Positions 1 through 64,000 of a stretch of DNA of 64,000 nucleotides are shown one piece after another; the stretch's first letter is position 1; every line of letters starts with the position of its first letter. Position numbers and translations under genes: made by a program. The notes under the pieces are model-generated. The model was not told where the DNA came from, did no database searches, and saw only the letters and a list, made by a program, of their open reading frames with translations. Origin of the DNA: Gracilibacillus ureilyticus (GTDB lineage Bacteria; Bacillota; Bacilli; Bacillales; Amphibacillaceae); contig NZ_FOGL01000001.1 of assembly GCF_900111195.1 (NCBI RefSeq), positions 496,001 to 560,000 on the forward strand, given 5' to 3'.

Positions 1-1046
1 GAGACAACAATGGCTGATATAAGAGCAATGGCGATACTCATAGACATATGGCCAACATCATTTGTTGACATGAATAGAGCGGCAACCATTGCTCCTATAC
101 CAATGAATCCGATAATACCGCCAGGGGCAAATATCTCAATAATTATGAGTACGAAACCTAACACTAATAAGACAATCGCTTCATAACCAGCCAGTCCTGC
201 AACGATATGACCGTAAAAATAAAGTATTAATGAAACAATGCCGATGGAACCAGGAATACCAAAACCAGGTGAGTATAATTCAACAACCAATCCTATACTT
301 GCAAGTGAAAGCAAAATAGGGACAACAACTGGATGTGTTAAAAAACGCGCAATCCCTTCTGCAACAGTCGGTTCCAGTTCCACCACTTCCGCATTCGAAA
401 GTGATAGTTCATTTAACAGTTCTGTTCGATGGTCGACAATACCCTCGGCATATCCTACTTCGACCGCTGAGTCTGGCCCTAATGTCAGAAAATCTCCTTC
501 AGGTGCCCCGTATTCCGGTAAGTCTATACCAGGGTCTGCCATCGCTTCAGCATAGAGAGGATCTCTGCCCTTTGAACTTGCCGCACTTTTTATACTCGCA
601 ATCCAGGCAGATTGAGCTTTCTTGTCAGCAGCCGTTCCGTCAGAATTAATTACACCGCTGGCCCCCATGCTCGCTTGCGGTTTCATGTAAATATTATCCG
701 TATTTAAGGCAATATAGGAACCGGCAGATAATGCTTCAACCGTAATAAATGAGGTTGTTTCTATCTCCAGGTCCTGGAGTATCTGGCCAATATTCTTGGC
801 AGCATCTACCCGTCCGCCTGGTGTATTGATTTCAAATATGATGTGATTCGCATCCGCTTCTGCCGCCTCATCCGTCGTCCGACGTATAAAAGCTTCCAAT
901 CCCCGCTCCACTGTATTTTCAATTGGGATAACATAAACAAGTTTCCCTTCCCCGTCCTCTGCTTGAAGCGTATGATTTACTGAAAAAAACAACAGGACAG
1001 ACATAAGAAGAAGACCTGTTAAAATAAGTGATTTTTTGACCACCAT
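1..1046 (-). CDS. yqeZ: NfeD-family membrane serine protease (YqeZ-like), partial
   Basis: The 3' end lies beyond the left edge of the window; about 348 codons are visible. After a signal peptide (residues 1-25) comes a ClpP-like fold with INTPGG, the serine motif SAGSYIA and ASMGASG, then several hydrophobic segments typical of long NfeD proteins. The usual final OB domain is off the edge. Family members are membrane proteases or scaffolds that work with a flotillin-like protein (FloA), which in Bacillus is the next gene. The start ATG follows GAGGAGGGG by about 10 nt; a GTG nine bases upstream is too close to that site. A SigW-type promoter precedes the gene and a terminator separates it from yqeY, so it is its own transcription unit. 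Confidence 0.9.
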   Translation of the reverse strand, partial: MVVKKSLILTGLLLMSVLLFFSVNHTLQAEDGEGKLVYVIPIENTVERGLEAFIRRTTDEAAEADANHIIFEINTPGGRVDAAKNIGQILQDLEIETTSFITVEALSAGSYIALNTDNIYMKPQASMGASGVINSDGTAADKKAQSAWIASIKSAASSKGRDPLYAEAMADPGIDLPEYGAPEGDFLTLGPDSAVEVGYAEGIVDHRTELLNELSLSNAEVVELEPTVAEGIARFLTHPVVVPILLSLASIGLVVELYSPGFGIPGSIGIVSLILYFYGHIVAGLAGYEAIVLLVLGFVLIIIEIFAPGGIIGFIGIGAMVAALFMSTNDVGHMSMSIAIALISAIVV

Positions 1047-1093
1047 TTGCACCTAACCCCTCCTCTCTGTTTTTATTTTATGTACTATAAATT

Positions 1094-1119
1094 TACGATT
1101 AACTATGTGAAAGGTTTCA
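1094..1119 (-). promoter_or_regulatory. SigW-type ECF promoter for the NfeD gene
   Basis: On the minus strand TGAAAC (1119-1114) and CGTA (1097-1094) are separated by exactly 16 bp. This is the Bacillus SigW consensus and lies 48 bp upstream of the NfeD start. The B. subtilis yqeZ-floA-yqfB operon is a known SigW target, so the match is in the expected place. Confidence 0.8.
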
Positions 1120-1230
1120 TTTTTTTCTGCTGAAAATAGTTTACCATAAGAATTGTTAGAAAGAAAACAATTGCAGAGCAGGAGCAGCTTGAAAAATTCA
1201 CAGGATAATTTCCCGCATAAATAGGTATAA

Positions 1231-1256
1231 TAAAAACCCCCAGCTAATGCTGAGAG
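1231..1256 (-). terminator. Intrinsic terminator after yqeY
   Basis: Minus-strand stem of 8 bp (arms 1249-1256 and 1237-1244, some G-U pairs), 4-nt loop, then TTTTTA. It lies 50 bp after the yqeY stop and separates rpsU-yqeY from the SigW-dependent NfeD gene. Confidence 0.8.
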
Positions 1257-1304
1257 TTTTTATACTATATAGTGAGAGCAAATGACTCAATTTATTCGAT
1301 TCAG

Positions 1305-1751
1305 TTACTGTAAGTGCTGTTGAACAAACTGATTCACTCTTGCTCCTTCTGCCTTTCCTTTTACCTTTGGCATTAGAGCGCTCATCACTTTTCCCATATC
1401 TTTTTTTGATTCTGCTTGAACTTCTTCGATCGTCTGAACAACTATTTGTTCCAATTCATCATCAGATAATTGTTCAGGCATATAAGCCTGTATGATTTTA
1501 ATTTCTTCTTCTAACTTGCTTACAAGATCTTCGCGTCCAGCTTCTTTAAATTCGTGGAGGGAATCTTTTCTTTGTTTCAGCTCTCTGGCTAAAACAGTTA
1601 GTTCTTCTTCTTCAGACAATGCATCTTTCTTCTGTTTAATGGCTTCATTTTGTATCGATGCTTTGACCATTCTAATTACACTAAGTTTTACTTTATCTTT
1701 GTCCTTCATCGCCTGCTTCATGTCCTGGTTCAAAAGTTCAATGATTGCCAT
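1305..1751 (-). CDS. yqeY: GatB/YqeY domain protein
   Basis: A 148-residue protein of the YqeY family, similar to the C-terminal tRNA-interacting tail of the amidotransferase subunit GatB. It is highly charged and helical through residues 1-90, followed by a small second domain with PKVKGKAEG near the end, a conserved YqeY signature. Length is normal for the family. It follows rpsU by 17 bp and is probably cotranscribed with it, as in other Bacillaceae. A role near tRNA or translation is inferred from the family; the exact function is not established. Confidence 0.9.
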
Positions 1752-1768
1752 TATTTATTACACCCTCT

Positions 1769-1945
1769 TTAAAATTTACGCTTTCTAGCTGCCTCAGATT
1801 TCTTCTTACGGCGAACACTAGGTTTCTCATAAAATTCACGCTTGCGATATTCAGATAATGTACCAGACTTCGATACACTACGTTTAAAGCGACGAAGAGC
1901 ATCTTCAAGTGACTCGTTTTTACGAACGCGAGTTGTGTTAGACAT
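1769..1945 (-). CDS. rpsU: 30S ribosomal protein S21
   Basis: 58-residue basic protein starting [19 protein letters not shown] and ending in the lysine/arginine-rich tail [12 protein letters not shown], the S21 pattern. S21 is a small-subunit protein acting near the anti-Shine-Dalgarno end of 16S rRNA. The frame is open for 20 more codons upstream, but the internal ATG is preceded by GGAGGGAAATTAGC and matches the family N-terminus. The leader contains a perfect 10-bp-arm hairpin (1987-2010). It leads the rpsU-yqeY unit. Confidence 0.97.
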
Positions 1946-1986
1946 GCTAATTTCCCTCCCTCCGAAGCATACAACAAAATTAATCT

Positions 1987-2010
1987 GACATATGTAACCA
2001 TACATATGTC
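1987..2010 (-). repeat. Perfect inverted repeat in the rpsU leader
   Basis: GACATATGTA and its exact reverse complement TACATATGTC surround a 4-nt loop, 42-65 nt upstream of the rpsU start. No long U-run follows on the minus strand, so it looks less like a terminator for deoC than a leader hairpin or a protein-binding palindrome. Its role is unknown. Confidence 0.6.
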
Positions 2011-2063
2011 TCCATGCAATTATAATATACGAATTATTCTAGGTCAACTGTTTTATGCATACT

Positions 2064-2738
2064 TTAATAATCCGTGTCAGATTTTAATCCATTGAGGATT
2101 GCAACACCTGCACTTGCACCGATTCTTGTCGCACCTGCAGCCATCATCTTTTCCATCGTTTCCAGGTCTTTTACCCCACCTGAAGCTTTTACTTCCATGG
2201 TATCTCCTACTGTGTCTGACATTAATTGAACATCAGCTGCAGTGGCACCACCACCTGCAAATCCCGTAGAAGTTTTTACAAAGTGGGCACCTGCGTTTTT
2301 AGCCAGACGACAAGCACGGACTTTTTCTTCATCTGTCAGCAGAGTCGTTTCAATGATTACTTTGACAATTGCCTTGTTACCAGCAGCGTTGACAACACTT
2401 CTGATGTCATTTTCTACATAATCATCTTCACCACTTTTCAGTGAACCAACAGCAATAACCATATCAACCTCTGTGGCCCCATCCTGTATTGCCTGCTTTG
2501 TTTCAAACGCTTTCGCTTCTGAAGAGGTGGCACCTAAAGGAAACCCAATAACTGTACAAACTTTTACCTTTGTGTCTTTTAACACACTATATGCATGTTT
2601 CACCCACTGTGGATTGATACATACTGATGCAAATTCATACTCTTTTGCTTCAGCTAAGAGCTGATCGATTTGCTCCTTAGTTGCCTCAGGTTTTAATAAA
2701 GTATGGTCAATCGCTTTTGCTATATCCTGTTTATCCAT
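2064..2738 (-). CDS. deoC: Deoxyribose-phosphate aldolase
   Basis: 224 residues, a class I aldolase TIM barrel that cleaves 2-deoxyribose-5-phosphate to glyceraldehyde-3-phosphate and acetaldehyde in deoxynucleoside catabolism. Visible motifs include [20 protein letters not shown], the segment [10 protein letters not shown], the Schiff-base lysine motif FVKTSTGF and the phosphate-binding KASGGV. A GTG nine bases upstream overlaps the AAAGGAG ribosome site, so the ATG at 2738 (8-nt spacing) is preferred. No deoR, nupC or pdp is adjacent. It sits alone between mtaB and rpsU, downstream of the hairpin at 2809-2850. Confidence 0.95.
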
Positions 2739-2808
2739 CACTTGCACTCCTTTTGATTAATAATTATTACAAGAATAGCATGATTGAAAACAGATATGAA
2801 ATAATTAA

Positions 2809-2850
2809 AATTCTCATGAACGATCAAGGAACTTAATGTTCATGAGAATT
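2809..2850 (-). terminator. Hairpin terminator after mtaB
   Basis: Inverted repeat with 13-bp arms (2809-2821 and 2838-2850) and a 16-nt loop, followed on the minus strand by a T-rich tract. It lies between mtaB and deoC, so it probably ends the hrcA-to-mtaB transcript. Twelve bases of each arm recur exactly at 51920-51950. Confidence 0.65.
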
Positions 2851-2923
2851 GTTTAAGTCATGCATTCTGTTATTTACTGAAAAATTTTAGGATCAGACAC
2901 TGGTATGCCGGCATCGCCCTTTA

Positions 2924-4261
2924 TCACACCTGCAATGCCATGTCGTCCATAACCCGGACAAATTTACCCTGATTATAAGGATAGCCAGCTTTCGTAACTT
3001 TTACACGAACGATTTCGCCAATCATATCCTGTGTTCCCTCGAATTTCACTTTCAAATAATTATCTGAATATCCGACTAACATGTTCGGATTCTCTTCATC
3101 CGCAGTTTCTTCAGGAATCACTTCAATTACCTGATCTTCAAATTGTTTTGCATAGGTTAATGCTTGTTCATTGGAAAGATCAATTAATTGCTGTACTCGT
3201 TTGTTTTTTACATCTTCGTCGACCTGATTCTCCATTCTCGCAGCTGGTGTTCCTGTTCTTCTTGAGAATGGGAACACATGTAATTCAGAGTAGCCGATCT
3301 CTTTAATAAACTGTACCGTTTCCTTGAATTCTTCCTCTGTCTCACCAGGGAAGCCGACAATTACGTCAGAAGTAATCGCAAGGTTAGGCAAAGCGCGTTG
3401 AATTTTTTCCACACGTTTACGGTAAAAGTCTGTTGAATACTTGCGGCGCATCCGTTCCAGAACCGTATCAGACCCAGCTTGCAGCGGGATATGGAGGTGG
3501 GGAACTACTTTCCTGGACTGGTCCAGTACTTCAATTACCTCATCCGTAATCTGGCTTGCTTCAATGGATGAGATACGGATTCGTTTTAATCCGTCTATCT
3601 TTGATTCCAGATCTCTCAGTAATTGAGCAAAATTATAATCTTTCATGTCTTCTCCGTATCCTGCAGTGTGAATTCCTGTCAGGACGATTTCCTTATAACC
3701 TGCATCAACTAATTGCTGTGCCTGTTTCAGTACATTTTCGGGTTCTCTTGAACGCAATAAGCCTCTCGACCATGGAATAATACAGAATGTGCAGAAATTA
3801 TTACATCCTTCCTGTATTTTCAGCGAAGCACGTGTACGGTCGGTAAATGCAGGGACATCCATTTCTTCAAATACACGGTTTTTCATAATATTGGAAACAC
3901 CATTAATCGGCTGACGGTGTTCCTGATGTTCTTCAATATATTGAATCATTTTGCCGCGGTCCTGTGTACCGACAACAATATCCACACCAGGGATCTCCAT
4001 GATTTCTCCAGGCGATGTCTGGGCATAGCACCCTGTAACACAAACTATACCTTCCGGATTACTTCTAATCGCACGGCGTATAACCTGGCGGCTTTTTTTA
4101 TCACCAGTATTTGTAACGGTACAAGTATTAACAACATACACATCTGCATGGTGATCGAAATCTACCCGGTCATAACCTTCATTTTTAAATTTCTGCCAAA
4201 TACCTTCTGTTTCATAATGATTTACTTTACAGCCTAATGTATGAAATGCAACTGTAGGCAT
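2924..4261 (-). CDS. mtaB: tRNA t6A37 methylthiotransferase MtaB
   Basis: 445 residues. It converts t6A to ms2t6A at position 37 of ANN-decoding tRNAs using two [4Fe-4S] clusters and SAM. The N-terminal MTTase domain carries Cys11, Cys47 and Cys78; the radical SAM domain carries CNNFCTFC (Cys153, Cys157, Cys160); a TRAM domain lies at the C-terminus. The start is 4 bp after the rsmE stop with GAGGTGATC before it. This is the last gene of the long heat-shock/translation cluster and corresponds to B. subtilis yqeV. Length and domain order are normal. Confidence 0.96.
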   Translation of the reverse strand: MPTVAFHTLGCKVNHYETEGIWQKFKNEGYDRVDFDHHADVYVVNTCTVTNTGDKKSRQVIRRAIRSNPEGIVCVTGCYAQTSPGEIMEIPGVDIVVGTQDRGKMIQYIEEHQEHRQPINGVSNIMKNRVFEEMDVPAFTDRTRASLKIQEGCNNFCTFCIIPWSRGLLRSREPENVLKQAQQLVDAGYKEIVLTGIHTAGYGEDMKDYNFAQLLRDLESKIDGLKRIRISSIEASQITDEVIEVLDQSRKVVPHLHIPLQAGSDTVLERMRRKYSTDFYRKRVEKIQRALPNLAITSDVIVGFPGETEEEFKETVQFIKEIGYSELHVFPFSRRTGTPAARMENQVDEDVKNKRVQQLIDLSNEQALTYAKQFEDQVIEVIPEETADEENPNMLVGYSDNYLKVKFEGTQDMIGEIVRVKVTKAGYPYNQGKFVRVMDDMALQV

Positions 4262-4265
4262 TTGA

Positions 4266-5018
4266 TCACCTCATTTCTTCAAAATAATAAGATAAGCTTG
4301 ACAGGACATATAGCGGTGCTGTTTCTGTCCGTAGAATTCTCGGTCCCAGTCTCACCGGATGAAAGGAGGCAGCTTTTAGTTGCCCGGCTTCCTTTTCAGA
4401 AAATCCACCTTCAGGTCCAATACAGAAAAACACACGATCTCCTTCCCTGATCTGGGAGAAATAATCATGTAATTTATTACTTTTCTGATCTCTCGCTTCC
4501 TCTTCATACGCAAAAAACTTCCAGTCATATGTTTGGCTCTCTTCTAAGAGAGCAGAAAAGGAAAGCACTCCGTCTACTGATGGAATTTGATTACGATGCG
4601 CCTGTTCACTCGCTTCTTTCACAATCTTTTCCCATCTGCCAATTTTTTTATTTACTTTTTTTGCGTCCCATTTTACAACAGACCTCTCTGCCTGATAAGT
4701 AATGATACGGGAAGCGCCTAATTCTGTTGATTTTTGTAAAATAAATTCCCACTTGTCACCTTTCGGCAAACCTTGGGCAATTGTCACACTAATTGGCGAT
4801 TCAGTTTTGCTGTCAAGCCATTCTGCTACTTCTGCAGTAACCTGCCCATCTTCTACATTCAGGATGGTACAATGTGCGACATTGCCATTCGGATGATTAC
4901 AGAGGATTTCCTCACCTGCATCCATACGCATAACGTTCACAATATGATGAAAATCGTCCCCTGTGATTACTAACTGGTCACCATGCCAATTACCTTCCTC
5001 TATAAAATACCGCTGCAT
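4266..5018 (-). CDS. rsmE: 16S rRNA m3U1498 methyltransferase RsmE
   Basis: 250 residues, SPOUT-class methyltransferase. The N-terminal PUA-like part includes ITGDDFHHIVNVMRM; the C-terminal trefoil knot carries CIGPEGGFSEKE and RLGPRILRTETAPL, the SAM-binding signatures. It methylates U1498 of 16S rRNA. It is 3 bp from prmA upstream and 4 bp from mtaB downstream, so the genes are cotranscribed. It corresponds to yqeU. Nothing unusual is seen. Confidence 0.96.
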   Translation of the reverse strand: MQRYFIEEGNWHGDQLVITGDDFHHIVNVMRMDAGEEILCNHPNGNVAHCTILNVEDGQVTAEVAEWLDSKTESPISVTIAQGLPKGDKWEFILQKSTELGASRIITYQAERSVVKWDAKKVNKKIGRWEKIVKEASEQAHRNQIPSVDGVLSFSALLEESQTYDWKFFAYEEEARDQKSNKLHDYFSQIREGDRVFFCIGPEGGFSEKEAGQLKAASFHPVRLGPRILRTETAPLYVLSSLSYYFEEMR

Positions 5019-5021
5019 TGC

Positions 5022-5972
5022 CTACCTACTTTCTCCTGGCTTTTTCGCAATAATCGATATCCAATCTTCCATTTGATTGACTTCCAGAATGTCAAAACCA
5101 GCCTCTTCCAGACGGTCTTTCACAAGCTGTTTCTTTGCCTGGATTATTCCTGATGTGATAAATAGTCCTCCAGGTTTCAACAGCCGGTATGCATCCTTCT
5201 CAAAGCGCAAAATAATCTCTGCAAGAATATTTGCAACAATGACATCTGGAGATGTATCTACATTATTCAACAAATTATTCTGTTTGACAACTACTTGTTT
5301 ATCAACCTTGTTTACCTTTGTATTCAGCTTAGTGCTTTGAACTGCCACTTCATCAAGGTCGTAAGCATATACTTTACTTGCACCCAGCATTACTGAAGCA
5401 ATACTGAGGACACCTGATCCGCAGCCTACATCAATTACCAGATCATCCTGTTCTAGCAATCTTTCTAATGCCTGCATACTGAGTACAGTAGTAGGATGTG
5501 TTCCTGTACCAAAAGCCATTCCCGGATCTAATTCTATGATGAGTTCATCTGTGGAAACAGGCTTGTAATCCTCCCAAGTTGGTGTGATGGTGATTTTTTC
5601 GGAAATTTTTACTGGCTTATAATACTTCTTCCATGCGGTAGCCCACTCTTCTTCATTAACTTCACTAAGTGTTATCTTATTCAAACCGAGATCAATATCG
5701 TACAGCAATAAATTATTGATCGCCTGTTTGATCTCTGAAACCGTCTCTCCTAGAAAACTATTAACAGGAAGGTATGCTTTCAGCCGCACACCTTCCTCCG
5801 GATAGTCTTCCGGGTTTAGTTCATAGATTTCTCCAAATGGTGCCTCCCGTTCTGCAAACAGATCTTGCTGGTCTTCAATAACGACACCACTTGCACCAGC
5901 CTCATGGATGATATTAGAGATCGGTTCAATTGCCTCATTGGTTGTATAAATACAAAGCTCTGTCCACTTCAA
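5022..5972 (-). CDS. prmA: Ribosomal protein L11 methyltransferase PrmA
   Basis: About 316 residues. It is a class I SAM-dependent methyltransferase that trimethylates ribosomal protein L11, with motif I VIDVGCGSGVLSIA, an N-terminal substrate domain and the post-I region VYAYDLDEVAV. The frame is open from a TTG at 5981, but the TTG at 5972 gives MKWTELCIYTTNEA, which fits the family N-terminus; neither start has a strong ribosome site. It lies 33 bp after the dnaJ stop in the extended heat-shock operon (yqeT in B. subtilis). Confidence 0.93.
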   Translation of the reverse strand: MKWTELCIYTTNEAIEPISNIIHEAGASGVVIEDQQDLFAEREAPFGEIYELNPEDYPEEGVRLKAYLPVNSFLGETVSEIKQAINNLLLYDIDLGLNKITLSEVNEEEWATAWKKYYKPVKISEKITITPTWEDYKPVSTDELIIELDPGMAFGTGTHPTTVLSMQALERLLEQDDLVIDVGCGSGVLSIASVMLGASKVYAYDLDEVAVQSTKLNTKVNKVDKQVVVKQNNLLNNVDTSPDVIVANILAEIILRFEKDAYRLLKPGGLFITSGIIQAKKQLVKDRLEEAGFDILEVNQMEDWISIIAKKPGESR

Positions 5973-6005
5973 CCAGATCAACTCACTTTTTTAATATTTT
6001 ATCAG

Positions 6006-7127
6006 TTACTCGCCTTTAAACGCCCGTTTCACACGCTGAAAAAATGAATCCTCATGTTCATCTGTTGGCTGATTTCCGCTAATATCATTAAATTCACGTA
6101 ATAATTCTTTCTGTCTTTCTGTAAGATTCTGCGGGGTGATAACACGTATCTTAATGTGCTGATCTCCCTGACCGTATCCTCTAACATTTGGTGCACCTTT
6201 CCCTTTCAAACGGAAAGTTTTACCTGTTTGAGTACCTGCAGGTATTTTTAATTTCACTTTACCATGCAATGTAGGGACTTCTATTTCATCACCGAGTGCA
6301 GCCTGTGCAAATGTTATTGGCATTTCACAGTAAATATTGTCTCCATCTCTTTGATAGAATTCGTGTGTTCTCACCTGGATTACGACATATAAATCACCAG
6401 CTGGTCCACCATTCACCCCTGGCTCTCCCTGACCTGATACACGAATTTGCTGTCCATCATCTATCCCTGCCGGAATGCTAACATGTATTTTCTTTCTCTT
6501 GGTGACTTTTCCGTCGCCTCCACATGTCGAACATTTATCTGTTATAATCTTTCCAGTTCCTTGACAGTGATGGCAGACTCTCCGGTTTACTACACGACCG
6601 AATGGTGTATTTTGTTCCACATTTAATTGACCTGAGCCATTACAGTGACTGCATGTTTTTGGTGTGGTACCAGGTTTGGCACCATCTCCATGACATGTGG
6701 AGCACGTTTCCTCTTTCGGTATATGAATATCTGTTTCCTTACCAAAAATTGCTTCCTCAAAATTCAATGTCATCGTGTATTGTAAATCATTTCCCTGTCT
6801 CGGGGCATTAGGGTCCCTGCGGCCGCCACCGCCGAAGAACATGTCAAAAATGTCACCAAAACCACCAAAGTCCTGAGCACCGCCACCAAAACCTTGGCTT
6901 TGCGGGCCTGCATGGCCAAATTGATCATATTGCTGTCTCTTTTGGTCATTGCTTAATACTTCATAAGCTTCTTTGACTTCTTTAAACTTCTGGTCAGTAC
7001 CCTCTTCTTTATTTACGTCGGGATGATATTTTCTTGCTAGCTTACGGTATGCTTTTTTTATCTCGTCTTTCGAAGCACCTTTTGACACTCCAAGCACTTC
7101 ATAATAATCTCGTTTACTCACTGACAA
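6006..7127 (-). CDS. dnaJ: Chaperone DnaJ
   Basis: 373 residues, type I Hsp40. J-domain at residues 1-70 with His35-Pro36-Asp37, glycine/phenylalanine-rich linker at about 75-105, four CxxCxGxG zinc repeats ([32 protein letters not shown]), then the substrate-binding C-terminal domains. It stimulates the DnaK ATPase and delivers substrates. The TTG start at 7127 lies 6 nt after GGGAG; a GTG two codons later is possible. It is separated from dnaK by 165 bp containing a stable hairpin that may reduce read-through. Confidence 0.97.
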
Positions 7128-7233
7128 ATCACGCTCCCGGTCATTTATTGCATAAGACTAATAATAACACTCCATCACGACACTTAGCAAACATATAATC
7201 AATATTTCCGTACAGTATTTCTCATACATGGAA

Positions 7234-7265
7234 AGAGTCAAAGTCAGTGTATCGACTTTGACTCT
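7234..7265 (-). terminator. Hairpin between dnaK and dnaJ
   Basis: Perfect 12-bp arms (7254-7265 and 7234-7245) with an 8-nt loop, followed on the minus strand by only a short T-run. It lies 28 bp after the dnaK stop. A partial terminator or mRNA-processing structure here would give more DnaK than DnaJ. Confidence 0.6.
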
Positions 7266-7292
7266 TGTGAAATAAAACGAAAGCTGGTGTGA

Positions 7293-9146
<1,854 letters not shown>

Positions 9147-9154
9147 TTATGTAA

Positions 9155-9730
9155 TTATTGATTTACTTTCACCATTGCCGGTCTGATTACTCTGTCTTTT
9201 AACTGGTAACCTTTTTGCAATGTTTCTACAATCTGATTCGATTCATAACCTTCTTCTTCCACTTGCATTACAGCCTGGTGAAGATTCGGATCAAACATTT
9301 CCTTATCTGTTGCAATTTCTGTGACACCTTCATTTTCCATTACTGTCTTCAATTGACGGTAAACCATTTCAAGGCCTTCTACAACACTTTTTGCCTGTTT
9401 ATCTTCAATTTCCACTTGTAATGCACGTTCAAAATTATCCAGAACAGGAAGTAATTCAGTAACAATTACCTGTGATTTATATTTCAAATCAGCTTCTTTT
9501 TCTTTTCTTGTACGTTTTCTGAAGTTATCATATTCTGCCTGTACTCTGAGAAGACGATCCTGAAGCTGGTCTCTTTCCTCTTGAAGCTTGTTAACAGTTT
9601 CGTTATCTTTATTGTTTTCCTGATCTTCATTAACGATTTCTTCCTCTGTTACAAGTTCTTGCTCAGCATCTGTCACTGTCTCTTCTTCGGTATTATTCAT
9701 TTCATCCTTGTTTACATCTTTCTCTTCCAT
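9155..9730 (-). CDS. grpE: Nucleotide exchange factor GrpE
   Basis: About 191 residues. A very acidic, glutamate-rich N-terminal 50 residues leads into a long coiled coil ([22 protein letters not shown]) and a C-terminal beta domain with [10 protein letters not shown] and VIRPAMVKV. It releases ADP from DnaK. The ATG at 9730 is preferred because AGGAGG sits 8 nt before it; a GTG three codons earlier overlaps that site. It is in the CIRCE-controlled operon, 120 bp after hrcA. Confidence 0.96.
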
Positions 9731-9850
9731 TTCTGTCACCTCCTAATTAGAAACCATTCAATAGCTAAACATAATCCTGAAAAAATAGCAACCAAAAACA
9801 CCAGGGCAAAATGAGAGAAGAGTACAGTGAAACCATACCCTTTCCCCTCA

Positions 9851-10873
9851 TTAATACCACGTATTAAATGTTCTTGATAATTGTTTTGATAAGACATTTA
9901 ATAAAGATATTACTCTGGAATATTCCATTCTCGTCGGTCCCAGAAGTGCAATTGTGCCCATCTGCTCCCCGCCAAGGGTATAAGTAGCAGTGATCAGGCT
10001 GCAGTCCTGCATTTCATCCAGTTCATTTTCCTGACCGATCGAGACTTTTATTCCTTTGCCAGAGGTTCGCAATACATTTGCCATCTCATCCTCTTTTTCC
10101 ATGACAGAATACAAGGATTGAATCTTCTCAACGTCGTTAAACTCTGGTTGCAATAATATATTGGTTTTTCCATCCATATACAGTTTTACAGGTTTATGCT
10201 CCATTAATGCTGCTTTTAAATATGCATAAGTTTTCTCAAAATCATTACTGTACTGCTGAAGTAACTGAGCCACTTCACCATACAGTTTCTCCTGCAAGTG
10301 AATAATCGGTACACCGACAAGGCGTCTGTTTAATATATTCACAAGCTTTTCCAGATCACCTGTCTGCATAGTGTTCGGTATTGTAAAATAACGGTGCTCT
10401 ACATGGCCCGTATTTGTTACAAGAATTGCCACTGCAGCCTGATCGGAAAGACTAATGATCTGAATCTGCTTTAACGTTGTTTTGAATACTTCTGGTCCCA
10501 GAATGATCGAAGTATAGTTTGTCATGTCTGACAATATTCTCGCAGATTTCTGGACAACTTTTTCAAATTCAATCAGTTCTTTCTCGAAAGCCTTGGCAAT
10601 TACAGACATTTCTTTATTTGATAAATGAAACGGGGACAGCAGATGATCTACATAAAACCGGTACCCTTTCTCTGAAGGAACACGGCCAGAAGATGTATGT
10701 GTCTTTTCAATGAAGCCCAAATCTTCCAAGTCTGCCATTTCATTCCGGATAGTCGCAGGACTAAAACTAATTTGCTCTTTTTTAGCAATCGCCCTTGACC
10801 CTATTGGCTGTGCAGTTTGGATGAATTCATCAATAATAACCTGTAAAACCTGAATTTGCCTATCTGTAAGCAT
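9851..10873 (-). CDS. hrcA: Heat-shock repressor HrcA
   Basis: 340 residues. The winged helix-turn-helix at residues 1-70 (TDRQIQVLQVIIDEFI, RNEMADLEDLGFIEK) is followed by a GAF-like dimerization domain. It binds the CIRCE operator and represses class I heat-shock genes. The operator lies 16 bp upstream of this gene, so HrcA represses its own operon. ATG with GAGGTGATC before it. First gene of hrcA-grpE-dnaK-dnaJ-prmA-rsmE-mtaB. Confidence 0.97.
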   Translation of the reverse strand: MLTDRQIQVLQVIIDEFIQTAQPIGSRAIAKKEQISFSPATIRNEMADLEDLGFIEKTHTSSGRVPSEKGYRFYVDHLLSPFHLSNKEMSVIAKAFEKELIEFEKVVQKSARILSDMTNYTSIILGPEVFKTTLKQIQIISLSDQAAVAILVTNTGHVEHRYFTIPNTMQTGDLEKLVNILNRRLVGVPIIHLQEKLYGEVAQLLQQYSNDFEKTYAYLKAALMEHKPVKLYMDGKTNILLQPEFNDVEKIQSLYSVMEKEDEMANVLRTSGKGIKVSIGQENELDEMQDCSLITATYTLGGEQMGTIALLGPTRMEYSRVISLLNVLSKQLSRTFNTWY

Positions 10874-10888
10874 CGATGATCACCTCTG

Positions 10889-10915
10889 TTAGCACTCTTA
10901 AACATTGAGTGCTAA
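10889..10915. promoter_or_regulatory. CIRCE operator
   Basis: TTAGCACTC, 9 bp, GAGTGCTAA: a perfect match to the CIRCE inverted repeat bound by HrcA. It lies between the promoter and the hrcA start. Confidence 0.98.
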
Positions 10916-10925
10916 ATCTAATTAT

Positions 10926-10954
10926 AAATTATCAAATCCTTATAAAAATGTCAA
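10926..10954 (-). promoter_or_regulatory. SigA promoter of the hrcA operon
   Basis: Minus strand TTGACA (10954-10949), 17 bp, TAATTT (10931-10926), immediately upstream of CIRCE. The -35 element overlaps the last codons of hemW. Confidence 0.8.
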
Positions 10955-12108
10955 TCGAGAAACTTCAATTGTTTTTCATCAATTAAAAACGCCTGGAAAA
11001 CTTCATTTCCAAACGGTTTCCCTTCTTCTGTAAGTCGGATAAACCCTTCATCCCATTCAATCCATCCTTTTTGACTTAATGATTCAAGATCTTCTTTATA
11101 GAGTCGTTCGATGGAAAGGTTATATTTACGCTCAAACTGGCTCAGGGAGACACCTTCACTTTTTCTTAACCCGAGGAAAAGTTCTTCTTCTATCTGCTCC
11201 TTCTTGCCGATCTCCTCAACATGCAATACAGGTTTCCCGGTCTGTACAGCTTTTTCCACATATGCCGGATGTGGCCGGACATTAACGACCCGTTTTCCTG
11301 GCAGGTATGCATGCGATCCTGCTCCAAAGCCATAATAATAGTCATTATTCCAGTATGTTAAGTTATGCTTACTTTCATATCCGGGTTTAGCAAAATTGCT
11401 GATTTCATATTGTAAGATACCTTGCTTGTTCATCTCTTTGCGCAAATACTCATACATATCTGCTTCCACTTCTTCAGGCGGTTTCGTTATTGTACCCTTT
11501 TTATAGCGCTGATAGAATATTGTTTTCGGTTCGATCTGCAGAGAATATGCCGAATAATGCGGCAAATCAAACTGCAGAGCTTCTTCAAGTGTTTTGCTGA
11601 ACTGCTCAAATGTCTGACTCGGCAGACTGTACATCAGGTCAATACTTATGTTAGTCAATCCAATCTGAGTAAGATCATTAATGTTTTGATAGACATCTTT
11701 GACACGGTGTAATCTCCCAAGACGCTCTAGCATGTCGTCATTAAAATCTTGTACACCCATAGAAATTCTATTCACACCATGGTCTTTTAAGATTTTAATT
11801 TTTTCTTTTGACAAGTCTCCCGGATTTGCTTCAAACGTATATTCATCAACATAATTGGTATCAAAATATTGAGCAATCATTGAGACAAGCTGCAATAATT
11901 GCCGTTCATTTAAAGCGGTCGGTGTTCCGCCGCCAACAAAGATAGTTTTCATTTTTTGTTTCGGTTCTGTAATAGTTGTTTTTATCTCGTTTTCCAATGC
12001 TGCTAAATAATCATCTGCCATTTTTTCTTCATAAAAAAATTTAGTGAAGTCGCAGTAGTGACAGATTTTCTCACAAAAAGGTATGTGAATATATGCAGAT
12101 GTTATCAT
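10951..12108 (-). CDS. hemW: Radical SAM protein HemW (heme chaperone)
   Basis: 385 residues. Radical SAM motif CEKICHYC (Cys12, Cys16, Cys19) and the GGGTPT motif, with the C-terminal HemN-like domain. It was formerly annotated as oxygen-independent coproporphyrinogen oxidase; the CxxxCxxC motif followed by aspartate rather than a further cysteine (C-D-F) fits HemW, a heme-inserting chaperone. It follows lepA by 56 bp with a weak hairpin between. Same position as in B. subtilis. Confidence 0.93.
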   Translation of the reverse strand: MITSAYIHIPFCEKICHYCDFTKFFYEEKMADDYLAALENEIKTTITEPKQKMKTIFVGGGTPTALNERQLLQLVSMIAQYFDTNYVDEYTFEANPGDLSKEKIKILKDHGVNRISMGVQDFNDDMLERLGRLHRVKDVYQNINDLTQIGLTNISIDLMYSLPSQTFEQFSKTLEEALQFDLPHYSAYSLQIEPKTIFYQRYKKGTITKPPEEVEADMYEYLRKEMNKQGILQYEISNFAKPGYESKHNLTYWNNDYYYGFGAGSHAYLPGKRVVNVRPHPAYVEKAVQTGKPVLHVEEIGKKEQIEEELFLGLRKSEGVSLSQFERKYNLSIERLYKEDLESLSQKGWIEWDEGFIRLTEEGKPFGNEVFQAFLIDEKQLKFLD

Positions 12109-12134
12109 TTTCTTCCCCCTTCACTCTATGGCAA

Positions 12135-12158
12135 AACCCTTGCCAAATGACAAGGGTT
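12135..12158 (-). terminator. Hairpin between lepA and hemW
   Basis: 8-bp arms (12151-12158 and 12135-12142), 8-nt loop, followed on the minus strand by TTTT. A short, probably leaky terminator. Confidence 0.5.
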
Positions 12159-12164
12159 GAGAGT

Positions 12165-13985
12165 TTATTCATCATCCATTTTAAGCACTGCCATAAATGC
12201 TTCCTGCGGGACTTCGACAGAGCCGACCATTTTCATTCTCTTCTTACCTTCTTTTTGCTTCTCGAGCAATTTCCGTTTACGGGAAATGTCCCCGCCGTAA
12301 CACTTGCTTAATACGTTTTTACGCATTGCTTTAATATTCGTTCTTGCTACAATTTTATTACCGATAGCTGCCTGGATTGGCACTTCAAATTGCTGTCTCG
12401 GAATTAATGTTTTTAATTTATCTGCTATTTGCTTTCCACGTTCGAAGGCAAAATCGCGGTGAACGATAAATGACAGGGCATCAATTGTATCACCATTTAG
12501 CAGAATATCCATTTTGACAAGGTTCGATGCTTTATAGCCAATCATTTCATAGTCGAAAGAAGCATAACCTTTTGTTTGTGATTTTAACTGGTCAAAGAAG
12601 TCATAAACAATTTCGGATAACGGGATTTCGTATACGACATTCACACGATTCTCATCAAGATAATCCATGTTAATAAATTCGCCGCGTTTTTTCTGACAAA
12701 TTTCCATAACTGGACCGACGAAATCATTAGGGACCATAACAGATGCCTTCACATATGGTTCCTGCACTTCTTTAATTGACTGGTTATCCGGCATAAAGGA
12801 CGGATTATCAATTGTCAGTTCTTCCTCATCTGTTTTGACTACTTTGTAAATAACACTTGGTGCAGTTGTGATAAGATCAATACCAAACTCACGCTCAATT
12901 CGTTCCTGAATAATTTCCATGTGAAGCAGTCCCAAGAACCCGCAGCGGAAGCCGAAGCCTAATGCCTGGGAAGTCTCCGCTTCATATTGCAGGGAGGAAT
13001 CATTCAGTTCCAGCCGCTCCAACGCCTCTCTCAAGTCATTATATTTGTCGGCATCCACTGGATACAAACCACAGAATACCATTGGATTTAGTTTACGGTA
13101 ACCAGGCAGTGCCTCTTCAGCAGGCCTGTTAGCCAATGTGATGGTATCCCCTACCCTAGTATCGCCCACATTTTTTATCGAAGCTGTTAAGTATCCTACA
13201 TCACCAACCGTTAGCATATCCTGCTTGACCGGCTTTGGATTAAATACACCAACTTCGTTTACTTCAAATTCTTTTCCTGTCGCCATCATGCGGATTTTAT
13301 CGCCGACTTTAACTGAACCTTCTTTTATACAAACATATGCCACAACCCCGCGATATGGGTCATATAAAGAGTCAAAAATGAGAGCTTTTAACGGATCATC
13401 CGCGTTCCCTGCAGGGGCAGGAATCCGCTCCACGATCTGTTCTAAAATATCTTCAATCCCGATTCCGGATTTGGCGCTTGCTAAAATCGCCTCATCGCCA
13501 TCAATGCCGATAACATCAGTAATTTCCTTTTTCACACGTTCGGGGTCTGCACTTGGCAAGTCGATTTTATTAATAACTGGTATGATTTCCAAATCGTTAT
13601 CAAGTGCGAGATAGACATTCGCAAGTGTTTGTGCTTCAATTCCCTGGGCTGCATCCACTACCAGTATTGCGCCTTCACATGCTGCAAGGCTTCGTGACAC
13701 TTCATATGTAAAATCGACGTGTCCCGGCGTATCAATTAAATGGAATAAATATTCGTCATCCTCTTCCCGCTCGTATTTTAACTGAACAGCGTTAAGTTTA
13801 ATTGTTATGCCGCGCTCACGTTCCAGATCCATTGCATCTAAAAATTGCTCTTTCATTTCACGAGCTGTCAGTGCTTTCGTTTTTTCTAATATACGGTCAG
13901 CTAATGTAGACTTTCCATGATCAATATGTGCTATAATTGAAAAGTTTCGTACCTTACTTTGATTTCTTATGTTCGTCAATGTCAT
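12165..13985 (-). CDS. lepA: Elongation factor 4 (LepA)
   Basis: 606 residues, a translational GTPase. P-loop [10 protein letters not shown], switch [11 protein letters not shown], switch [10 protein letters not shown] and NKIDLP are visible, followed by the LepA-specific C-terminal domain ending [18 protein letters not shown]. It acts on stalled or mistranslocated ribosomes. ATG start; GGAG lies only about 4 nt away, a short spacing. A near-consensus SigA promoter lies upstream. hemW follows. Confidence 0.97.
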
Positions 13986-14021
13986 TCAACTCCTATGTGC
14001 GAGCACAATATACTAGGATTG

Positions 14022-14050
14022 ATTATAGCAGTGAAAAGGAGGATGTTCAA
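14022..14050 (-). promoter_or_regulatory. SigA promoter upstream of lepA
   Basis: Minus strand TTGAAC (14050-14045), 17 bp, TATAAT (14027-14022) with an extended TGC before the -10. It lies 37 bp upstream of the lepA start. Confidence 0.75.
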
Positions 14051-14185
14051 CAGAAATCGTTGAGAAATGCACCCTCATGATATCTATCCCAGCTAAAATC
14101 ATTCTATTTACTAAGTAGAGCGCCTCTCTTTATTTACAATGAAATGAGCATAAGAATCATCATGCGAACTAAGAAATAAACTGAC

Positions 14186-14515
14186 TCAGAACAGACCATC
14201 AACAACGGTATGGGTAATGGAGACGAGGTTATCACACACTGTCTGGACAATTTGCTCTCCGCCATTTGCAACATGGGAAAGGAAAGGTCGGTCATCCGGC
14301 AAGGCAGCTTCTGATGGTTCGCTGTCCAATTCTTCGATTATGTCCTCTCTGTTCACCATGTTCTCTGTATTCTCCAGCACTATTTCTCCCGGGATCTCGT
14401 CAGCCGTCCCATACCCTTCCTTATCAGAGGAAACCGGGGATGTACGGTCCATCCCCATATATAATCCGATAGAAAAAATTATACTCATTATTAACAAATA
14501 GAAAACGTACTTCAT
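14186..14515 (-). CDS. yqxA: YqxA-like membrane protein (DUF3679)
   Basis: 109 residues with one N-terminal transmembrane helix (MKYVFYLLIMSIIFSIGLYMG) and an acidic extracytoplasmic tail. Gene order (spoIIP, this gene, lepA) matches yqxA in B. subtilis, a DUF3679 protein of unknown function. The frame runs upstream into spoIIP, but the ATG at 14515 is preceded by AGGAGGAAAAGTT. It starts 12 bp after the spoIIP stop, so it is probably cotranscribed and expressed during sporulation (inference from context). Confidence 0.8.
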   Translation of the reverse strand: MKYVFYLLIMSIIFSIGLYMGMDRTSPVSSDKEGYGTADEIPGEIVLENTENMVNREDIIEELDSEPSEAALPDDRPFLSHVANGGEQIVQTVCDNLVSITHTVVDGLF

Positions 14516-14526
14516 AACTTTTCCTC

Positions 14527-15708
14527 CTATTGTGCAGAAACTTTCTCTGCATCCCAATAATATTCACTGAATACTTCTGCAAATACTTCTGAGGTGTTAT
14601 AAAGCTCTTCCATTGTATTATCGACACCACCGAATTCAATTGTCAGTGCATTTCCGGATACATCCTGATTATAAACCCCATTCCGGCCCGCTCCATCATA
14701 CATCTGTACACCACGGCTTAACCCTGGATATTTCTGTTCAAATAATTGATGAAGAGCAGATGCTAAGGCGAGATTTTGCTCATAATTCGGATTATTTCCA
14801 CCGATGACAAACATAATTTTTGCATATTTCTTGCCGTTTAATTCTTTTGTTGTCACATCTGCTCTCATGCTGTCCCGGTGTAAATCGAATACAAAATTTA
14901 AATCTTTGTTATTGGTTAAAGCCGTTTCCACTACACTTTTGGATGCTTTATAAGAATGAGCGGAATAATCCCAGCCATTCTCCACCAGAATGGAACCGAT
15001 GTCCGTACGATCTACTGTTGTTCCTATCCCTTCCTTCTCAAGGTCTTTTGCCAGTTGATCACTAACTTTTGTTATATTAACTTCATGATGGAATGCTCCA
15101 TTTGGATCTGTTACATCTGGCAGGTGTGGCAAGAAAGACTCCCGGTTATGTGTGTTATAAATAAAGACAACTTCCTTTTCCCCTGTTGTTTGCTCAGATT
15201 TCGGTTCCTCAGGAGGTGCATCAGGGGCTGGTTCTTCTTCGGGCATTGTAGCTTCCCTTTCTTCCAGGACTACATCTAATGGCGGATTGGATTCCACCGT
15301 TAAGTTTGTATAATCCGTTCCTTCCCCTGCGATTAATATTTGGTTATCATATGTGCTGAAACCGGGAATTTCTCTGCTTAATAAGCTTCTCACATCATGC
15401 AAACGGATATTTGCACCAACCTCAAATAACACTTTCCATACTTCCAGTTCCGGTTCGTCTTTTGGCAGTGCTTCTTTAAAAATTCTGTTTTCCAAAGCTA
15501 ACAGTGATAAAAAATGCGTTTCTTCCACATTGCTTGTCCATTTTTTTATCGTTGCGGATGAGACACGGTAACTTGGTTCAAGACTTGTCATCACCCCAAC
15601 GATAATACAAATGGTGAAAAATGAAAAAATAAAAGCAGATATACCAACAAGTACCTTATGCTTGGAAAAAAGCAAAACTCTTTTTTTTCTTGAAAAAGGT
15701 CGATTCAT
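14527..15708 (-). CDS. spoIIP: Stage II sporulation protein P
   Basis: 393 residues. An N-terminal membrane anchor (about residues 17-40) precedes a linker rich in glutamate and proline and a C-terminal amidase/endopeptidase domain with IYNTHNRESF and a late EFGGVDNT. SpoIIP degrades septal peptidoglycan with SpoIID and SpoIIM at the start of engulfment. A SigE-like promoter lies upstream, and yqxA follows. The length is normal. Confidence 0.95.
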   Translation of the reverse strand: MNRPFSRKKRVLLFSKHKVLVGISAFIFSFFTICIIVGVMTSLEPSYRVSSATIKKWTSNVEETHFLSLLALENRIFKEALPKDEPELEVWKVLFEVGANIRLHDVRSLLSREIPGFSTYDNQILIAGEGTDYTNLTVESNPPLDVVLEEREATMPEEEPAPDAPPEEPKSEQTTGEKEVVFIYNTHNRESFLPHLPDVTDPNGAFHHEVNITKVSDQLAKDLEKEGIGTTVDRTDIGSILVENGWDYSAHSYKASKSVVETALTNNKDLNFVFDLHRDSMRADVTTKELNGKKYAKIMFVIGGNNPNYEQNLALASALHQLFEQKYPGLSRGVQMYDGAGRNGVYNQDVSGNALTIEFGGVDNTMEELYNTSEVFAEVFSEYYWDAEKVSAQ

Positions 15709-15747
15709 TTTGTTCCCCTCTCTATCAACTCTACTACATTTACTAGA

Positions 15748-15777
15748 AATGTATGCCAGGTGATAGAAGAGTAGAAC
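15748..15777 (-). promoter_or_regulatory. Candidate SigE promoter of spoIIP
   Basis: Minus strand CATACATT (15755-15748), a good SigE -10, with a partial -35 (GTTCTACT, 15777-15770) 14 bp upstream. It lies 39 bp upstream of the spoIIP ATG. spoIIP is a mother-cell gene in B. subtilis, which supports the call. Confidence 0.5.
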
Positions 15778-15829
15778 AATAAAAGTGACACATTTGATAA
15801 CTGGAGTTGTTAGCGCTCTGGGAAAACCA

Positions 15830-16921
15830 TTATCTGGAATAGGATGAAGCTTCTTCTACCTTTACATTTTCATGGAGTGCTGCATTGATTCCTTTTGCCA
15901 GTAAATGGGCCATATCTTCAATATATCCATCAATTTCTTTTGGTGTTACCATAAGGTTATGACCGAGTGGTGTCAGCACTTCCTGCATTAACGCTCTTTT
16001 TTCCTGTTCGTCAAGAGAACCGATCATACCGAAGATCTTTTCCCGCTTTTCCGGTGACGGAAGATCTTCATTCGATAACTTTCTTGTGCCAAAATTCATC
16101 CCTGCAGGTGTTAAAGATTTAGAAGGTTTATCCACTTCCTTCATTTCCTTACCAATATGTTTCAGTACATAATCTATGGCATCACTGGTAATAGTCACAG
16201 CATCCACAACAGTAGGCACTCCGATTGCAATCACCGGCAGGCCGAGTGTTTCTTTGCTCAATTCCTTCCTTTTGTTGCCAACCCCTGAACCTGGATGAAT
16301 TCCTGCATCAGAAAGCTGTATTGTTGCATTAACTCTCTCAATCGATCTTGATGCCAGTGCATCAATCGCAATCACAAAGTCTGGTTTCAGCTTTTCTATT
16401 ACACCTTTAATAATGTCACTAGTTTCAATCCCTGTTACTCCCATTACACCGGGGTTAATTGTTGCTACTCTCCGGTAGCCTTCTGCCACATATTCCGGCT
16501 GATGAACGAATAAATGGTTGGTTACCAATACTTTTTCAATGGCTAAAGGGCCGAGCGCATCCGGAGTAACATGCCTGTTTCCAAGTCCTACAATTAATCC
16601 TGTTGCGTCTTTTTTCACCTGGTTTTTATCAAGCAGTTCTATTAACTGGTTACAAACTGCCTTGGCTGTTTCGTGCTGCAAACTGGTATCCTGCCTCTTA
16701 ATGGCATCAGAGTAAATCGTCCGGTAGGATCCTGGGCTTTTTCCTATTTGCTCACTGCCTTCCCTGTCCACATTGACAAAGGATATCCGGATATTGCCTT
16801 CCTGTTTTTCGGATATTTCCACACCTTTTATTTGTCCTTTTTTCTGCTTTCCTTTTTCCACATACATTTCCTTTGCTTCGACTGCCAGATCTGTTCGTAC
16901 CTCATAATCCTGACCACTCAT
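15830..16921 (-). CDS. gpr: Germination protease GPR
   Basis: 363 residues, aspartic-type protease (peptidase A25) that cleaves small acid-soluble spore proteins at germination. The N-terminus [14 protein letters not shown] is the conserved region around the autoprocessing site. The core carries [15 protein letters not shown], the segment [11 protein letters not shown] and VGNKRKELS. The frame begins seven codons upstream; the ATG at 16921 with GGGAG eight nt before it is the better start. Its SASP substrate class is represented here by sspH. It is separated from spoIIP by its own leader. Confidence 0.95.
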
Positions 16922-17003
16922 CGAGCTCACTCCCATCATCATGTTTCACATAGTTTTTTCCGTTCTGATTCGTTTGATACATGGAGAGATTGAATAATTT
17001 ATA

Positions 17004-17032
17004 TTGAAAAGTCGGCAAAGCTTTGGTAAAAT
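17004..17032 (+). promoter_or_regulatory. SigA promoter of rpsT
   Basis: TTGAAA (17004-17009), 17 bp, TAAAAT (17027-17032), 53 bp upstream of the rpsT ATG. Confidence 0.8.
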
Positions 17033-17084
17033 GTCTTTTGACCCAATTAAAGTTATGGTACGAAGTAAAGTGGAGGTGAATAGA

Positions 17085-17351
17085 ATGGCAAATATTAAAT
17101 CAGCTATCAAACGTGTACGTACGAATGAAGATCATCGTGTACACAACCAAGCGATCAAAACAGACATGCGTTCACATATTAAAAAAGTGGAAACATTAGT
17201 AGCGTCGAATGATGTTGAGAATGCTAAATCAGCTCTTCAAACAGCTGTTAAGAAAATCGACAAAGCGGTACAAAAAGGTTTAGTCCATAAAAACAAAGGT
17301 AATCGCCAAAAAGCAAGATTATCTAAAAAAGTGAACGAACTAAGCGCATAA
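17085..17351 (+). CDS. rpsT: 30S ribosomal protein S20
   Basis: 88 residues beginning [21 protein letters not shown], a basic three-helix protein that binds 16S rRNA. The frame is open for 27 codons upstream, which is the leader; the ATG at 17085 has GGAGGTGAATAGA before it. A single-gene unit with promoter and terminator, divergent from gpr, as in B. subtilis. Confidence 0.97.
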
Positions 17352-17359
17352 TTAAAAAT

Positions 17360-17390
17360 GCCGCAACCTGATAAAAGGTGCGGCTATTTT
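17360..17390 (+). terminator. rpsT terminator
   Basis: GCCGCA (17360-17365) pairs with TGCGGC (17379-17384), with extra inner pairs AACCT/AAGGT, followed by TATTTTTAT. It lies 8 bp after the rpsT stop and may also serve holA from the other side. Confidence 0.85.
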
Positions 17391-18433
17391 TATGCAGTAA
17401 TATTCTTTTTTCTTAGCATGATAAGCTGATATAGCAGCAGTTCAATTCCCAATGTCTTTTCGACCTTGCCTGTTTTCATATTGGCATCCGCTTCTGCAAG
17501 GAGCTCGATCGCTTTTGTTAATTCATCTTTTGTAAATTTAGCCTGCCTTGTTACGGACAGCTTGGCAACATATGGATGAATTTTCAATTGTGATGCCATC
17601 TGTTTCTGATTATACCCTTTCTGGTGCAAAGTTTTAATATGAAGCAGTGTACGGAATTGCGAGGCTAACAATGCAATTAATTTTATCGGTTCCTCTCCAA
17701 GTTTTTCAAGGTCTTTCATTATATTAATTGCTTTTACTAAATCATTCGCAATGATGGCATCGACCAATTTTAATGCAGAATTACTTTCATGATGTGACAG
17801 CAACAGTTCTGCCTCTTCCATCCGTATCGTATTACCCTCACCTATGTATAATGCCATCTTCTCCAATTCTGACTGGAGAATCATCAGGTCTGTACCAATC
17901 TCATTAATCATATATGTGACAACATCGGGTTCCACCTTTACGTGATGATTATCTGCAATTCGTTCGAGCGCTTCATTCATATTCCATTCTTTTAAAGGTT
18001 CGCAAGCTATAGTAGTTGCATGTTTTTTTAGTTGTTTTACCACTTTTTTCCGTTCATCTAATTTTTCAAATGGTGCAATAATTACTAATATCGAATACGG
18101 AGCAGGATTGATCAGATAATCCGTTAACACATCCGGCTGGTGATCAAGATCTGTTGCTGGAGGCTTTGCTTTCAGAAAACTGGCATTTCCTGCAACAATC
18201 AGTTTTTTTTCGCCAAAAAACGGATAAGTATTGGCATCATTGACCACTTCCTGGATTGGTACCTCTTCCAAATCGAAGATGGATACATTTGTATCCCGGT
18301 CCGCTTCACTCATGCTATTGTGATATAACGATTGTTTTATTTCCTCTATCATGTAGATTTCTGTTCCATATATGTAATAAACAGGTGAAATTTTTCCTTT
18401 TTTTATTTGTTCTATCGTTTGTAAATAATCCAT
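17390..18433 (-). CDS. holA: DNA polymerase III subunit delta
   Basis: 347 residues. N-terminal AAA+-like domain with YYIYGTEIYMIEEIKQ, the conserved YPFFGEKKLIV, and a C-terminal helical clamp-loader domain. It opens the beta clamp within the clamp loader. It is known as yqeN in B. subtilis and sits at the same position, convergent with rpsT. ATG preceded by GGGGATGAAAAA. Confidence 0.95.
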   Translation of the reverse strand: MDYLQTIEQIKKGKISPVYYIYGTEIYMIEEIKQSLYHNSMSEADRDTNVSIFDLEEVPIQEVVNDANTYPFFGEKKLIVAGNASFLKAKPPATDLDHQPDVLTDYLINPAPYSILVIIAPFEKLDERKKVVKQLKKHATTIACEPLKEWNMNEALERIADNHHVKVEPDVVTYMINEIGTDLMILQSELEKMALYIGEGNTIRMEEAELLLSHHESNSALKLVDAIIANDLVKAINIMKDLEKLGEEPIKLIALLASQFRTLLHIKTLHQKGYNQKQMASQLKIHPYVAKLSVTRQAKFTKDELTKAIELLAEADANMKTGKVEKTLGIELLLYQLIMLRKKNITA

Positions 18434-18614
18434 TTTTTCATCCCCACTATGTTAAACAATTGATCATTGAATAGAAAATGTTGAAAATTTCTTCAATATG
18501 TTTTATTGTATAATAAGATTACTATTTAGAAAAGCTTCTGACGTTCCGAATCCTTAATTTACATAATTTCTCCGGAATGAAAAAGAAGGGAAAGTTCTTT
18601 TCACCTTCCCTCCA

Positions 18615-18688
18615 CAATCTATATTAACGCAACTTCATTAGCCCTAGGTATCTAATGAAGCTGCGGCATTTTCTTTACATATAGATTG
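18615..18688. repeat. Nested inverted repeat in the holA-yqzM gap
   Basis: The 349-bp gap 18434-18782 contains an outer pair of perfect 10-bp arms (18615-18624 and 18679-18688) enclosing an inner pair of 13-bp arms (18629-18641 and 18652-18664, one mismatch that is G-U on the minus strand) with a 10-nt loop. On the plus strand the inner hairpin is followed by GCATTTTCTTT. It could be a small structured RNA or a terminator. No ORF is seen in the gap. Confidence 0.55.
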
Positions 18689-18782
18689 ACCGAATCACTT
18701 AAATATATAGGTGTAAACTCTTGCTAAGTGAGGGAATACTGTAGAAAAAAAGAACTATAAATTACATAAGGAGGTATTTTTT

Positions 18783-18917
18783 ATGAATGAATTTGAAAAG
18801 GATGTGCAATCCAAACGTCATGACCTTTTTGATGCCGGAGCCGGTTTTATCTTTTCTTTTGCATTTTTTATGATCATTTTCTTTATTGCCGTAATTTTTG
18901 ATGCGATTAATTCATAA
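18783..18917 (+). CDS. yqzM: YqzM family small membrane protein
   Basis: 44 residues: a charged N-terminus (MNEFEKDVQSKRHDLFDAG) and one transmembrane helix rich in phenylalanine and isoleucine. AAGGAGGTATTTTTT gives an excellent ribosome site. It is the YqzM family, found between comEC and holA in Bacillus. Function unknown. A bidirectional terminator shared with comEC follows. Confidence 0.9.
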   Translation: MNEFEKDVQSKRHDLFDAGAGFIFSFAFFMIIFFIAVIFDAINS

Positions 18918-18925
18918 TTAATAAC

Positions 18926-18957
18926 AAAACGAGGCTTATTGTTGAGTCTCGTTTTTA
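18926..18957. terminator. Bidirectional terminator yqzM / comEC
   Basis: AAAACGAG (18926-18933) pairs with CTCGTTTT (18948-18955), with GCT/AGT extending the stem. T-runs on both strands; it serves the convergent ends of yqzM and comEC. Confidence 0.85.
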
Positions 18958-18958
18958 T

Positions 18959-21271
18959 TTATTCACGCTGCTTTAATGTATTTACTGCATCATATGGAAT
19001 AACTGTTGAAAACGTTCCACTTTGCTCATTAAAAAAATAAGTTACTGCCCCATGGATATCTGTTCTGAGAATAATTCCTCCTGTTTCTCTCAACCGCTCT
19101 ACTACGGTCATATCGGGATGACCATATCTATTGTCCCTGCCTACAGAAATTATACTCATCTGTGGCATGCTTTTTTCCAGAAAGGACTGGGAAGTGGACG
19201 TATTACTGCCATGATGAGCCACTTTCAGTACATCTACCGACAATGCTTTATTACGATTCATTAATTCCTGTTCACTTTCCTCACCGATATCACCAGTAAA
19301 CAGCCAGGAGATATCGCCAAATGTTGTATGAATTACTAAAGAGTTTTCATTCGTATCTCCTTTGTCTTTTTCAGGGTGGATCACTGATAACACCTGACTG
19401 TCAATGTGAATCTCCGTCCCGCTATTTGCTACTTTATGAATAAATTCACTATTTAGCCTGGTATACTCTGCTATTATTTGCTTATCAAAAAAAGGGGATG
19501 TAATTAAATAATCTACAGTGTAGTCATTTAAAATAAAGGAAACACTGCCAATATGATCAATATCGTCATGTGACAGCATAATGGCATCAAGTTTACGAAT
19601 TCCCCTTGATTGAAGGTATGGATGAATGACCTGATCATAGACAGTACTTGTCGGGGCTGAATAATCCCTGTTCATCTTTCCGCCTGCATCGATAAGAAAT
19701 ACTCCTTTCCGATAAGGTAATTCAACGACAATAGCATCACCTTGTCCAATATCCAGCACTGTCACTCGTCCGTCTGGGTCAAAGTAAGGAATCGCACTTA
19801 TGACAATTAAGCCTGCAACAAGTAATGCTCCATACAGAAATGCATAGCGATGCTGCTTTTTTTCCAGGAAAATAAAAAAACTTAAAAGAAGGGAATAATA
19901 AATGATATAGAAATAGTCCGGCACTGATCCAATTGTCCAATTAAATGAAATCAGTTGGTCCAGACCGTTCAACAGATCCAGAAAATTCCCATGAACAAAT
20001 TGAAAAAAATCACTAAAAAGCGGAAGAAGAAATGGCAGGAAAACAGTGCAGCACATAATTAGAATAAAAGGAAGCACAAACAGTGAAAAATATGGAATAA
20101 CCATAACATTTAACAGAACAGAGAGTGGCTGAAACTGATAAAATGCATCCAGCTGAAGCGGCAAAATAACCAGCATACTGATCAGACTTATGCGTAATAT
20201 AACCCAGCCGTTTCCCATGTTATCTGCAATGATTTTCCTCGACAACAAGATCGAATATGTCACTATAAAACTAAACTGGAAACCAAGGGAATGGACAATA
20301 TACGGATCAACCCATACCATTACGAAAAAGACAATACTAAGCACACTGGAAACAGGAAGTGATATTCTCCATTTTTTTAAGAGGATCAGTAATAATGCCA
20401 AAATACTTGCACGCCAGACAGACGGAGCTGATCCTGATATAACAGGGTATAATGGTAACATGGTGATAATTACCCATTGTAATTGTTCCTTTGTCATTCT
20501 GAGAAAATATAAGCCAAAGAAATAGAAGCATGTAAGCAGTAATCCTACATGAAGACCGGAAATTGCTAATATGTGGGACAGACCCCAGCTTTGGAATAGT
20601 GTTACAGTTTCTTCAGTAAGATCATTACGGTCACCAAACAGTAATGCTTTCACCCATGAAATGGTAAACTCATTGACATTATCTTCTAACCGGTTCAGGA
20701 GAAGTGTCCGGTATATAAACAACTGCTGAAAGAGAGATTGTCCTTCACAGCTGGTCTGCTCAATGCTTGTTATAACAAATTGGCCGGTATAACCTTGTTT
20801 CTTGAGAAAATTCTGGTAATCGAACTGTCCCGGATTGGTTGCAGCTAAATTTGTCTCGTAGGATCCGTACAAGTTGCAGGACCTTCCATAAAGGAACACT
20901 TCTGATTGCTTTTCCTCTTCATTTAAAAAATAATACACTTTGACTGGCTGATTTTCATTCGTTTCAAAATCAAACGAGTAATAATTGGCTGTCTGGATAA
21001 CATCTGAAATGATTTTTCCCTGGAGAATAACCGGAGAGGAACTGGTGGCAGAATGCTGCCAATCTGGAGGGACAGCGGAATGAATCGAACTAATGATAAA
21101 AACAGCAATTACACTGAAACTAAAGCTGATTGACCACCGTTTTGTGTGGATGAGGTATAATAGAAGACACACTAATAATAAAAAGATCCATTGAAATTGT
21201 TCGAAATTTATGAATAATGCAGCTACATATGTAATAACATACCAGTGAAAATGTCTGCCAATTATTTTCAC
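18959..21271 (-). CDS. comEC: DNA uptake channel ComEC/Rec2
   Basis: 770 residues. N-terminal transmembrane segments, an OB-like extracellular region (about 75-180), a competence domain with multiple helices (about 215-480) including LSHILAISGLHVGLL, and a C-terminal metallo-beta-lactamase domain with VLDIGQGDAIVVE, SHDDIDHIGS and KVAHHGSNTSTS. It imports single-stranded DNA during transformation. Full length with the nuclease-like domain intact. It ends the comEA-comEB-comEC operon. Confidence 0.96.
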   Translation of the reverse strand: MKIIGRHFHWYVITYVAALFINFEQFQWIFLLLVCLLLYLIHTKRWSISFSFSVIAVFIISSIHSAVPPDWQHSATSSSPVILQGKIISDVIQTANYYSFDFETNENQPVKVYYFLNEEEKQSEVFLYGRSCNLYGSYETNLAATNPGQFDYQNFLKKQGYTGQFVITSIEQTSCEGQSLFQQLFIYRTLLLNRLEDNVNEFTISWVKALLFGDRNDLTEETVTLFQSWGLSHILAISGLHVGLLLTCFYFFGLYFLRMTKEQLQWVIITMLPLYPVISGSAPSVWRASILALLLILLKKWRISLPVSSVLSIVFFVMVWVDPYIVHSLGFQFSFIVTYSILLSRKIIADNMGNGWVILRISLISMLVILPLQLDAFYQFQPLSVLLNVMVIPYFSLFVLPFILIMCCTVFLPFLLPLFSDFFQFVHGNFLDLLNGLDQLISFNWTIGSVPDYFYIIYYSLLLSFFIFLEKKQHRYAFLYGALLVAGLIVISAIPYFDPDGRVTVLDIGQGDAIVVELPYRKGVFLIDAGGKMNRDYSAPTSTVYDQVIHPYLQSRGIRKLDAIMLSHDDIDHIGSVSFILNDYTVDYLITSPFFDKQIIAEYTRLNSEFIHKVANSGTEIHIDSQVLSVIHPEKDKGDTNENSLVIHTTFGDISWLFTGDIGEESEQELMNRNKALSVDVLKVAHHGSNTSTSQSFLEKSMPQMSIISVGRDNRYGHPDMTVVERLRETGGIILRTDIHGAVTYFFNEQSGTFSTVIPYDAVNTLKQRE

Positions 21272-21295
21272 CTCCTTTCGCTCACCAGAGTATTT

Positions 21296-21751
21296 TTAAT
21301 TTGGTATTAAATGGATTGTAGTCTGATCCAGCTCTACCTTTTCAGCATGAACACCAGCTTCTTGAAAAAGCTCTACAGCATATGGATGGTTTTTATAATC
21401 TGCTGCATAATAAACTGTTTTGATTCCGCTTTGGATAATTGCTTTGCAACAGTTTAAACAAGGAAAATGAGTGACATAAATTTCAGCATCCTCTGTCGAT
21501 GCTCCAAATTTGGCACATTGCAAAATCGCATTCATTTCCGCATGAATGGTGCGTACACAGTGTCCATCGATGACATAACACCCTTCATCAATACAATGGA
21601 CGCTTCCGGATACACTGCCATTATATCCACCCGCTATTATTCTTTTATCGCGAACAATGGTAGCGCCAACCATTAATCGTTCACACGTACTCCTCAAAGC
21701 CAGCAAATGGCTCTGAGCCATAAAATATTGATGCCAAGAAATTCTCTCCAT
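21296..21751 (-). CDS. comEB: ComE operon protein 2, dCMP deaminase-like
   Basis: 151 residues. Zinc-dependent cytidine/deoxycytidylate deaminase fold: HAEMNAILQ supplies the zinc histidine and catalytic glutamate, PCLNCCKAI the two cysteines. Family members deaminate dCMP to dUMP; its link with competence is by operon position only. The frame is open 24 codons upstream, but the ATG at 21751 (GGAG about 9 nt before) gives the family start MERISWHQYFM. Confidence 0.93.
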   Translation of the reverse strand: MERISWHQYFMAQSHLLALRSTCERLMVGATIVRDKRIIAGGYNGSVSGSVHCIDEGCYVIDGHCVRTIHAEMNAILQCAKFGASTEDAEIYVTHFPCLNCCKAIIQSGIKTVYYAADYKNHPYAVELFQEAGVHAEKVELDQTTIHLIPN

Positions 21752-21828
21752 AAATGAACGCTCCTCACATTGTAATTGTACAACTCTTCCTAAAAGTTTA
21801 GCGATACATGTCGGACGAGTCAATAGAG

Positions 21829-22413
21829 TTATGGAATTTGAATAAATTCTTCTATGGTCTCGATCGTTTTCCCGCCTATACCGCTCACATTGGATAAATC
21901 GTCCAGCTTTTTAAATTTCCCATATGTTTCACGATAGTTGAGAATTGCTTCTGCTTTTACTTCCCCAATCCCTGAAATTGTCATTAATTCTTCTTTAGTC
22001 GCCTGGTTAATTCTTATTTTTCCATTTGCAGCAGTCCCGGATTGTCCGCCAGACCCTCCTTCTCCTTTAGCAGTAATATAAATGACCATCTCATCATACA
22101 CTCTTTCCGCCATATTAATCGATTCCACCGCGGCATACTCTGTTAATCCGCCTGCCCTGTCAATGACATCAATTACCCGCTCTTCGGCACGAATCTCGTA
22201 AACTCCTGGAAAATTCACCTCACCTTTTATATCAACCATTTTTATTTCGAAAGCTTCCGTATCTGTCACTTGTTCCATTTCCGGCTCACGACTAAGAGAA
22301 ATCTGATTCTGCTCATCCGGTTCAAACCCTTGCCCGAACGGATTGATCAGAAATAAAAGAATGATTACTACTCCTATTAAGGCAATATGCCAATATTTTT
22401 GTAAAACGGTCAT
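21829..22413 (-). CDS. comEA: Competence DNA receptor ComEA
   Basis: 194 residues. One N-terminal transmembrane helix (about 10-27), an SLBB-type domain (KGEVNFPGVYEI), a glycine/serine linker near 120-130 and a C-terminal double helix-hairpin-helix (NQATKEELMTISGIGEVKA, then NVSGIGGKTIETIEEF). It binds double-stranded DNA at the outer membrane face and hands it to ComEC. First gene of the operon, divergent from comER. Confidence 0.96.
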   Translation of the reverse strand: MTVLQKYWHIALIGVVIILLFLINPFGQGFEPDEQNQISLSREPEMEQVTDTEAFEIKMVDIKGEVNFPGVYEIRAEERVIDVIDRAGGLTEYAAVESINMAERVYDEMVIYITAKGEGGSGGQSGTAANGKIRINQATKEELMTISGIGEVKAEAILNYRETYGKFKKLDDLSNVSGIGGKTIETIEEFIQIP

Positions 22414-22503
22414 AAATTCATCCCTTTCACATAGAATGATATAGTTATTTATTCGTAAAGTTAATCAGCTTTTCTTATCGGAAAATAAAAGGAGGCGAAT
22501 AGA

Positions 22504-23331
22504 ATGAAATGGGGAATAATTGGTACTGGTAACATGGGGCAAGTACTTACACATGCATTTGTACAATCACAACTGCTTAACCAGAATGACTTGCACATTA
22601 CGAACAGGACCATCGACAAAGCCTTGCAGCTCAGGGAAACTTATCCGAATATCCATGTTGAGGAAAGTGTAGAGAGCTTAATTGATGCGGTTGATACTAT
22701 CTTCGTTTGTGTAAAACCAAATCAAATGATTCCGCTTTTTAATGAAATAAAACATATAGTAACAGACCAGCAGCTTGTTGTTTCCATTACTAGTGCATTG
22801 TCCGTTGAAGAAATTGAGTCACTCGTTAACTGCAATGTAGCAAGAATGATCCCGAGTATTACGAATCAGTCATTAGCAGGAGTATCATTAGTAACATTTA
22901 GTGACAGGGTCGATATTACAAGAAAAGAACTATTTTTGAAAAGATGTAAAAGTTTTTCTGAACCAGTAGAAATAGAGGAGAATATTGTACGGATTGCATC
23001 AGATATTGTCTCATGCGGACCTGCCTTTTTTGCATATTTAGCTCAGAAATTTATTCATGCGGCAAGTGAGTCTACCGAAATAACACAGGAAAAGGCAACA
23101 ATACTAATGGAAAAAATGTTTGAAGGTTTCGGGACACTGCTCGCAGACAAACATTTCAGCTTAGAAGAGTTAATTGATAAGGTTTGTGTGACGGGAGGCA
23201 TTACCGGTGTAGGTATATCCAGTCTGGAGAAGAATGGTGATGACCTGTTCACCCATTTAATCAGGGAAACCCATCACAAGTTTGATGAGGAAAAGAAAAA
23301 CATCGCAAAAGAAATCAATCATTTCACTTGA
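22504..23331 (+). CDS. comER: ComER, pyrroline-5-carboxylate reductase-like
   Basis: 275 residues. N-terminal Rossmann motif GIIGTGNMGQV and the P5CR-type C-terminal dimerization domain with CVTGGITGVG. It is divergent from comEA exactly as comER in B. subtilis, where the protein affects biofilm formation and sporulation rather than proline synthesis. AGGAGGCGAATAGA precedes the ATG. Enzyme activity is not certain. Confidence 0.92.
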   Translation: MKWGIIGTGNMGQVLTHAFVQSQLLNQNDLHITNRTIDKALQLRETYPNIHVEESVESLIDAVDTIFVCVKPNQMIPLFNEIKHIVTDQQLVVSITSALSVEEIESLVNCNVARMIPSITNQSLAGVSLVTFSDRVDITRKELFLKRCKSFSEPVEIEENIVRIASDIVSCGPAFFAYLAQKFIHAASESTEITQEKATILMEKMFEGFGTLLADKHFSLEELIDKVCVTGGITGVGISSLEKNGDDLFTHLIRETHHKFDEEKKNIAKEINHFT

Positions 23332-23390
23332 TAACATTATACTTTACAAGTTAACAGATTACCAGTCATATCTGGCGTTTTCCTATGATA

Positions 23391-23431
23391 AAAAGGATGG
23401 AGCTGGGCAATATGCCAGCACCTTCCTTTTT
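23391..23431. terminator. Bidirectional terminator comER / GGDEF gene
   Basis: Long stem: AAAAGG-TGG-GCTGG against CCAGC-CC-CCTTTT with single mismatches and a 6-nt loop, flanked by A and T tracts. Convergent gene ends on both sides. Confidence 0.8.
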
Positions 23432-23442
23432 TAATGGAGAGA

Positions 23443-24981
23443 TCAGTATACTTCTACTTCGTCCCTGCCTCCATTTTTTGCTCTGTACAATGCCTGATCA
23501 GCTTCATTGTATGCTCTTTCGAATGTAAATAAATCGTTGTGGCTGTTTGTTGCTATTCCAATACTTACACTTATCACTTCTTCCTCCAATTCAGTGACAC
23601 GAATTGGCTGGTCTGCCAGGAGTTGCTGAAATTCTTTAGCTATTCTGATCGTATCGTCCACACCTTTATCGATTAACACAGCAAATTCTTCCCCGCCAAT
23701 CCTGCCGACAGTCGATTGTTCACTCTGTCCTGAGAAGAAACTGTCAAGCAGTAACGCTAATTTCTGTAATACCTGATCACCTACTATATGACCATAATTA
23801 TCGTTAAATTGCTTGAAATAATCTACATCAAGGAGCAAAAAAGAAAAATCGCTATTGGAGTTCACCAGCTCATTGAATTTTTCAATAAACGATCTTCTGT
23901 TTGAGATACATGTTAATTCATCATGATGTGCTAACTGGTATAACTTTTGTTCAATTAATTTCATTTCTGTCAGGTCTGTAATAACGACAAGCAGCATTCC
24001 ATTTTGTTCATTACCTAGTGGCACAATATTAAGCTGGAAATACGATGTATGGGATTTCCATTCAAATCGTATGTCTTCCCGGTTTACAACAGGCATAATT
24101 ACTTCCTGATCTTGCTGGAAGATTTCCGAGACATGCCTGCCTAACAGCTGATCAGAACTGGCGTCCCATTGGAAAGTTTGCTGTAAAATCCGGCTGCCCG
24201 AATGGTTTATTTCGATCAGTCTGTTGCTGTAATCAAATAAAAGAATACCCTCATCCAAAGATTCCAGTATTTTATGTCTGGAAACAGGCCAGATCGAATT
24301 TAAATCATATCTTTTGTTAACAATAACAAGCAATATCGCCATGAACGTAAACGATAATGCCATTTTCCCTGGTACATTGTATGGAATAAAGGAGAATAAC
24401 ATAGTAAAAACAAGCGGGATGCATATGGCAACAGCAGAAAAAATATGACTCCATCGGTAATTGACCGGTAAGTCACCCATGTTCCGCAATAATAAAACAA
24501 CGGTGAAAAATGTTAAAAAAGTGGGATATACCGAAAGAACCATCCCTAGTCTTGTTGGCATAACTGCTATTTCCGTGAGGTTCCATATTTCCTGGATTCC
24601 AACACTCTCTCTCATCCATCCATGCCACTGGTTAGTAAATATAAGAAGAACGGACAAAACGGAGGGAATCGCAAGGATGTAAACATACTTCATTGTTATT
24701 TTATGATTTTGTTTATACAATTCTCTTGCATAACCAAACAAAATAACAGGACACAAATATAAGGAAACCTGCTGAAGGTTGCGGAGCCATAACATTAGCT
24801 GATAATGTTCAAATAATAACTCTAAAGCAGTAAAAATAATAAAAAGACTGATTAACAATAACGAAGTGGATAATAAAATGCGGCTAAGTGTTCTTGGTTT
24901 CTTTAATAAAATAATACCAACAAAAAAAAGCAACAAGCCAAAAATTGACAAATAATATGTATATGGCTCCATCCAATCCAA
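23443..24981 (-). CDS. Membrane diguanylate cyclase, 7TM-PAS-GGDEF
   Basis: 512 residues. Seven predicted transmembrane helices in residues 1-225 (histidine-kinase-type N-terminal 7TM), a PAS-like region at about 230-340 (ILESLDEGILLFDYSNRLIEINHSG), then a GGDEF domain at 345-512 with GRIGGEEFAVLI. The active-site GGEEF is intact, so synthesis of c-di-GMP is expected; no RxxD inhibitory site precedes it. TTG start 8 nt after GGAGG. It follows the PP2C/pterin operon on the same strand after 182 bp in which no clear terminator is seen. Confidence 0.88.
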   Translation of the reverse strand: MDWMEPYTYYLSIFGLLLFFVGIILLKKPRTLSRILLSTSLLLISLFIIFTALELLFEHYQLMLWLRNLQQVSLYLCPVILFGYARELYKQNHKITMKYVYILAIPSVLSVLLIFTNQWHGWMRESVGIQEIWNLTEIAVMPTRLGMVLSVYPTFLTFFTVVLLLRNMGDLPVNYRWSHIFSAVAICIPLVFTMLFSFIPYNVPGKMALSFTFMAILLVIVNKRYDLNSIWPVSRHKILESLDEGILLFDYSNRLIEINHSGSRILQQTFQWDASSDQLLGRHVSEIFQQDQEVIMPVVNREDIRFEWKSHTSYFQLNIVPLGNEQNGMLLVVITDLTEMKLIEQKLYQLAHHDELTCISNRRSFIEKFNELVNSNSDFSFLLLDVDYFKQFNDNYGHIVGDQVLQKLALLLDSFFSGQSEQSTVGRIGGEEFAVLIDKGVDDTIRIAKEFQQLLADQPIRVTELEEEVISVSIGIATNSHNDLFTFERAYNEADQALYRAKNGGRDEVEVY

Positions 24982-25163
24982 ATTTCACGCCTCCAAGGTA
25001 ACCCTTTTTCCAAGTGGATAAGGGCATATTTATTTAATCCCGATCGTGAGGTCTTTTCGTTTTAAGCAGGAGTTATCCTTAATTTTATAGCAATTAATCA
25101 TACTTTGCCATATTTTTTTCACTAAAATTTGGTCAACTATTCATTTTTTTCCTTTCCGTCTTA

Positions 25164-26006
25164 CTAAGTTAACGGAGAATCACAGCAGTCTGCTTGTGCG
25201 TTTACTCTGTTTACTTTCATTGTCACCATTGTGATATCATCTTTTTGAGGCAGCCCTCTGGTAAATTCAATAACCGATTGTTCCACCGCTTCCTCCAGTG
25301 TTTTCACGTCGAGATGAGCATTTTCCAACAATACTTGCTGCAGACGTGTTAATCGATACATATCCCCTGATTGATTTTGGGCTTCTGTAATTCCGTCTGT
25401 ATAAAAGAACAATACATCTTCCCCATCTAAATATACGGCGCTTTGCTTATACACAACATCAGGTATACCGCCAAGCATTACTCCGCCTGCATGAGGGATG
25501 TTCAAGAAACACTCTTCCGACCGGATGACTAGTGGTAAACAATGGCCGGCACTCGCATAGCTCAATTCTTTCCGCTCCGGATCCCAGTCTGCACAAAGTA
25601 CGGTAACAAAAGAACCAAGTGACCGTAAGTCATCATATATGGCATGATTCATTATTGTTAATATTTCTGCAGGACCGCTTGCTTTTTCAGCAGCACTCCG
25701 GAATGCACCTCTTGTTAAAATCATTAGCATCGCTGCGGGTATACCTTTTCCCATCACGTCACCTATAATGATTCGTAACTTACCGTCAGGAAGCTGATAA
25801 AAGTCAAAATAATCTCCGCCTATTCTTCTGGCTGGAATAGAAATTCCGGAAACTGTCCCATTTTTCAGCTGGGGTTTATCACCATTTAATAATTTCATCT
25901 GGATATTGCGGGCAAGTTTAATTTCTCTGACCAGTGTTTTGTCAAGCTCTGTATTCTCATTTGTATGGCCCTTTTCATGATGGAACAATTTAATCACCTG
26001 CCTCAA
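25164..26006 (-). CDS. SpoIIE/RsbU-type PP2C phosphatase
   Basis: 280 residues. A short helical N-terminus (EIKLARNIQMKLL, a RsbU-like linker) leads into the PP2C domain: RRIGGDYFDFY, IIIGDVMGKGIPAAML, YASAGHCLPLV and FFYTDGITEAQN supply the metal-binding aspartates. No sensor domain is attached. Such enzymes dephosphorylate a STAS protein; the STAS gene directly upstream overlaps this one by 17 bp, so they are translationally coupled and probably partners. Last gene of the operon. Confidence 0.9.
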   Translation of the reverse strand: MRQVIKLFHHEKGHTNENTELDKTLVREIKLARNIQMKLLNGDKPQLKNGTVSGISIPARRIGGDYFDFYQLPDGKLRIIIGDVMGKGIPAAMLMILTRGAFRSAAEKASGPAEILTIMNHAIYDDLRSLGSFVTVLCADWDPERKELSYASAGHCLPLVIRSEECFLNIPHAGGVMLGGIPDVVYKQSAVYLDGEDVLFFYTDGITEAQNQSGDMYRLTRLQQVLLENAHLDVKTLEEAVEQSVIEFTRGLPQKDDITMVTMKVNRVNAQADCCDSPLT

Positions 26007-26316
26007 GTAATGACTCTATAATCTGATAAACACCTAATGTAACAAATAATTTATGAAAATCCTCATGAAGTCCCTCCAGTTTAATATGAAACTTTTGAGC
26101 TTTTGCTGTATGAATTAGATTAATAATATTGCCGGTTCCTGTGGAATCAATAAAAACCATTCTGTTAAAATTTAATATTACCAGCTTTGTATTCTTCCCT
26201 ATTTTCTCTAATTCTTTTAAAAAAATATCCGTTGTGGTGTAATCCAGCACTCCATGTAAATAAATGGTACATACCGAACCATTCTGCTCTAATTCTATCT
26301 CTAATTCTTCATCCAT
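25990..26316 (-). CDS. STAS-domain anti-anti-sigma-like protein
   Basis: 108 residues, a single STAS domain. The phosphorylation motif FIDSTGTGNI puts Ser58 (or Thr59) at the usual position. Family members in unphosphorylated form sequester a switch kinase. The gene lies between the ACP gene (30 bp upstream) and the overlapping PP2C gene. The probable kinase partner is the ATPase at 27620-28528. No sigma factor is encoded nearby on this operon, so the final target is unknown. Confidence 0.9.
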   Translation of the reverse strand: MDEELEIELEQNGSVCTIYLHGVLDYTTTDIFLKELEKIGKNTKLVILNFNRMVFIDSTGTGNIINLIHTAKAQKFHIKLEGLHEDFHKLFVTLGVYQIIESLLEAGD

Positions 26317-26346
26317 TCCTTTACCTCCCCTGTCCCTATCTTATTC

Positions 26347-26571
26347 CTATTTGAATAATGTACGATACAGCTGAAATGGAGTTGAGTAATGATCGGGATG
26401 CATGATACGGGTCATATCTGTGTTCGTTTTCTCTGTGATTTCGATAAGTAAGTTAACCATTTGCAGTGAATCAATTCCTATATCATCTTTAAAAGATGAA
26501 TCGGGTTCAATGCTTTCTGATGGAATGTTACTAATCCGGGAAATGTGCTCAATAAACTCTTCCATTGTCAT
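26347..26571 (-). CDS. Acyl carrier protein-like protein
   Basis: 74 residues with the phosphopantetheine site GIDSLQMVNLL (Ser35). It is acidic and helical, but unlike AcpP it ends in an aromatic/basic tail (PFQLYRTLFK). Its ATG overlaps the stop of the upstream hydrolase (TAATG), so the two are translationally coupled. An ACP beside an alpha/beta hydrolase suggests an acyl or aminoacyl thioester intermediate that the hydrolase releases or transfers; this is inference. Confidence 0.88.
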   Translation of the reverse strand: MTMEEFIEHISRISNIPSESIEPDSSFKDDIGIDSLQMVNLLIEITEKTNTDMTRIMHPDHYSTPFQLYRTLFK

Positions 26572-27614
26572 TATTTTACACCCTCTTTACACCACTCCGC
26601 TGATATGGAGCGAATCTCATCCAGTTTATAATTACAGCAATGACCTTCATTCGGGTATATTTTCCACTCACTTTTCTGAGGAAGACGGGAAATCAACCGG
26701 TTAATATCCTCCTGTTTAACCAGCACATCTTTTGCGCCGTGAAATAATAGTACAGGTTTATGTATTGTCAGTTTATCGACAATTGGGAGGACAGCTTTAA
26801 CGTCCTCTGTCACCGCATTTACCCGTTCATTAAAATAATCAGGCATTTTCAAGTCAGAGGAGATGGATGGACTAACAGAAATTACCTTTTTCACCACTTC
26901 ATATTTGGCCGCTTCAATTGCCCACAATGCACCTGAACTAGTTCCAAAAAGATAAACGGACATGCCGGGAAAGGTGGATTTTACCATTTTCATCAGTTCA
27001 TCTAAAAAGAGCCGATAACTTCCTGTACTCAATTTCCATCCATTCAGCAAGGTTTTTCCTTGTCCAGGTCCATCAAAACATACGGTAGAGAAACCGAGGC
27101 GAAAAAAATGATCCTCATAAGAAAAAAGCTCTTCAGCCGTTGAATCAATTGGTGTAAGAATGATCATCACTTTAGATGTGTTGCTGTTCCTTCTTATTCG
27201 ACCATAACTGCTCTGGTTACCGCTTTTTATTTCCGTATAGATGAGAGTATTATCAAGCAATTGATCAGCCAATTGGGAGGTTTCTGACATTTTGCTGTAC
27301 CAGTATTTCTTTTCATCACAAATGCTAGGAAAAATCCATTGACATAAATTATAGCAAAGACTTGCCTGATAATAGTTCCGCAATGCATTGCCACGCGTGC
27401 TGCCACTAGCTGAAACTGCCAATTCATTGTATGTAATGGCCTTTGCTTCAAAATAATTCAGCCAATCTTCCAGATGGTTAATCTGCTTCATTGCTTCCAT
27501 CATTGTGGACCGCGACAGTCCATGCACAATCCATCTGTCCCAGAATCCGGAAAAAAGCCTGGCTGTCATTATTGTCTTCTCAATGGTTTGAACAGATCTG
27601 CTTGTTATCCTCAT
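26571..27614 (-). CDS. Alpha/beta hydrolase (FrsA/dipeptidyl-peptidase-like fold)
   Basis: 347 residues. An N-terminal helical region of about 130 residues precedes the hydrolase core. Nucleophile elbow LFGTSSGAL gives Ser226; VLLFHGAKDVLV gives Asp296 and NEGHCCNY gives His325, a complete triad. The oxyanion-region motif CFDGPGQGKT resembles FrsA/esterase-type proteins with helical N-terminal domains. It starts 5 bp after the ATPase gene and overlaps the ACP gene. The substrate is unknown; an ACP-bound thioester is possible. Confidence 0.85.
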   Translation of the reverse strand: MRITSRSVQTIEKTIMTARLFSGFWDRWIVHGLSRSTMMEAMKQINHLEDWLNYFEAKAITYNELAVSASGSTRGNALRNYYQASLCYNLCQWIFPSICDEKKYWYSKMSETSQLADQLLDNTLIYTEIKSGNQSSYGRIRRNSNTSKVMIILTPIDSTAEELFSYEDHFFRLGFSTVCFDGPGQGKTLLNGWKLSTGSYRLFLDELMKMVKSTFPGMSVYLFGTSSGALWAIEAAKYEVVKKVISVSPSISSDLKMPDYFNERVNAVTEDVKAVLPIVDKLTIHKPVLLFHGAKDVLVKQEDINRLISRLPQKSEWKIYPNEGHCCNYKLDEIRSISAEWCKEGVK

Positions 27615-27619
27615 TCTAT

Positions 27620-28528
27620 CTAGTCCTTTTCCGCTAAAAGTAAAATAAGTGAAGAGCCCTGATCAGATGTTTCCAAGAGAATTTGCCTGGACATTTTCAT
27701 CATTAAGGTAAATCCCTGACCAAGAGAGTCCTTCGTTGAAAAACCTGCCAGCAAAGTCGTTTTCGGTAAAATGTCTAAAGGAAAGCCGGGTCCGTTATCT
27801 TCAACGACTACCCTGAATTCACCCTGATCATAATAAATATACATTTTCCCGTTGCCGGCATGTTTGATCACATTTGTGACAGCTTCAGAAATGATCAAAT
27901 GATAACTCATAATTTTGGCGGAATCCAGACCAAATTGTTCGAAGGCCTGTTTCGCTGTATTCCTGGCGACCGAAATATCCTGCTTAGTCTTAATCACTTT
28001 TTCGCATAAAAGCAGCCCATTTTTATATTGATTAATCTGCTCAGATGTTGTGAGAAGCAGTTTTCCCTGTGTTGCTGAATAAATAACATCCCTGTATATC
28101 TTCCAGTCACTATCTCTGTTTTCTTTTGTTCTTGCTTTTTCATTTATCTGTACTTGTTGTAACACCCTGCTAAAATGGCCGGCAAATGGCTTGGATAGAG
28201 CTGATTTCTCCACTTCATTCTCAATGATCTGGTCGTTTTTTATCCAATTCAGTCCCTCTTCCGCCAACTCATACCATTGATAAATTTGCGGATTATTTAT
28301 TTCTTTTTTTGACCGGATTTGTTGCAACTGAAGGAATAAACCGTTTTGTATATCCGCTTCCAAATCTTCAGCTAGTTGACTGACGATCCATGCAATGGTA
28401 AATCTTTCTTTCATATGCTCATAAGAATGTTCCAGTAAATGAGAGGAAGAAACAGCGGTATCGATGTCAGGTCTATGTATGTTTTTTTCTTTATCTCTTC
28501 GTCTCTGAAAAAATTTTCTCATCACCAT
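27620..28528 (-). CDS. RsbW/RsbT-like ATPase with N-terminal helical domain
   Basis: 302 residues. The C-terminal 110 residues are a GHKL serine-kinase type ATPase: N-box SEAVTNVIKHA (Glu215, Asn219), G1 box EDNGPGF (Asp244) and G2 region GFSTKDSLGQGF. The N-terminal 180 residues are helical and not assigned. RsbW/SpoIIAB proteins of this type phosphorylate STAS partners. Most are about 140-160 residues, so the long N-terminal domain is unusual and could bind the pathway enzymes or a signal. Ten bp separate it from the SDR gene. Confidence 0.85.
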   Translation of the reverse strand: MVMRKFFQRRRDKEKNIHRPDIDTAVSSSHLLEHSYEHMKERFTIAWIVSQLAEDLEADIQNGLFLQLQQIRSKKEINNPQIYQWYELAEEGLNWIKNDQIIENEVEKSALSKPFAGHFSRVLQQVQINEKARTKENRDSDWKIYRDVIYSATQGKLLLTTSEQINQYKNGLLLCEKVIKTKQDISVARNTAKQAFEQFGLDSAKIMSYHLIISEAVTNVIKHAGNGKMYIYYDQGEFRVVVEDNGPGFPLDILPKTTLLAGFSTKDSLGQGFTLMMKMSRQILLETSDQGSSLILLLAEKD

Positions 28529-28538
28529 TTATCCTTTT

Positions 28539-29243
28539 TTATAGAATTCCTCTAGGCGGCATGATAGTAATTTCGTCGATGGTTACGTTTTTAGGCTGAT
28601 TTATGAGAAATAATAATTGGGATGCAACAGTTTCTACCGGAATCATTGAAGATTTATCCATTTCCAGCGGGATATTATCCCAAAACGAACTGTCAACGGC
28701 ACCTGGTAATACAGAGGTAACCTTAACACCTTTCCTTCTTAACTCAAGCTGCAGCACTTTCGTTAACCCGTGCACACCAAATTTTGAGGCGGTATACCCT
28801 CCATTTCCCTGTAATGGAGTAATTCCAGCAATGGAAGAAAGATTCAAAATTTGACCATCTTCCTGTTCTACCATAACTTTACCATAATATTTGCAAGTTA
28901 AGTACGTTCCGCGCAAATTTACTTGCAACATTTGGTCAAAGTCTTCTGTGGAAGATTCGATCAACTCCCCAAATGTTCCCACACCTGCTGAGTTCAGCAA
29001 AACATCTATTTTACCGAAAGCTGCCAGGCTTTTTTCAGTGAATTTTTGGACAGATGCTTCATCGGTTACATCAATATAAAAGCAGACATGTTTCTGGTGG
29101 TCGTTGAATTCCTGCTCTATTGTTTCGATATTTCTCGCACCAAGCATTAACTTCGCACCATGTTCTTTTAAAAGACGGGCAGTTGCTAAGCCGATTCCTC
29201 TGCTTGCACCAATGATTACAACGACTTTATCCTGCAAACTCAT
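28539..29243 (-). CDS. Short-chain dehydrogenase/reductase
   Basis: 234 residues, classical SDR. The cofactor motif GASRGIG, NSAG, the catalytic serine region NLSSIAG and YTASK are present; the basic residue in GARN after beta-2 suggests NADPH. The start ATG overlaps the PTPS stop by 4 bp. Next to a pyruvoyl-tetrahydropterin synthase, a sepiapterin-reductase-like ketone reduction of a pterin side chain is a plausible role; general acyl/keto reduction linked to the ACP is the alternative. Confidence 0.9.
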   Translation of the reverse strand: MSLQDKVVVIIGASRGIGLATARLLKEHGAKLMLGARNIETIEQEFNDHQKHVCFYIDVTDEASVQKFTEKSLAAFGKIDVLLNSAGVGTFGELIESSTEDFDQMLQVNLRGTYLTCKYYGKVMVEQEDGQILNLSSIAGITPLQGNGGYTASKFGVHGLTKVLQLELRRKGVKVTSVLPGAVDSSFWDNIPLEMDKSSMIPVETVASQLLFLINQPKNVTIDEITIMPPRGIL

Positions 29244-30067
29244 CCGTGAACTGTCTCCTCTTCATTTATATACTCAAAATAGTTCTTCTCCGTTTCCCAA
29301 ACACCAATACGGTATAATTTGGGGATATACGGTTTTAACATATCATAGACAACCTTTGCCATCACTTCTGATGTAGGATTCAGTCCTTTGAACACCGCTG
29401 TATCGAGATTCAGATGTTTATGGTCAAATTCCTCTAGTACAATTTTTTCCACAATTTCGTCCAAATCCGCCATGTTAATCACCATCCCTGTTATGTTGTC
29501 AGGTATCCCCTTCACCGCCACATCTAAATAATAGTTGTGTCCGTGACCATACGGGTTGTTGCATTTACCGAAAATTCTCTCGTTTTCTTTATCAGACAAT
29601 TGATCACTATGCAGACGATGGGCAGAACTGAAATGATATCTTCTCGTAAATGTGACCATATCACCTTCCTCCTTTTCAGAAAATAAATAATGATTTTCGT
29701 ACAGTTTAAGGCGGTTTAGAGAGCAATTTTCGAGAACTTGTGAAATCGCTTCCCAAAGATATGCAACAATATTCTCAGCTGTAGGAATATTCTGCTTAAA
29801 ATAAGGGTGCTCCTCATTTAAAAATTTTCCATCCAGTTCCTTGTCGATCAGGTTCCCGACTGCCAGCTTTATATCTCCCGTATTGACAACCATTCCTGTA
29901 TGATTGTTTAATTTCCCTTTTACCATAACTTCCAGTTTATAGTCATGACCATGACCATTTCTGTTACTGCATGGTCCAAACACCTGGCGATTCTTTTCCT
30001 CAGTCCATGAATCAACTCTGTAACGATGCATTGCGGAAAAATCAATTCTTCTGGATATATACAGCAA
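29240..30067 (-). CDS. Tandem 6-pyruvoyl-tetrahydropterin/QueD-like synthase
   Basis: 275 residues with two PTPS domains. Domain 1 (1-135): His14, Cys33, His39/His41 (GHGHDY), Glu124. Domain 2 (139-270): His150, Cys169, His175/His177 (GHGHNY), Glu258 and the Asp215-His216 pair in FDHKHLN. Domain 1 has LDGKFLN at the equivalent place and so lacks the catalytic histidine. Substrate is expected to be dihydroneopterin triphosphate. The frame stays open to an ATG at 30277, but that ATG has no ribosome site and sits about 9 nt from the predicted transcription start; the TTG at 30067 has GGGGAGGT 7 nt before it and begins just before the domain, so it is preferred. First gene of the operon. Confidence 0.85.
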   Translation of the reverse strand: MLYISRRIDFSAMHRYRVDSWTEEKNRQVFGPCSNRNGHGHDYKLEVMVKGKLNNHTGMVVNTGDIKLAVGNLIDKELDGKFLNEEHPYFKQNIPTAENIVAYLWEAISQVLENCSLNRLKLYENHYLFSEKEEGDMVTFTRRYHFSSAHRLHSDQLSDKENERIFGKCNNPYGHGHNYYLDVAVKGIPDNITGMVINMADLDEIVEKIVLEEFDHKHLNLDTAVFKGLNPTSEVMAKVVYDMLKPYIPKLYRIGVWETEKNYFEYINEEETVHG

Positions 30068-30133
30068 GGTTGCTACCTCCCCGTGTGTTTTTTTTAATAA
30101 GTTTGGATTCGTCAGTTTCAAGTATGAAAGTAT

Positions 30134-30166
30134 AAAAATGAATCCACCAAAAAACTTGGCGGATTC
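30134..30166 (-). terminator. Terminator-like hairpin in the PTPS operon leader
   Basis: Minus strand 10-bp stem (30166-30157 with 30151-30142, one G-U), 5-nt loop, then CATTTTTAT. It lies about 120 nt after the predicted transcription start and 67 nt before the TTG start. This placement is that of an attenuator. Confidence 0.6.
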
Positions 30167-30292
30167 TGAATGGACAATGATGTGAACAGGATACAGCTGA
30201 CTGTACTTGATGATAATCCTATCCCAATTATCGATTATGTAGGTAAAATCAACTAATGAGATTGCGATTTTAGGCATATATACTTATATTTA

Positions 30293-30321
30293 ATTTTAAA
30301 CGAAAGCACCCTTGCTGTCAA
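30293..30321 (-). promoter_or_regulatory. SigA promoter of the PTPS-ACP-STAS operon
   Basis: Minus strand TTGACA (30321-30316), 17 bp, TAAAAT (30298-30293): near-consensus. The transcript would have a leader of about 220 nt before the TTG start. Confidence 0.75.
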
Positions 30322-30367
30322 TACAAAATACCGCCACCCGCGCTTTCGCTAAGCTTTCTGCAAACTT

Positions 30368-31183
30368 TTATTCCCCGTTAATTTGAATCAAGCTGATCTG
30401 TGCCTGATTCAAAAAGCGAACAGGTAATCTTGTCGTACCTGCGCCACTGTCGATATATAGTAACTTCCCCTTATCCCACTCAAATAAACCTTTGTCGAAT
30501 TTTGGGAAAACCCCTTGATCTGGAACGATTACAGAGCCGATAAATGGAAATCTGATTTGACCGCCATGTGTATGACCGCTTAACACTAAATCTATGTTCG
30601 TACCTGACAGTTCCCTGACGGCATTTGGTATATGGGAAAGCAGTATAGTGAAAGTACAATTATCTTTCTTAATCATTTGTTTTACATGAGTATTGTTTCC
30701 GTAATTTTTGCCAAGACCAATTATCTGAACTTCATCCCCATTAAAAGGTATCGTAATATGACTGTTATCCAAAATCTTTACATGATGTTTCTCCAGCAGA
30801 TTGATCAGCTCACTTAAATATGGATTATCCCACTCATGGTTACCTGTAATAAAAAAAACCTGGTTATTAATGTTCTTCAGTTCTTTAACCAGACAGAAAA
30901 TGGAATGAAAATCTGTTGTCTTTCTGTCAATTAAATCACCTGTTAAAACAATCACATCTGCCTTTACCTTTTTGATTTGCTTAAGCAGTCCTTTATGATC
31001 TTTACCAAATGTCCTGTTGTGAAGGTCACTAATCTGCAAGATCGACAACTGGCTTCCTTTTCGCAGTTTATTTGTCATTAATGTGACGGGATTTATTTTT
31101 ACCACATTCGTGTCATAGTATATCTTCCCCACTACAGCTGCAGCAGATAAAATCCCTGTCACCCACATCATCTTCTTAAACAT
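30368..31183 (-). CDS. Membrane-anchored metallophosphoesterase
   Basis: About 271 residues, YkuE/YaeI-like. An N-terminal signal anchor is followed by calcineurin-type motifs: ISDLHNRTFG, VLTGDLIDR, FITGNHEWD, LSHIPN and LSGHTHGGQIRFP, which form a two-metal centre. Related enzymes act outside the membrane; the YaeI/LpxG branch acts on lipid substrates. The ATG at 31183 with AGGTGG 7 nt before it is chosen over a GTG two codons earlier. It is transcribed in the same direction as the PTPS operon but has an own-promoter gap between. Confidence 0.88.
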   Translation of the reverse strand: MFKKMMWVTGILSAAAVVGKIYYDTNVVKINPVTLMTNKLRKGSQLSILQISDLHNRTFGKDHKGLLKQIKKVKADVIVLTGDLIDRKTTDFHSIFCLVKELKNINNQVFFITGNHEWDNPYLSELINLLEKHHVKILDNSHITIPFNGDEVQIIGLGKNYGNNTHVKQMIKKDNCTFTILLSHIPNAVRELSGTNIDLVLSGHTHGGQIRFPFIGSVIVPDQGVFPKFDKGLFEWDKGKLLYIDSGAGTTRLPVRFLNQAQISLIQINGE

Positions 31184-31361
31184 GACCACACCACCTAATC
31201 TACCGGATCGAACTCATTTTTCTTCCCATAATATCACCGGTTTATTTTAACAATTTTTGTTTTTAAAAAAATTTTGAGAATTATGTAGTAATTTTAATGT
31301 TTTTTTCGTCTATTGTACAGAGAGAACAGGAAGGGGGGAGAGAGCTATTCACGATGACGTA

Positions 31362-31886
31362 TTGATAAGCAAAGTAAGATCAGGCAACAAGCAGGCATTA
31401 CGGATGTTAATAGAAAACTATAAACATCATATCTACAAGATCGCCTATAGTGTGGTACATAATGAAAAAGATGCGGAAGACATCGCACAGGAAACCTTTA
31501 TTAAAATGATTGACGCTCTCCCTTCCTATCAAAATCAGGGATTTAAAACATGGATTAGTAAGATAGCTTTACATAAAGCAATTGATGCAAAAAGGAAGAA
31601 ACAACGCAAACAGGAAGAACTGACGAGTTTTGAAGAAGATTATTTATTTCCTGATGAAGGTCGTGTGGATGAAATGATAGTAGAAAAAGAAAAGACCCAG
31701 CTTGTACAATCAGCAATTAACCGAATGCCGGTCAAATTCCAGCAAGTGGTCAGGCTGTATCACCTTGAAGGACATTCCTATAAAGCAATTGCTGACAGGC
31801 TTGATTTAAAGGAAACCACCGTTAAAATGAGACTTTACCGCGCAAGAGTCTGGATGAAGGAAAATTGGAAGGAGGAGGATTTTTGA
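31362..31886 (+). CDS. ECF-type RNA polymerase sigma factor
   Basis: 174 residues from the TTG at 31362. Sigma2 region IENYKHHIYKIAYSVVHNEKDAEDIAQETFIKM and sigma4 region MPVKFQQVVRLYHLEGHSYKAIADRLDLKETTVKMRLYRAR are clear. The strong purine-rich site (AAGGGGGGAGAG) is about 20 nt from this TTG; an in-frame ATT at 31347 is correctly spaced and would add IHDDV, which fits the usual N-terminus of the family. The anti-sigma gene overlaps its stop (TGATG). YlaC-like organisation. Confidence 0.9.
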   Translation: MISKVRSGNKQALRMLIENYKHHIYKIAYSVVHNEKDAEDIAQETFIKMIDALPSYQNQGFKTWISKIALHKAIDAKRKKQRKQEELTSFEEDYLFPDEGRVDEMIVEKEKTQLVQSAINRMPVKFQQVVRLYHLEGHSYKAIADRLDLKETTVKMRLYRARVWMKENWKEEDF

Positions 31887-32314
31887 TGGATCATATACCT
31901 AAAGAAATATTAAACAAATATTGTACGCATCAACTATCTGAAGATGACCAGTCCAGGATTGATCACCATTTAACAGAATGTGAACAATGCTTCTCCCTTT
32001 ATCTTGAAGTGATCGATAACTTTACTGTGGAACATTCAGTTACAGACACATTTACTGATCTGACGATAACAAAGATAGAAACATCCCATATATTTGATCA
32101 GGATAAACTGCAAAAAAACAAAAAGCGTCGTATCATGGGACATTATTTCCTTGCTGCAGGCCTTACCTTGTTATTCACCTTCAGCGGATTGTTTGAAGAA
32201 GTGATACAGATAACCAGCGAAACAGGAAAGCAAAAGCGGATTTCTGTTTCTGAACAGTTAATGAACAAAACGAATGACATACTTGACCAAATGAAGGAGG
32301 AGAACAACAAATGA
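31886..32314 (+). CDS. Zinc-finger anti-sigma factor
   Basis: 142 residues. An N-terminal ZAS domain with HHLTECEQC (the H-x3-C-x2-C zinc motif) lies in the cytoplasm, and one transmembrane helix (about 93-112) anchors it. The start overlaps the sigma stop and has GGAGGAGGATTTTTG before it; the frame begins seven codons earlier at a TTG, which is less likely. It would hold the ECF sigma inactive at the membrane. Similar in layout to YlaD of B. subtilis. Confidence 0.87.
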   Translation: MDHIPKEILNKYCTHQLSEDDQSRIDHHLTECEQCFSLYLEVIDNFTVEHSVTDTFTDLTITKIETSHIFDQDKLQKNKKRRIMGHYFLAAGLTLLFTFSGLFEEVIQITSETGKQKRISVSEQLMNKTNDILDQMKEENNK

Positions 32315-33396
32315 ACAAATCACCGGTTTTAGCTTTATTTCTCGCATTGTTTCCGGGATTCGGACATATTTATTTAGGCTATAAAATTCGGGGAGGTCTA
32401 TATCCGCTATTCTTTTTAGGAGGAATAGGATTAGCCTTTGCAGCTGGTATAATTACTGGTGACAGCTTCATTGCCTTAGCCTTATTAGCATGTGCAGGAG
32501 CGGTATGGTTAGTTAATATGATGGATATTATTATCACAATGATTAGCATCAAGTCGATATCTCAGCCTAGAATTCTCAATGAGAATGACACTTCTGAGCC
32601 AAACATGATTCAAAATGAAAGGTTCATCACCATTCTGCTATCATTTATGCCAGGTGTCGGTCATTTTTATTTAGGGCTGACACATAGAGGTTTAACATTA
32701 CTGGCAGCTTTTATCGGCATTATCACAATGGTTCTGTTTATTTCATTTTTAACAAGCGGTGTGTTCCTGATATTTCTGTTAGCACTGCCAATCATCTGGA
32801 TTTACGGTCTGTTTGATGTCATTCAGCTCTTAAATAAAAAACAGGCTGGTGAGATGCTTAGTGACCGTACAATTATGGATGACTTTGATAAGCTTCGGGA
32901 AGAAAACAAAAAAAGCAAAATGCTCGCAACAGCTTTGTCGATCTTCCCTGGTGCCGGCCATATGTATTTAGGTCTGCAAAAAAGAGGGTTGCAATTAATG
33001 GCTGCATTTTTATTATCAATCTATATTCTGGATGTTCTGCATTTGACTTTTTTCCTTTTCATCATACCGATTATCTGGTTTTTCAGCTTCTTTGACGCAC
33101 TACAGTCAGCCAATAAGTTTGAAGAAGGCCCTGTAGAAGATATACCTATCTTTAAACAGCTGGCAATCCATCAGAACTGGTTAGGTTTAGGGCTAATATT
33201 ACTTGGCTGTTTCTATTTGTTTGATTCCATCCTAATACCTGTGATTGCAGAACAGATCAGGGAAATTTACGACATTTCCATCTGGCATTTTTACCATCAA
33301 TACTTCCAGGTGACCATCGTATGTCTTTTATTAATAGGCATAGGAATAAAATTAATACTTGGTCCTGGTAAAAGAAAGCAGGTCGATACCAAATGA
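32311..33396 (+). CDS. Multi-pass membrane protein with three TM2-like repeats
   Basis: 361 residues. Three copies of a unit starting PGxGHxYLGxxxRG (near residues 14, 111 and 211: PGFGHIYLG, PGVGHFYLG, PGAGHMYLG), each followed by two transmembrane helices, then two more helices at the C-terminus. The unit resembles the TM2 domain. Its start overlaps the anti-sigma stop by 4 bp, so it belongs to the sigma regulon operon. Function not known; a cell-envelope stress role is inferred from the operon. Confidence 0.8.
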   Translation: MNKSPVLALFLALFPGFGHIYLGYKIRGGLYPLFFLGGIGLAFAAGIITGDSFIALALLACAGAVWLVNMMDIIITMISIKSISQPRILNENDTSEPNMIQNERFITILLSFMPGVGHFYLGLTHRGLTLLAAFIGIITMVLFISFLTSGVFLIFLLALPIIWIYGLFDVIQLLNKKQAGEMLSDRTIMDDFDKLREENKKSKMLATALSIFPGAGHMYLGLQKRGLQLMAAFLLSIYILDVLHLTFFLFIIPIIWFFSFFDALQSANKFEEGPVEDIPIFKQLAIHQNWLGLGLILLGCFYLFDSILIPVIAEQIREIYDISIWHFYHQYFQVTIVCLLLIGIGIKLILGPGKRKQVDTK

Positions 33397-34232
33397 GACA
33401 ATGGCGAGTAGGCTCTATCTCTATGGGAATTACACTGATAGGACTTGGAGTAATATTGTTTATCTCTCAATTTACTAATTGGGAGATAAACAAAATAGCG
33501 TTATTGTGGGTTCCTGTTCTATTAATCGTGTTAGGTGTTGAGATTTTAGTCTATCTCTATTTAGCGAAAAGTGAACAGCCTGTCATCAAATATGATGTCT
33601 TTTCTATTCTTTTTATCACTTTCATCAGTTGTGTTTCGATTGGTTTTTATGTTGGAGCAAGCTCTGGAGTACTGGCGGCAATCGATGGCTATATCAACGA
33701 AGAAGAGCGGACTGGAGCCTTACCTTTAATGGAAGAGACAGTTGGTGAGAATGTAGAGAAGATTGTGATTGATTCCTCCAATCACTTTAGCAAAATTACA
33801 GCAAACAATACGAAGCAAGTATCTATTTTTGGAACATATCAGACGAATACCGATCAGCAAGTAACAGAAGCAGAGGTTGCTTCATTTCATCAAATAGGAG
33901 AAACACTTTATGTCAGCCTTTTCCTGCCTCCTGCCCGGAATGGATGGAATTATCAATATACGAATTTTTACCCGACCATATCCTTACCTGCTGATATAGA
34001 TGTAGAAGTGATCGGTCACACCAGTCAATTAAACGTCAATCTAGCTGATATAAAGGCAAACTGGTATGTGGAAGCAGCAGATGCTGCTCACTTAAAAAAC
34101 AAACAGGCGAGTGATATCAATTTATCGATTGAACATGTAAATACACCGGGAAATAAGGAAGTTCAGACATTTGGCAATGGTACTTATTCCCTTCAGGTCG
34201 GCAATGTTCATACAGTGAAAGAATATGAATAA
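33393..34232 (+). CDS. LiaF/LiaI-like membrane protein
   Basis: 279 residues. Two or three N-terminal transmembrane helices (residues 8-100, with LWVPVLLIVLGVEILVYL, the pattern of LiaI/LiaF and similar TM proteins), then an extracytoplasmic domain of about 160 residues that looks rich in beta strands, like the adhesin-type DUF2154/DUF4097 repeats. It overlaps the upstream gene by 4 bp and ends the ECF operon. An envelope-stress sensing or protective role is likely but not shown. Confidence 0.72.
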   Translation: MRQWRVGSISMGITLIGLGVILFISQFTNWEINKIALLWVPVLLIVLGVEILVYLYLAKSEQPVIKYDVFSILFITFISCVSIGFYVGASSGVLAAIDGYINEEERTGALPLMEETVGENVEKIVIDSSNHFSKITANNTKQVSIFGTYQTNTDQQVTEAEVASFHQIGETLYVSLFLPPARNGWNYQYTNFYPTISLPADIDVEVIGHTSQLNVNLADIKANWYVEAADAAHLKNKQASDINLSIEHVNTPGNKEVQTFGNGTYSLQVGNVHTVKEYE

Positions 34233-34344
34233 CTAACCCTCCTGCCAGGGTGCTGATCTAGTAAGTCTTTTGCTCAGTGAAGGTTAACGGTATTCTATGT
34301 TTTAGCAGTCAGGAGGAGTGAGCTGCAATGAAAGGTTTTGCCGC

Positions 34345-34851
34345 TTATGTGCTTGCACCGCCTGCTGCTGCACCATTGCTTTTTTCAATAGCGTTTACAC
34401 CCATTACGACAGCAATTAATTCCTCAGTTTCCAGCTTATTCATCAAATTGTTTATTTCATAGGCTGGTGATGAGAAAAACCCGCTGATTTTTTTAAATTC
34501 CGCTACGGTGTTGTTGTTGTGATCCTTCATTGTAAAATCCCTGGAGAAGGCGGGCTTATTAATCTCCCATACTTCCTGATTCGCTGTTGTATAATAATAT
34601 GTTCTGCTAAAGCTGAACAACTTCTGCTTTAAGATTCCTCTCTCACAAACAGGATCAGATACTACCCATTTGGTGGAAAATGGACGAAACTTTGCTGAAA
34701 TCAACACATTGCCTTCCAGGTCGTAAACGGAAATACTTGACCCAAATGCACTTTTTAAATCGAGTAACCCTATTTCCTCATTATTCCTGTTTTTTATCAT
34801 CGTCTTGCCTGCTGAAAAAAAGTTATCTGCAATATAAATCGTCTGCTCCAT
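34345..34851 (-). CDS. LURP-one/tubby-like protein
   Basis: 168 residues with alternating beta strands (GKTMIKNRNNEEIGLLDLKSAF, SISVYDLEGNVLISAKFR, KWVVSDPV) and an aromatic-rich middle, matching the tubby C-terminal/LURP-one fold found in small Bacillus proteins. A C-terminal helix AIEKSNGAAAGGAST ends it. Function is unknown; phospholipid binding has been proposed for this fold. Convergent with the ECF operon. Confidence 0.6.
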   Translation of the reverse strand: MEQTIYIADNFFSAGKTMIKNRNNEEIGLLDLKSAFGSSISVYDLEGNVLISAKFRPFSTKWVVSDPVCERGILKQKLFSFSRTYYYTTANQEVWEINKPAFSRDFTMKDHNNNTVAEFKKISGFFSSPAYEINNLMNKLETEELIAVVMGVNAIEKSNGAAAGGAST

Positions 34852-34998
34852 TTTTACATCCCCCTTTCGTTCTCATAATTTGTATACGAAAAGAGCATAG
34901 AAAACGTTTCAAATTACACGTAATATTCAACCGTGAGCGTCTCCCTTTCCTTTCAGCATGGTTTGAGCTATAGTGTAATGCAATAGGAGGTTTATCTG

Positions 34999-35331
34999 AT
35001 GAATTCCTTTACAACATTACAAACGGAAACAGAAATACATCAATTTATTGACAATAACCCTCTGTCATTTGTTTACATTTCCAAAAACAATTGCAGTGTC
35101 TGCCATAGTTTGTATCCACAGATTCAGTCGGTAATGCAAGAGTTCCCAAATATCAGGCTAGGTTATATTGTGATTGATGAATTGCCATCACTTGCCGGCC
35201 AATGGAGCATTTATACCGCACCTGTACTCATCCTTTTTGTCGATGGCAAGGAATACTTGCGTGAGGCAAGGTTTGTACCTGTTGAATCCTTCCGTGAGAA
35301 AGTGGAGCGCATTTATCAGAACTATGCCTAA
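34999..35331 (+). CDS. Thioredoxin-like protein
   Basis: 110 residues. CxxC motif in NNCSVCHSLYP and a cis-proline in IYTAPVLILF give the thioredoxin fold (YtpP/YusE-type). It has no signal peptide, so it is cytoplasmic. AGGAGGTTTATCTG precedes the ATG. It probably acts as a thiol reductase or disulfide carrier of unknown partner. Confidence 0.88.
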   Translation: MNSFTTLQTETEIHQFIDNNPLSFVYISKNNCSVCHSLYPQIQSVMQEFPNIRLGYIVIDELPSLAGQWSIYTAPVLILFVDGKEYLREARFVPVESFREKVERIYQNYA

Positions 35332-35359
35332 ATATTTTCTGCTGGGTAATAATTCAAAC

Positions 35360-35388
35360 TTCCCAGGAGTATACATCTATGCTATAAT
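35360..35388 (+). promoter_or_regulatory. Promoter of the antitoxin RNA
   Basis: TTCCCA (35360-35365), 17 bp, TATAAT (35383-35388) with the extended TGC. The transcript would start near 35395 and run to the terminator at 35477-35526. Confidence 0.7.
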
Positions 35389-35394
35389 AGATAA

Positions 35395-35528
35395 AGTAAA
35401 ATTATTAATAAACCCACAGCTGGCACTGTGGGTACAGATAAGCGGTTCCCCCAGAGGGTTCGGCTGCAATGATTGCATAGACCTCACCTAATTACTTGCA
35501 GGGTAGATAGGGAGGTCTATTTTTTATT
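35395..35528 (+). ncRNA. Antisense antitoxin RNA of a type I toxin-antitoxin locus
   Basis: About 134 nt between an extended -10 promoter and a strong terminator. It contains the hairpin CCCACAG (35413-35419) with CTGTGGG (35426-35432) and a GC-rich second element (TTCCCCCAGAGGGTT). The 3' part overlaps the toxin stop codon region on the opposite strand, so the two RNAs converge and pair. Layout matches Fst/par and TxpA/RatA systems. The 10-mer GACCTCACCT (35480-35489) also occurs at 35646-35655, complementary to the toxin 5' leader. Confidence 0.7.
35477..35526. terminator. Antitoxin terminator
   Basis: ATAGACCTC (35477-35485) pairs with GAGGTCTAT (35512-35520), 26-nt interior with a further small stem, followed by TTTTTT on the plus strand. 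It overlaps the toxin stop codon. Confidence 0.8.
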
Positions 35529-35615
35529 GATCAATGCTATGATCAATGCGAGTAATGTAATAATAAAACCGCCAAATCCGAACAGGACCATGAATGTTTC
35601 ATACATACTCATCAT
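35517..35615 (-). CDS. Small hydrophobic toxin (holin-like, Fst/TxpA type)
   Basis: 32 residues: short N-terminus MMSMYETFMV, one transmembrane helix (about 9-29) and a charged end NKK. This is the pattern of the putative holin-like toxin family, MSxYExxM followed by a helix. AAAGGGGGGA lies 5 nt before the ATG, and upstream CCCC can pair with it to hide the ribosome site. Overexpression of such peptides damages the membrane; repression is by the antisense RNA on the opposite strand. Confidence 0.8.
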   Translation of the reverse strand: MMSMYETFMVLFGFGGFIITLLALIIALINKK

Positions 35616-35677
35616 AGGCATCCCCCCTTTCATCCGGGGCTAGCCGACCTCACCTTAAAAGAACATTATCTTATTCG

Positions 35678-35683
35678 ATTATA
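35678..35683 (-). promoter_or_regulatory. -10 element of the toxin promoter
   Basis: TATAAT with extended TGA on the minus strand, giving a leader of about 55 nt before the toxin ATG. The -35 (TTGTGT, 16 bp upstream) is weak. Confidence 0.6.
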
Positions 35684-35763
35684 TCATATTTCTACCAAAA
35701 CACAAGAACAAACGTTCTGTTCATGAGCAAAAATAAAACTCTTCACACATTTGTGGATGAATT

Positions 35764-36957
35764 CTATTTTCCTGAGAACATTGATTTTTGAAATATGCTG
35801 ATCCATTTTGCGAAGATGCCTTCTTCATTTACTTCCACTTCCTGCAGGTCAGGAGAGTATAGTTTGTAATTGTTCTTCCCGTTATTTTTAGCAAAATACA
35901 TTGCCTTATCAGCATTTTTTATCAAGGTTTCCTTGTCATCCCCATCATCGGGATACATACTGACACCGATACTTACAGAGATTCTCGCTTCATTTTCTCC
36001 AAGAATATATGGTTTTGTTGCTGACTGAATGATTCTTTTTGCGATTTCTTCTATTTCCTTTTTAGTAGTTTCTTCAAAAACAACGATAAACTCATCCCCG
36101 CCAATTCTGGCAATCAAGTCTTCTTCTCTTGTACAATGACCAAGTCTCTCTACTACATCAACGAGTAACTGATCTCCTGCATCATGGCCCAATGTATCGT
36201 TTACCTGCTTAAAATCATCGAGATCAACAAACATTAAGGAAAAACTGTGGTGATGCCTCTTAGAACGAGCGAGTGCTTTCTTCACATGGCGGTCAAGCAT
36301 TTTTCTGTTTGGCAGATCTGTCAGATCATCAAAATATGCCATATACCGCAGTTCATTTTCCAGTTCTTTCTGTGTCGTAATATCCATAAACTGTCCATTA
36401 ATTTGCGTAATCATACCACGATCATTTGTAATAGGCTTAGACACTTTTGTAACCCACTTTTCCCCTTCTGTCGGATGAATAATCCTGAAGTCAACTTGGA
36501 CCGCATTCCCGCTATGTAAAAGAGCTTCTGATTCCGCTACCTTTTCTCGATCATCTGGATGGATGATACCTTTCCAAAGTTCCCCATTTGTAATGAACTG
36601 ATTTTGTGTCAGCCCGAATAATGACTCAACACCTTTTGAGAACCTTGATTTCTGTTGAATAACGTCATACATAAATAAAGTTACCCCGTCAAATGAGTTG
36701 AAAAACTGTTCAAATTCCTCGACTTTCCTTGTTAACGAGTCGATATGTCTCACTAAATTTTCCTTTTCTTTTACGGTAACCTGGTATTCCGAAGCCTTCC
36801 GATCAAGCCTCTGTCCCATCCAAATAATTGTTATCAGGAACAGAATAAGCGTGCCGTCTATCCAATGAAAATTATGCCCTGTAATGATTTGAAAGAAAAT
36901 TACTGTTACGGAAAGGATGATTGCGATCAATGTGGTTATCAAACCTGTTTTTTTCAT
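35764..36957 (-). CDS. Membrane diguanylate cyclase with PAS domain
   Basis: 397 residues. Two transmembrane helices in residues 8-50, a coiled linker, a PAS fold with PAC motif (EKWVTKVSKPITNDRG) and GGDEF at 215-375 with LIARIGGDEFIVVFE. An RxxD inhibitory site (REED) stands before the active site, so product inhibition by c-di-GMP is likely. It is the only one of the three intact GGDEF proteins here with that site. No EAL domain. Confidence 0.9.
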   Translation of the reverse strand: MKKTGLITTLIAIILSVTVIFFQIITGHNFHWIDGTLILFLITIIWMGQRLDRKASEYQVTVKEKENLVRHIDSLTRKVEEFEQFFNSFDGVTLFMYDVIQQKSRFSKGVESLFGLTQNQFITNGELWKGIIHPDDREKVAESEALLHSGNAVQVDFRIIHPTEGEKWVTKVSKPITNDRGMITQINGQFMDITTQKELENELRYMAYFDDLTDLPNRKMLDRHVKKALARSKRHHHSFSLMFVDLDDFKQVNDTLGHDAGDQLLVDVVERLGHCTREEDLIARIGGDEFIVVFEETTKKEIEEIAKRIIQSATKPYILGENEARISVSIGVSMYPDDGDDKETLIKNADKAMYFAKNNGKNNYKLYSPDLQEVEVNEEGIFAKWISIFQKSMFSGK

Positions 36958-37049
36958 ATAGGTCCTCCCTGTATTGTCACTGTTGCCTGCTAATTCTACT
37001 ATAACAGTAATTAATTGTAAACGATAATAATCGACATAATTCGCGAAAG

Positions 37050-37092
37050 AATGTAAAAAAGAAAATCTTCAGAAGATTCTCTAAAGATTTTC
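37050..37092 (-). terminator. sspH terminator
   Basis: GAAAATCTT (37061-37069) pairs with AAGATTTTC (37084-37092); the minus strand continues into TTTTTT (A-run 37055-37060 on plus). It follows the sspH stop by 11 bp. Confidence 0.75.
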
Positions 37093-37102
37093 CGCACAGT
37101 AA

Positions 37103-37282
37103 TTATTGTTCCATTAACTGATCAATGGTGACACTGTATTTTTTATTTGGATCATGAAGCGGGTGTACAGTAGCTTGTCCGTTACTTCTGTCTACATGTT
37201 CAATATAAATCTTTTCCCCATTATGCGTCACATGAAACATATCCGGTGAATTAAGTATTTCCTGAGCTCTTTCAGCATCCAT
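37103..37282 (-). CDS. sspH: Small acid-soluble spore protein, H type
   Basis: 59 residues: MDAERAQEILNSPDMFHVTHNG, then IYIEHVDRSNGQATVHPL and KKYSVTIDQLMEQ, the SspH-family pattern. AGGAGGGTGATATAAA precedes the ATG. Minor SASPs bind spore DNA or core components and are made in the forespore, likely from a SigG promoter; no clear one was found in the 58-bp gap. It follows ku on the same strand. Confidence 0.9.
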   Translation of the reverse strand: MDAERAQEILNSPDMFHVTHNGEKIYIEHVDRSNGQATVHPLHDPNKKYSVTIDQLMEQ

Positions 37283-37340
37283 TTTATATCACCCTCCTGT
37301 ATTTCTATTTTTTGAAAACCTGCAAAAATTATTCGTCTGT

Positions 37341-38177
37341 TTAGTTGGCTTTTGCTTGTTTTGCCGCAGCAGTTTTTTTCTTTGCTGCCGGTTTTTTCTT
37401 CTTCTTTTTCGTTTTCTGTAATGACTTTTCTAAAGCTTCCATCAAATCTGTGACATTGTCATGTTTCTTCGGTTCTTTCGCTGTGGAGACTTCTTCTCCT
37501 TTTCGTTTCTGATCAATTAAATCCAACAGTGCAGTACGGTACTCATCTGTGTATTTCTCTGGCTCAAATTCTGTTGTCAGCTGATCAATCAGCAGTTTCG
37601 CTGTATCTAACTCTTTCGCAACAATTTTTGCTTCTTCCGGTACATTCGGCACTTCTTTAAAATCACGCACTTCATCAGGGAAATGGATCGTCTCCATTAC
37701 TAATGTATTATGATAAATTCTAACTACTGCTAAATGTTCTTTAGAACGTATCGTTATTTTTGCTAACCCTATTTTCCCGGTTTCCTGCAATGCTTCACGG
37801 AGCAGGACATATCCTTTCGTTCCTCCATCATTTGGAGACAAATAGTAGCTTTTATCAAAGTATATCGGATCAATTTCTTCTAATTTAACAAAGTCGACAA
37901 TCTCGACAGCTTTCTCATCATTCTCATCTTTTATCGCCTCTAAATCATCTTCCTCTAATATGACAAATTTATTTTTCGTGTACTCGTATCCTTTAACAAT
38001 CTCCTCTGTAGCCACCTCTTTATCACAAACAGGGCAAACCTTTTCATACTTTACTGGTGAATGACATTCTTTGTGCAGATTTCTTAAAGGGATATCTTTA
38101 TTTTCAGTTGCTGAATGTAATTTCACCGGAATATTTACAAGTCCAAAACTGATGGTTCCTTTCCACATTGTATGCAT
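37341..38177 (-). CDS. ku: Non-homologous end joining protein Ku
   Basis: 278 residues. It begins MHTMWKGTISFGLVNIPVKL, the bacterial Ku signature; CHSPVKYEKVCPVC supplies a short zinc-like cysteine region; the C-terminal 45 residues are very lysine/alanine rich (TKKKKKKPAAKKK), as in Ku proteins with extended DNA-binding tails. The frame starts 12 codons upstream; the ATG at 38177 with GAGGTGAACACC is preferred. Ku homodimers bind DNA ends and recruit LigD, divergent 89 bp away. In B. subtilis ykoV acts in spores. Confidence 0.96.
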   Translation of the reverse strand: MHTMWKGTISFGLVNIPVKLHSATENKDIPLRNLHKECHSPVKYEKVCPVCDKEVATEEIVKGYEYTKNKFVILEEDDLEAIKDENDEKAVEIVDFVKLEEIDPIYFDKSYYLSPNDGGTKGYVLLREALQETGKIGLAKITIRSKEHLAVVRIYHNTLVMETIHFPDEVRDFKEVPNVPEEAKIVAKELDTAKLLIDQLTTEFEPEKYTDEYRTALLDLIDQKRKGEEVSTAKEPKKHDNVTDLMEALEKSLQKTKKKKKKPAAKKKTAAAKQAKAN

Positions 38178-38266
38178 GGTGTTCACCTCTTTTTTTCTTA
38201 GTTTTATCTTCAATGGTTATAATCATGCGTTAATTACTAAAAATAGAAATGAAGGAGTTGAACACA

Positions 38267-40030
38267 ATGTGGCAACCAATGTTACCGACAAGGGTGGATC
38301 AGGTAAAGGAAAATACTGACTGGATATATGAAATTAAATATGATGGGTTTCGCTGCGGGCTGGAATGGACAGAAACAGAAATCCATTTATGGAGCAGAAA
38401 TAATCATAATTTAACGAAGCAATTTCCAGAGATTATTTCATGGTGCCAACAGAACCAGAAATATATAAAGGAATTGCTGCCATTATTTCTTGACGGCGAA
38501 CTTGTTATATTGCGGACGGCATATCATTCTGTTTTTTCCCAAGTTCAGCAGCGAAGCAGAATGAAAAATATGAAAAAAATAAAGATGATCAGTGAGGACA
38601 GGCCTGCGACTTATATAGGGTTTGATGTAATCAATTATAAAGGGAAATCCGTAAAGTCAAAGCCATTAACCGAGCGGAAACAACTGCTTCATAATATATT
38701 TAGAACCTTCCCGTCAGCTTCCAATCTACTGGCTCAACGTGTAGCTGAGATCCGTTATTTTGACTCATTGAAGGAGATTGAGCAGGTTATTTTTCTGCAT
38801 CAGTCTGAAGGGATGGTGGCTAAACGGAAACAGTCGAATTATATGCCCGGGAAGCGGACGGATGTATGGTTAAAAGTGAAGAACTATCGCAATATTCAGG
38901 GAGTTATCGTTGGCTGGGATGCGGAAAATGACTATTTCCATACAGCAGTCTTTGAAAATCAGCAATGTACAGCCCTGGGCAAAGTGAAGAATGGAATTGG
39001 TACAAAGGATCAGAAAACCTTAACGACATTTATTAGGCAAAAAGGTTCCAAACAAGGATCCAGTAAATGGAAAATAGATCCGAGCATTTGTGTGGAGATC
39101 AATTGTCTGGATGCGAATAATCAGGAGATCAGAGAACCAAACTTTGGAAAGTTCCGATTCGATCTGGATCCCGAAGAATGTACCGACAAGAGAGTACGCC
39201 TCCAGCTCGCACAAATCCCGGAAAAACTGGAATTGACGAAACCGGAAAAATTACTGTTCTCTAATCATACGAAGCAGGATCTGATTATTTACTTTCGGCA
39301 TGTTGCTCCATTTCTGCTGCCAAGACTAAAGGATAAACATTTAACAGTCATCCGGTATCCTGATGGCATTATAGAAGAATCGTTTTATCAGAAACACCCT
39401 TCCCGCCATGAACCCGATTTTATAGAAACAGATGGAAAGTATATTCTGTGTAACAATCTGGAAAGCCTGCTCTGGTTTGCCAACCATGGCGCAATCGAAT
39501 ATCACATTCCTTTTCATAAGAAAGATACCGATTATCCAGATGAACTGGTGTTTGATCTGGATCCACCGTCACTGGATGAATTTCCGCTCGCTGTACTTGC
39601 CGCTAAATTAATCAGGGAATTACTCACATATAAAGGTTTTGAGTCTTTTGTTAAAACATCTGGCAAGACAGGTCTTCAGGTTCATGCCCCACTTGATGAG
39701 CCAATGAATTTTGAACAGACAAGGGAATTTATGCATGCGATTGCTCACGTGCTTGTAACTAAGTATCCTGATTCATTTACGACAGAACGTATGATCAAAA
39801 ACCGAGGAAAGAGATTGTATCTGGATTATGTGCAGCATGCGCCTAAGAAAACAATTATTGCGCCATATTCTACAAGGGCGACCAAAGGAGCAACTGTTGC
39901 CACCCCGTTATTTTGGGAAGAATTGAATGATGAATTGGATCCAAGAATTTTCACCATTGACACTATTCCACAAAGGTTAAACGAGAAAGGATGCCCATTT
40001 TTGATTGGCGGCTGTACAAATACAGAATGA
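38267..40030 (+). CDS. ligD: ATP-dependent DNA ligase LigD (ligase-polymerase)
   Basis: 587 residues. N-terminal ligase with the catalytic motif YEIKYDGFRCG (Lys24), an OB region, then a C-terminal archaeo-eukaryotic primase-type polymerase domain with VFDLDPPS and KTSGKTGLQVH. No phosphoesterase domain, as in B. subtilis YkoU. The frame opens 6 codons earlier (ATGAAGGAG...), but that region is the ribosome site of the ATG at 38267. With Ku it forms the NHEJ system used to repair spore DNA breaks. Confidence 0.95.
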   Translation: MWQPMLPTRVDQVKENTDWIYEIKYDGFRCGLEWTETEIHLWSRNNHNLTKQFPEIISWCQQNQKYIKELLPLFLDGELVILRTAYHSVFSQVQQRSRMKNMKKIKMISEDRPATYIGFDVINYKGKSVKSKPLTERKQLLHNIFRTFPSASNLLAQRVAEIRYFDSLKEIEQVIFLHQSEGMVAKRKQSNYMPGKRTDVWLKVKNYRNIQGVIVGWDAENDYFHTAVFENQQCTALGKVKNGIGTKDQKTLTTFIRQKGSKQGSSKWKIDPSICVEINCLDANNQEIREPNFGKFRFDLDPEECTDKRVRLQLAQIPEKLELTKPEKLLFSNHTKQDLIIYFRHVAPFLLPRLKDKHLTVIRYPDGIIEESFYQKHPSRHEPDFIETDGKYILCNNLESLLWFANHGAIEYHIPFHKKDTDYPDELVFDLDPPSLDEFPLAVLAAKLIRELLTYKGFESFVKTSGKTGLQVHAPLDEPMNFEQTREFMHAIAHVLVTKYPDSFTTERMIKNRGKRLYLDYVQHAPKKTIIAPYSTRATKGATVATPLFWEELNDELDPRIFTIDTIPQRLNEKGCPFLIGGCTNTE

Positions 40031-40039
40031 GTTTATTTT

Positions 40040-40260
40040 AGTTGTGATTAGGCCATCAGAACGAAATCTTCGGTTGCTGGGCTCAAGATTTGGTTGTGAT
40101 CCGCTTATCAGGACGAAATCTTCGGCCTCTGCTCTGGAGATTTGGTTGTGATCTCATCATCAGGACGAAATCTTTGGGGGCTAGGCTCAAGATTTGGTTG
40201 TGATCTTCCCATCAGGACGAAATCTCTGGGGTCTGGGCTCGAGATTTGGGTGTGATCCAG
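40040..40260. repeat. 52-bp tandem repeat array with covarying hairpins
   Basis: Four full copies at an exact 52-bp period (units starting 40041, 40093, 40145, 40197) and a partial fifth at 40249. Each contains a 15-nt arm ATCAGGACGAAATCT and its near-complement AGATTTGGTTGTGAT around a 16-nt loop; spacers of 6 nt differ. The inner closing pair is T-A, T-G, T-A, C-G in copies 1-4, so pairing is kept on the plus strand despite change. It fills the 374-bp gap 40031-40404 after ligD with the terminator that follows; no ORF of note is seen there. Confidence 0.9.
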
Positions 40261-40274
40261 ATTAAATTAAAAGT

Positions 40275-40319
40275 AGACCTCCGGTTTACGAAATGTTCAC
40301 TCTCGTAGGAGGTCTTTTA
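40275..40319. terminator. Bidirectional terminator ligD / orphan gene
   Basis: AGACCTCC (40275-40282) pairs with GGAGGTCT (40308-40315), 25-nt loop, followed by TTTT on plus and TACTTTTAATTT on minus. Convergent gene ends flank it. Confidence 0.7.
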
Positions 40320-40404
40320 CAATTATGCGCTATTATTTTTTCTTAAAAGGTAAAATATAATCTTCTCTCTTACTCTACTCAACCACTAGCACCACTCACA
40401 TTCA

Positions 40405-41631
40405 TCACTCTTCTAACAACAATGGTTCGTCTATTGGCACGTCTAAATCAGCTAAGCCATAATTCTCCTTAGCTAATTCCTTTATGCTCTTCTGGATATG
40501 GACTACTTGGTATTTCCACTGAATCAGTTCTTTTTTCAATCTTTCCTGGTATGTTTTATGCTGATTTTCCCATTTGGTCAGGTCTTTGATTTTTTGCTCC
40601 CAATCTTTGATTTTTTTTTGCTCTGCTTCTCTATAGGCAACATTGGAGACTAACAAATCTTCTACCATTTCACTCAGATAATAGCTTGCTTTTCTTTCCT
40701 GATTTTTCACTTGAACGGAAATGGACACCGATGTCAAACCCGCATTGATTTTGGACCACAATTTCTTGTTATCCGAATGGGAGTGCTTCCGTCTATACAG
40801 CTTGCCTATCTTTTGTTGAATTTGCTCATACGCCTGTCTGTTTGCTTCAAATGAATCGTTCACATGTAATTGGTCCAGATCTGCATATTTTAAAATACTT
40901 TGCAATGTTTTCTTTTCTAATAAAATTTGTTGATTGGCATGGCGGATTTGCTTTTGTATATCATTAATGATCCTCTGATTTTCGTCATAATCATTTTGCG
41001 CCCCGTCACGTTCCGTTTTTAATTCTATCAATTGCTGGTGAAGGTTCATATATTCCTCATAACGATTTTTCCATTCGTTTATAAAATGGTATATGTCCTG
41101 TTCCCTTAAAGGTGGCACATCTTTTGAAAGCAATATGGCTGTGATCACTCCCAAAAGCTTCTGACGTGCTGCCTGTTTTGAGACCAACCGGTTATTTGCC
41201 ATAATTCTTTTTCGTACGTTTTGGTCAGCTAACATTTGGATAGCAGCGTGATCAATATCCTCCAGATCAAACAATTCCCTCAATTTTTGTTGAACTGTTA
41301 CTATTTCCATTGTATTGATTGATTTTTCATTTTTCGTATATTCCTTGAATGTGTAATTCACTATCTTCCTGGATTGTAGAAAGAGATTGTCCTGCTCCGC
41401 ATAATCCAATCCTTTCAATTTACAGATTCTGGTCATTTCAAGGAAAATATCAACCTGTAATTTCACTTCATTTTTCTCTGCAAGTAAAGCCATCTGTTCA
41501 TTAATAAAACTATCCACTTTTTCCTGTCTGCCTGATAAAAGGTTTACCGGCAAGTTTACTAATAATATATAAAGCATCTTTAATTCAGAACCTTCGCACA
41601 TCATTAAGCTCTTCACAAGATGTCGTTCCAT
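40405..41631 (-). CDS. Orphan coiled-coil protein
   Basis: 408 residues, no family recognised. It starts with a helical region resembling no named domain, then a long coiled-coil (about 200-290: EEYMNLHQQLIELKTERDGAQNDYDENQRIINDIQ) and a second coiled-coil near 325-390. No signal peptide or membrane helix is seen; it is cytoplasmic and charged. It is alone between the ligD terminator and the exopolysaccharide operon. Codon use looks like its neighbours. Function cannot be inferred. Confidence 0.8.
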   Translation of the reverse strand: MERHLVKSLMMCEGSELKMLYILLVNLPVNLLSGRQEKVDSFINEQMALLAEKNEVKLQVDIFLEMTRICKLKGLDYAEQDNLFLQSRKIVNYTFKEYTKNEKSINTMEIVTVQQKLRELFDLEDIDHAAIQMLADQNVRKRIMANNRLVSKQAARQKLLGVITAILLSKDVPPLREQDIYHFINEWKNRYEEYMNLHQQLIELKTERDGAQNDYDENQRIINDIQKQIRHANQQILLEKKTLQSILKYADLDQLHVNDSFEANRQAYEQIQQKIGKLYRRKHSHSDNKKLWSKINAGLTSVSISVQVKNQERKASYYLSEMVEDLLVSNVAYREAEQKKIKDWEQKIKDLTKWENQHKTYQERLKKELIQWKYQVVHIQKSIKELAKENYGLADLDVPIDEPLLLEE

Positions 41632-41689
41632 CCCATCACTCCTATGTTGTCATGAACATATTATACTTCATTTAGACAAAAAGTATAGT

Positions 41690-41720
41690 AAAAAAAAGCA
41701 ACTACCAGCGAGATAGTTAC
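41690..41720 (-). terminator. Terminator of the exopolysaccharide operon
   Basis: Minus strand stem GTAACTA (41720-41714) with TAGTTGC (41704-41698), one G-U, 9-nt loop, then eight Ts. It lies 63 bp after the GH8-like stop. Confidence 0.75.
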
Positions 41721-41782
41721 CAGAAAATGTTACTGTATTAGTTTTTTTTGAAAGGCAGATATTGAGTAGCATTTTAGCTATT

Positions 41783-42817
41783 TTAGTAAGCAATTAATAT
41801 ATCCGTTTTCTTTCCATACAACTCTAAGGCTGTTTCCATATATAAGTAATCAAAAACATGAACACCTTTGTATTGAGTATTTTGAAAATATTCATCCAAT
41901 TGCCGCAATTTTTCATGTACTTGTTTCGCTAATGCTTGTTCGTTTGTTTTTAGAAAATAAATCAAACTAAGTGCATCCACAGCTGTAGATTGATAATCGA
42001 CAACCCGATTTAAGCTGTACCTGTCATATCTTCCATACACCTTTCCATTTGTTTCCCACTCTTCATTTAACCAGCTATCAAAAGTTTCCGGTTTTTGATT
42101 GAAGATATCGACATACTGTAGTGCAATCAGTAATTGGTCCACCATATGGACTTCCGTATCATTAGAAGGAAGTAATAATTCACTTTTTAGAGAATAAACT
42201 TCATTAAAAAATGGGGAATTTCTTTCAGGATCATATAGTAAACCTTCTAATACTCTCAAGTCCATCCCTTCCAACAGTGAAAGGAAGTCCACATCCAAAT
42301 AGCTTAAATGCAATGTGTCTGAAAATTTTTCTAATTCCCAATCATAAAAATCGGTCACTAGCCCATTGAAAATTTGGTGTTTCCTAATCGATTCTAACAA
42401 TTGATTAGATAGTACTTTATAGTCTTTATTTTCAAAAACATCCGCAGCGTACTGTAATGAGCGAATAATTCGAAAATCATCCACCAGAGCATTTGTTGAG
42501 TATTCTTCACCGTATTGCCATTTAATCCAGTTATCTTCTCCGTTTGAGAATAAGAAATAATCCTTTAAAATATCTACTTGTTGATCAAATAACGCTTTAT
42601 TTTCTGTAAGAGCTAAGTAAAACATATATTGACCAATACTCTCAGATAAAAACATTTTCTCTGATGACTCGTTGACAGGGTATGCATGGATTAACCCATT
42701 TTCATCCATAAAATACTTTTCTATTGTGTCAACAGTAGGGTCCGGCTTGTCAAGAAACGAGAATAAAATAAGTACAAAAATTAAGGTCAATAAACCAGTT
42801 GCCATCCATTTATACAT
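41783..42817 (-). CDS. Glycoside hydrolase family 8-like protein (YdaJ-like)
   Basis: 344 residues. One N-terminal membrane anchor (6-25) then an extracytoplasmic helical domain with the pattern of six-hairpin glycosidases: LSESIGQYMFYLAL, DNWIKWQYG, ALVDDFRIIRSL and a late VDYQSTAVDALSLIYFL. The GH8 acid residues are probably in SESIGQYM and DDFR. Its start overlaps the GT stop at 42817. In B. subtilis YdaJ is a GH8-like protein encoded with a GT in ydaJKLMN, so processing of the polymer made by the GT is likely. Confidence 0.72.
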   Translation of the reverse strand: MYKWMATGLLTLIFVLILFSFLDKPDPTVDTIEKYFMDENGLIHAYPVNESSEKMFLSESIGQYMFYLALTENKALFDQQVDILKDYFLFSNGEDNWIKWQYGEEYSTNALVDDFRIIRSLQYAADVFENKDYKVLSNQLLESIRKHQIFNGLVTDFYDWELEKFSDTLHLSYLDVDFLSLLEGMDLRVLEGLLYDPERNSPFFNEVYSLKSELLLPSNDTEVHMVDQLLIALQYVDIFNQKPETFDSWLNEEWETNGKVYGRYDRYSLNRVVDYQSTAVDALSLIYFLKTNEQALAKQVHEKLRQLDEYFQNTQYKGVHVFDYLYMETALELYGKKTDILIAY

Positions 42818-44049
42818 TAACCTGCTCCTTGTCGATGCCGAGTTGTTTTATCCCACTTTATCGTTTTCTTACGCATTCTTGCTGAAACAAATTGAAAAAT
42901 ACTTTTAAACAGCAAGATTAGAAAGAGTTGCGCATAAGTAAAGTACATGATTATACCAACAACTATATTTTTTGGTGTTAAAGTATCTTCCAGGACCATC
43001 GCACTAAAAAGTTGACCGGTATAAACGATATAACTCATAAACCATAGTATTAATAATGGTGTATCTACGTTTGGCATCGCAATTCCAAATAGACCAAGGT
43101 AAAACCACAGATTAGATATAAACAGAAAAATAACAAAAAGAAAATATGTCATAAGATGGTGCAGACTATGAACAATAGTTCTTCCTTTCCAGAATTTCCA
43201 CTCCTGGAAAGACTTCTCTAATAAATAAAGATTCCCTGTTAACCACCTTGTCCGCTGACGTATTAAATTTCGCAGCTTCTCTGGTTCCTGTTCCCATGTT
43301 CTAGCATGATGCACAACAGGAAGGAGCAAACCTTTAGCAGCAACTCTTATAGTTAACTCCGCATCTTCAGCAAGTGCATATGGATCATAACCACCAAGGT
43401 CTTCTAATACAGACCTCCGAAGTAACATATTGGTGCCAGCTAAAGACCCCGTCCTTAATAAACCCCACCTTCCACTTTGCATAAGCAATTGAAAAACTTG
43501 GAATTCTAACGCAATCATTCTTGTTAATAGATTGGAATCAGCATTAATAGTTTTCACATAGCCTACAGCTCCTGCCGACTTTTTCGTTGTTTCAGCTGCA
43601 TGAACGAGCTCCATAACTGCATTCTCTTCTGGTTGATTGTCCCCATCAAAAACAAGAAAATACTCAGAATCTGTAACGCTAAGACCATAGTTTAAAACAG
43701 AAGATTTTCCTTTAACGTCACTATTTGGTACTAATAAGTAATGTATTTGGGAGAATGTCCGGCTATACTCTTTTACGATTTCAGCTGTGTCATCTGTTGA
43801 CTGATCATCGAGGATATAAATATTTAGTTCACCTGAATACTTTAATGCGACCATAGAGTCTAAAGTGTTCTTTATCACAACCCCTTCATTGTATGCCGGC
43901 ACAAACACCGCTACAGAAGGATATTGATTAAGATGTAATATCGTTTTATGCTTTATTCGCTGGATAACTCCTGCAATGGTTAACAGAGAATAGTAAATCA
44001 GCATGGTCCAGAAAAACACCATAATAATTACTAAAATTACCTTCATCAT
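42817..44049 (-). CDS. Processive family 2 glycosyltransferase (YdaM-like)
   Basis: 410 residues. Membrane helix at the N-terminus, catalytic GT2 domain with LDDQSTDDTA, FDGDNQPEENA, EDAELTIR and RQRTRWLTGN (the QxxRW-type motif), then three to four C-terminal membrane helices. This is the cellulose synthase/NodC class that polymerises and exports a sugar chain. It overlaps both neighbours by 1-4 bp. The regulator is probably the degenerate GGDEF protein upstream. Confidence 0.88.
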   Translation of the reverse strand: MMKVILVIIMVFFWTMLIYYSLLTIAGVIQRIKHKTILHLNQYPSVAVFVPAYNEGVVIKNTLDSMVALKYSGELNIYILDDQSTDDTAEIVKEYSRTFSQIHYLLVPNSDVKGKSSVLNYGLSVTDSEYFLVFDGDNQPEENAVMELVHAAETTKKSAGAVGYVKTINADSNLLTRMIALEFQVFQLLMQSGRWGLLRTGSLAGTNMLLRRSVLEDLGGYDPYALAEDAELTIRVAAKGLLLPVVHHARTWEQEPEKLRNLIRQRTRWLTGNLYLLEKSFQEWKFWKGRTIVHSLHHLMTYFLFVIFLFISNLWFYLGLFGIAMPNVDTPLLILWFMSYIVYTGQLFSAMVLEDTLTPKNIVVGIIMYFTYAQLFLILLFKSIFQFVSARMRKKTIKWDKTTRHRQGAG

Positions 44050-44819
44050 AGTTCACCCGCTTCACGATATGGAGCCATTTTCTCCAGATCGAATGCATTA
44101 CTTTTATATACATAATAAGCAAATGGCAAATCAACTAGATTAAGCTGTGTACGCATCTGTCCTATAAACCGGTCTATAACGATCTGGGTGCCCTTTTCAT
44201 CTGTGTTCTGTAAAAAGATAATATATTTATCGTGATCAAATTTTGCCACTAAATCAAACCTATCTCTGATAGTATTTAATAATGTAGCTTCTACAGAGTG
44301 GTGAAGCGCCTGATAAGTATTTCCCTGTACCAAAACTTCCAGGATTAATAAATAATTTTGTTCATCTCGGCGTTTCGTCCCCGTTGTAATTATCATTGCT
44401 CTGTTTCTAAATTCACTTAATGTTAATAACTGTGAGGACCCTTGGTATTTTTCAAGCTGCTGAACTTTCAATTGTATTTTTTCTAAATCGTCTTCCATTT
44501 TGCGAACATACGAGAAAATGATCCAGATTAGTAAGACAGAACCAGATAAAAATATGTGTTCCATTATAAGAATATACTGGTTATAAATTGTAGAATCAGT
44601 AAGAAACACTAAAGAAAATCCCGTAATTAATATGATACTTAAAACAATTAAAAACATTCTTCTCCATGATAAGAAAAAGGCTAGAACAGCAGTTGCAACC
44701 AATATTGCCAATTCAATGATAAAGTATGCTCCTGTATCATTCTGAAATAAACAAATTAGAAAAATCATGAAACAAGTTACCAAAATGGACAATGTTCGAT
44801 TCCTATTTTTTTTATTCAT
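44046..44819 (-). CDS. Membrane protein with degenerate GGDEF domain (YdaK-like)
   Basis: 257 residues. Four transmembrane helices (about 9-105) and a C-terminal GGDEF fold in which the active site reads FDHDKYIIF instead of GGDEF, so it cannot make c-di-GMP. The RxxD position before it reads DRFD, so binding at the canonical inhibitory site is doubtful. YdaK of B. subtilis has the same plan and is a c-di-GMP receptor for exopolysaccharide production. First gene of the operon. Confidence 0.75.
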   Translation of the reverse strand: MNKKNRNRTLSILVTCFMIFLICLFQNDTGAYFIIELAILVATAVLAFFLSWRRMFLIVLSIILITGFSLVFLTDSTIYNQYILIMEHIFLSGSVLLIWIIFSYVRKMEDDLEKIQLKVQQLEKYQGSSQLLTLSEFRNRAMIITTGTKRRDEQNYLLILEVLVQGNTYQALHHSVEATLLNTIRDRFDLVAKFDHDKYIIFLQNTDEKGTQIVIDRFIGQMRTQLNLVDLPFAYYVYKSNAFDLEKMAPYREAGEL

Positions 44820-45018
44820 CTATTGAAAACGAAAAACTCGCATAATTTTCCGCATCCCCCTATTCGACTAATTGTGATTATCCAAATGATACCATAGACC
44901 TAATCAGTCGTCACTATGAAATTTATTATTAGGAATTTGTCGTAAGTTACATAGATCTAAATACACGCTTTCGTCGTAAAAAGAATGCGGCTTCCCAAGA
45001 TTGGCTGCTTATTACCAA

Positions 45019-45696
45019 TTATATATTTTCCCATATATTCCACGGGTAATCATCCGGCGGGATGGAGTCGCAATTCGTTTCTTCTTTTTTCACTGGATGA
45101 TCAAATGAAAGACAGTGTGACCATAAGGCAATTTGCTGTCCCGGTTTATTTTCATTGACGCCGTACTTCTGATCCCCGTAAAGCGGATAGCCTCTTGAAG
45201 CAAATTGGACACGTATTTGGTGAGGTCGCCCTGTGTGGAGGTTAATTTTCAACAGGCTTAAACCATTGCCTGTTTCTAACACTTTGTAATCAAGCAAAGC
45301 TCTTTTTGCTTTTTCTTCATGTTTGGAAGCAGTTCTGACGATATTTTTTCGCTGGTCTTTCACTAAATAGTCTACTAGTTTGCCAGATTTCTTTTCAGGC
45401 AGGCCACGGACTACTGCTAAATATTGTTTTGTGATCAAGTTTCTTCGGATCGAATCAGATAAGCGTGATGCCGCTTTTGATGTCTTTGCAAACACCATTG
45501 CACCGCCAACCGGCCGGTCCAATCGGTGGACTAATCCTAGATAGACATTGCCTGGTTTATTATAGCGTTCCTTCAGATCTTTTTTTAATAAGTTCACCAG
45601 ATCCTCATCTTGCGAGCGGTCTGCCTGCACTGGTACGTTGACTGGTTTTTCGACAACGAGCAGGTGATTGTCCTCATGCAGAATCGGGATCTCCAT
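45019..45696 (-). CDS. RluA-family RNA pseudouridine synthase
   Basis: 225 residues without an S4 domain. Catalytic motif HRLDRPVGGAMVFAKT with the key aspartate, and HTGRPHQIRVQFASRGYPLYGD. The frame is open 34 codons upstream, but the ATG at 45696 has AAAGGAG before it and begins the domain (MEIPILHEDNHLLVVEKP). Substrate (rRNA or tRNA) cannot be told from the sequence. Confidence 0.9.
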   Translation of the reverse strand: MEIPILHEDNHLLVVEKPVNVPVQADRSQDEDLVNLLKKDLKERYNKPGNVYLGLVHRLDRPVGGAMVFAKTSKAASRLSDSIRRNLITKQYLAVVRGLPEKKSGKLVDYLVKDQRKNIVRTASKHEEKAKRALLDYKVLETGNGLSLLKINLHTGRPHQIRVQFASRGYPLYGDQKYGVNENKPGQQIALWSHCLSFDHPVKKEETNCDSIPPDDYPWNIWENI

Positions 45697-45770
45697 AATA
45701 TCAAGACTCCTTTTAAAATAGTACCTTATTATAGTAACATAATTATCTCTTTTAATCGAATGAGCCTTTC

Positions 45771-45815
45771 TGAAAAAGAAAAAACCTTCACTGCCCAAAG
45801 GACAACAAAGGTTTT
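45771..45815 (-). terminator. Terminator of the MetE-like gene
   Basis: AAAACCTT (45781-45788) and AAGGTTTT (45808-45815), followed on the minus strand by TTTTTCTTTTT. It lies just past the stop at 45833. Confidence 0.8.
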
Positions 45816-45832
45816 CCTATTTACACTGATAC

Positions 45833-46936
45833 TTATCCCCAAATCTCATTCGCTAAATCAACAATGTATTTCAATTTATTCCATTGATCTTCTTCTGTTA
45901 ATTTATTTCCATGGTGAGTGGAAGCAAATCCACATTGCGGACTTAGGCACAGCTGATCTAATGGTACATATTGAGAAGCTTCTTCTACGCGGGCTTTAAT
46001 CACTTCTTTATCCTCTAATTCACCAGTTTTGGATGTGATAAGACCAAGTACAACGTTTGCTCCGCCATTTGGAATGTGATTTAACGGTTTGAAACCGCCT
46101 GAACGTTCATCATCATACTCAAGGAAAAATCCGTTCACTTTTTCTTTAGCAAATAATGTTGGTGCGATTAAATCATAGCTTCCCTCAAATGCCCAGTTTG
46201 AACGGTAATTTCCACGGCACAAGTGAGTTGTTACCACAAGGTCACTTGGTTTATCTTCAAGTACTCCGTTTACTACCCGCAGTGCTAAATCGATCAAAAA
46301 CTCTCTGGAGAACTCACCATCATTGAATGGGATGTCTGGTGAAGATAGTCCGGCAATGTACACATCATCAAACTGAAGATAACGAACACCTGCATCATAA
46401 AATGCTTTGATTGCATCACGGTAAGCCTGAATAACATCTTTTGCGTAATCTTCGATGTCCGGATAGATAGAAGCATCACGGATTCCTTCATTAAATAATT
46501 GGTTTGGACTTGGGATTGTTTGTTTTGCAACCGCACGGCCGCCAACAATTTCGTTAAATTCCTTAAAGTCCTGGATAAATGGATGATCTGGATTAAAGGA
46601 AACTTTACCATTATTACGGACATTGTATCGTTCTGTCTCTTCTTCCCCATTGAAAATGTATCCTACTTCCGGAACGTATCCCTCAATTCCATTTAAATGC
46701 TCCAAAAAGTCTGTATGCCAGAAACGGCGGCGGAATTCTCCATCTGTTACAAGTTCCAATCCTACTTCGATCTGCTTGTCTACAATATGGGCAATTTCCT
46801 TATTTTCCACTTCACGCAATTGTGCTGCTGATATGCTGCCATTCTGAAAATCCTTTCTTGCCTGAAGCAGGTTATCTGGTCTTAGTAAACTCCCTACATG
46901 ATCTGCTTTAAATGGTGCTGTAATTGTTTTTGTCAT
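45833..46936 (-). CDS. MetE C-terminal-like methionine synthase (YxjG/YxjH type)
   Basis: 367 residues, one TIM barrel like the C-terminal half of cobalamin-independent methionine synthase. Zinc ligands are expected from THLCRGNYRSNW (His and Cys) and LSPQCGFAS (Cys). The protein likely transfers a methyl group to homocysteine or a related thiol. A SAM riboswitch and terminator precede it, which places it in sulfur/methionine metabolism, as for yxjG/yxjH of B. subtilis. Length is normal for the subfamily. Confidence 0.9.
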   Translation of the reverse strand: MTKTITAPFKADHVGSLLRPDNLLQARKDFQNGSISAAQLREVENKEIAHIVDKQIEVGLELVTDGEFRRRFWHTDFLEHLNGIEGYVPEVGYIFNGEEETERYNVRNNGKVSFNPDHPFIQDFKEFNEIVGGRAVAKQTIPSPNQLFNEGIRDASIYPDIEDYAKDVIQAYRDAIKAFYDAGVRYLQFDDVYIAGLSSPDIPFNDGEFSREFLIDLALRVVNGVLEDKPSDLVVTTHLCRGNYRSNWAFEGSYDLIAPTLFAKEKVNGFFLEYDDERSGGFKPLNHIPNGGANVVLGLITSKTGELEDKEVIKARVEEASQYVPLDQLCLSPQCGFASTHHGNKLTEEDQWNKLKYIVDLANEIWG

Positions 46937-46990
46937 TTTTCATTCTCCCTTTTCCTATGTAATAGATTTATTCATTCCTTACTAAGCTAC

Positions 46991-47021
46991 GAAAAAAAGG
47001 CCTTCTAAGAAGAAGGCCTTT
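46991..47021 (-). terminator. Terminator of the SAM riboswitch
   Basis: Perfect 11-bp stem (47021-47011 with 47006-46996), 4-nt loop, then TTTT. It lies between aptamer and start, 55 bp from the ATG, so it ends transcription when SAM is bound. Confidence 0.9.
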
Positions 47022-47039
47022 GGTTAGCAAAAGTCGTTC

Positions 47040-47151
47040 TTCTTATCTTCTAGACTGTCTGGCAGTCTATTGGAATTAGCACCGGGTCTAACGATTAGAC
47101 TGGTTGCTGAGACATCACAGGGCCAAATCCCTCCGCCTCTCTTGATAAGAA
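47040..47151 (-). promoter_or_regulatory. SAM-I (S-box) riboswitch
   Basis: Minus strand begins TTCTTATCAAGAGAGGCGG (core of the S-box), continues GGGATTTGGCCCTGTGATG and CTCAGCAACC, and closes P1 with GATAAGAA (47047-47040). All conserved junction elements are present. It controls the MetE-like gene by termination at high SAM. The 46937-47254 gap holds this switch, its terminator and an unassigned promoter. Confidence 0.96.
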
Positions 47152-47254
47152 AGTTGATGAAGTTGTTGTATTAACTGATTGCAAGTTTAATATAGATTCT
47201 GAAAAAAAGCAATAGTTTTTTAAAACAAATTCTAAATTTTCTGATATTAATCTC

Positions 47255-48367
47255 TCATTCTACTGCAGTTAGACTCAACTGATCACAGACGATCTGATTT
47301 TTCCCATTACTTTTTGCTTTATAGAGAAGTTCATCCGCTTCATCAAAGAATTCCACTTTTGATAAATGCTTTTCAAGCTGTTTTAAACCGATACTGACGG
47401 TAACATGCCCATTTAATTCCTGGTGAAACTGGCTGGCAATGTATGAACGGACTTCCTCAAGAATACGGTAGGATTCCTCTAATGTTTTATTTGTTAATAA
47501 AATCGTAAATTCTTCTCCGCCATATCTTGCTGAAATGTCATCCTCTGTAACCTTCTCAGAGATAGCGAAAGCCACCCGCTTCAAGACGAGATCGCCATTA
47601 CTGTGGCCATATTGGTCATTTACAGACTTAAAATTATCAATATCAATAATAGCCAGTTGCAGCGGCATATCATAGAAAATGCTCTGTTCAAAAAGAAAAT
47701 CCAGATATTCATGGAATGTCTTGTGATTGTACAACCCTGTCAGCGCATCAATTTTTGTCAGTCTTTCCATCATGGTGCTTTTCACAAGTAAATCCTGTTC
47801 TTTTTCATTTGCCCGCTGGAGAATTTCGAGCATTTCATTTGCTCTTGACAAAATAATCAGGAAAACGAAGTAACTGCACAACAGTACAAACAGATAAGAA
47901 AAATACTCATATACGGTAACTGCATTTCGAATAGATGGCAAGAGATAGATAGCTGTTAATGCAATTACATTGACAATAAGACTGAATTGAAGAATTTTCC
48001 GGTCATAATAAATTAAGATAACGGCCATTGGCAGCATTAATAAAATTTGCAGCCCGGGTACTTCCGGATGATTAATGATAATAGCAAGGGCTGAGATCGT
48101 GCCGGTAATAACGAGAAGTTTATCACTGAAGTTCTTTTTCACTTTTACAAGATATGTAGTAATTCCTAATGAAATCAGCTGAATGGAAGTTGGGATTAAT
48201 AGTTTCAATATTACGAAATCTATCACATAATATGGGAAATAGTATACAGTAATTGTTAAACCGATACATTGACCAATAAATGACATAAGTACCATTATCC
48301 AATAAATTGTTAGTATTTTTTCTGTCCAATATCTCTGGTTAATAAGGAGTTGACTGTGATTTGCCAT
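47255..48367 (-). CDS. Membrane diguanylate cyclase, 6TM-GGDEF
   Basis: 370 residues. Six transmembrane helices in residues 18-178, a short coiled linker, then GGDEF at 205-365 with ISARYGGEEFTILL. Active-site GGEEF intact; the residue pattern before it (TEDD) lacks the RxxD inhibitory arginine. No sensor other than the membrane part. Monocistronic. Confidence 0.9.
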   Translation of the reverse strand: MANHSQLLINQRYWTEKILTIYWIMVLMSFIGQCIGLTITVYYFPYYVIDFVILKLLIPTSIQLISLGITTYLVKVKKNFSDKLLVITGTISALAIIINHPEVPGLQILLMLPMAVILIYYDRKILQFSLIVNVIALTAIYLLPSIRNAVTVYEYFSYLFVLLCSYFVFLIILSRANEMLEILQRANEKEQDLLVKSTMMERLTKIDALTGLYNHKTFHEYLDFLFEQSIFYDMPLQLAIIDIDNFKSVNDQYGHSNGDLVLKRVAFAISEKVTEDDISARYGGEEFTILLTNKTLEESYRILEEVRSYIASQFHQELNGHVTVSIGLKQLEKHLSKVEFFDEADELLYKAKSNGKNQIVCDQLSLTAVE

Positions 48368-48557
48368 TTATTCCCCCACCTTTGCTGTTTATCTTTTTAT
48401 TATACACAATCCATTGGGACTATACACCTAAAAACTATCAAATTTTGCTACAATATTACAAAATTCCTATTATCTATTTACATATGTGAAGAAAAGATAT
48501 TCAGTTTAACCAGCACCGAGTTGTGGTATAGTCTTTTATCAGAAAGGAAGAAATGCC

Positions 48558-49499
48558 ATGATATCGATATTCCTGACAACAAGTGATGGAACAGTAAAAG
48601 AAGAGGAAAATTTCATACAGAACAGCTGGATCCGCCTTACAGAACCAACATTGGAGGAAATAAATACGATTTCTGAAAATTGCCGTGTTCCTGTTGAGTT
48701 TCTGGAAAACCCGCTTGATGCGGAGGAAACAACAAGGATTGAGCATGATAAAGAAACAGAGTGTACCCTTATTATAAATGACTTTCCTGTCCCTGGTGAA
48801 AACAGCAGAGATGTGACTTCCTATATTACTATACCGATAGGAATCATCATTACACCATCCTTTGTGATAACCGTTTGCAGTAAGGATGTGCCGTTTTTAA
48901 ACCAGTTAAAAGGACCGGTAAATACAAGGATGAAAAGCCGTCTTGCCTTGCAAATCCTGTACTCTATTTCTGCGTTATACTTAGATAGTTTAAATGAACT
49001 CAATAAACAGCGGATAGCCATTGAAGAAAAGCTGAAACAAGCACTGACAAATAAACAACTGTACGATTTAATGGAAATTGAAAAAAGCTTAGTATATTTC
49101 ATGACATCACTTCGTGCAAACGATGATGTACTAAAGAAAATTCTTCGCACACACTCCATCAAAATGTACGAGGAAGATAAAGATTTACTAAATGAAATGC
49201 AGATCGAAAACACACAGGGAATGGAAACAACTGAATTGTATTCCCGGATTCTTGACCGGATTACCAGTTCCTATTCATCCCTGATCTCAAATGATATGAA
49301 TAATGTCATGAAAACTCTCACACTCTTTACGATTTTTCTCACATTGCCCACATTAGTTTTCAGCTTTTTCGGAATGAATGTGGATTTGCCATTTAAAGCC
49401 GAAGGGCCATTTGCCTGGTTACTGACAATCATCATTTCCATTATCCTTTGTGTAATTGTCGCTGTTTTTCTATGGAGAAACAGAATTTTTAAAAAGTAG
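48558..49499 (+). CDS. CorA-type magnesium/divalent cation transporter
   Basis: 313 residues. Cytoplasmic N-terminal domain and long stalk helix, two C-terminal transmembrane helices and the pore signature FFGMNVDLPF (GMN). It forms a pentameric channel. AAAGGAAGAAATGCC precedes the ATG. Isolated gene with a following hairpin. Confidence 0.95.
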   Translation: MISIFLTTSDGTVKEEENFIQNSWIRLTEPTLEEINTISENCRVPVEFLENPLDAEETTRIEHDKETECTLIINDFPVPGENSRDVTSYITIPIGIIITPSFVITVCSKDVPFLNQLKGPVNTRMKSRLALQILYSISALYLDSLNELNKQRIAIEEKLKQALTNKQLYDLMEIEKSLVYFMTSLRANDDVLKKILRTHSIKMYEEDKDLLNEMQIENTQGMETTELYSRILDRITSSYSSLISNDMNNVMKTLTLFTIFLTLPTLVFSFFGMNVDLPFKAEGPFAWLLTIIISIILCVIVAVFLWRNRIFKK

Positions 49500-49506
49500 T
49501 AAAAAA

Positions 49507-49543
49507 GCAGGTAGTTTGGTAGATGCTGAACCAAAATGCCTGC
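49507..49543. terminator. Bidirectional terminator after corA
   Basis: GCAGG and TTTGGT pair with ACCAAA and CCTGC around a symmetric internal loop and a 9-nt apical loop. Convergent gene ends. Confidence 0.65.
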
Positions 49544-49552
49544 ATGCTTTCC

Positions 49553-50620
49553 TTATGATTTGCTGTTTTGAAACCAGTCTGCCTTTTCCATGTGCAGAAA
49601 TGGGATGTCTGTGTCTATCTCTCCTTCTACTCCAAGCGGAACGTCAGATCCTTTCAGCCAATCCTGAAAAGAAAAAACTGCTGGCTTTCTGTTGCTTCCA
49701 AGTACATACCATGCTGATAATTCCGATGGAAAATAGGCGCTTGTATGAATGGTACCTGCCCAATTCCGGTACTGGCTGGAAAAGATTCCTTTATCAGAAT
49801 CATTTAAAAGGTGGAAGGCTTCCTCACCTGTCAGTTCTTCCCCCATTTTCGATTCCATCAGATCAAGCCGCTTCCGGGAATCTTGAAGAAAATGCCGATT
49901 CTCCTTAGGCAGAAGGGTAAAATGGTTCGTGCAGACAGCCCCTTTTCTGCTTTCTACACCTCTCGGTGATGCTTCCACAATAACCGCTTCCCGATTATTG
50001 TCATACAGTACATAACTGAATGAGCCCCTGTGCGGGATCTCTTTTAAGAAATCGACCGCTTCTTCCGTATTGGCACACTGTTCCAATACGATCCGTCCAA
50101 TCATGTTACAGACAAACCCGTTACCAGGCCGTTTCCTGTTGGTAAATGTATAACCTAATATTAAGCCTTTTTCATTCATCCCATCACATCTGCCTGTGAT
50201 TCTCTGGCTAACTCCGATTGTCGCATATCCTTGATCAGATGGCTGGAATAATGTGAACCTTCCATCATATGTTTTTGGATGATAGTCATAATTCCGGATC
50301 ATATAATCATTGCCAATTAAAATAGAACAGCCCGACTTCGGTACTTTCACCCGGTATCCGCCAAACTCAAGCAGGACTTTTTCAAGCGGCCATTCAAGTG
50401 CATCCTGTAGCCCGATAAATTCTTCCCATATTTGCGGAGCATATTGCTTATATACCTGCTTCGTTTCTTCCACATTTATCTGGAATAAAGGTTTTCTCAC
50501 CTTCCATTGTTTTTCCCTGTTTCTAACAGTCCACGAGTCGGATATTTCTTTACCCTGAACATAACCGAAGTCATAATGTGATCCTCTAAACGGGATTACG
50601 TTCGTCTTGATTCTCTTCAT
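49553..50620 (-). CDS. C45-family acylase/autoproteolytic hydrolase
   Basis: 355 residues, Ntn-hydrolase related to the acyl-CoA:6-aminopenicillanic acid acyltransferase family. KSGCSILIG gives the expected processing and catalytic Cys98; MIRNYDYHP and DGMNEKGLILGY are the conserved following blocks. The frame starts 28 codons earlier, but the ATG at 50620 has AGAGGTGAATGAC. The natural substrate of Bacillus members is unknown; amide hydrolysis is likely. Confidence 0.85.
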   Translation of the reverse strand: MKRIKTNVIPFRGSHYDFGYVQGKEISDSWTVRNREKQWKVRKPLFQINVEETKQVYKQYAPQIWEEFIGLQDALEWPLEKVLLEFGGYRVKVPKSGCSILIGNDYMIRNYDYHPKTYDGRFTLFQPSDQGYATIGVSQRITGRCDGMNEKGLILGYTFTNRKRPGNGFVCNMIGRIVLEQCANTEEAVDFLKEIPHRGSFSYVLYDNNREAVIVEASPRGVESRKGAVCTNHFTLLPKENRHFLQDSRKRLDLMESKMGEELTGEEAFHLLNDSDKGIFSSQYRNWAGTIHTSAYFPSELSAWYVLGSNRKPAVFSFQDWLKGSDVPLGVEGEIDTDIPFLHMEKADWFQNSKS

Positions 50621-50815
50621 GTCATTCACCTCTCTAGTTCCCACCATTATAATTCTTCTCTTTCTTAAATACAAAAGTTCTAGTTTTATCACATGATTGT
50701 CCATATTCTGGTCATGCTATGAAAGAAACAACCTGAAAACGAGCTGCATAAAATATAGAAAAATCATGAGGGGGGACTGGTCATATTTTTCAACCAAAAG
50801 AAACTCCGTACAGAA

Positions 50816-51913
50816 ATGAAAGCATTAAAAAAAGCATTAAAAAAACTGCATCCCTTGCCATCTCACCCATCTGCTCTATCCGTTACCGAAAAGGAAATTA
50901 TTCACTCTATTGAAAAAGAGACAGTGAAGCATAACATAAACAACATAACGAGAACAAATGCTTATTTAGAATTTTACAAACAATGCCCTGAAATTAAATG
51001 GGCATTCCTCGCACACATGGTTTCACGAAATGCAGGATGGAATATGACTGATTTGAAGGGAAGTTTTTTAAAAAAGCTGCTGTCACCCGAACAGCAGGAA
51101 TACTTTTTTTCCTTTCTGGAACGAAGCAACTGGTTAATTTTCCAGGATGCATATCCACAGCTTCTTCTGTATCTGGAATGTAAAAAAAGACAGAATAATT
51201 ACTTTCATCTCCTTCGAAACTTCGGTATTTCATTATTCATGGAAGCAGTGTGGAACCATTATTATCAAAACGGAAATAACGATCTCATCTCAGTCGCACT
51301 GATCATTAATGAACAGCATTATATTGAAAACAGGGTTGTTCACAATCCCGAATATCAGGCGACATTGTTCGAATCAGTTGAATTTATGCTGCAGGAATGG
51401 CTTGAGCTTAATCAAATATTGTTTCCATACAGGGAGAATGCGAAGTCAAAGGCAGTCGGTTTGTCTGTTCATCACTTTGCTGCAGTCCAAGAACGAATTT
51501 TATTAGGCAAGCGGTTATATCATTTGCTTTTTCATCCGGATTATTATGCAAAAATTACAGATTTCGCTATTAATCAGCCACATACCGGTTCAAGAAAAGA
51601 TTTTTCTCAAGAATTATTTCATGACATTGATGAGAGTTCCCCATATGAATCCGTTCAGGCGAGACTGGACAATTGCCAGCTGCTGCCCGGGTCTATGAGG
51701 ATATATAGTCCGAAACTGACAGATGTGTGGGAAAATGTACCCCAGAAACCTGCAGAAAAAGAGGATTGGTATACTGACTGGAGAGTGATCAAATATTTGC
51801 AAAAAGAGCATAATGGAAATATTATTGCAGATATTCAGAAAGAATATTGTGAAGGTTTGAAAAAACTGGAATTAGCTGTCCTGGCGAAACAGAAAATAAC
51901 GAAAGCTCATTAA
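50816..51913 (+). CDS. DUF2515 protein (YppC-like)
   Basis: 365 residues. The middle segment AHMVSRNAGWNMTDLKG is the DUF2515 hallmark. Helical, no signal or membrane helix. Function unknown. The first ATG (50816) has no ribosome site, but GGGGGGA is correctly spaced to an in-frame ATA at 50783, so the true start may be noncanonical and 11 residues upstream. A terminator follows. Confidence 0.85.
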   Translation: MKALKKALKKLHPLPSHPSALSVTEKEIIHSIEKETVKHNINNITRTNAYLEFYKQCPEIKWAFLAHMVSRNAGWNMTDLKGSFLKKLLSPEQQEYFFSFLERSNWLIFQDAYPQLLLYLECKKRQNNYFHLLRNFGISLFMEAVWNHYYQNGNNDLISVALIINEQHYIENRVVHNPEYQATLFESVEFMLQEWLELNQILFPYRENAKSKAVGLSVHHFAAVQERILLGKRLYHLLFHPDYYAKITDFAINQPHTGSRKDFSQELFHDIDESSPYESVQARLDNCQLLPGSMRIYSPKLTDVWENVPQKPAEKEDWYTDWRVIKYLQKEHNGNIIADIQKEYCEGLKKLELAVLAKQKITKAH

Positions 51914-51919
51914 ATGAAA

Positions 51920-51950
51920 ATTCTCATGAACAAACCGTGTTCATGAGAAT
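51920..51950 (+). terminator. Terminator of the DUF2515 gene
   Basis: 12-bp perfect arms (51920-51931 and 51939-51950), 7-nt loop, followed by ATATTTATTTT. The same arm sequence is used at 2809-2850. Confidence 0.8.
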
Positions 51951-51983
51951 ATATTTATTTTCAAATGTTACTCTTTCCCTGTA

Positions 51984-52685
51984 TTATTCACTGAAATAGT
52001 GTAACAGCTCTTCTGCATTGTGCACTTCTATGTCTGGCTGATATGGACTGTTTAGCGGAATTGTCCGGTTCCGGTGGTTCATCCAGATTGCCTGCCATCC
52101 CGCCTGTTTGGCTCCAACGATATCTTTCTCGTAGGAATCCCCGATATAAACCGTTTGATCAGGTTGACAGCCAAGTTTCGATGCTACTATATCAAAAATT
52201 TCCTTTTTCGGTTTGGCAACAGAATATGTTCCAGAAATAAAGATGTTTTCTTTCGGTATCCATTTTTCTAACTGCAGCTGCTTTATTTTCATTGACTGAT
52301 GCTTTTCTTCCCCATTTGTTAAGATTGCCAGCTGTTTGTCCTGTTTTTTCAGCCTTGTAAAGAGCTCTTCTATTTCTGGGAAAAGCTCAATTTTGTTCTG
52401 TTCCTGTTTGTAAACCTGATCAAACTTCTCTGCTTTCACTACATCCATTGGAATACCGAAATCTTCACAAGCTTTCATTATTCTGCCAGTTAGCCATTCC
52501 TTAACAGATATTTCCCCTCTTTCACTCTGATCAAATAAAATCTCGCTGTATTTTCTGCTTGTTCGGTAAATTTGATCAATTTCCTCATATGTATAGGAAT
52601 CTTCCACTAATTGACGAAATGTGTGGTGGAAGGACAATGCCTGATCATACATTGTATCATCCACATCAAAAATAATCGAATTCAT
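51984..52685 (-). CDS. HAD-superfamily phosphatase
   Basis: 233 residues. Motif I FDVDDTMYD, motif II LTNGEE, motif III lysine in VAKPKKEIFD, motif IV GDSYEKDIVGA; helical cap of subfamily IA between I and II. It resembles YjjG/YsaA-type phosphatases acting on small phosphorylated metabolites. Substrate unknown. It follows the patatin gene by 65 bp. Confidence 0.9.
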   Translation of the reverse strand: MNSIIFDVDDTMYDQALSFHHTFRQLVEDSYTYEEIDQIYRTSRKYSEILFDQSERGEISVKEWLTGRIMKACEDFGIPMDVVKAEKFDQVYKQEQNKIELFPEIEELFTRLKKQDKQLAILTNGEEKHQSMKIKQLQLEKWIPKENIFISGTYSVAKPKKEIFDIVASKLGCQPDQTVYIGDSYEKDIVGAKQAGWQAIWMNHRNRTIPLNSPYQPDIEVHNAEELLHYFSE

Positions 52686-52750
52686 TACATATCCCCCTCG
52701 GATAATGTGAGACGATTGCTCCTGCAGTTTGCAGCAAAACTCACTTGGCT

Positions 52751-53599
52751 TTATGATAAAAACTCGTGCAGCGGCTCTGCAACCCGCTCGACATCCTGAT
52801 AACCTTGCTCATATAAATGGGTTAATTTCTTTTTGTTTTTTTCGACCCGGCCTACCGTCAACTTTTCTGTTGGACATATAATAAAGACATTCCCTTTCTT
52901 CTCTTCCTCAAATAGATAGTTCAGTGTCTCATTATACTCCATATGTCTTTCTGCAATTGCTTTTAACAGTCCAGGGTACTCCCGGTATTTCCTGCGCATG
53001 TACCAGTTAACGGTTTGCGGTTTTTTATAGTAACCTCTGTTCCTTGTTAAAATAACTACATTTTTATGATTGCCATCTTTGATTGACTGTTTAATCGGTA
53101 TAGGGGCAGTGATTCCACCATCCATCAGAACTCGATTGTGAAAGTCCACTGCTGGTGCAACGAATGGCAAGGAACTGGATGCCCGCAAAAGTGTCAGCAT
53201 ATCTTTTGCATAGTCAGATTTATGATAAAATATAGACTCACCTGTATAGCAATCCGTCACCCCGACAACAAATTCTTCCGCAGCCCCATTAAATGTCTCG
53301 AAATCAAACGGCACTAAACTGTTCGGAAGTGTATCAAAAATAAAATCCATCCCAAACAGCTGACGCTTTTTAATGAAATTACGTAAAGATAAATACTCAG
53401 GATGATCGACATAATCAATTGTTACCTTTTTATTCCGTTCCATCTGCCGCGAAATATAGGAAGAGCCATTGCATGCACCAGCTGATACGCCAACCACATA
53501 TGGAATGTAAATATTTTTTTCCATAAGAAATTGCAGGATCCCCGCTGTGTAGACGCCTCGGCTGCCTCCTCCTTCAAGCACTAACCCTATATCTTTCAT
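52751..53599 (-). CDS. Patatin-like phospholipase (paralogue 1)
   Basis: 282 residues. Oxyanion motif LEGGGSRGVYTAG, nucleophile GVSAGACNG (GxSxG) and DGGIT supply the Ser-Asp dyad. No signal peptide, so intracellular. It is closely similar over its full length to the protein at 55651-56550 (for example shared RQLFGMDFIFD/FLFD and EEEKKGNVFIICP). Probable lipid acyl hydrolase. YjjU-type. Confidence 0.9.
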   Translation of the reverse strand: MKDIGLVLEGGGSRGVYTAGILQFLMEKNIYIPYVVGVSAGACNGSSYISRQMERNKKVTIDYVDHPEYLSLRNFIKKRQLFGMDFIFDTLPNSLVPFDFETFNGAAEEFVVGVTDCYTGESIFYHKSDYAKDMLTLLRASSSLPFVAPAVDFHNRVLMDGGITAPIPIKQSIKDGNHKNVVILTRNRGYYKKPQTVNWYMRRKYREYPGLLKAIAERHMEYNETLNYLFEEEKKGNVFIICPTEKLTVGRVEKNKKKLTHLYEQGYQDVERVAEPLHEFLS

Positions 53600-53749
53600 A
53601 CAAACATGTCTCCTATTACTGAATATTGTTAATAACAGCTCATGGGGCTCTCTTTCATCCCCACAGAGTTATTTTTACCGCTATGGTAAGAATAATGATA
53701 CAACAGCATTGCGGTCAATACCAGTAATTGACACAAACGGAGATATAGA

Positions 53750-54670
53750 TTAATGGAGCCATCCTTCCAATATTTCTTTTAATCGCGGGTGAATCGGTTT
53801 CGAGCGGTTTCTCTGGTATGCTTGCTTGAATCTCAGAATGTTAATATCTTCTGTTTCTTTTTTTAACATATGATCCATATCGTCAATCACATAGGTTTCC
53901 AGTTCAGAAGAAATGAGTTCATTCAGCCGGTTTAATTTGCGGTAATCTGATTGAAAATCAACTTTTCCTGTGACAGCAAGGACAGGGCATGTAATCTTTT
54001 GAAAATCTGCCAGTAAATCATACATAAAATGTTCGCGCAGCCACTTTGCCGGGAATGGCATCAGTTGAACCCTGATCATATCTTTATCTGTCGCCTTTAT
54101 TTTTTCAAATAACTTCTCGTTTTTCTTTTCAGTTTTCTCATCAAGCCGAAATGTACGAAAAAGCCATCCGCTAATATTTCTTTTCGCTTTGGTTGCTTCA
54201 AAATAGAGCTCACGCTGCCGTTTAGACGCTTCTTCCAATGTTTCACCACCACCTGCTAGTAAAATGACACCATCTGCATCACCACGAGCAGCAACTGCTG
54301 TGGCAATCATGGTGCCTTCACTATGACCAAGCAGAATAATTTTCTTCACTACAGGCAAATCTGTTCTAATATACTGAATGGCAGCTTGAACATCTTTGAT
54401 GGAGTCGTGAAGCCCTGTTTTTAGATGGTCGCCTTCACTTTCCCCAACACCTCTTTTATCATACCTAAAGGTGATGAATCCGAGACTGACAATAAAATCG
54501 GAAATATCTTTGTACAAGTTGAAATCCATCCCTTTCTGTTCAATATTTCCATCACGGTCAATTTTTCCTGAACCCGGTATCATGACGACAGCGGTATCTG
54601 TATTGTTGTCTTCCGGCAATGATAATGTTCCCGCAAGTGTTACATCACTTTTGATTCTAACCTCATTCAT
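53750..54670 (-). CDS. Alpha/beta hydrolase
   Basis: 306 residues, esterase/lipase family. GHSEGTMIA gives the nucleophile; ITFRYDKRGVGES is the oxyanion region; DDMDHMLK has the catalytic histidine near the C-terminus. It overlaps the HTH gene upstream by 8 bp, so the two are coupled. Acts in the cytoplasm; substrate unknown. Confidence 0.88.
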   Translation of the reverse strand: MNEVRIKSDVTLAGTLSLPEDNNTDTAVVMIPGSGKIDRDGNIEQKGMDFNLYKDISDFIVSLGFITFRYDKRGVGESEGDHLKTGLHDSIKDVQAAIQYIRTDLPVVKKIILLGHSEGTMIATAVAARGDADGVILLAGGGETLEEASKRQRELYFEATKAKRNISGWLFRTFRLDEKTEKKNEKLFEKIKATDKDMIRVQLMPFPAKWLREHFMYDLLADFQKITCPVLAVTGKVDFQSDYRKLNRLNELISSELETYVIDDMDHMLKKETEDINILRFKQAYQRNRSKPIHPRLKEILEGWLH

Positions 54671-55205
54671 TCATACCCTCTCCTTTATCCGGAATAATGA
54701 TTGTAGTAAATTTCCTTTTCCGACGATTGCTGTCTGGTTCATATTGCCGGTATTTCTCGTAAACATGTTTCAATTCCGTAATCATCTGGTCAAATTCTTC
54801 ATTAGACAAATAATACGTACCTTGCCTGTAACTAACCCTGTCTTCCGCTAAATTTATGTTCTTCTTGGTTAAATACTTGCCGTAATCCTGGATCGTGCTC
54901 GATATAAATTGTGTAAACATTTCCAGATGTTCTTCCCTCGACATGCTGGCAATCTCCTCATGGCTAGGACTTTCTGCATCTTTTGCCAGACTGTATATCC
55001 TTTCTACTGTACCGCGTTTCTTGTTTTCCTCCTTGACGATGATCATCCCGATATGATGCAAATATTTAATATGACGGTAAAGTGTTGCGTGCGGGATATC
55101 TGGTAAATAATCGGAAAGCTGGGAGGATGTCAGCTGTTTTCCACCTGCCAAAGTCTGGATGATTTCCAATCTTACCGGATGCAATATTTTCTTCCAGTCT
55201 TTCAT
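54663..55205 (-). CDS. Winged-helix transcriptional regulator (ArsR/HTH_20 type)
   Basis: 180 residues. N-terminal winged helix with ILHPVRLEIIQTLAGG and LPDIPHATLYRHIKYLHHIG, then a C-terminal helical domain. The frame begins 22 codons upstream, but the ATG at 55205 with AAGGTGATATTG is preferred. It is cotranscribed with the following hydrolase; the AT-rich upstream region has two ATATTATT repeats that could be its own operator. Confidence 0.85.
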   Translation of the reverse strand: MKDWKKILHPVRLEIIQTLAGGKQLTSSQLSDYLPDIPHATLYRHIKYLHHIGMIIVKEENKKRGTVERIYSLAKDAESPSHEEIASMSREEHLEMFTQFISSTIQDYGKYLTKKNINLAEDRVSYRQGTYYLSNEEFDQMITELKHVYEKYRQYEPDSNRRKRKFTTIIIPDKGEGMNE

Positions 55206-55281
55206 CAATATCACCTTTTTTTCATTATTAGTATCACTTTTAATATTATTATCATTTTTGATATTATTCAAGTCTTTTTTA

Positions 55282-55316
55282 TAAAAAAAAGAGCAACACC
55301 ATAACGGTATTACTCT
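55282..55316 (-). terminator. Terminator after the small coiled-coil gene
   Basis: 11-bp stem (55316-55306 with 55300-55290, two G-U), 5-nt loop, then eight Ts on the minus strand. Confidence 0.85.
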
Positions 55317-55325
55317 ATTTCCTTA

Positions 55326-55619
55326 TTAAAATAAACTGTTTTCCTGTTGTGCTTTCAAATTGACTAACGCCCGCTTCAATTCATGCTGGCACTCTTCTAT
55401 ACGTACTTGTGCATCAAATAATGGTTCCGTTGATGTCCCGCTCCCATTGATGGCTTTGCCTCGGGCATCCTGGATCTGTTCCTGTACTTCACGCAATTTC
55501 TGCTGTAATGCTTCAATTTCATTGATGTCTGCATGATTTCTCGCCTGACGGGTTGTATTTTCCAGCTCCTGTGTAAGGATATCGAGCTGCTCAATTTCAT
55601 GGCCATTTTGTATCGGCAT
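55326..55619 (-). CDS. Small coiled-coil protein, unknown
   Basis: 97 residues, nearly all coiled-coil (heptads in residues 6-55 and 70-95) with a glycine/serine-rich hinge near 58-65. No known domain recognised. AAAGGAAGATTTACT precedes the ATG. It lies 31 bp after the second patatin gene and ends in its own terminator, so it may be cotranscribed with it. It could be an adaptor, but nothing shows this. Confidence 0.8.
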   Translation of the reverse strand: MPIQNGHEIEQLDILTQELENTTRQARNHADINEIEALQQKLREVQEQIQDARGKAINGSGTSTEPLFDAQVRIEECQHELKRALVNLKAQQENSLF

Positions 55620-55650
55620 AGTAAATCTTCCTTTCCATTACATTTCTTCA

Positions 55651-56550
55651 CTAGCTTTTGCAAATTGCCAAGTTTTCATCCACATGTTTTACTGGGTTTG
55701 TCTGTGAGCAGAACTCTACTAATTGAGAAACTGTATTTTTCATATCCTTATATCCCTGTTGATATAAATGAATCAGCTTGTCTTTATTTTTTTCGATTCG
55801 TCCAACATTCACTTTTTCACTGGGACAGATTATAAATACATTCCCTTTCTTCTCTTCATCATACAGGTACTGTAAGCTGTCATTGTAAATATGATGGCGT
55901 TTTTCGATGGATTGGATAAGACCGGGATAGTTGCGGTATTTTCTGCGGATCATCCAGTAAAAAGGTTCAGCTTTTCTAATATAGCCTCTGTTTTTCGTCA
56001 GAATTACGACATTTTTTCGATTGCCGTCAATCATCGATTGTTCAATCGGAATTGGCGAAGTTATGCCACCATCCAGAAGCACCCGGTCATGGAAATGGAT
56101 CGCTGGGGCAATCAACGGAAGGGAACTGGAAGCGCGAATTAATGTAATCATCTCCGCAGCATACAGGGATTTATGAAAATATACCGCTTCGCCGGTCATA
56201 CAGTCTGTTGCTGTAACAACAAATTCCTCCTTAGCCTGATAAAAAGTTTCATAATCAAATGGGTCAAGATGATTCATGATCTTGTCAAAAAGGAAATCCA
56301 TGCCAAAAAGCTGACGTTTCGTAAACCAGTTTTTTAATGATAAATAGTCCGGATGATCAACATAATCAATATTCACTCTTTTATTACGGTGCAGCTGACG
56401 TGATAAGTAGGAAGAACCATTACATGCGCCTGAAGAGACGCCGATGACATACGGAAAGTAAATGTTTTCTTCCATTAAATATTGGAGTACACCTGCTGTA
56501 TAAACACCCCTGCTTCCACCGCCTTCTAATATTAAACCGACATCATTCAT
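55651..56550 (-). CDS. Patatin-like phospholipase (paralogue 2)
   Basis: 299 residues. LEGGGSRGVYTAG, GVSSGACNG and DGGIT as in paralogue 1, which it matches over the whole length; it is 17 residues longer at the C-terminus. ATG at 56550 with GGGAG five nt before, four codons inside the frame. Likely a duplicate of the gene at 52751-53599 with the regulator-hydrolase pair between. Confidence 0.9.
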   Translation of the reverse strand: MNDVGLILEGGGSRGVYTAGVLQYLMEENIYFPYVIGVSSGACNGSSYLSRQLHRNKRVNIDYVDHPDYLSLKNWFTKRQLFGMDFLFDKIMNHLDPFDYETFYQAKEEFVVTATDCMTGEAVYFHKSLYAAEMITLIRASSSLPLIAPAIHFHDRVLLDGGITSPIPIEQSMIDGNRKNVVILTKNRGYIRKAEPFYWMIRRKYRNYPGLIQSIEKRHHIYNDSLQYLYDEEKKGNVFIICPSEKVNVGRIEKNKDKLIHLYQQGYKDMKNTVSQLVEFCSQTNPVKHVDENLAICKS

Positions 56551-56707
56551 AAAATCTCCCACTCTTCAATCTTTTTTATGGTCTCGTATGATTATACACA
56601 ATGAAAATGACTAAATTGAATTGTTTTACAAAAATTTATATTGACGAACTCTCTTTTTCATCATATGGTTAATTTAGTAAAATTATCAATAAGAAGGGGT
56701 TGTTTTT

Positions 56708-57061
56708 ATGGCATATTTGAATAAAAAAGTATCGGGAATCTTTATCCCTGTTAAAGATCTCAAAAAAGCGCGTGACTGGTATTGTAACTTGCTGGATCTT
56801 GAACCAACAGATGATTTTCCTGGCGGGCATTTGTATGTATTGCAGCTTGACGGAATAAATATTGTTCTTGACAGTAAAATTTACCGGGAGAATACCATTT
56901 ATCAGACACCTCCGTTCCATTTTAATACAGATAATGTGGAAGAAGCTTATGAGACAATGAAAAACAATGGAGTGGAATTAACGACAGAAATTGAGTTTGG
57001 TCACTTTTTTAATTTCAAAGATCCTGATGGAAATCATTTGATGGTATGTGAATTGAAGTAA
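56708..57061 (+). CDS. VOC-family (glyoxalase-fold) protein
   Basis: 117 residues, one VOC unit: VSGIFIPVKDLKKARDWYCNLL and FNFKDPDGNHLMVCEL with the metal-type C-terminal motif. Not enough to name a substrate; related Bacillus proteins include antibiotic-resistance and dioxygenase-like members. AGAAGGGG precedes the ATG. Single gene. Confidence 0.85.
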   Translation: MAYLNKKVSGIFIPVKDLKKARDWYCNLLDLEPTDDFPGGHLYVLQLDGINIVLDSKIYRENTIYQTPPFHFNTDNVEEAYETMKNNGVELTTEIEFGHFFNFKDPDGNHLMVCELK

Positions 57062-57092
57062 CCCTTCCTGCAATTTACTCTGATACATAAAG

Positions 57093-57134
57093 AAACCGAA
57101 CTACGAATCAAGAATATTGATCATAGTTCGGTTT
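57093..57134. terminator. Bidirectional terminator VOC / RDD
   Basis: Perfect 11-bp arms AAACCGAACTA (57093-57103) and its complement (57124-57134). Convergent ends. Confidence 0.8.
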
Positions 57135-57156
57135 ACTTTGGTTCTGATTTTTTTAT

Positions 57157-57618
57157 TTATTCATCAAATACAACTCTTGTATTTCCGATCATGTCATGAA
57201 TGCCTTGTTTCTGTGCAGTAAATGCGACAAACAAGTATAATAACACTGTAAAGAAAAAGACGCGGTGGATAAATCGTCCAACAACTTCCCGAAACAGTAA
57301 GTCACTCCATTTTAATGGTTCACGGTCCTCGCGAATGACTTTAAGTCCGAAGATCATTTTCCCCAGCGTCTGGCGGAAATATTTTGTCAGCAGTACAAAA
57401 TACAGGTAGAAAATTACGGAACCGAGAATGCCCGTTAATGTCCAGTACCCGATATCCACTCCGTCTCCGTCATTCAGAAATTGAAATGGCAGGAGAAGAA
57501 TGCCGCTAATGCTGGCAACAATGATAATATCCGCCAAGTATGCCCAGAAGCGCATCCAGAAGCCTGCATATCTGACAGGTTTTTCATGAGTTGAACTATA
57601 TTCTACTTGCTCTTCCAT
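57157..57618 (-). CDS. RDD-family membrane protein
   Basis: 153 residues. An N-terminal RYAGFWMRFWAYLADII matches the RDD signature region; three or so membrane helices and a C-terminal helix. Function unknown in general; some members transport ions or sodium. It follows sppA by 15 bp with AAAGGAG, as in Bacillus (yteJ-sppA). Confidence 0.88.
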   Translation of the reverse strand: MEEQVEYSSTHEKPVRYAGFWMRFWAYLADIIIVASISGILLLPFQFLNDGDGVDIGYWTLTGILGSVIFYLYFVLLTKYFRQTLGKMIFGLKVIREDREPLKWSDLLFREVVGRFIHRVFFFTVLLYLFVAFTAQKQGIHDMIGNTRVVFDE

Positions 57619-57633
57619 TATCCCGACACTCCT

Positions 57634-58638
57634 TTACCGTGAATATAGATACAAGGCACGCGGTGCATTACTTTGCTGTACTAATTCCTTAATACCGACT
57701 AAATCTGTATCATTTCCAAACATACTTTGAACCGTACTGCCTAAAAATTGTCCAAAAGGTATGCCGTTTTCATACTCAATCACCTGTGAACCTGATAGAT
57801 CATGATCTTCTTTTAACATTGCAATGGTATCGTCCAGTGATCCAATCTCATCAACTAATCCTTCTTCCACTGCCTGAGAACCTGTATAAACTCTTCCATC
57901 TCCAAGTTCACGAACACGAGCCTCGTCCATTCCGCGGCCCTGGACAATTACATCAACGAAATCAGCATACATGTCATCAATCATTGCCTGCAATATTGCC
58001 CGCTCTTCTTCTGTCATTTCACGGGAAGATGATAAAATATCTTTGTGTTCTCCACTTTTAATTGTGTTAAAATCAATGCCAATCTCATCAGCCAATTCTG
58101 CAAAATTAATGCTTTCCATAATGACACCAATCGAACCTGTCAGTGTCGCTTTATGTGCCACAATTTTATCAGCAGGTGCGGAAACATAATAACCGCCGGA
58201 AGCTGCCGTATTACCCATTGAAACATAGACAGGCTTTTCATATTCCTCTTTTATTTCGAGAATTTTATCATGTATTTCTGCACTTTCGACAACACCGCCT
58301 CCTGGTGTGTTCACATGTAAGACGATCCCTTTCACACTGTTGTCTTCTCCTGCATTTTCCAGCATGTCAAGGAACCTTTGATGGTTGTATGTACTTGTAT
58401 TCAGAAGAGAACTAGGTGTCGTATCCTGGATCACTCCATTTAAATGAAGTACAGCAATTTTATTCATTGGGGAACCATCTTCGACTACTTTTTCACTAAA
58501 TTCCTGATTTAAATCAGCAAAATTGAAAGCTTCCTCCATATTTGATGAAAGAATTGTTGACATAAACTGAAAACCGACAGAAAGCAAAAACAGTCCGATT
58601 GCTACTATCAATGCAACCCATCTTTTTGTATTCATCAT
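57634..58638 (-). CDS. sppA: Signal peptide peptidase SppA
   Basis: 334 residues. N-terminal membrane anchor, ClpP-fold with the serine in NTAASGGYYVSAPAD (Ser) and the lysine in TLTGSIGVIMES region downstream. It degrades remnant signal peptides and other membrane peptides. Two adjacent ATGs follow AGGAGGAATT. It is operonic with the RDD gene. Confidence 0.93.
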   Translation of the reverse strand: MMNTKRWVALIVAIGLFLLSVGFQFMSTILSSNMEEAFNFADLNQEFSEKVVEDGSPMNKIAVLHLNGVIQDTTPSSLLNTSTYNHQRFLDMLENAGEDNSVKGIVLHVNTPGGGVVESAEIHDKILEIKEEYEKPVYVSMGNTAASGGYYVSAPADKIVAHKATLTGSIGVIMESINFAELADEIGIDFNTIKSGEHKDILSSSREMTEEERAILQAMIDDMYADFVDVIVQGRGMDEARVRELGDGRVYTGSQAVEEGLVDEIGSLDDTIAMLKEDHDLSGSQVIEYENGIPFGQFLGSTVQSMFGNDTDLVGIKELVQQSNAPRALYLYSR

Positions 58639-58713
58639 AATTCCTCCTTTTTCCTGTTTAAACTAACTCTGTTATACCATACGAATCACATGAAAAAAAG
58701 TTTCAAAAAAATA

Positions 58714-58740
58714 AACGGGCATCGATGAGAGATGCCCGTT
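58714..58740 (-). terminator. Terminator of the nup operon
   Basis: 10-bp perfect arms (58714-58723 and 58731-58740), 7-nt loop; minus strand continues TTATTTTTTT. It follows nupQ by 10 bp. Confidence 0.85.
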
Positions 58741-58749
58741 CTTTTATTT

Positions 58750-59703
58750 TTATCTGCTTCCTTTAATATAAGGAACCCCATTCGCGCGAGGTGCATCTGC
58801 ACGGCCGATAAATCCTGCTAATGCCAGAATTGTCAACAAATATGGTGCAATTAACAGAATTACTTGCGGAATATCCGCTAACACTGGAATTCCTGCACTC
58901 ACGACACTCAGACTCTGGGCCAAACCGAAGAACAAGGCTGCTCCCATTGCACCAAGCGGATGCCACTTACCGAAGATAACGGCAGCTAATGCCATAAATC
59001 CCTGTCCGACAATCGTAGCATGGGAAAAGTTGGAGGCGATCGTCAAGGCAAATACTGCACCGCCTAAACCGCCAAGCGCGCCTGACAGCAAGACAGCAAT
59101 ATAACGCATTCTCTCTACTTTAATCCCATTCGTATCTGCCGCCATCGGATGTTCACCAACAGCACGTAACCGCAGACCGAACGGTGTTTTGTAAAGGACA
59201 TACCATGCAACAAAAGCTAAAATGATCGCAATATAGGAAGTCACATAGATTCCTTCAAAAAATAATGGTCCAAGGAATGGAATGTGCTCCAGGACAGGAA
59301 TGTCTGTCGTGTAGAAAGGACGTTCGACCATATCTGTCTGCCCTTTTCCATACCATACTTTTGTTAAATAAACACCGATTCCGAGTGCAAGCATGTTGAT
59401 CGCAACACCGCTGACCACCTGGTTGGCATAAAAAGTTATCGAAGCAACTGCATGAATCAATGAGAAAATTGCCCCAACAGCCATGGCAACAACGATAGAG
59501 ACCCATGGTGTCCAGGCACCGAATACATCGACAAACGTCAAGTTGAATACAATGCCGACAAATGCTCCAATCACCATCAGTCCTTCTAAACCAATGTTGA
59601 CAACCCCTGATCTCTCACTAAATACTCCGCCTAATGCTGTTAAAATAAGAGGTGCTGAATAGAATAGTACGGTAGGTATGATTGATTGTAATGCTTCGAA
59701 CAT
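58750..59703 (-). CDS. nupQ: Nucleoside ABC transporter permease NupQ
   Basis: 317 residues, about eight transmembrane helices. Starts FEALQSIIPTVLFYSAPLILTALGGVFSERSGVVNIGLEGLM, the signature of the second permease of BmpA-type guanosine/nucleoside importers (YufQ). Its start touches the nupP stop, so the two are translationally linked. Confidence 0.92.
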   Translation of the reverse strand: MFEALQSIIPTVLFYSAPLILTALGGVFSERSGVVNIGLEGLMVIGAFVGIVFNLTFVDVFGAWTPWVSIVVAMAVGAIFSLIHAVASITFYANQVVSGVAINMLALGIGVYLTKVWYGKGQTDMVERPFYTTDIPVLEHIPFLGPLFFEGIYVTSYIAIILAFVAWYVLYKTPFGLRLRAVGEHPMAADTNGIKVERMRYIAVLLSGALGGLGGAVFALTIASNFSHATIVGQGFMALAAVIFGKWHPLGAMGAALFFGLAQSLSVVSAGIPVLADIPQVILLIAPYLLTILALAGFIGRADAPRANGVPYIKGSR

Positions 59704-60753
59704 CTATTTCCCCTCCTTTTTAAAGCGAAGTAACGCCCAGCGGATAATATAACTGGAAGCAACAAAGAAAATAATCAGTGCAATAATTATATCAACAAGC
59801 TCTGTTGGTACACCGGCTGCTGTCGGCATTTCACCCGCACCCTCTTTTAGTACACCGAATAAAAGACCTGCCAACACAACACCAAACGCATTGTTAGAGC
59901 CTAAGAGTGCAACCGCAATACCGTCAAATCCTAAATTGGTAAAACCGGACATTACTGAAATCGTACCATATGTTCCGAGGCCTTCCATTGCCCCTGCAAG
60001 ACCAGCAAATGCTCCGCCAATTACCATTGATAAAATAATATTTTTGCTTACATTCATCCCTGCATAATTCGATGCATGAGAGTTGAAACCTACTGATTTC
60101 AATTCATAACCGTATGTCGTTCTTTCAATAATAAACCACATAATAAATGCCGCAAATAAAGCAATTAATATTCCGTAGTGCACCCTTGAGTAAAATGTAA
60201 TACTCTGGAGCCAGTCAGAAGCAAGAGATGCTGTATCAGCTATCGTTCCAGTTGTTGTCTCCTGTTCTGTTAATACATTACGGATAATTTCATTTGTTAC
60301 AAATAAGGCGATATAGTTCATCATAATAGTAATAATAACTTCGTGGACACCAAGTTTTGCCTTTAACAGGCCTGGCAAAAAGCCCCACAGACCACCTGCA
60401 GCAGCACCAGCTAATATTGCCAGAGGCAAATGGATGATCATCGGTGCGTCAATAGCGAGACCGACCCATACAGCAGCAAGCCAGCCGACAATTACCTGTC
60501 CTTCTGCACCGATATTAAACAGCCCAGTTTTAAAAGCAAACGCCACAGCTAACCCTGTTAAAATAAGGGGTGTCGTTCTTCTGATTGTTTCACCGATCGT
60601 ATAGGAATCACCAAAAGCACCTGCCCACAATGCCGCATATCCTTCGACAGGATTGTGGCCAGATAATAACATAATGACCGCACCTGCAAGCAGCCCGATA
60701 ATTACGGAAATAACCGGGACTAAAACCCCAAATAATTTATTATTAGATGTCAT
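59704..60753 (-). CDS. nupP: Nucleoside ABC transporter permease NupP
   Basis: 349 residues with eight or more membrane helices and the RRTTPLILTGLAVAFAFKTGLFNIGAEGQ segment typical of the first permease (YufP). Its ATG overlaps the nupO stop by 4 bp (ATGA). Forms the membrane channel with NupQ. Confidence 0.92.
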   Translation of the reverse strand: MTSNNKLFGVLVPVISVIIGLLAGAVIMLLSGHNPVEGYAALWAGAFGDSYTIGETIRRTTPLILTGLAVAFAFKTGLFNIGAEGQVIVGWLAAVWVGLAIDAPMIIHLPLAILAGAAAGGLWGFLPGLLKAKLGVHEVIITIMMNYIALFVTNEIIRNVLTEQETTTGTIADTASLASDWLQSITFYSRVHYGILIALFAAFIMWFIIERTTYGYELKSVGFNSHASNYAGMNVSKNIILSMVIGGAFAGLAGAMEGLGTYGTISVMSGFTNLGFDGIAVALLGSNNAFGVVLAGLLFGVLKEGAGEMPTAAGVPTELVDIIIALIIFFVASSYIIRWALLRFKKEGK

Positions 60754-62285
60754 CGACTTGTTTCACCTGCCTTGTTCACTTGACTTCCTGCCATAAGCAG
60801 ACCAAGTTCCTGCTCTGTTGTTTCCTCCGGTTTTACATTTGCCACAACTTTCCCGTCAAACATGACAGCAATCCTGTCACTTACATTCATAATTTCATCC
60901 AGTTCAAAGGAGACGAGAAGAATGGCCCTGCCTTTGTCACGTTCTTCGATCAGTTTTTTATGAATAAATTCAATTGCCCCAACATCCAGCCCTCTTGTCG
61001 GCTGTGTTGCTATTAATAACTGTGGTGAACGATCGACTTCCCTGCCAATAATGGCTTTTTGCTGGTTTCCCCCGGACAGTGCCCTCGCTTTCGTATAAAC
61101 ACTTGGTGTCCTGACATCATACTCTTCAATAATTTGTTTTGCTTTATCAAAAATCTCCTTATAACTTAATACTTTCGCCTTGGAGTATGGTTTCTGATAA
61201 TAGGTTTGCAGTACAATGTTTTCACCAATGGAATAATCCAGTACTAAACCGTATTTATGGCGATCCTGCGGAATATGTCCAACGCCGGACTCTGTAATTT
61301 TACGCGGGGAGAGGTTCGTTATATCTTTCCCTGATAGTTTAATAGAACCAGATTTCACTTTTGTCAGACCGGTGATTGCTTCGACTAATTCCGACTGTCC
61401 ATTTCCGTCGACACCTGCAATTCCGACAATTTCCCCTGAACGGACTTCCAGATTCAGTCCTTTGACTAAGTCTACTTTACGCGCATCTCGAACATATAAA
61501 TCCTGAATGCTGAGGACCGTATCCTCCGGCATTGCCGCTATTTTTTCTGTTTTAAAGTTAACTTCACGGCCAACCATGAGGGAAGCAAGTTCGTTCGTAT
61601 TTGTCTCAGAAACATCGACTGTCCCGATCCCTTTCCCTTTTCGGATTACGGTACATCTGTCACAAACTTCCATGATTTCTTTCAATTTGTGTGTAATTAA
61701 AATAATCGATTTGCCTTCATTGATTAATGCCCGCATAATTTCAATCAGTTCATTAATTTCCTGTGGTGTTAAAACGGCTGTCGGTTCATCAAAAATCAGC
61801 ACTTCTGCCCCGCGGTAAAGAGTCTTCAGTATTTCTACCCGCTGCTGCATTCCGACAGATATTTCACTAATTTTCGCATCAGGATTAACTTTTAAACCAT
61901 AACGGTCAGAAAGTTCCTGAATCTCTTTTCTCGCTGTAGCAATATCAATTTTGCCAAACTTGTTCTTCGGTTCACTGCCTAAAATGATATTCTGTGTAAC
62001 GGTGAAAGGCTCTACCAGCATAAAGTGCTGATGGACCATTCCAATACCAAGGTCGTTGGCAATATTCGGATTGGTAATTTTCACCGTTTTACCGTTTACA
62101 CGTATTTCCCCTTTTTCAGGCTGATACAGTCCAAAAAGGACATTCATTAATGTCGATTTACCTGCACCATTTTCCCCTAATAATGCATGTATCTCACCTT
62201 TTTTCAACTGAATCGTAATATTATCATTAGCGACAATGCCAGGGAATTCTTTTCTTATATTCAGCATTTCAATTGCATAATCCAA
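60750..62285 (-). CDS. nupO: Nucleoside ABC transporter ATPase NupO
   Basis: 511 residues with two ABC domains. The first has Walker A GENGAGKST, signature SVGMQQRVEI and Walker B LIFDEPTAVL. The second is modified: Walker A AGVDGNGQS and LSGGNQQK with ATQPTRGLDVG. The TTG start is 7 nt after AGGGGTG. Ribose/nucleoside class importer, corresponds to YufO. Confidence 0.93.
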   Translation of the reverse strand: MDYAIEMLNIRKEFPGIVANDNITIQLKKGEIHALLGENGAGKSTLMNVLFGLYQPEKGEIRVNGKTVKITNPNIANDLGIGMVHQHFMLVEPFTVTQNIILGSEPKNKFGKIDIATARKEIQELSDRYGLKVNPDAKISEISVGMQQRVEILKTLYRGAEVLIFDEPTAVLTPQEINELIEIMRALINEGKSIILITHKLKEIMEVCDRCTVIRKGKGIGTVDVSETNTNELASLMVGREVNFKTEKIAAMPEDTVLSIQDLYVRDARKVDLVKGLNLEVRSGEIVGIAGVDGNGQSELVEAITGLTKVKSGSIKLSGKDITNLSPRKITESGVGHIPQDRHKYGLVLDYSIGENIVLQTYYQKPYSKAKVLSYKEIFDKAKQIIEEYDVRTPSVYTKARALSGGNQQKAIIGREVDRSPQLLIATQPTRGLDVGAIEFIHKKLIEERDKGRAILLVSFELDEIMNVSDRIAVMFDGKVVANVKPEETTEQELGLLMAGSQVNKAGETSR

Positions 62286-62402
62286 CTTATCTCACCCCTA
62301 ATATAGAAGACTTCATTGCTTTATAAAGAAACATGCAATGAAAAAGACTTTCCGGAAAAAGTCCTTTTCACTGGAAATTTCTTCTGTTACAACATAATAG
62401 TA

Positions 62403-62427
62403 GAGAAGGCTGTGGTGCAGCCTTCTC
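62403..62427 (-). terminator. Hairpin after nupN
   Basis: 10-bp perfect arms (62427-62418 with 62412-62403), 5-nt loop. The minus strand lacks a long T-run, so it is probably leaky: more binding-protein than transporter mRNA. A second smaller hairpin lies at about 62346-62362. Confidence 0.6.
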
Positions 62428-62437
62428 TATTCAAATC

Positions 62438-63586
62438 TTATAAGGATTCTTCGTATGCTTCTAATTCTTCAATCGTTTGTGGAACTTCCACTTCACCATT
62501 TAGAATTTTTTCCTGCCACTCTTCCACAGTGGAGATAATTTCCTCTGTCATTGCTTCTTCATTTGTTGTAGCAAACGTGATACCATTTTCTTCGATTCCG
62601 TATTCAAGAAGTTCTCCGCCAGGGAACTCACCGTTCAACCCGCGGTTTGCCACATCCTGAACAGCTACGTCTACACGTTTAACCATTGAAGTTAATGTAA
62701 CATTATGGTCATTGATTGCACCTTCTTCATGCTGATCACGGTCCACACCAATTACCCAGATTTCTCTTTCAGGATCATTTTGTTTAATATCTTTCGCCTG
62801 GTTAAACACACCATTACCAGTAGCACCTGATGCATGGTAAATAACATCAATGCCGCTGTCATACATGTTTGTCGCAATTAATTTACCTTTTGCCGCATCT
62901 GCAAAAGATTCCGCATATTGAACATCTACTTCGATATCCGGGTTCACTGATTTCGCACCAGCAATAAATCCTGACTCGAATTTTTTAATTAACGGAGAGT
63001 CAACACCGCCAACGAAACCAATTTTGTTTGTCGTAGTTTTCATTGCTGCTGCAACACCAACTAAAAAGCTTCCCTGATGCTCTTTAAATGTAATACTTAC
63101 AGCGTTAGGTGCCTCAACTACATCATCAACAATCGCAAAGTTTGTATCTGCATACTGATTAGCAGCTGTCTGAATATCTTCTTTTAATTCAAAACCAATC
63201 CCGAAAATTAAGTTGTACTCATCACGCACGAAACGTGTGATGTTCGGCATATAGTCTGCTTTTTCATTCGATTGTGCATAATCAATTCCATTTCCTTGTG
63301 ACAGGCCTTGTTCCTCGCCCCATGCCTGAATACCTTCCCATGCAGACTGGTTAAATGATTTATCATCTACACCGCCAATATCTGTTACCATAGCTACTTT
63401 ATAGTCTCCTGCTGCAGCTTCCCCATCTTCTGCTGCTTCTTCAGAGTTTTCCTCTGTACCAGTGTCTGTTGATTCTGTGTCTGTATTTTCTGTGTTCTCT
63501 TCTTCTGACTGTGTTCCGCAAGCAGCCAAAAACAGACCTAATGTTAAAACCAAAATAAACAGTAAAAATTTACGGTTTATCATCAT
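62438..63586 (-). CDS. nupN: Nucleoside-binding lipoprotein NupN (BmpA family)
   Basis: 382 residues. Lipobox FLAACG with lipidated Cys23, an acidic, serine/threonine-rich linker (residues 25-60) and the BMP fold beginning YKVAMVTDIGGVDDKSFNQSAWEG. It binds nucleosides outside the membrane for the NupOPQ transporter. First of two ATGs after AGGAGG is used; the second is one codon later. It resembles YufN. It leads the operon. Confidence 0.93.
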   Translation of the reverse strand: MMINRKFLLFILVLTLGLFLAACGTQSEEENTENTDTESTDTGTEENSEEAAEDGEAAAGDYKVAMVTDIGGVDDKSFNQSAWEGIQAWGEEQGLSQGNGIDYAQSNEKADYMPNITRFVRDEYNLIFGIGFELKEDIQTAANQYADTNFAIVDDVVEAPNAVSITFKEHQGSFLVGVAAAMKTTTNKIGFVGGVDSPLIKKFESGFIAGAKSVNPDIEVDVQYAESFADAAKGKLIATNMYDSGIDVIYHASGATGNGVFNQAKDIKQNDPEREIWVIGVDRDQHEEGAINDHNVTLTSMVKRVDVAVQDVANRGLNGEFPGGELLEYGIEENGITFATTNEEAMTEEIISTVEEWQEKILNGEVEVPQTIEELEAYEESL

Positions 63587-63716
63587 GTCGCCTCCTAGTT
63601 TTGTGTAATATGTAGATTTTCAGCATTCCAGAAAAGCATAATCTGAAAGGCTGAATATATCTTACCATTATTCGTTTCATTTATAAATAAGATTGTTAAA
63701 AAATATTTCAATTTTA

Positions 63717-64000
63717 TTAATTTTTCTTAACAATTGACAGTAAGACTCCGAGCATTCCACCAAGAACAGCTGGCATAATCCAGCCAAGTCCAACCTGATA
63801 GAATGGAAGTACTCTTGTAAATAAATTCTCTGCCGCAACGACAATAATCCCTGCAGCTTTCAGTCCATCAAACAGTGCAATAATAAATGTAAACAGAATA
63901 CTGATCTGGTATACCTCTTTCTTTCCTTTAAACAAAGGGTGCAAAAAGGTTAACACCATTAAACACATCGCTATCGGATATAGCATGGACAAAACTGGTA
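63717..64000 (-). CDS. brnQ: Branched-chain amino acid transporter BrnQ, partial
   Basis: The 3' end of a gene running off the right edge; 94 codons visible, with no start inside the window. Three helices including GLGWIMPAVLGGMLG, and the segment PVLSMLYPIAM, match the C-terminus of LIVCS-family sodium/branched-chain amino acid symporters. It is upstream of nupN with a 130-bp gap. Confidence 0.75.
   Translation of the reverse strand, partial: PVLSMLYPIAMCLMVLTFLHPLFKGKKEVYQISILFTFIIALFDGLKAAGIIVVAAENLFTRVLPFYQVGLGWIMPAVLGGMLGVLLSIVKKN

Follow-up and report, generated by a model that had tools for sequence, protein, structure and literature searches.

A tandem-PTPS operon with a putative partner-switching module in Gracilibacillus ureilyticus is a reduced form of a conserved Bacillales locus

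Organization of the operon and its leader

In a 64,000-nucleotide stretch of the Gracilibacillus ureilyticus genome (contig NZ_FOGL01000001.1, positions 496,001 to 560,000; here termed the window), genes for pterin enzymes and an acyl carrier protein (ACP) share an operon with a kinase, an antagonist, and a phosphatase of the partner-switching type, which raises the question of what such a switch controls. The initial annotation described seven genes under one near-consensus promoter, and this description held. The seven genes, all intact, run head to tail between positions 25164 and 30067 on the minus strand (Table 1), with spacings of -4, 10, 5, -1, 30, and -17 bases, and their products exceeded the Pfam cut-offs for the families proposed, namely, tandem 6-pyruvoyl-tetrahydropterin synthase (PTPS), short-chain dehydrogenase (SDR), HATPase_c_2, alpha/beta hydrolase, PP-binding, STAS, and SpoIIE/PP2C.

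Among 25 promoter-like sites found between 22400 and 31500, that of the operon ranked first. Since shuffled sequences contained 30.2 such sites (SD, 5.1), sites of this kind were not enriched, and the operon promoter stands on its own quality. The PTPS frame most likely starts at the TTG at 30067 rather than at the listed position 30277, as judged from the GGGGAGG just upstream and from the same start position in relatives, and the leader would then be about 210 nt long. A hairpin in this leader may be an attenuator; 5 of 200 shuffled sequences folded equally well. A riboswitch in the leader was considered and dropped, as an Rfam search of 22400 to 31400 returned zero matches up to an E value of 1.

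Table 1. Features of the operon, its leader, and the adjacent candidate output gene
Feature	Position	Strand	Basis or remark
Promoter, TTGACA-17-TAAAAT	30293..30321	-	11/12 matches
Leader, ~210 nt	30068..30292	-	Between promoter and TTG start
Hairpin of 12 pairs with T-rich tail, possible attenuator	30166-30140	-	Fold z of -2.16
Tandem PTPS	29240..30067	-	Pfam, conserved residues
SDR	28539..29243	-	Pfam, SDR motifs kept
Putative partner-switch ATPase/kinase, helical N terminus and SpoIIAB/RsbW-like domain	27620..28528	-	Pfam, fold comparison
Alpha/beta hydrolase	26571..27614	-	Pfam, motif alignment; triad motifs kept
ACP	26347..26571	-	Pfam, motif; DSL serine conserved
STAS antagonist	25990..26316	-	Pfam, motif; F-DSTG phospho-site motif
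PP2C/SpoIIE-type phosphatase	25164..26006	-	Pfam, motif; metal-binding Asp motifs present
7TM-PAS-GGDEF diguanylate cyclase, possible output	23443..24981	-	Pfam, PAS below cut-off; GGEEF motif

PTPS and SDR had been read as the last two steps of a tetrahydrobiopterin-like synthesis, and of these the PTPS step fared better. The Cys, Asp-His, and zinc His residues of copy 2 were present in 12/12 aligned members; copy 1, itself strongly conserved, had Gly instead of the active-site His in 12/12 (the roles of all these positions are those that we presume for PTPS). Among solved relatives, copy 2 is by sequence nearest to tetrahydrobiopterin-type PTPS and not to QueD, with E values of 3e-32 and 1e-31 to chains 3i2b and 1b66, which we take to be human and rat PTPS, and of 8e-10 or weaker to QueD-type chains. 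The SDR may be sepiapterin-reductase-like; the chain bearing that name (2bd0) ranked 12th of its 129 PDB matches (1e-20). No FolE-I was found in the window or, at 1e-10, in the window's genome; pterin supply there is therefore unproven, which counts against the reading that we prefer below.

The ATPase, STAS, and PP2C proteins had been called a complete kinase/antagonist/phosphatase set, and catalytic or phospho-site motifs were indeed retained in all three, consistent with a putative partner-switching module. The ATPase domain was nearest to SpoIIAB by sequence and to SpoIIAB/RsbW by fold. Its N, G1, and G2 box residues were invariant among 33 aligned members, and in an alignment of 33 members the F-DSTG motif of STAS was conserved at 90% or more.

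The locus in other Bacillales

The window operon is a reduced form of a conserved Bacillales locus that in full holds FolE, tandem PTPS, SDR, the ATPase, the alpha/beta hydrolase, ACP, an AMP ligase, a dCache-like sensor, STAS, PP2C, FapA, and a second STAS. Loci were found through the ATPase, with 34 of 51 pattern matches confirmed, giving 34 named loci from 32 genomes (L024 and L025 belong to one genome, as do L040 and L047). Among the 28 with tandem PTPS, SDR, hydrolase, and STAS were each present in 28, FolE, sensor, and PP2C each in 27, and FapA in 24, counts that depend on the bit-score cut-offs chosen for this analysis and in which the PP2C of L034 and the FapA of L043, truncated by the ends of their loci, fall below those cut-offs. 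The 28th locus with respect to FolE (L045) holds a 67-codon fragment. An independent search that started from PTPS found FolE, PTPS, SDR, and ATPase contiguous in seven of eight other carriers; the hydrolase and the sensor were reached in 5/6 wider regions, which cover six of the eight PTPS matches outside the window's own genome. One carrier (L110) has a PTPS with an internal stop. Since this set of genes recurs in other genera and families with its order largely preserved, the grouping goes beyond chance, and the neighborhood comparison that the initial annotation had proposed bears out a conserved unit. The gene group occurs across spore-forming soil bacteria. Of the twelve families, the ATPase alone remains in the Gracilibacillus oryzae locus (L021).

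In the window's genome, the ligase and sensor genes adjoin a TAXI-TRAP transporter at a second locus, and FapA and the second STAS lie at a third; Oceanobacillus salinisoli has the same split arrangement (L024 and L025). The sensor gene, at a second locus here, is part of the same operon in relatives. The modeled sensor appears to resemble dCache domains, including those of Chlamydia RsbU and uric-acid-binding McpH, through weak structural matches (TM to target mostly 0.3 to 0.5) that fix no ligand. HAMP matches in the sensor of the window's genome stayed below the Pfam cut-off (21.2 of 25 bits), and a Pfam scan of the L022 sensor gave no family match. Domains of this type also occur in histidine kinases (L056, L057, and L060), so the domain is not specific to c-di-GMP or flagellar output.

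The comparison did not uphold the earlier suggestion that ACP and hydrolase indicate a carrier-bound acyl or aminoacyl group. The hydrolase, present in 29 loci versus 21 for ACP, associates with PTPS and SDR and not with ACP, and ACP co-travels with the AMP ligase, which is missing from the window operon. A carrier-bound acyl pathway was ruled out as the core, since the hydrolase persists without ACP and ligase in L037, L038, L047, L051, L053, and L119 to L121; because several otherwise full operons lack both genes, such a group is optional. The closest solved chains to the hydrolase were DHPON hydrolase and AntI. A PDB search for the substrate of the AMP ligase gave no match at 1e-40, and two AMP ligases scored below the cut-off of all 25 NCBIfam models listed for each.

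Neighboring genes, fusions, and sigma factors

Judging by the neighboring genes, the switch may adjust swimming or life on surfaces. Downstream of the operon, after a 182-base gap, lies the codirectional gene for a 7TM-PAS-GGDEF protein (Table 1). An orthologue follows the ATPase gene in G. oryzae (L021); the loci of G. lacisalsi and G. halophilus have none at this place. Across the 34 loci, 15 GGDEF genes were found versus 1.74 expected, about a 9-fold enrichment carried by only 11/34 loci, and its P value of 6e-10 is optimistic because the loci share ancestry. In all six long forms of the ATPase family scanned, including L067 and L089, an HD_5 (HD-GYP-type) domain was fused to the ATPase; five of the six have the G-x-G-Y/F-P motif, which is absent from L089 and from the separately encoded HD_5 proteins of L085 and L094. 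In L075 the ATPase is fused to HAMP, and in L116 the gene immediately before tandem PTPS joins the sensor domain to GGDEF-EAL (E value of 1.7e-69 in a one-sequence search). Flagellar neighbors occur in four of the 34 loci, namely fliD and fliS in L039 and motA and motB in L025, L026, and L031. As a presence/absence partner of PTPS, flagella proved weak: FliG was found in 9/9 PTPS carriers versus 266/389 others (P = 0.034), and within the family in 17/17 versus 131/142 (P = 0.28).

The operon had been noted to lack a sigma factor, and none was recognized inside the conserved clusters either. Open reading frames of 242 to 260 aa after the switch genes were considered as candidates and rejected, the one in L025 being an EAL protein and that in L030 a LytTR response regulator. 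The corresponding frame in L035 also looks like a LytTR response regulator by reading. Beyond the neighboring phosphoesterase gene, outside the cluster and on the other strand, positions 31362-31886 encode an ECF sigma factor, next to a zinc-finger gene that scored 21.6 of 22.2 bits for zf-HC2. A che-gene region of the window's genome (L103) has a FapA paralogue immediately behind a sigma-70 family gene.

A possible pterin circuit, its rivals, and related systems

From the parts, their motifs, their grouping, and the fusions, we infer, with a probability of about 0.4, a reduced-pterin circuit in which the partner switch controls c-di-GMP or flagellar output. PTPS, SDR, and the hydrolase, with FolE in most relatives, would make a reduced pterin, which ligase and ACP may modify in some lineages. 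The dCache-like, HAMP-type sensor would respond to this product, or to some related extracellular condition, and would determine which of two activities prevails, that of the PP2C phosphatase or that of the SpoIIAB-like ATPase. Depending on whether STAS is phosphorylated, the ATPase would then bind either STAS or its real target, most likely one in c-di-GMP turnover or flagellar control (FapA/second STAS, HD-GYP type, or GGDEF) and not a sigma factor. A narrower form, which we regard as doubtful, is a PruR-free circuit of Bacillota in which a modified reduced pterin is made and released and acts through the dCache-like sensor and the partner switch on c-di-GMP and FapA-dependent flagellar control, with the sensor-GGDEF-EAL protein beside PTPS in L116 as a shortcut.

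The initial annotation had proposed that the switch controls either a distant sigma factor or an enzyme of the pathway. The former would be a classic partner switch, in which the ATPase acts as anti-sigma factor on a sigma factor from another locus and has only the promoter in common with the pterin enzymes. The SpoIIAB/RsbW kinship of the ATPase, the FapA paralogue of L103, and the nearby ECF gene with its zf-HC2-like neighbor would fit this, but the conserved clusters hold no recognized sigma factor, the ATPase fusions (HD_5 and HAMP) and sensor fusions (GGDEF-EAL and kinases) lead elsewhere, and the ECF gene lies outside the cluster on the opposite strand; moreover, ECF factors are usually served by zinc-finger anti-sigma genes. 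We therefore consider a sigma factor target unlikely and control of something else the better reading. That this is an operon enzyme (PTPS copy 1, the hydrolase, or the ligase), so that the switch would set pterin output, agrees with the tight linkage of switch and pterin enzymes and with PTPS copy 1, which is conserved despite its Gly, like a docking or regulatory domain. Against it, the switch module occurs without pterin genes in L031, L039, and L049 and recurs in other Bacillota, and the HD_5-ATPase and sensor-GGDEF-EAL fusions and FapA point outward, so this part of the proposal appears quite unlikely. The same pterin-free modules indicate that the switch does not need pterin, which also speaks against the reduced-pterin circuit, as do the internal stop in the L110 PTPS, the lone ATPase at the G. 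oryzae locus, and the nearby ECF gene.

Slightly less probable again is that the locus is a biosynthetic cluster making a pterin cofactor or natural product for metabolic use, with the regulatory module only timing expression or use. Enzymes of a tetrahydrobiopterin-like route alongside AMP ligase, ACP, and an AntI-like hydrolase would suit such a cluster, as would the TAXI-type TRAP transporters adjoining the ligase in L024 and L063 and lying 6 kb from PTPS in L116 and the DctPQM set inside the L034 cluster; however, a pterin-using oxygenase is absent from the twelve recurrent families, and the sensor, STAS, and PP2C genes recur no less consistently than those of the enzymes. QueD-type queuosine genes standing beside a stress switch by chance would explain why the window PTPS passes the TIGR03367 QueD model (120.7 versus a cut-off of 89.25 bits), but with copy 2 far nearer to solved PTPS chains and the gene order kept across genera and families, this appears highly improbable.

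The three-part switch itself is familiar from RsbU/RsbV/RsbW and SpoIIE/SpoIIAA/SpoIIAB, whose output is a sigma factor. The present clusters share its three parts, and one structural match to their sensor is the periplasmic domain of Chlamydia RsbU; they differ in having added pterin genes and no recognized sigma factor. A partner switch with a non-sigma output is SiaABCD of Pseudomonas aeruginosa, in which phosphatase, kinase, and antagonist act on a diguanylate cyclase, according to the accessible text of two papers (PMC7647112 and PMC8457831), where pterin, ACP, and FapA genes are not described. In the present system the sensor is a protein distinct from the phosphatase, and PP2C and GGDEF fell far short of the SiaA and SiaD family cut-offs (44.2 of 700 bits for SiaA, 112.1 of 290 bits for SiaD).

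A reduced pterin is tied to c-di-GMP in Agrobacterium, where the pteridine reductase PruA makes a reduced pterin that is read in the periplasm, altering c-di-GMP; as far as the available text goes, this proteobacterial system uses the binding protein PruR and one DGC-PDE, DcpA (PMC13259868). The proposed circuit would resemble it in this link and differ in its tetrahydrobiopterin-type route, dCache-like sensor, partner switch, and occurrence in Bacillota; no PruR (SUOX-type) domain was found among the cluster proteins scanned. The portion of that 2026 review available to us treats biopterin as a rarity among bacteria and covers proteobacterial pterin signaling. In Acinetobacter a PTPS gene is needed for surface motility, and the authors link PTPS to folate in the accessible part of their report (PMC7997844). 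No published description of a pterin/partner-switch locus was found in the open-license literature, in agreement with the earlier impression that the combination is not described. If the proposed circuit is correct, pterins would gain a signaling role in Gram-positive bacteria, in many Bacillales, through a tetrahydrobiopterin-type route and a partner switch; a function would be suggested for the widespread ATPase-STAS-PP2C-FapA module of Bacillota; and a role of bacterial PTPS beyond folate and queuosine would become directly testable. FapA also occurs in flagellar superoperons, as seen in the available text of PMC11607428. The cluster copies have the FapA domain in common with these and differ in carrying a Jag_N domain (L027) and in lying beside the second STAS.

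Organization and enzymes of the operon

The operon consists of seven intact minus-strand genes in the order tandem 6-pyruvoyl-tetrahydropterin synthase (PTPS), short-chain dehydrogenase (SDR), ATPase, alpha/beta hydrolase (ABH), acyl carrier protein (ACP), STAS and PP2C, with successive spacings of -4, 10, 5, -1, 30 and -17 bases. All seven proteins score above the Pfam cut-off, and the arrangement described in the initial annotation, seven head-to-tail genes under one promoter, was borne out. The PTPS start is most likely the TTG codon, since it is preceded by GGGGAGG and agrees with the start site in relatives. The leader contains a hairpin that could be an attenuator, for which Rfam gave no match. 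About 5.5 kb past the operon start there is another PAS-GGDEF gene; locus L021 of G. oryzae holds a similar gene.

Features of the operon region and of other loci
Feature	Sequence	Positions	Strand	Remark
Operon	window	30067-25164	-	PTPS start most likely TTG at 30067
Promoter	window	30321-30293	-	single; 11/12 matches
Leader before PTPS	window	30068-30292	-	
Leader hairpin	window	30140-30166	-	12 pairs, T-rich tail; fold z -2.16
7TM-PAS-GGDEF gene	window		-	182-base gap after PP2C
ECF sigma factor gene	window	31362-31886	+	beyond phosphoesterase gene, strand opposite operon
ECF sigma/zinc-finger pair	window	31362-32314	+	anti-sigma-like zinc finger, match just below Pfam cut-off
Second PAS-GGDEF gene	window	35764-36957	-	
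N6_N4 DNA methylase match	L043	8891-10219		
N6_N4 DNA methylase match	L045	4787-6112		
N6_N4 DNA methylase match	L116	2352-3668		
FapA paralogue	L103	5324-7464		window's genome
Multi-PAS histidine kinase gene	L118	3576-5798		

PTPS copy 2 matched PTPS chains (3i2b, 3e-32; 1b66, 1e-31) much more strongly than QueD-type chains (8e-10 at best); the QueD model was also passed by PTPS. In all 12 aligned members, copy 2 retained the Cys, Asp-His and zinc ligands, and in copy 1 Gly replaced the active-site His. Motifs were likewise retained in the SDR, whose substrate is putative, and in the ABH (nucleophile, acid and His), which is nearest to DHPON hydrolase and AntI.

Conservation and division of the unit

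Scanning the named genomes for the ATPase gave 34 loci in 32 genomes, spanning Gracilibacillus, Oceanobacillus, Virgibacillus, Ornithinibacillus, several Bacillus relatives, Domibacillus, Paenibacillus, Cohnella and others. ORF comparison gave the full order FolE, PTPS, SDR, ATPase, ABH, ACP, AMP ligase, sensor, STAS, PP2C, FapA and second STAS (STAS2), rearranged or split in some loci. The gene-neighborhood comparison proposed in the initial annotation thus found a conserved unit: SDR, ABH and STAS were present in all 28 tandem-PTPS loci, FolE, sensor and PP2C each in 27, FapA and STAS2 in 24, ligase in 23 and ACP in 21. The ACP and ligase, found together in 20 loci, are optional parts. Six of the 34 loci had no PTPS. 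Among the twelve families, L031, L039 and L049 held only ATPase, sensor, STAS, PP2C, FapA and STAS2, L024 only ATPase, ligase and sensor, and L021 the ATPase alone; the SDR lies at the extreme edge of L053, so that PTPS may sit outside that locus as sampled.

When the search was begun from PTPS, 9 of 398 Bacilli genomes were carriers, and FolE, PTPS, SDR and ATPase were grouped in seven of the eight besides the window's genome (one of the seven, L110, has an internal stop within PTPS). Five of six wider regions reached ABH and sensor, two of these also with ACP and ligase; L116 was the odd one out. A gene of about 440 codons matching N6_N4 DNA methylase was observed in or beside the pterin cluster of three loci, and in the L118 operon a histidine kinase gene separates FapA from STAS2.

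The copy in the window is a reduced one, with partners retained in the genome. The G. halophilus operon (L064, on the contig shared with L028) is found at the matching position of the chromosome, flanked by proC and the phosphoesterase gene, and its genes run from FolE to PP2C with ligase and sensor included. In the window's genome a different contig carries a ligase and a sensor, which follow a TAXI-TRAP transporter, and FapA-STAS2 is on a third; O. salinisoli is split in the same way (L024, L025). Its ligase and sensor are the closest to those of the window's genome among the members compared (51 and 66% identity), and identity was 63% for TAXI and 69% for TRAP, for which that species alone was compared. 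Whereas PTPS, SDR, ABH, STAS and PP2C have their nearest relatives in G. lacisalsi, the window ACP is nearest that of O. salinisoli (83 bits versus 69 for the G. lacisalsi protein), a weak hint from sequence that the ACP may follow its ligase.

FolE-I (PF01227) had no match in the whole window genome or five other Gracilibacillus genomes (together G000, G024, G026, G030, G031 and G159), and hence folate and pterin supply in these must run through another enzyme, perhaps FolE2. Genomes G025 and G160 had one match apiece, the operon copy.

Switch, sensor and possible links to c-di-GMP

The ATPase is SpoIIAB-like by sequence and fold with invariant nucleotide-binding residues, and the STAS phospho-site and PP2C metal motifs are retained, consistent with the predicted kinase/antagonist/phosphatase set. 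The same annotation had placed no sigma factor in the operon, and none was recognized within the conserved clusters; the ECF gene sits outside. Genes similar to the ECF sigma/zinc-finger pair occupy the corresponding position in G. oryzae (L021). The order ATPase-STAS-PP2C-STAS without pterin genes was found in 11 of 13 short loci (L085 to L097, from Bacillota outside the class Bacilli, L089 excepted). The sensor had no output domain known to Pfam, and its HAMP match is below the cut-off. Its structural model (mean pLDDT, 82) is similar to dCache domains of chemoreceptors, to the uric acid receptor McpH and to the Chlamydia RsbU periplasmic domain, in each case at low TM-score.

At 1e-25 the ATPase family was found in 42 of 398 Bacillota genomes. 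All six long forms tested were HD_5 fusions (L067, L069, L071, L076, L080 and L089), each with HD-x-GK and five with G-x-G-Y/F-P, the HD-GYP domain motif. L075 is a HAMP-ATPase fusion, and L085 and L094, the two short loci scanned, have a separate HD_5 gene just upstream of the ATPase. In L116 the sensor domain forms a fusion with GGDEF-EAL, adjoining tandem PTPS, and related sensors are fused to GGDEF-EAL in L059 and to histidine kinases in L056, L057 and L060. The 34 named loci contained 15 GGDEF genes, spread over 11 loci (two within the cluster of L053). The expected number was 1.74, given the 268 GGDEF genes counted over 85.4 Mb in 18 genomes (P = 6e-10, an optimistic value because the loci share ancestry).

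L039 has the flagellar neighbors fliD and fliS, and L025, L026 and L031 have motA and motB. For L039 both assignments were confirmed by Pfam, as were MotA and MotB in L058, a locus that spans the L031 place; the L025 and L026 calls were made by similarity to Pfam-confirmed proteins. FliG was present in 9/9 PTPS carriers versus 266/389 other Bacilli (P = 0.034), and within the family in 17/17 versus 131/142 (P = 0.28), so flagellar presence alone is weak evidence.

Proposed mechanism and known systems

SiaABCD is a partner switch governing a diguanylate cyclase (PMC7647112), PruA-PruR-DcpA places c-di-GMP under pterin control (PMC13259868) and FapA is a member of flagellar superoperons (PMC11607428). 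Each has features in common with the locus, but in membership tests none matched it beyond the three-part switch. The initial annotation had considered the combination undescribed, and no description was found in searches of an open-licence library, most subscription papers lying outside the search.

While the parts and their grouping are established, we infer every step of the chain from pterin to target. The pterin product would act on the sensor, which would set PP2C against the ATPase; their balance would then determine STAS phosphorylation, which would act on a target in c-di-GMP turnover or on FapA. Since the switch genes occur also without pterin genes, the pterin would come in as an additional input or as an additional product. 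The window's genome also has, at another locus (L103), a shorter FapA paralogue placed immediately after a sigma-70 family gene within a region of che genes.
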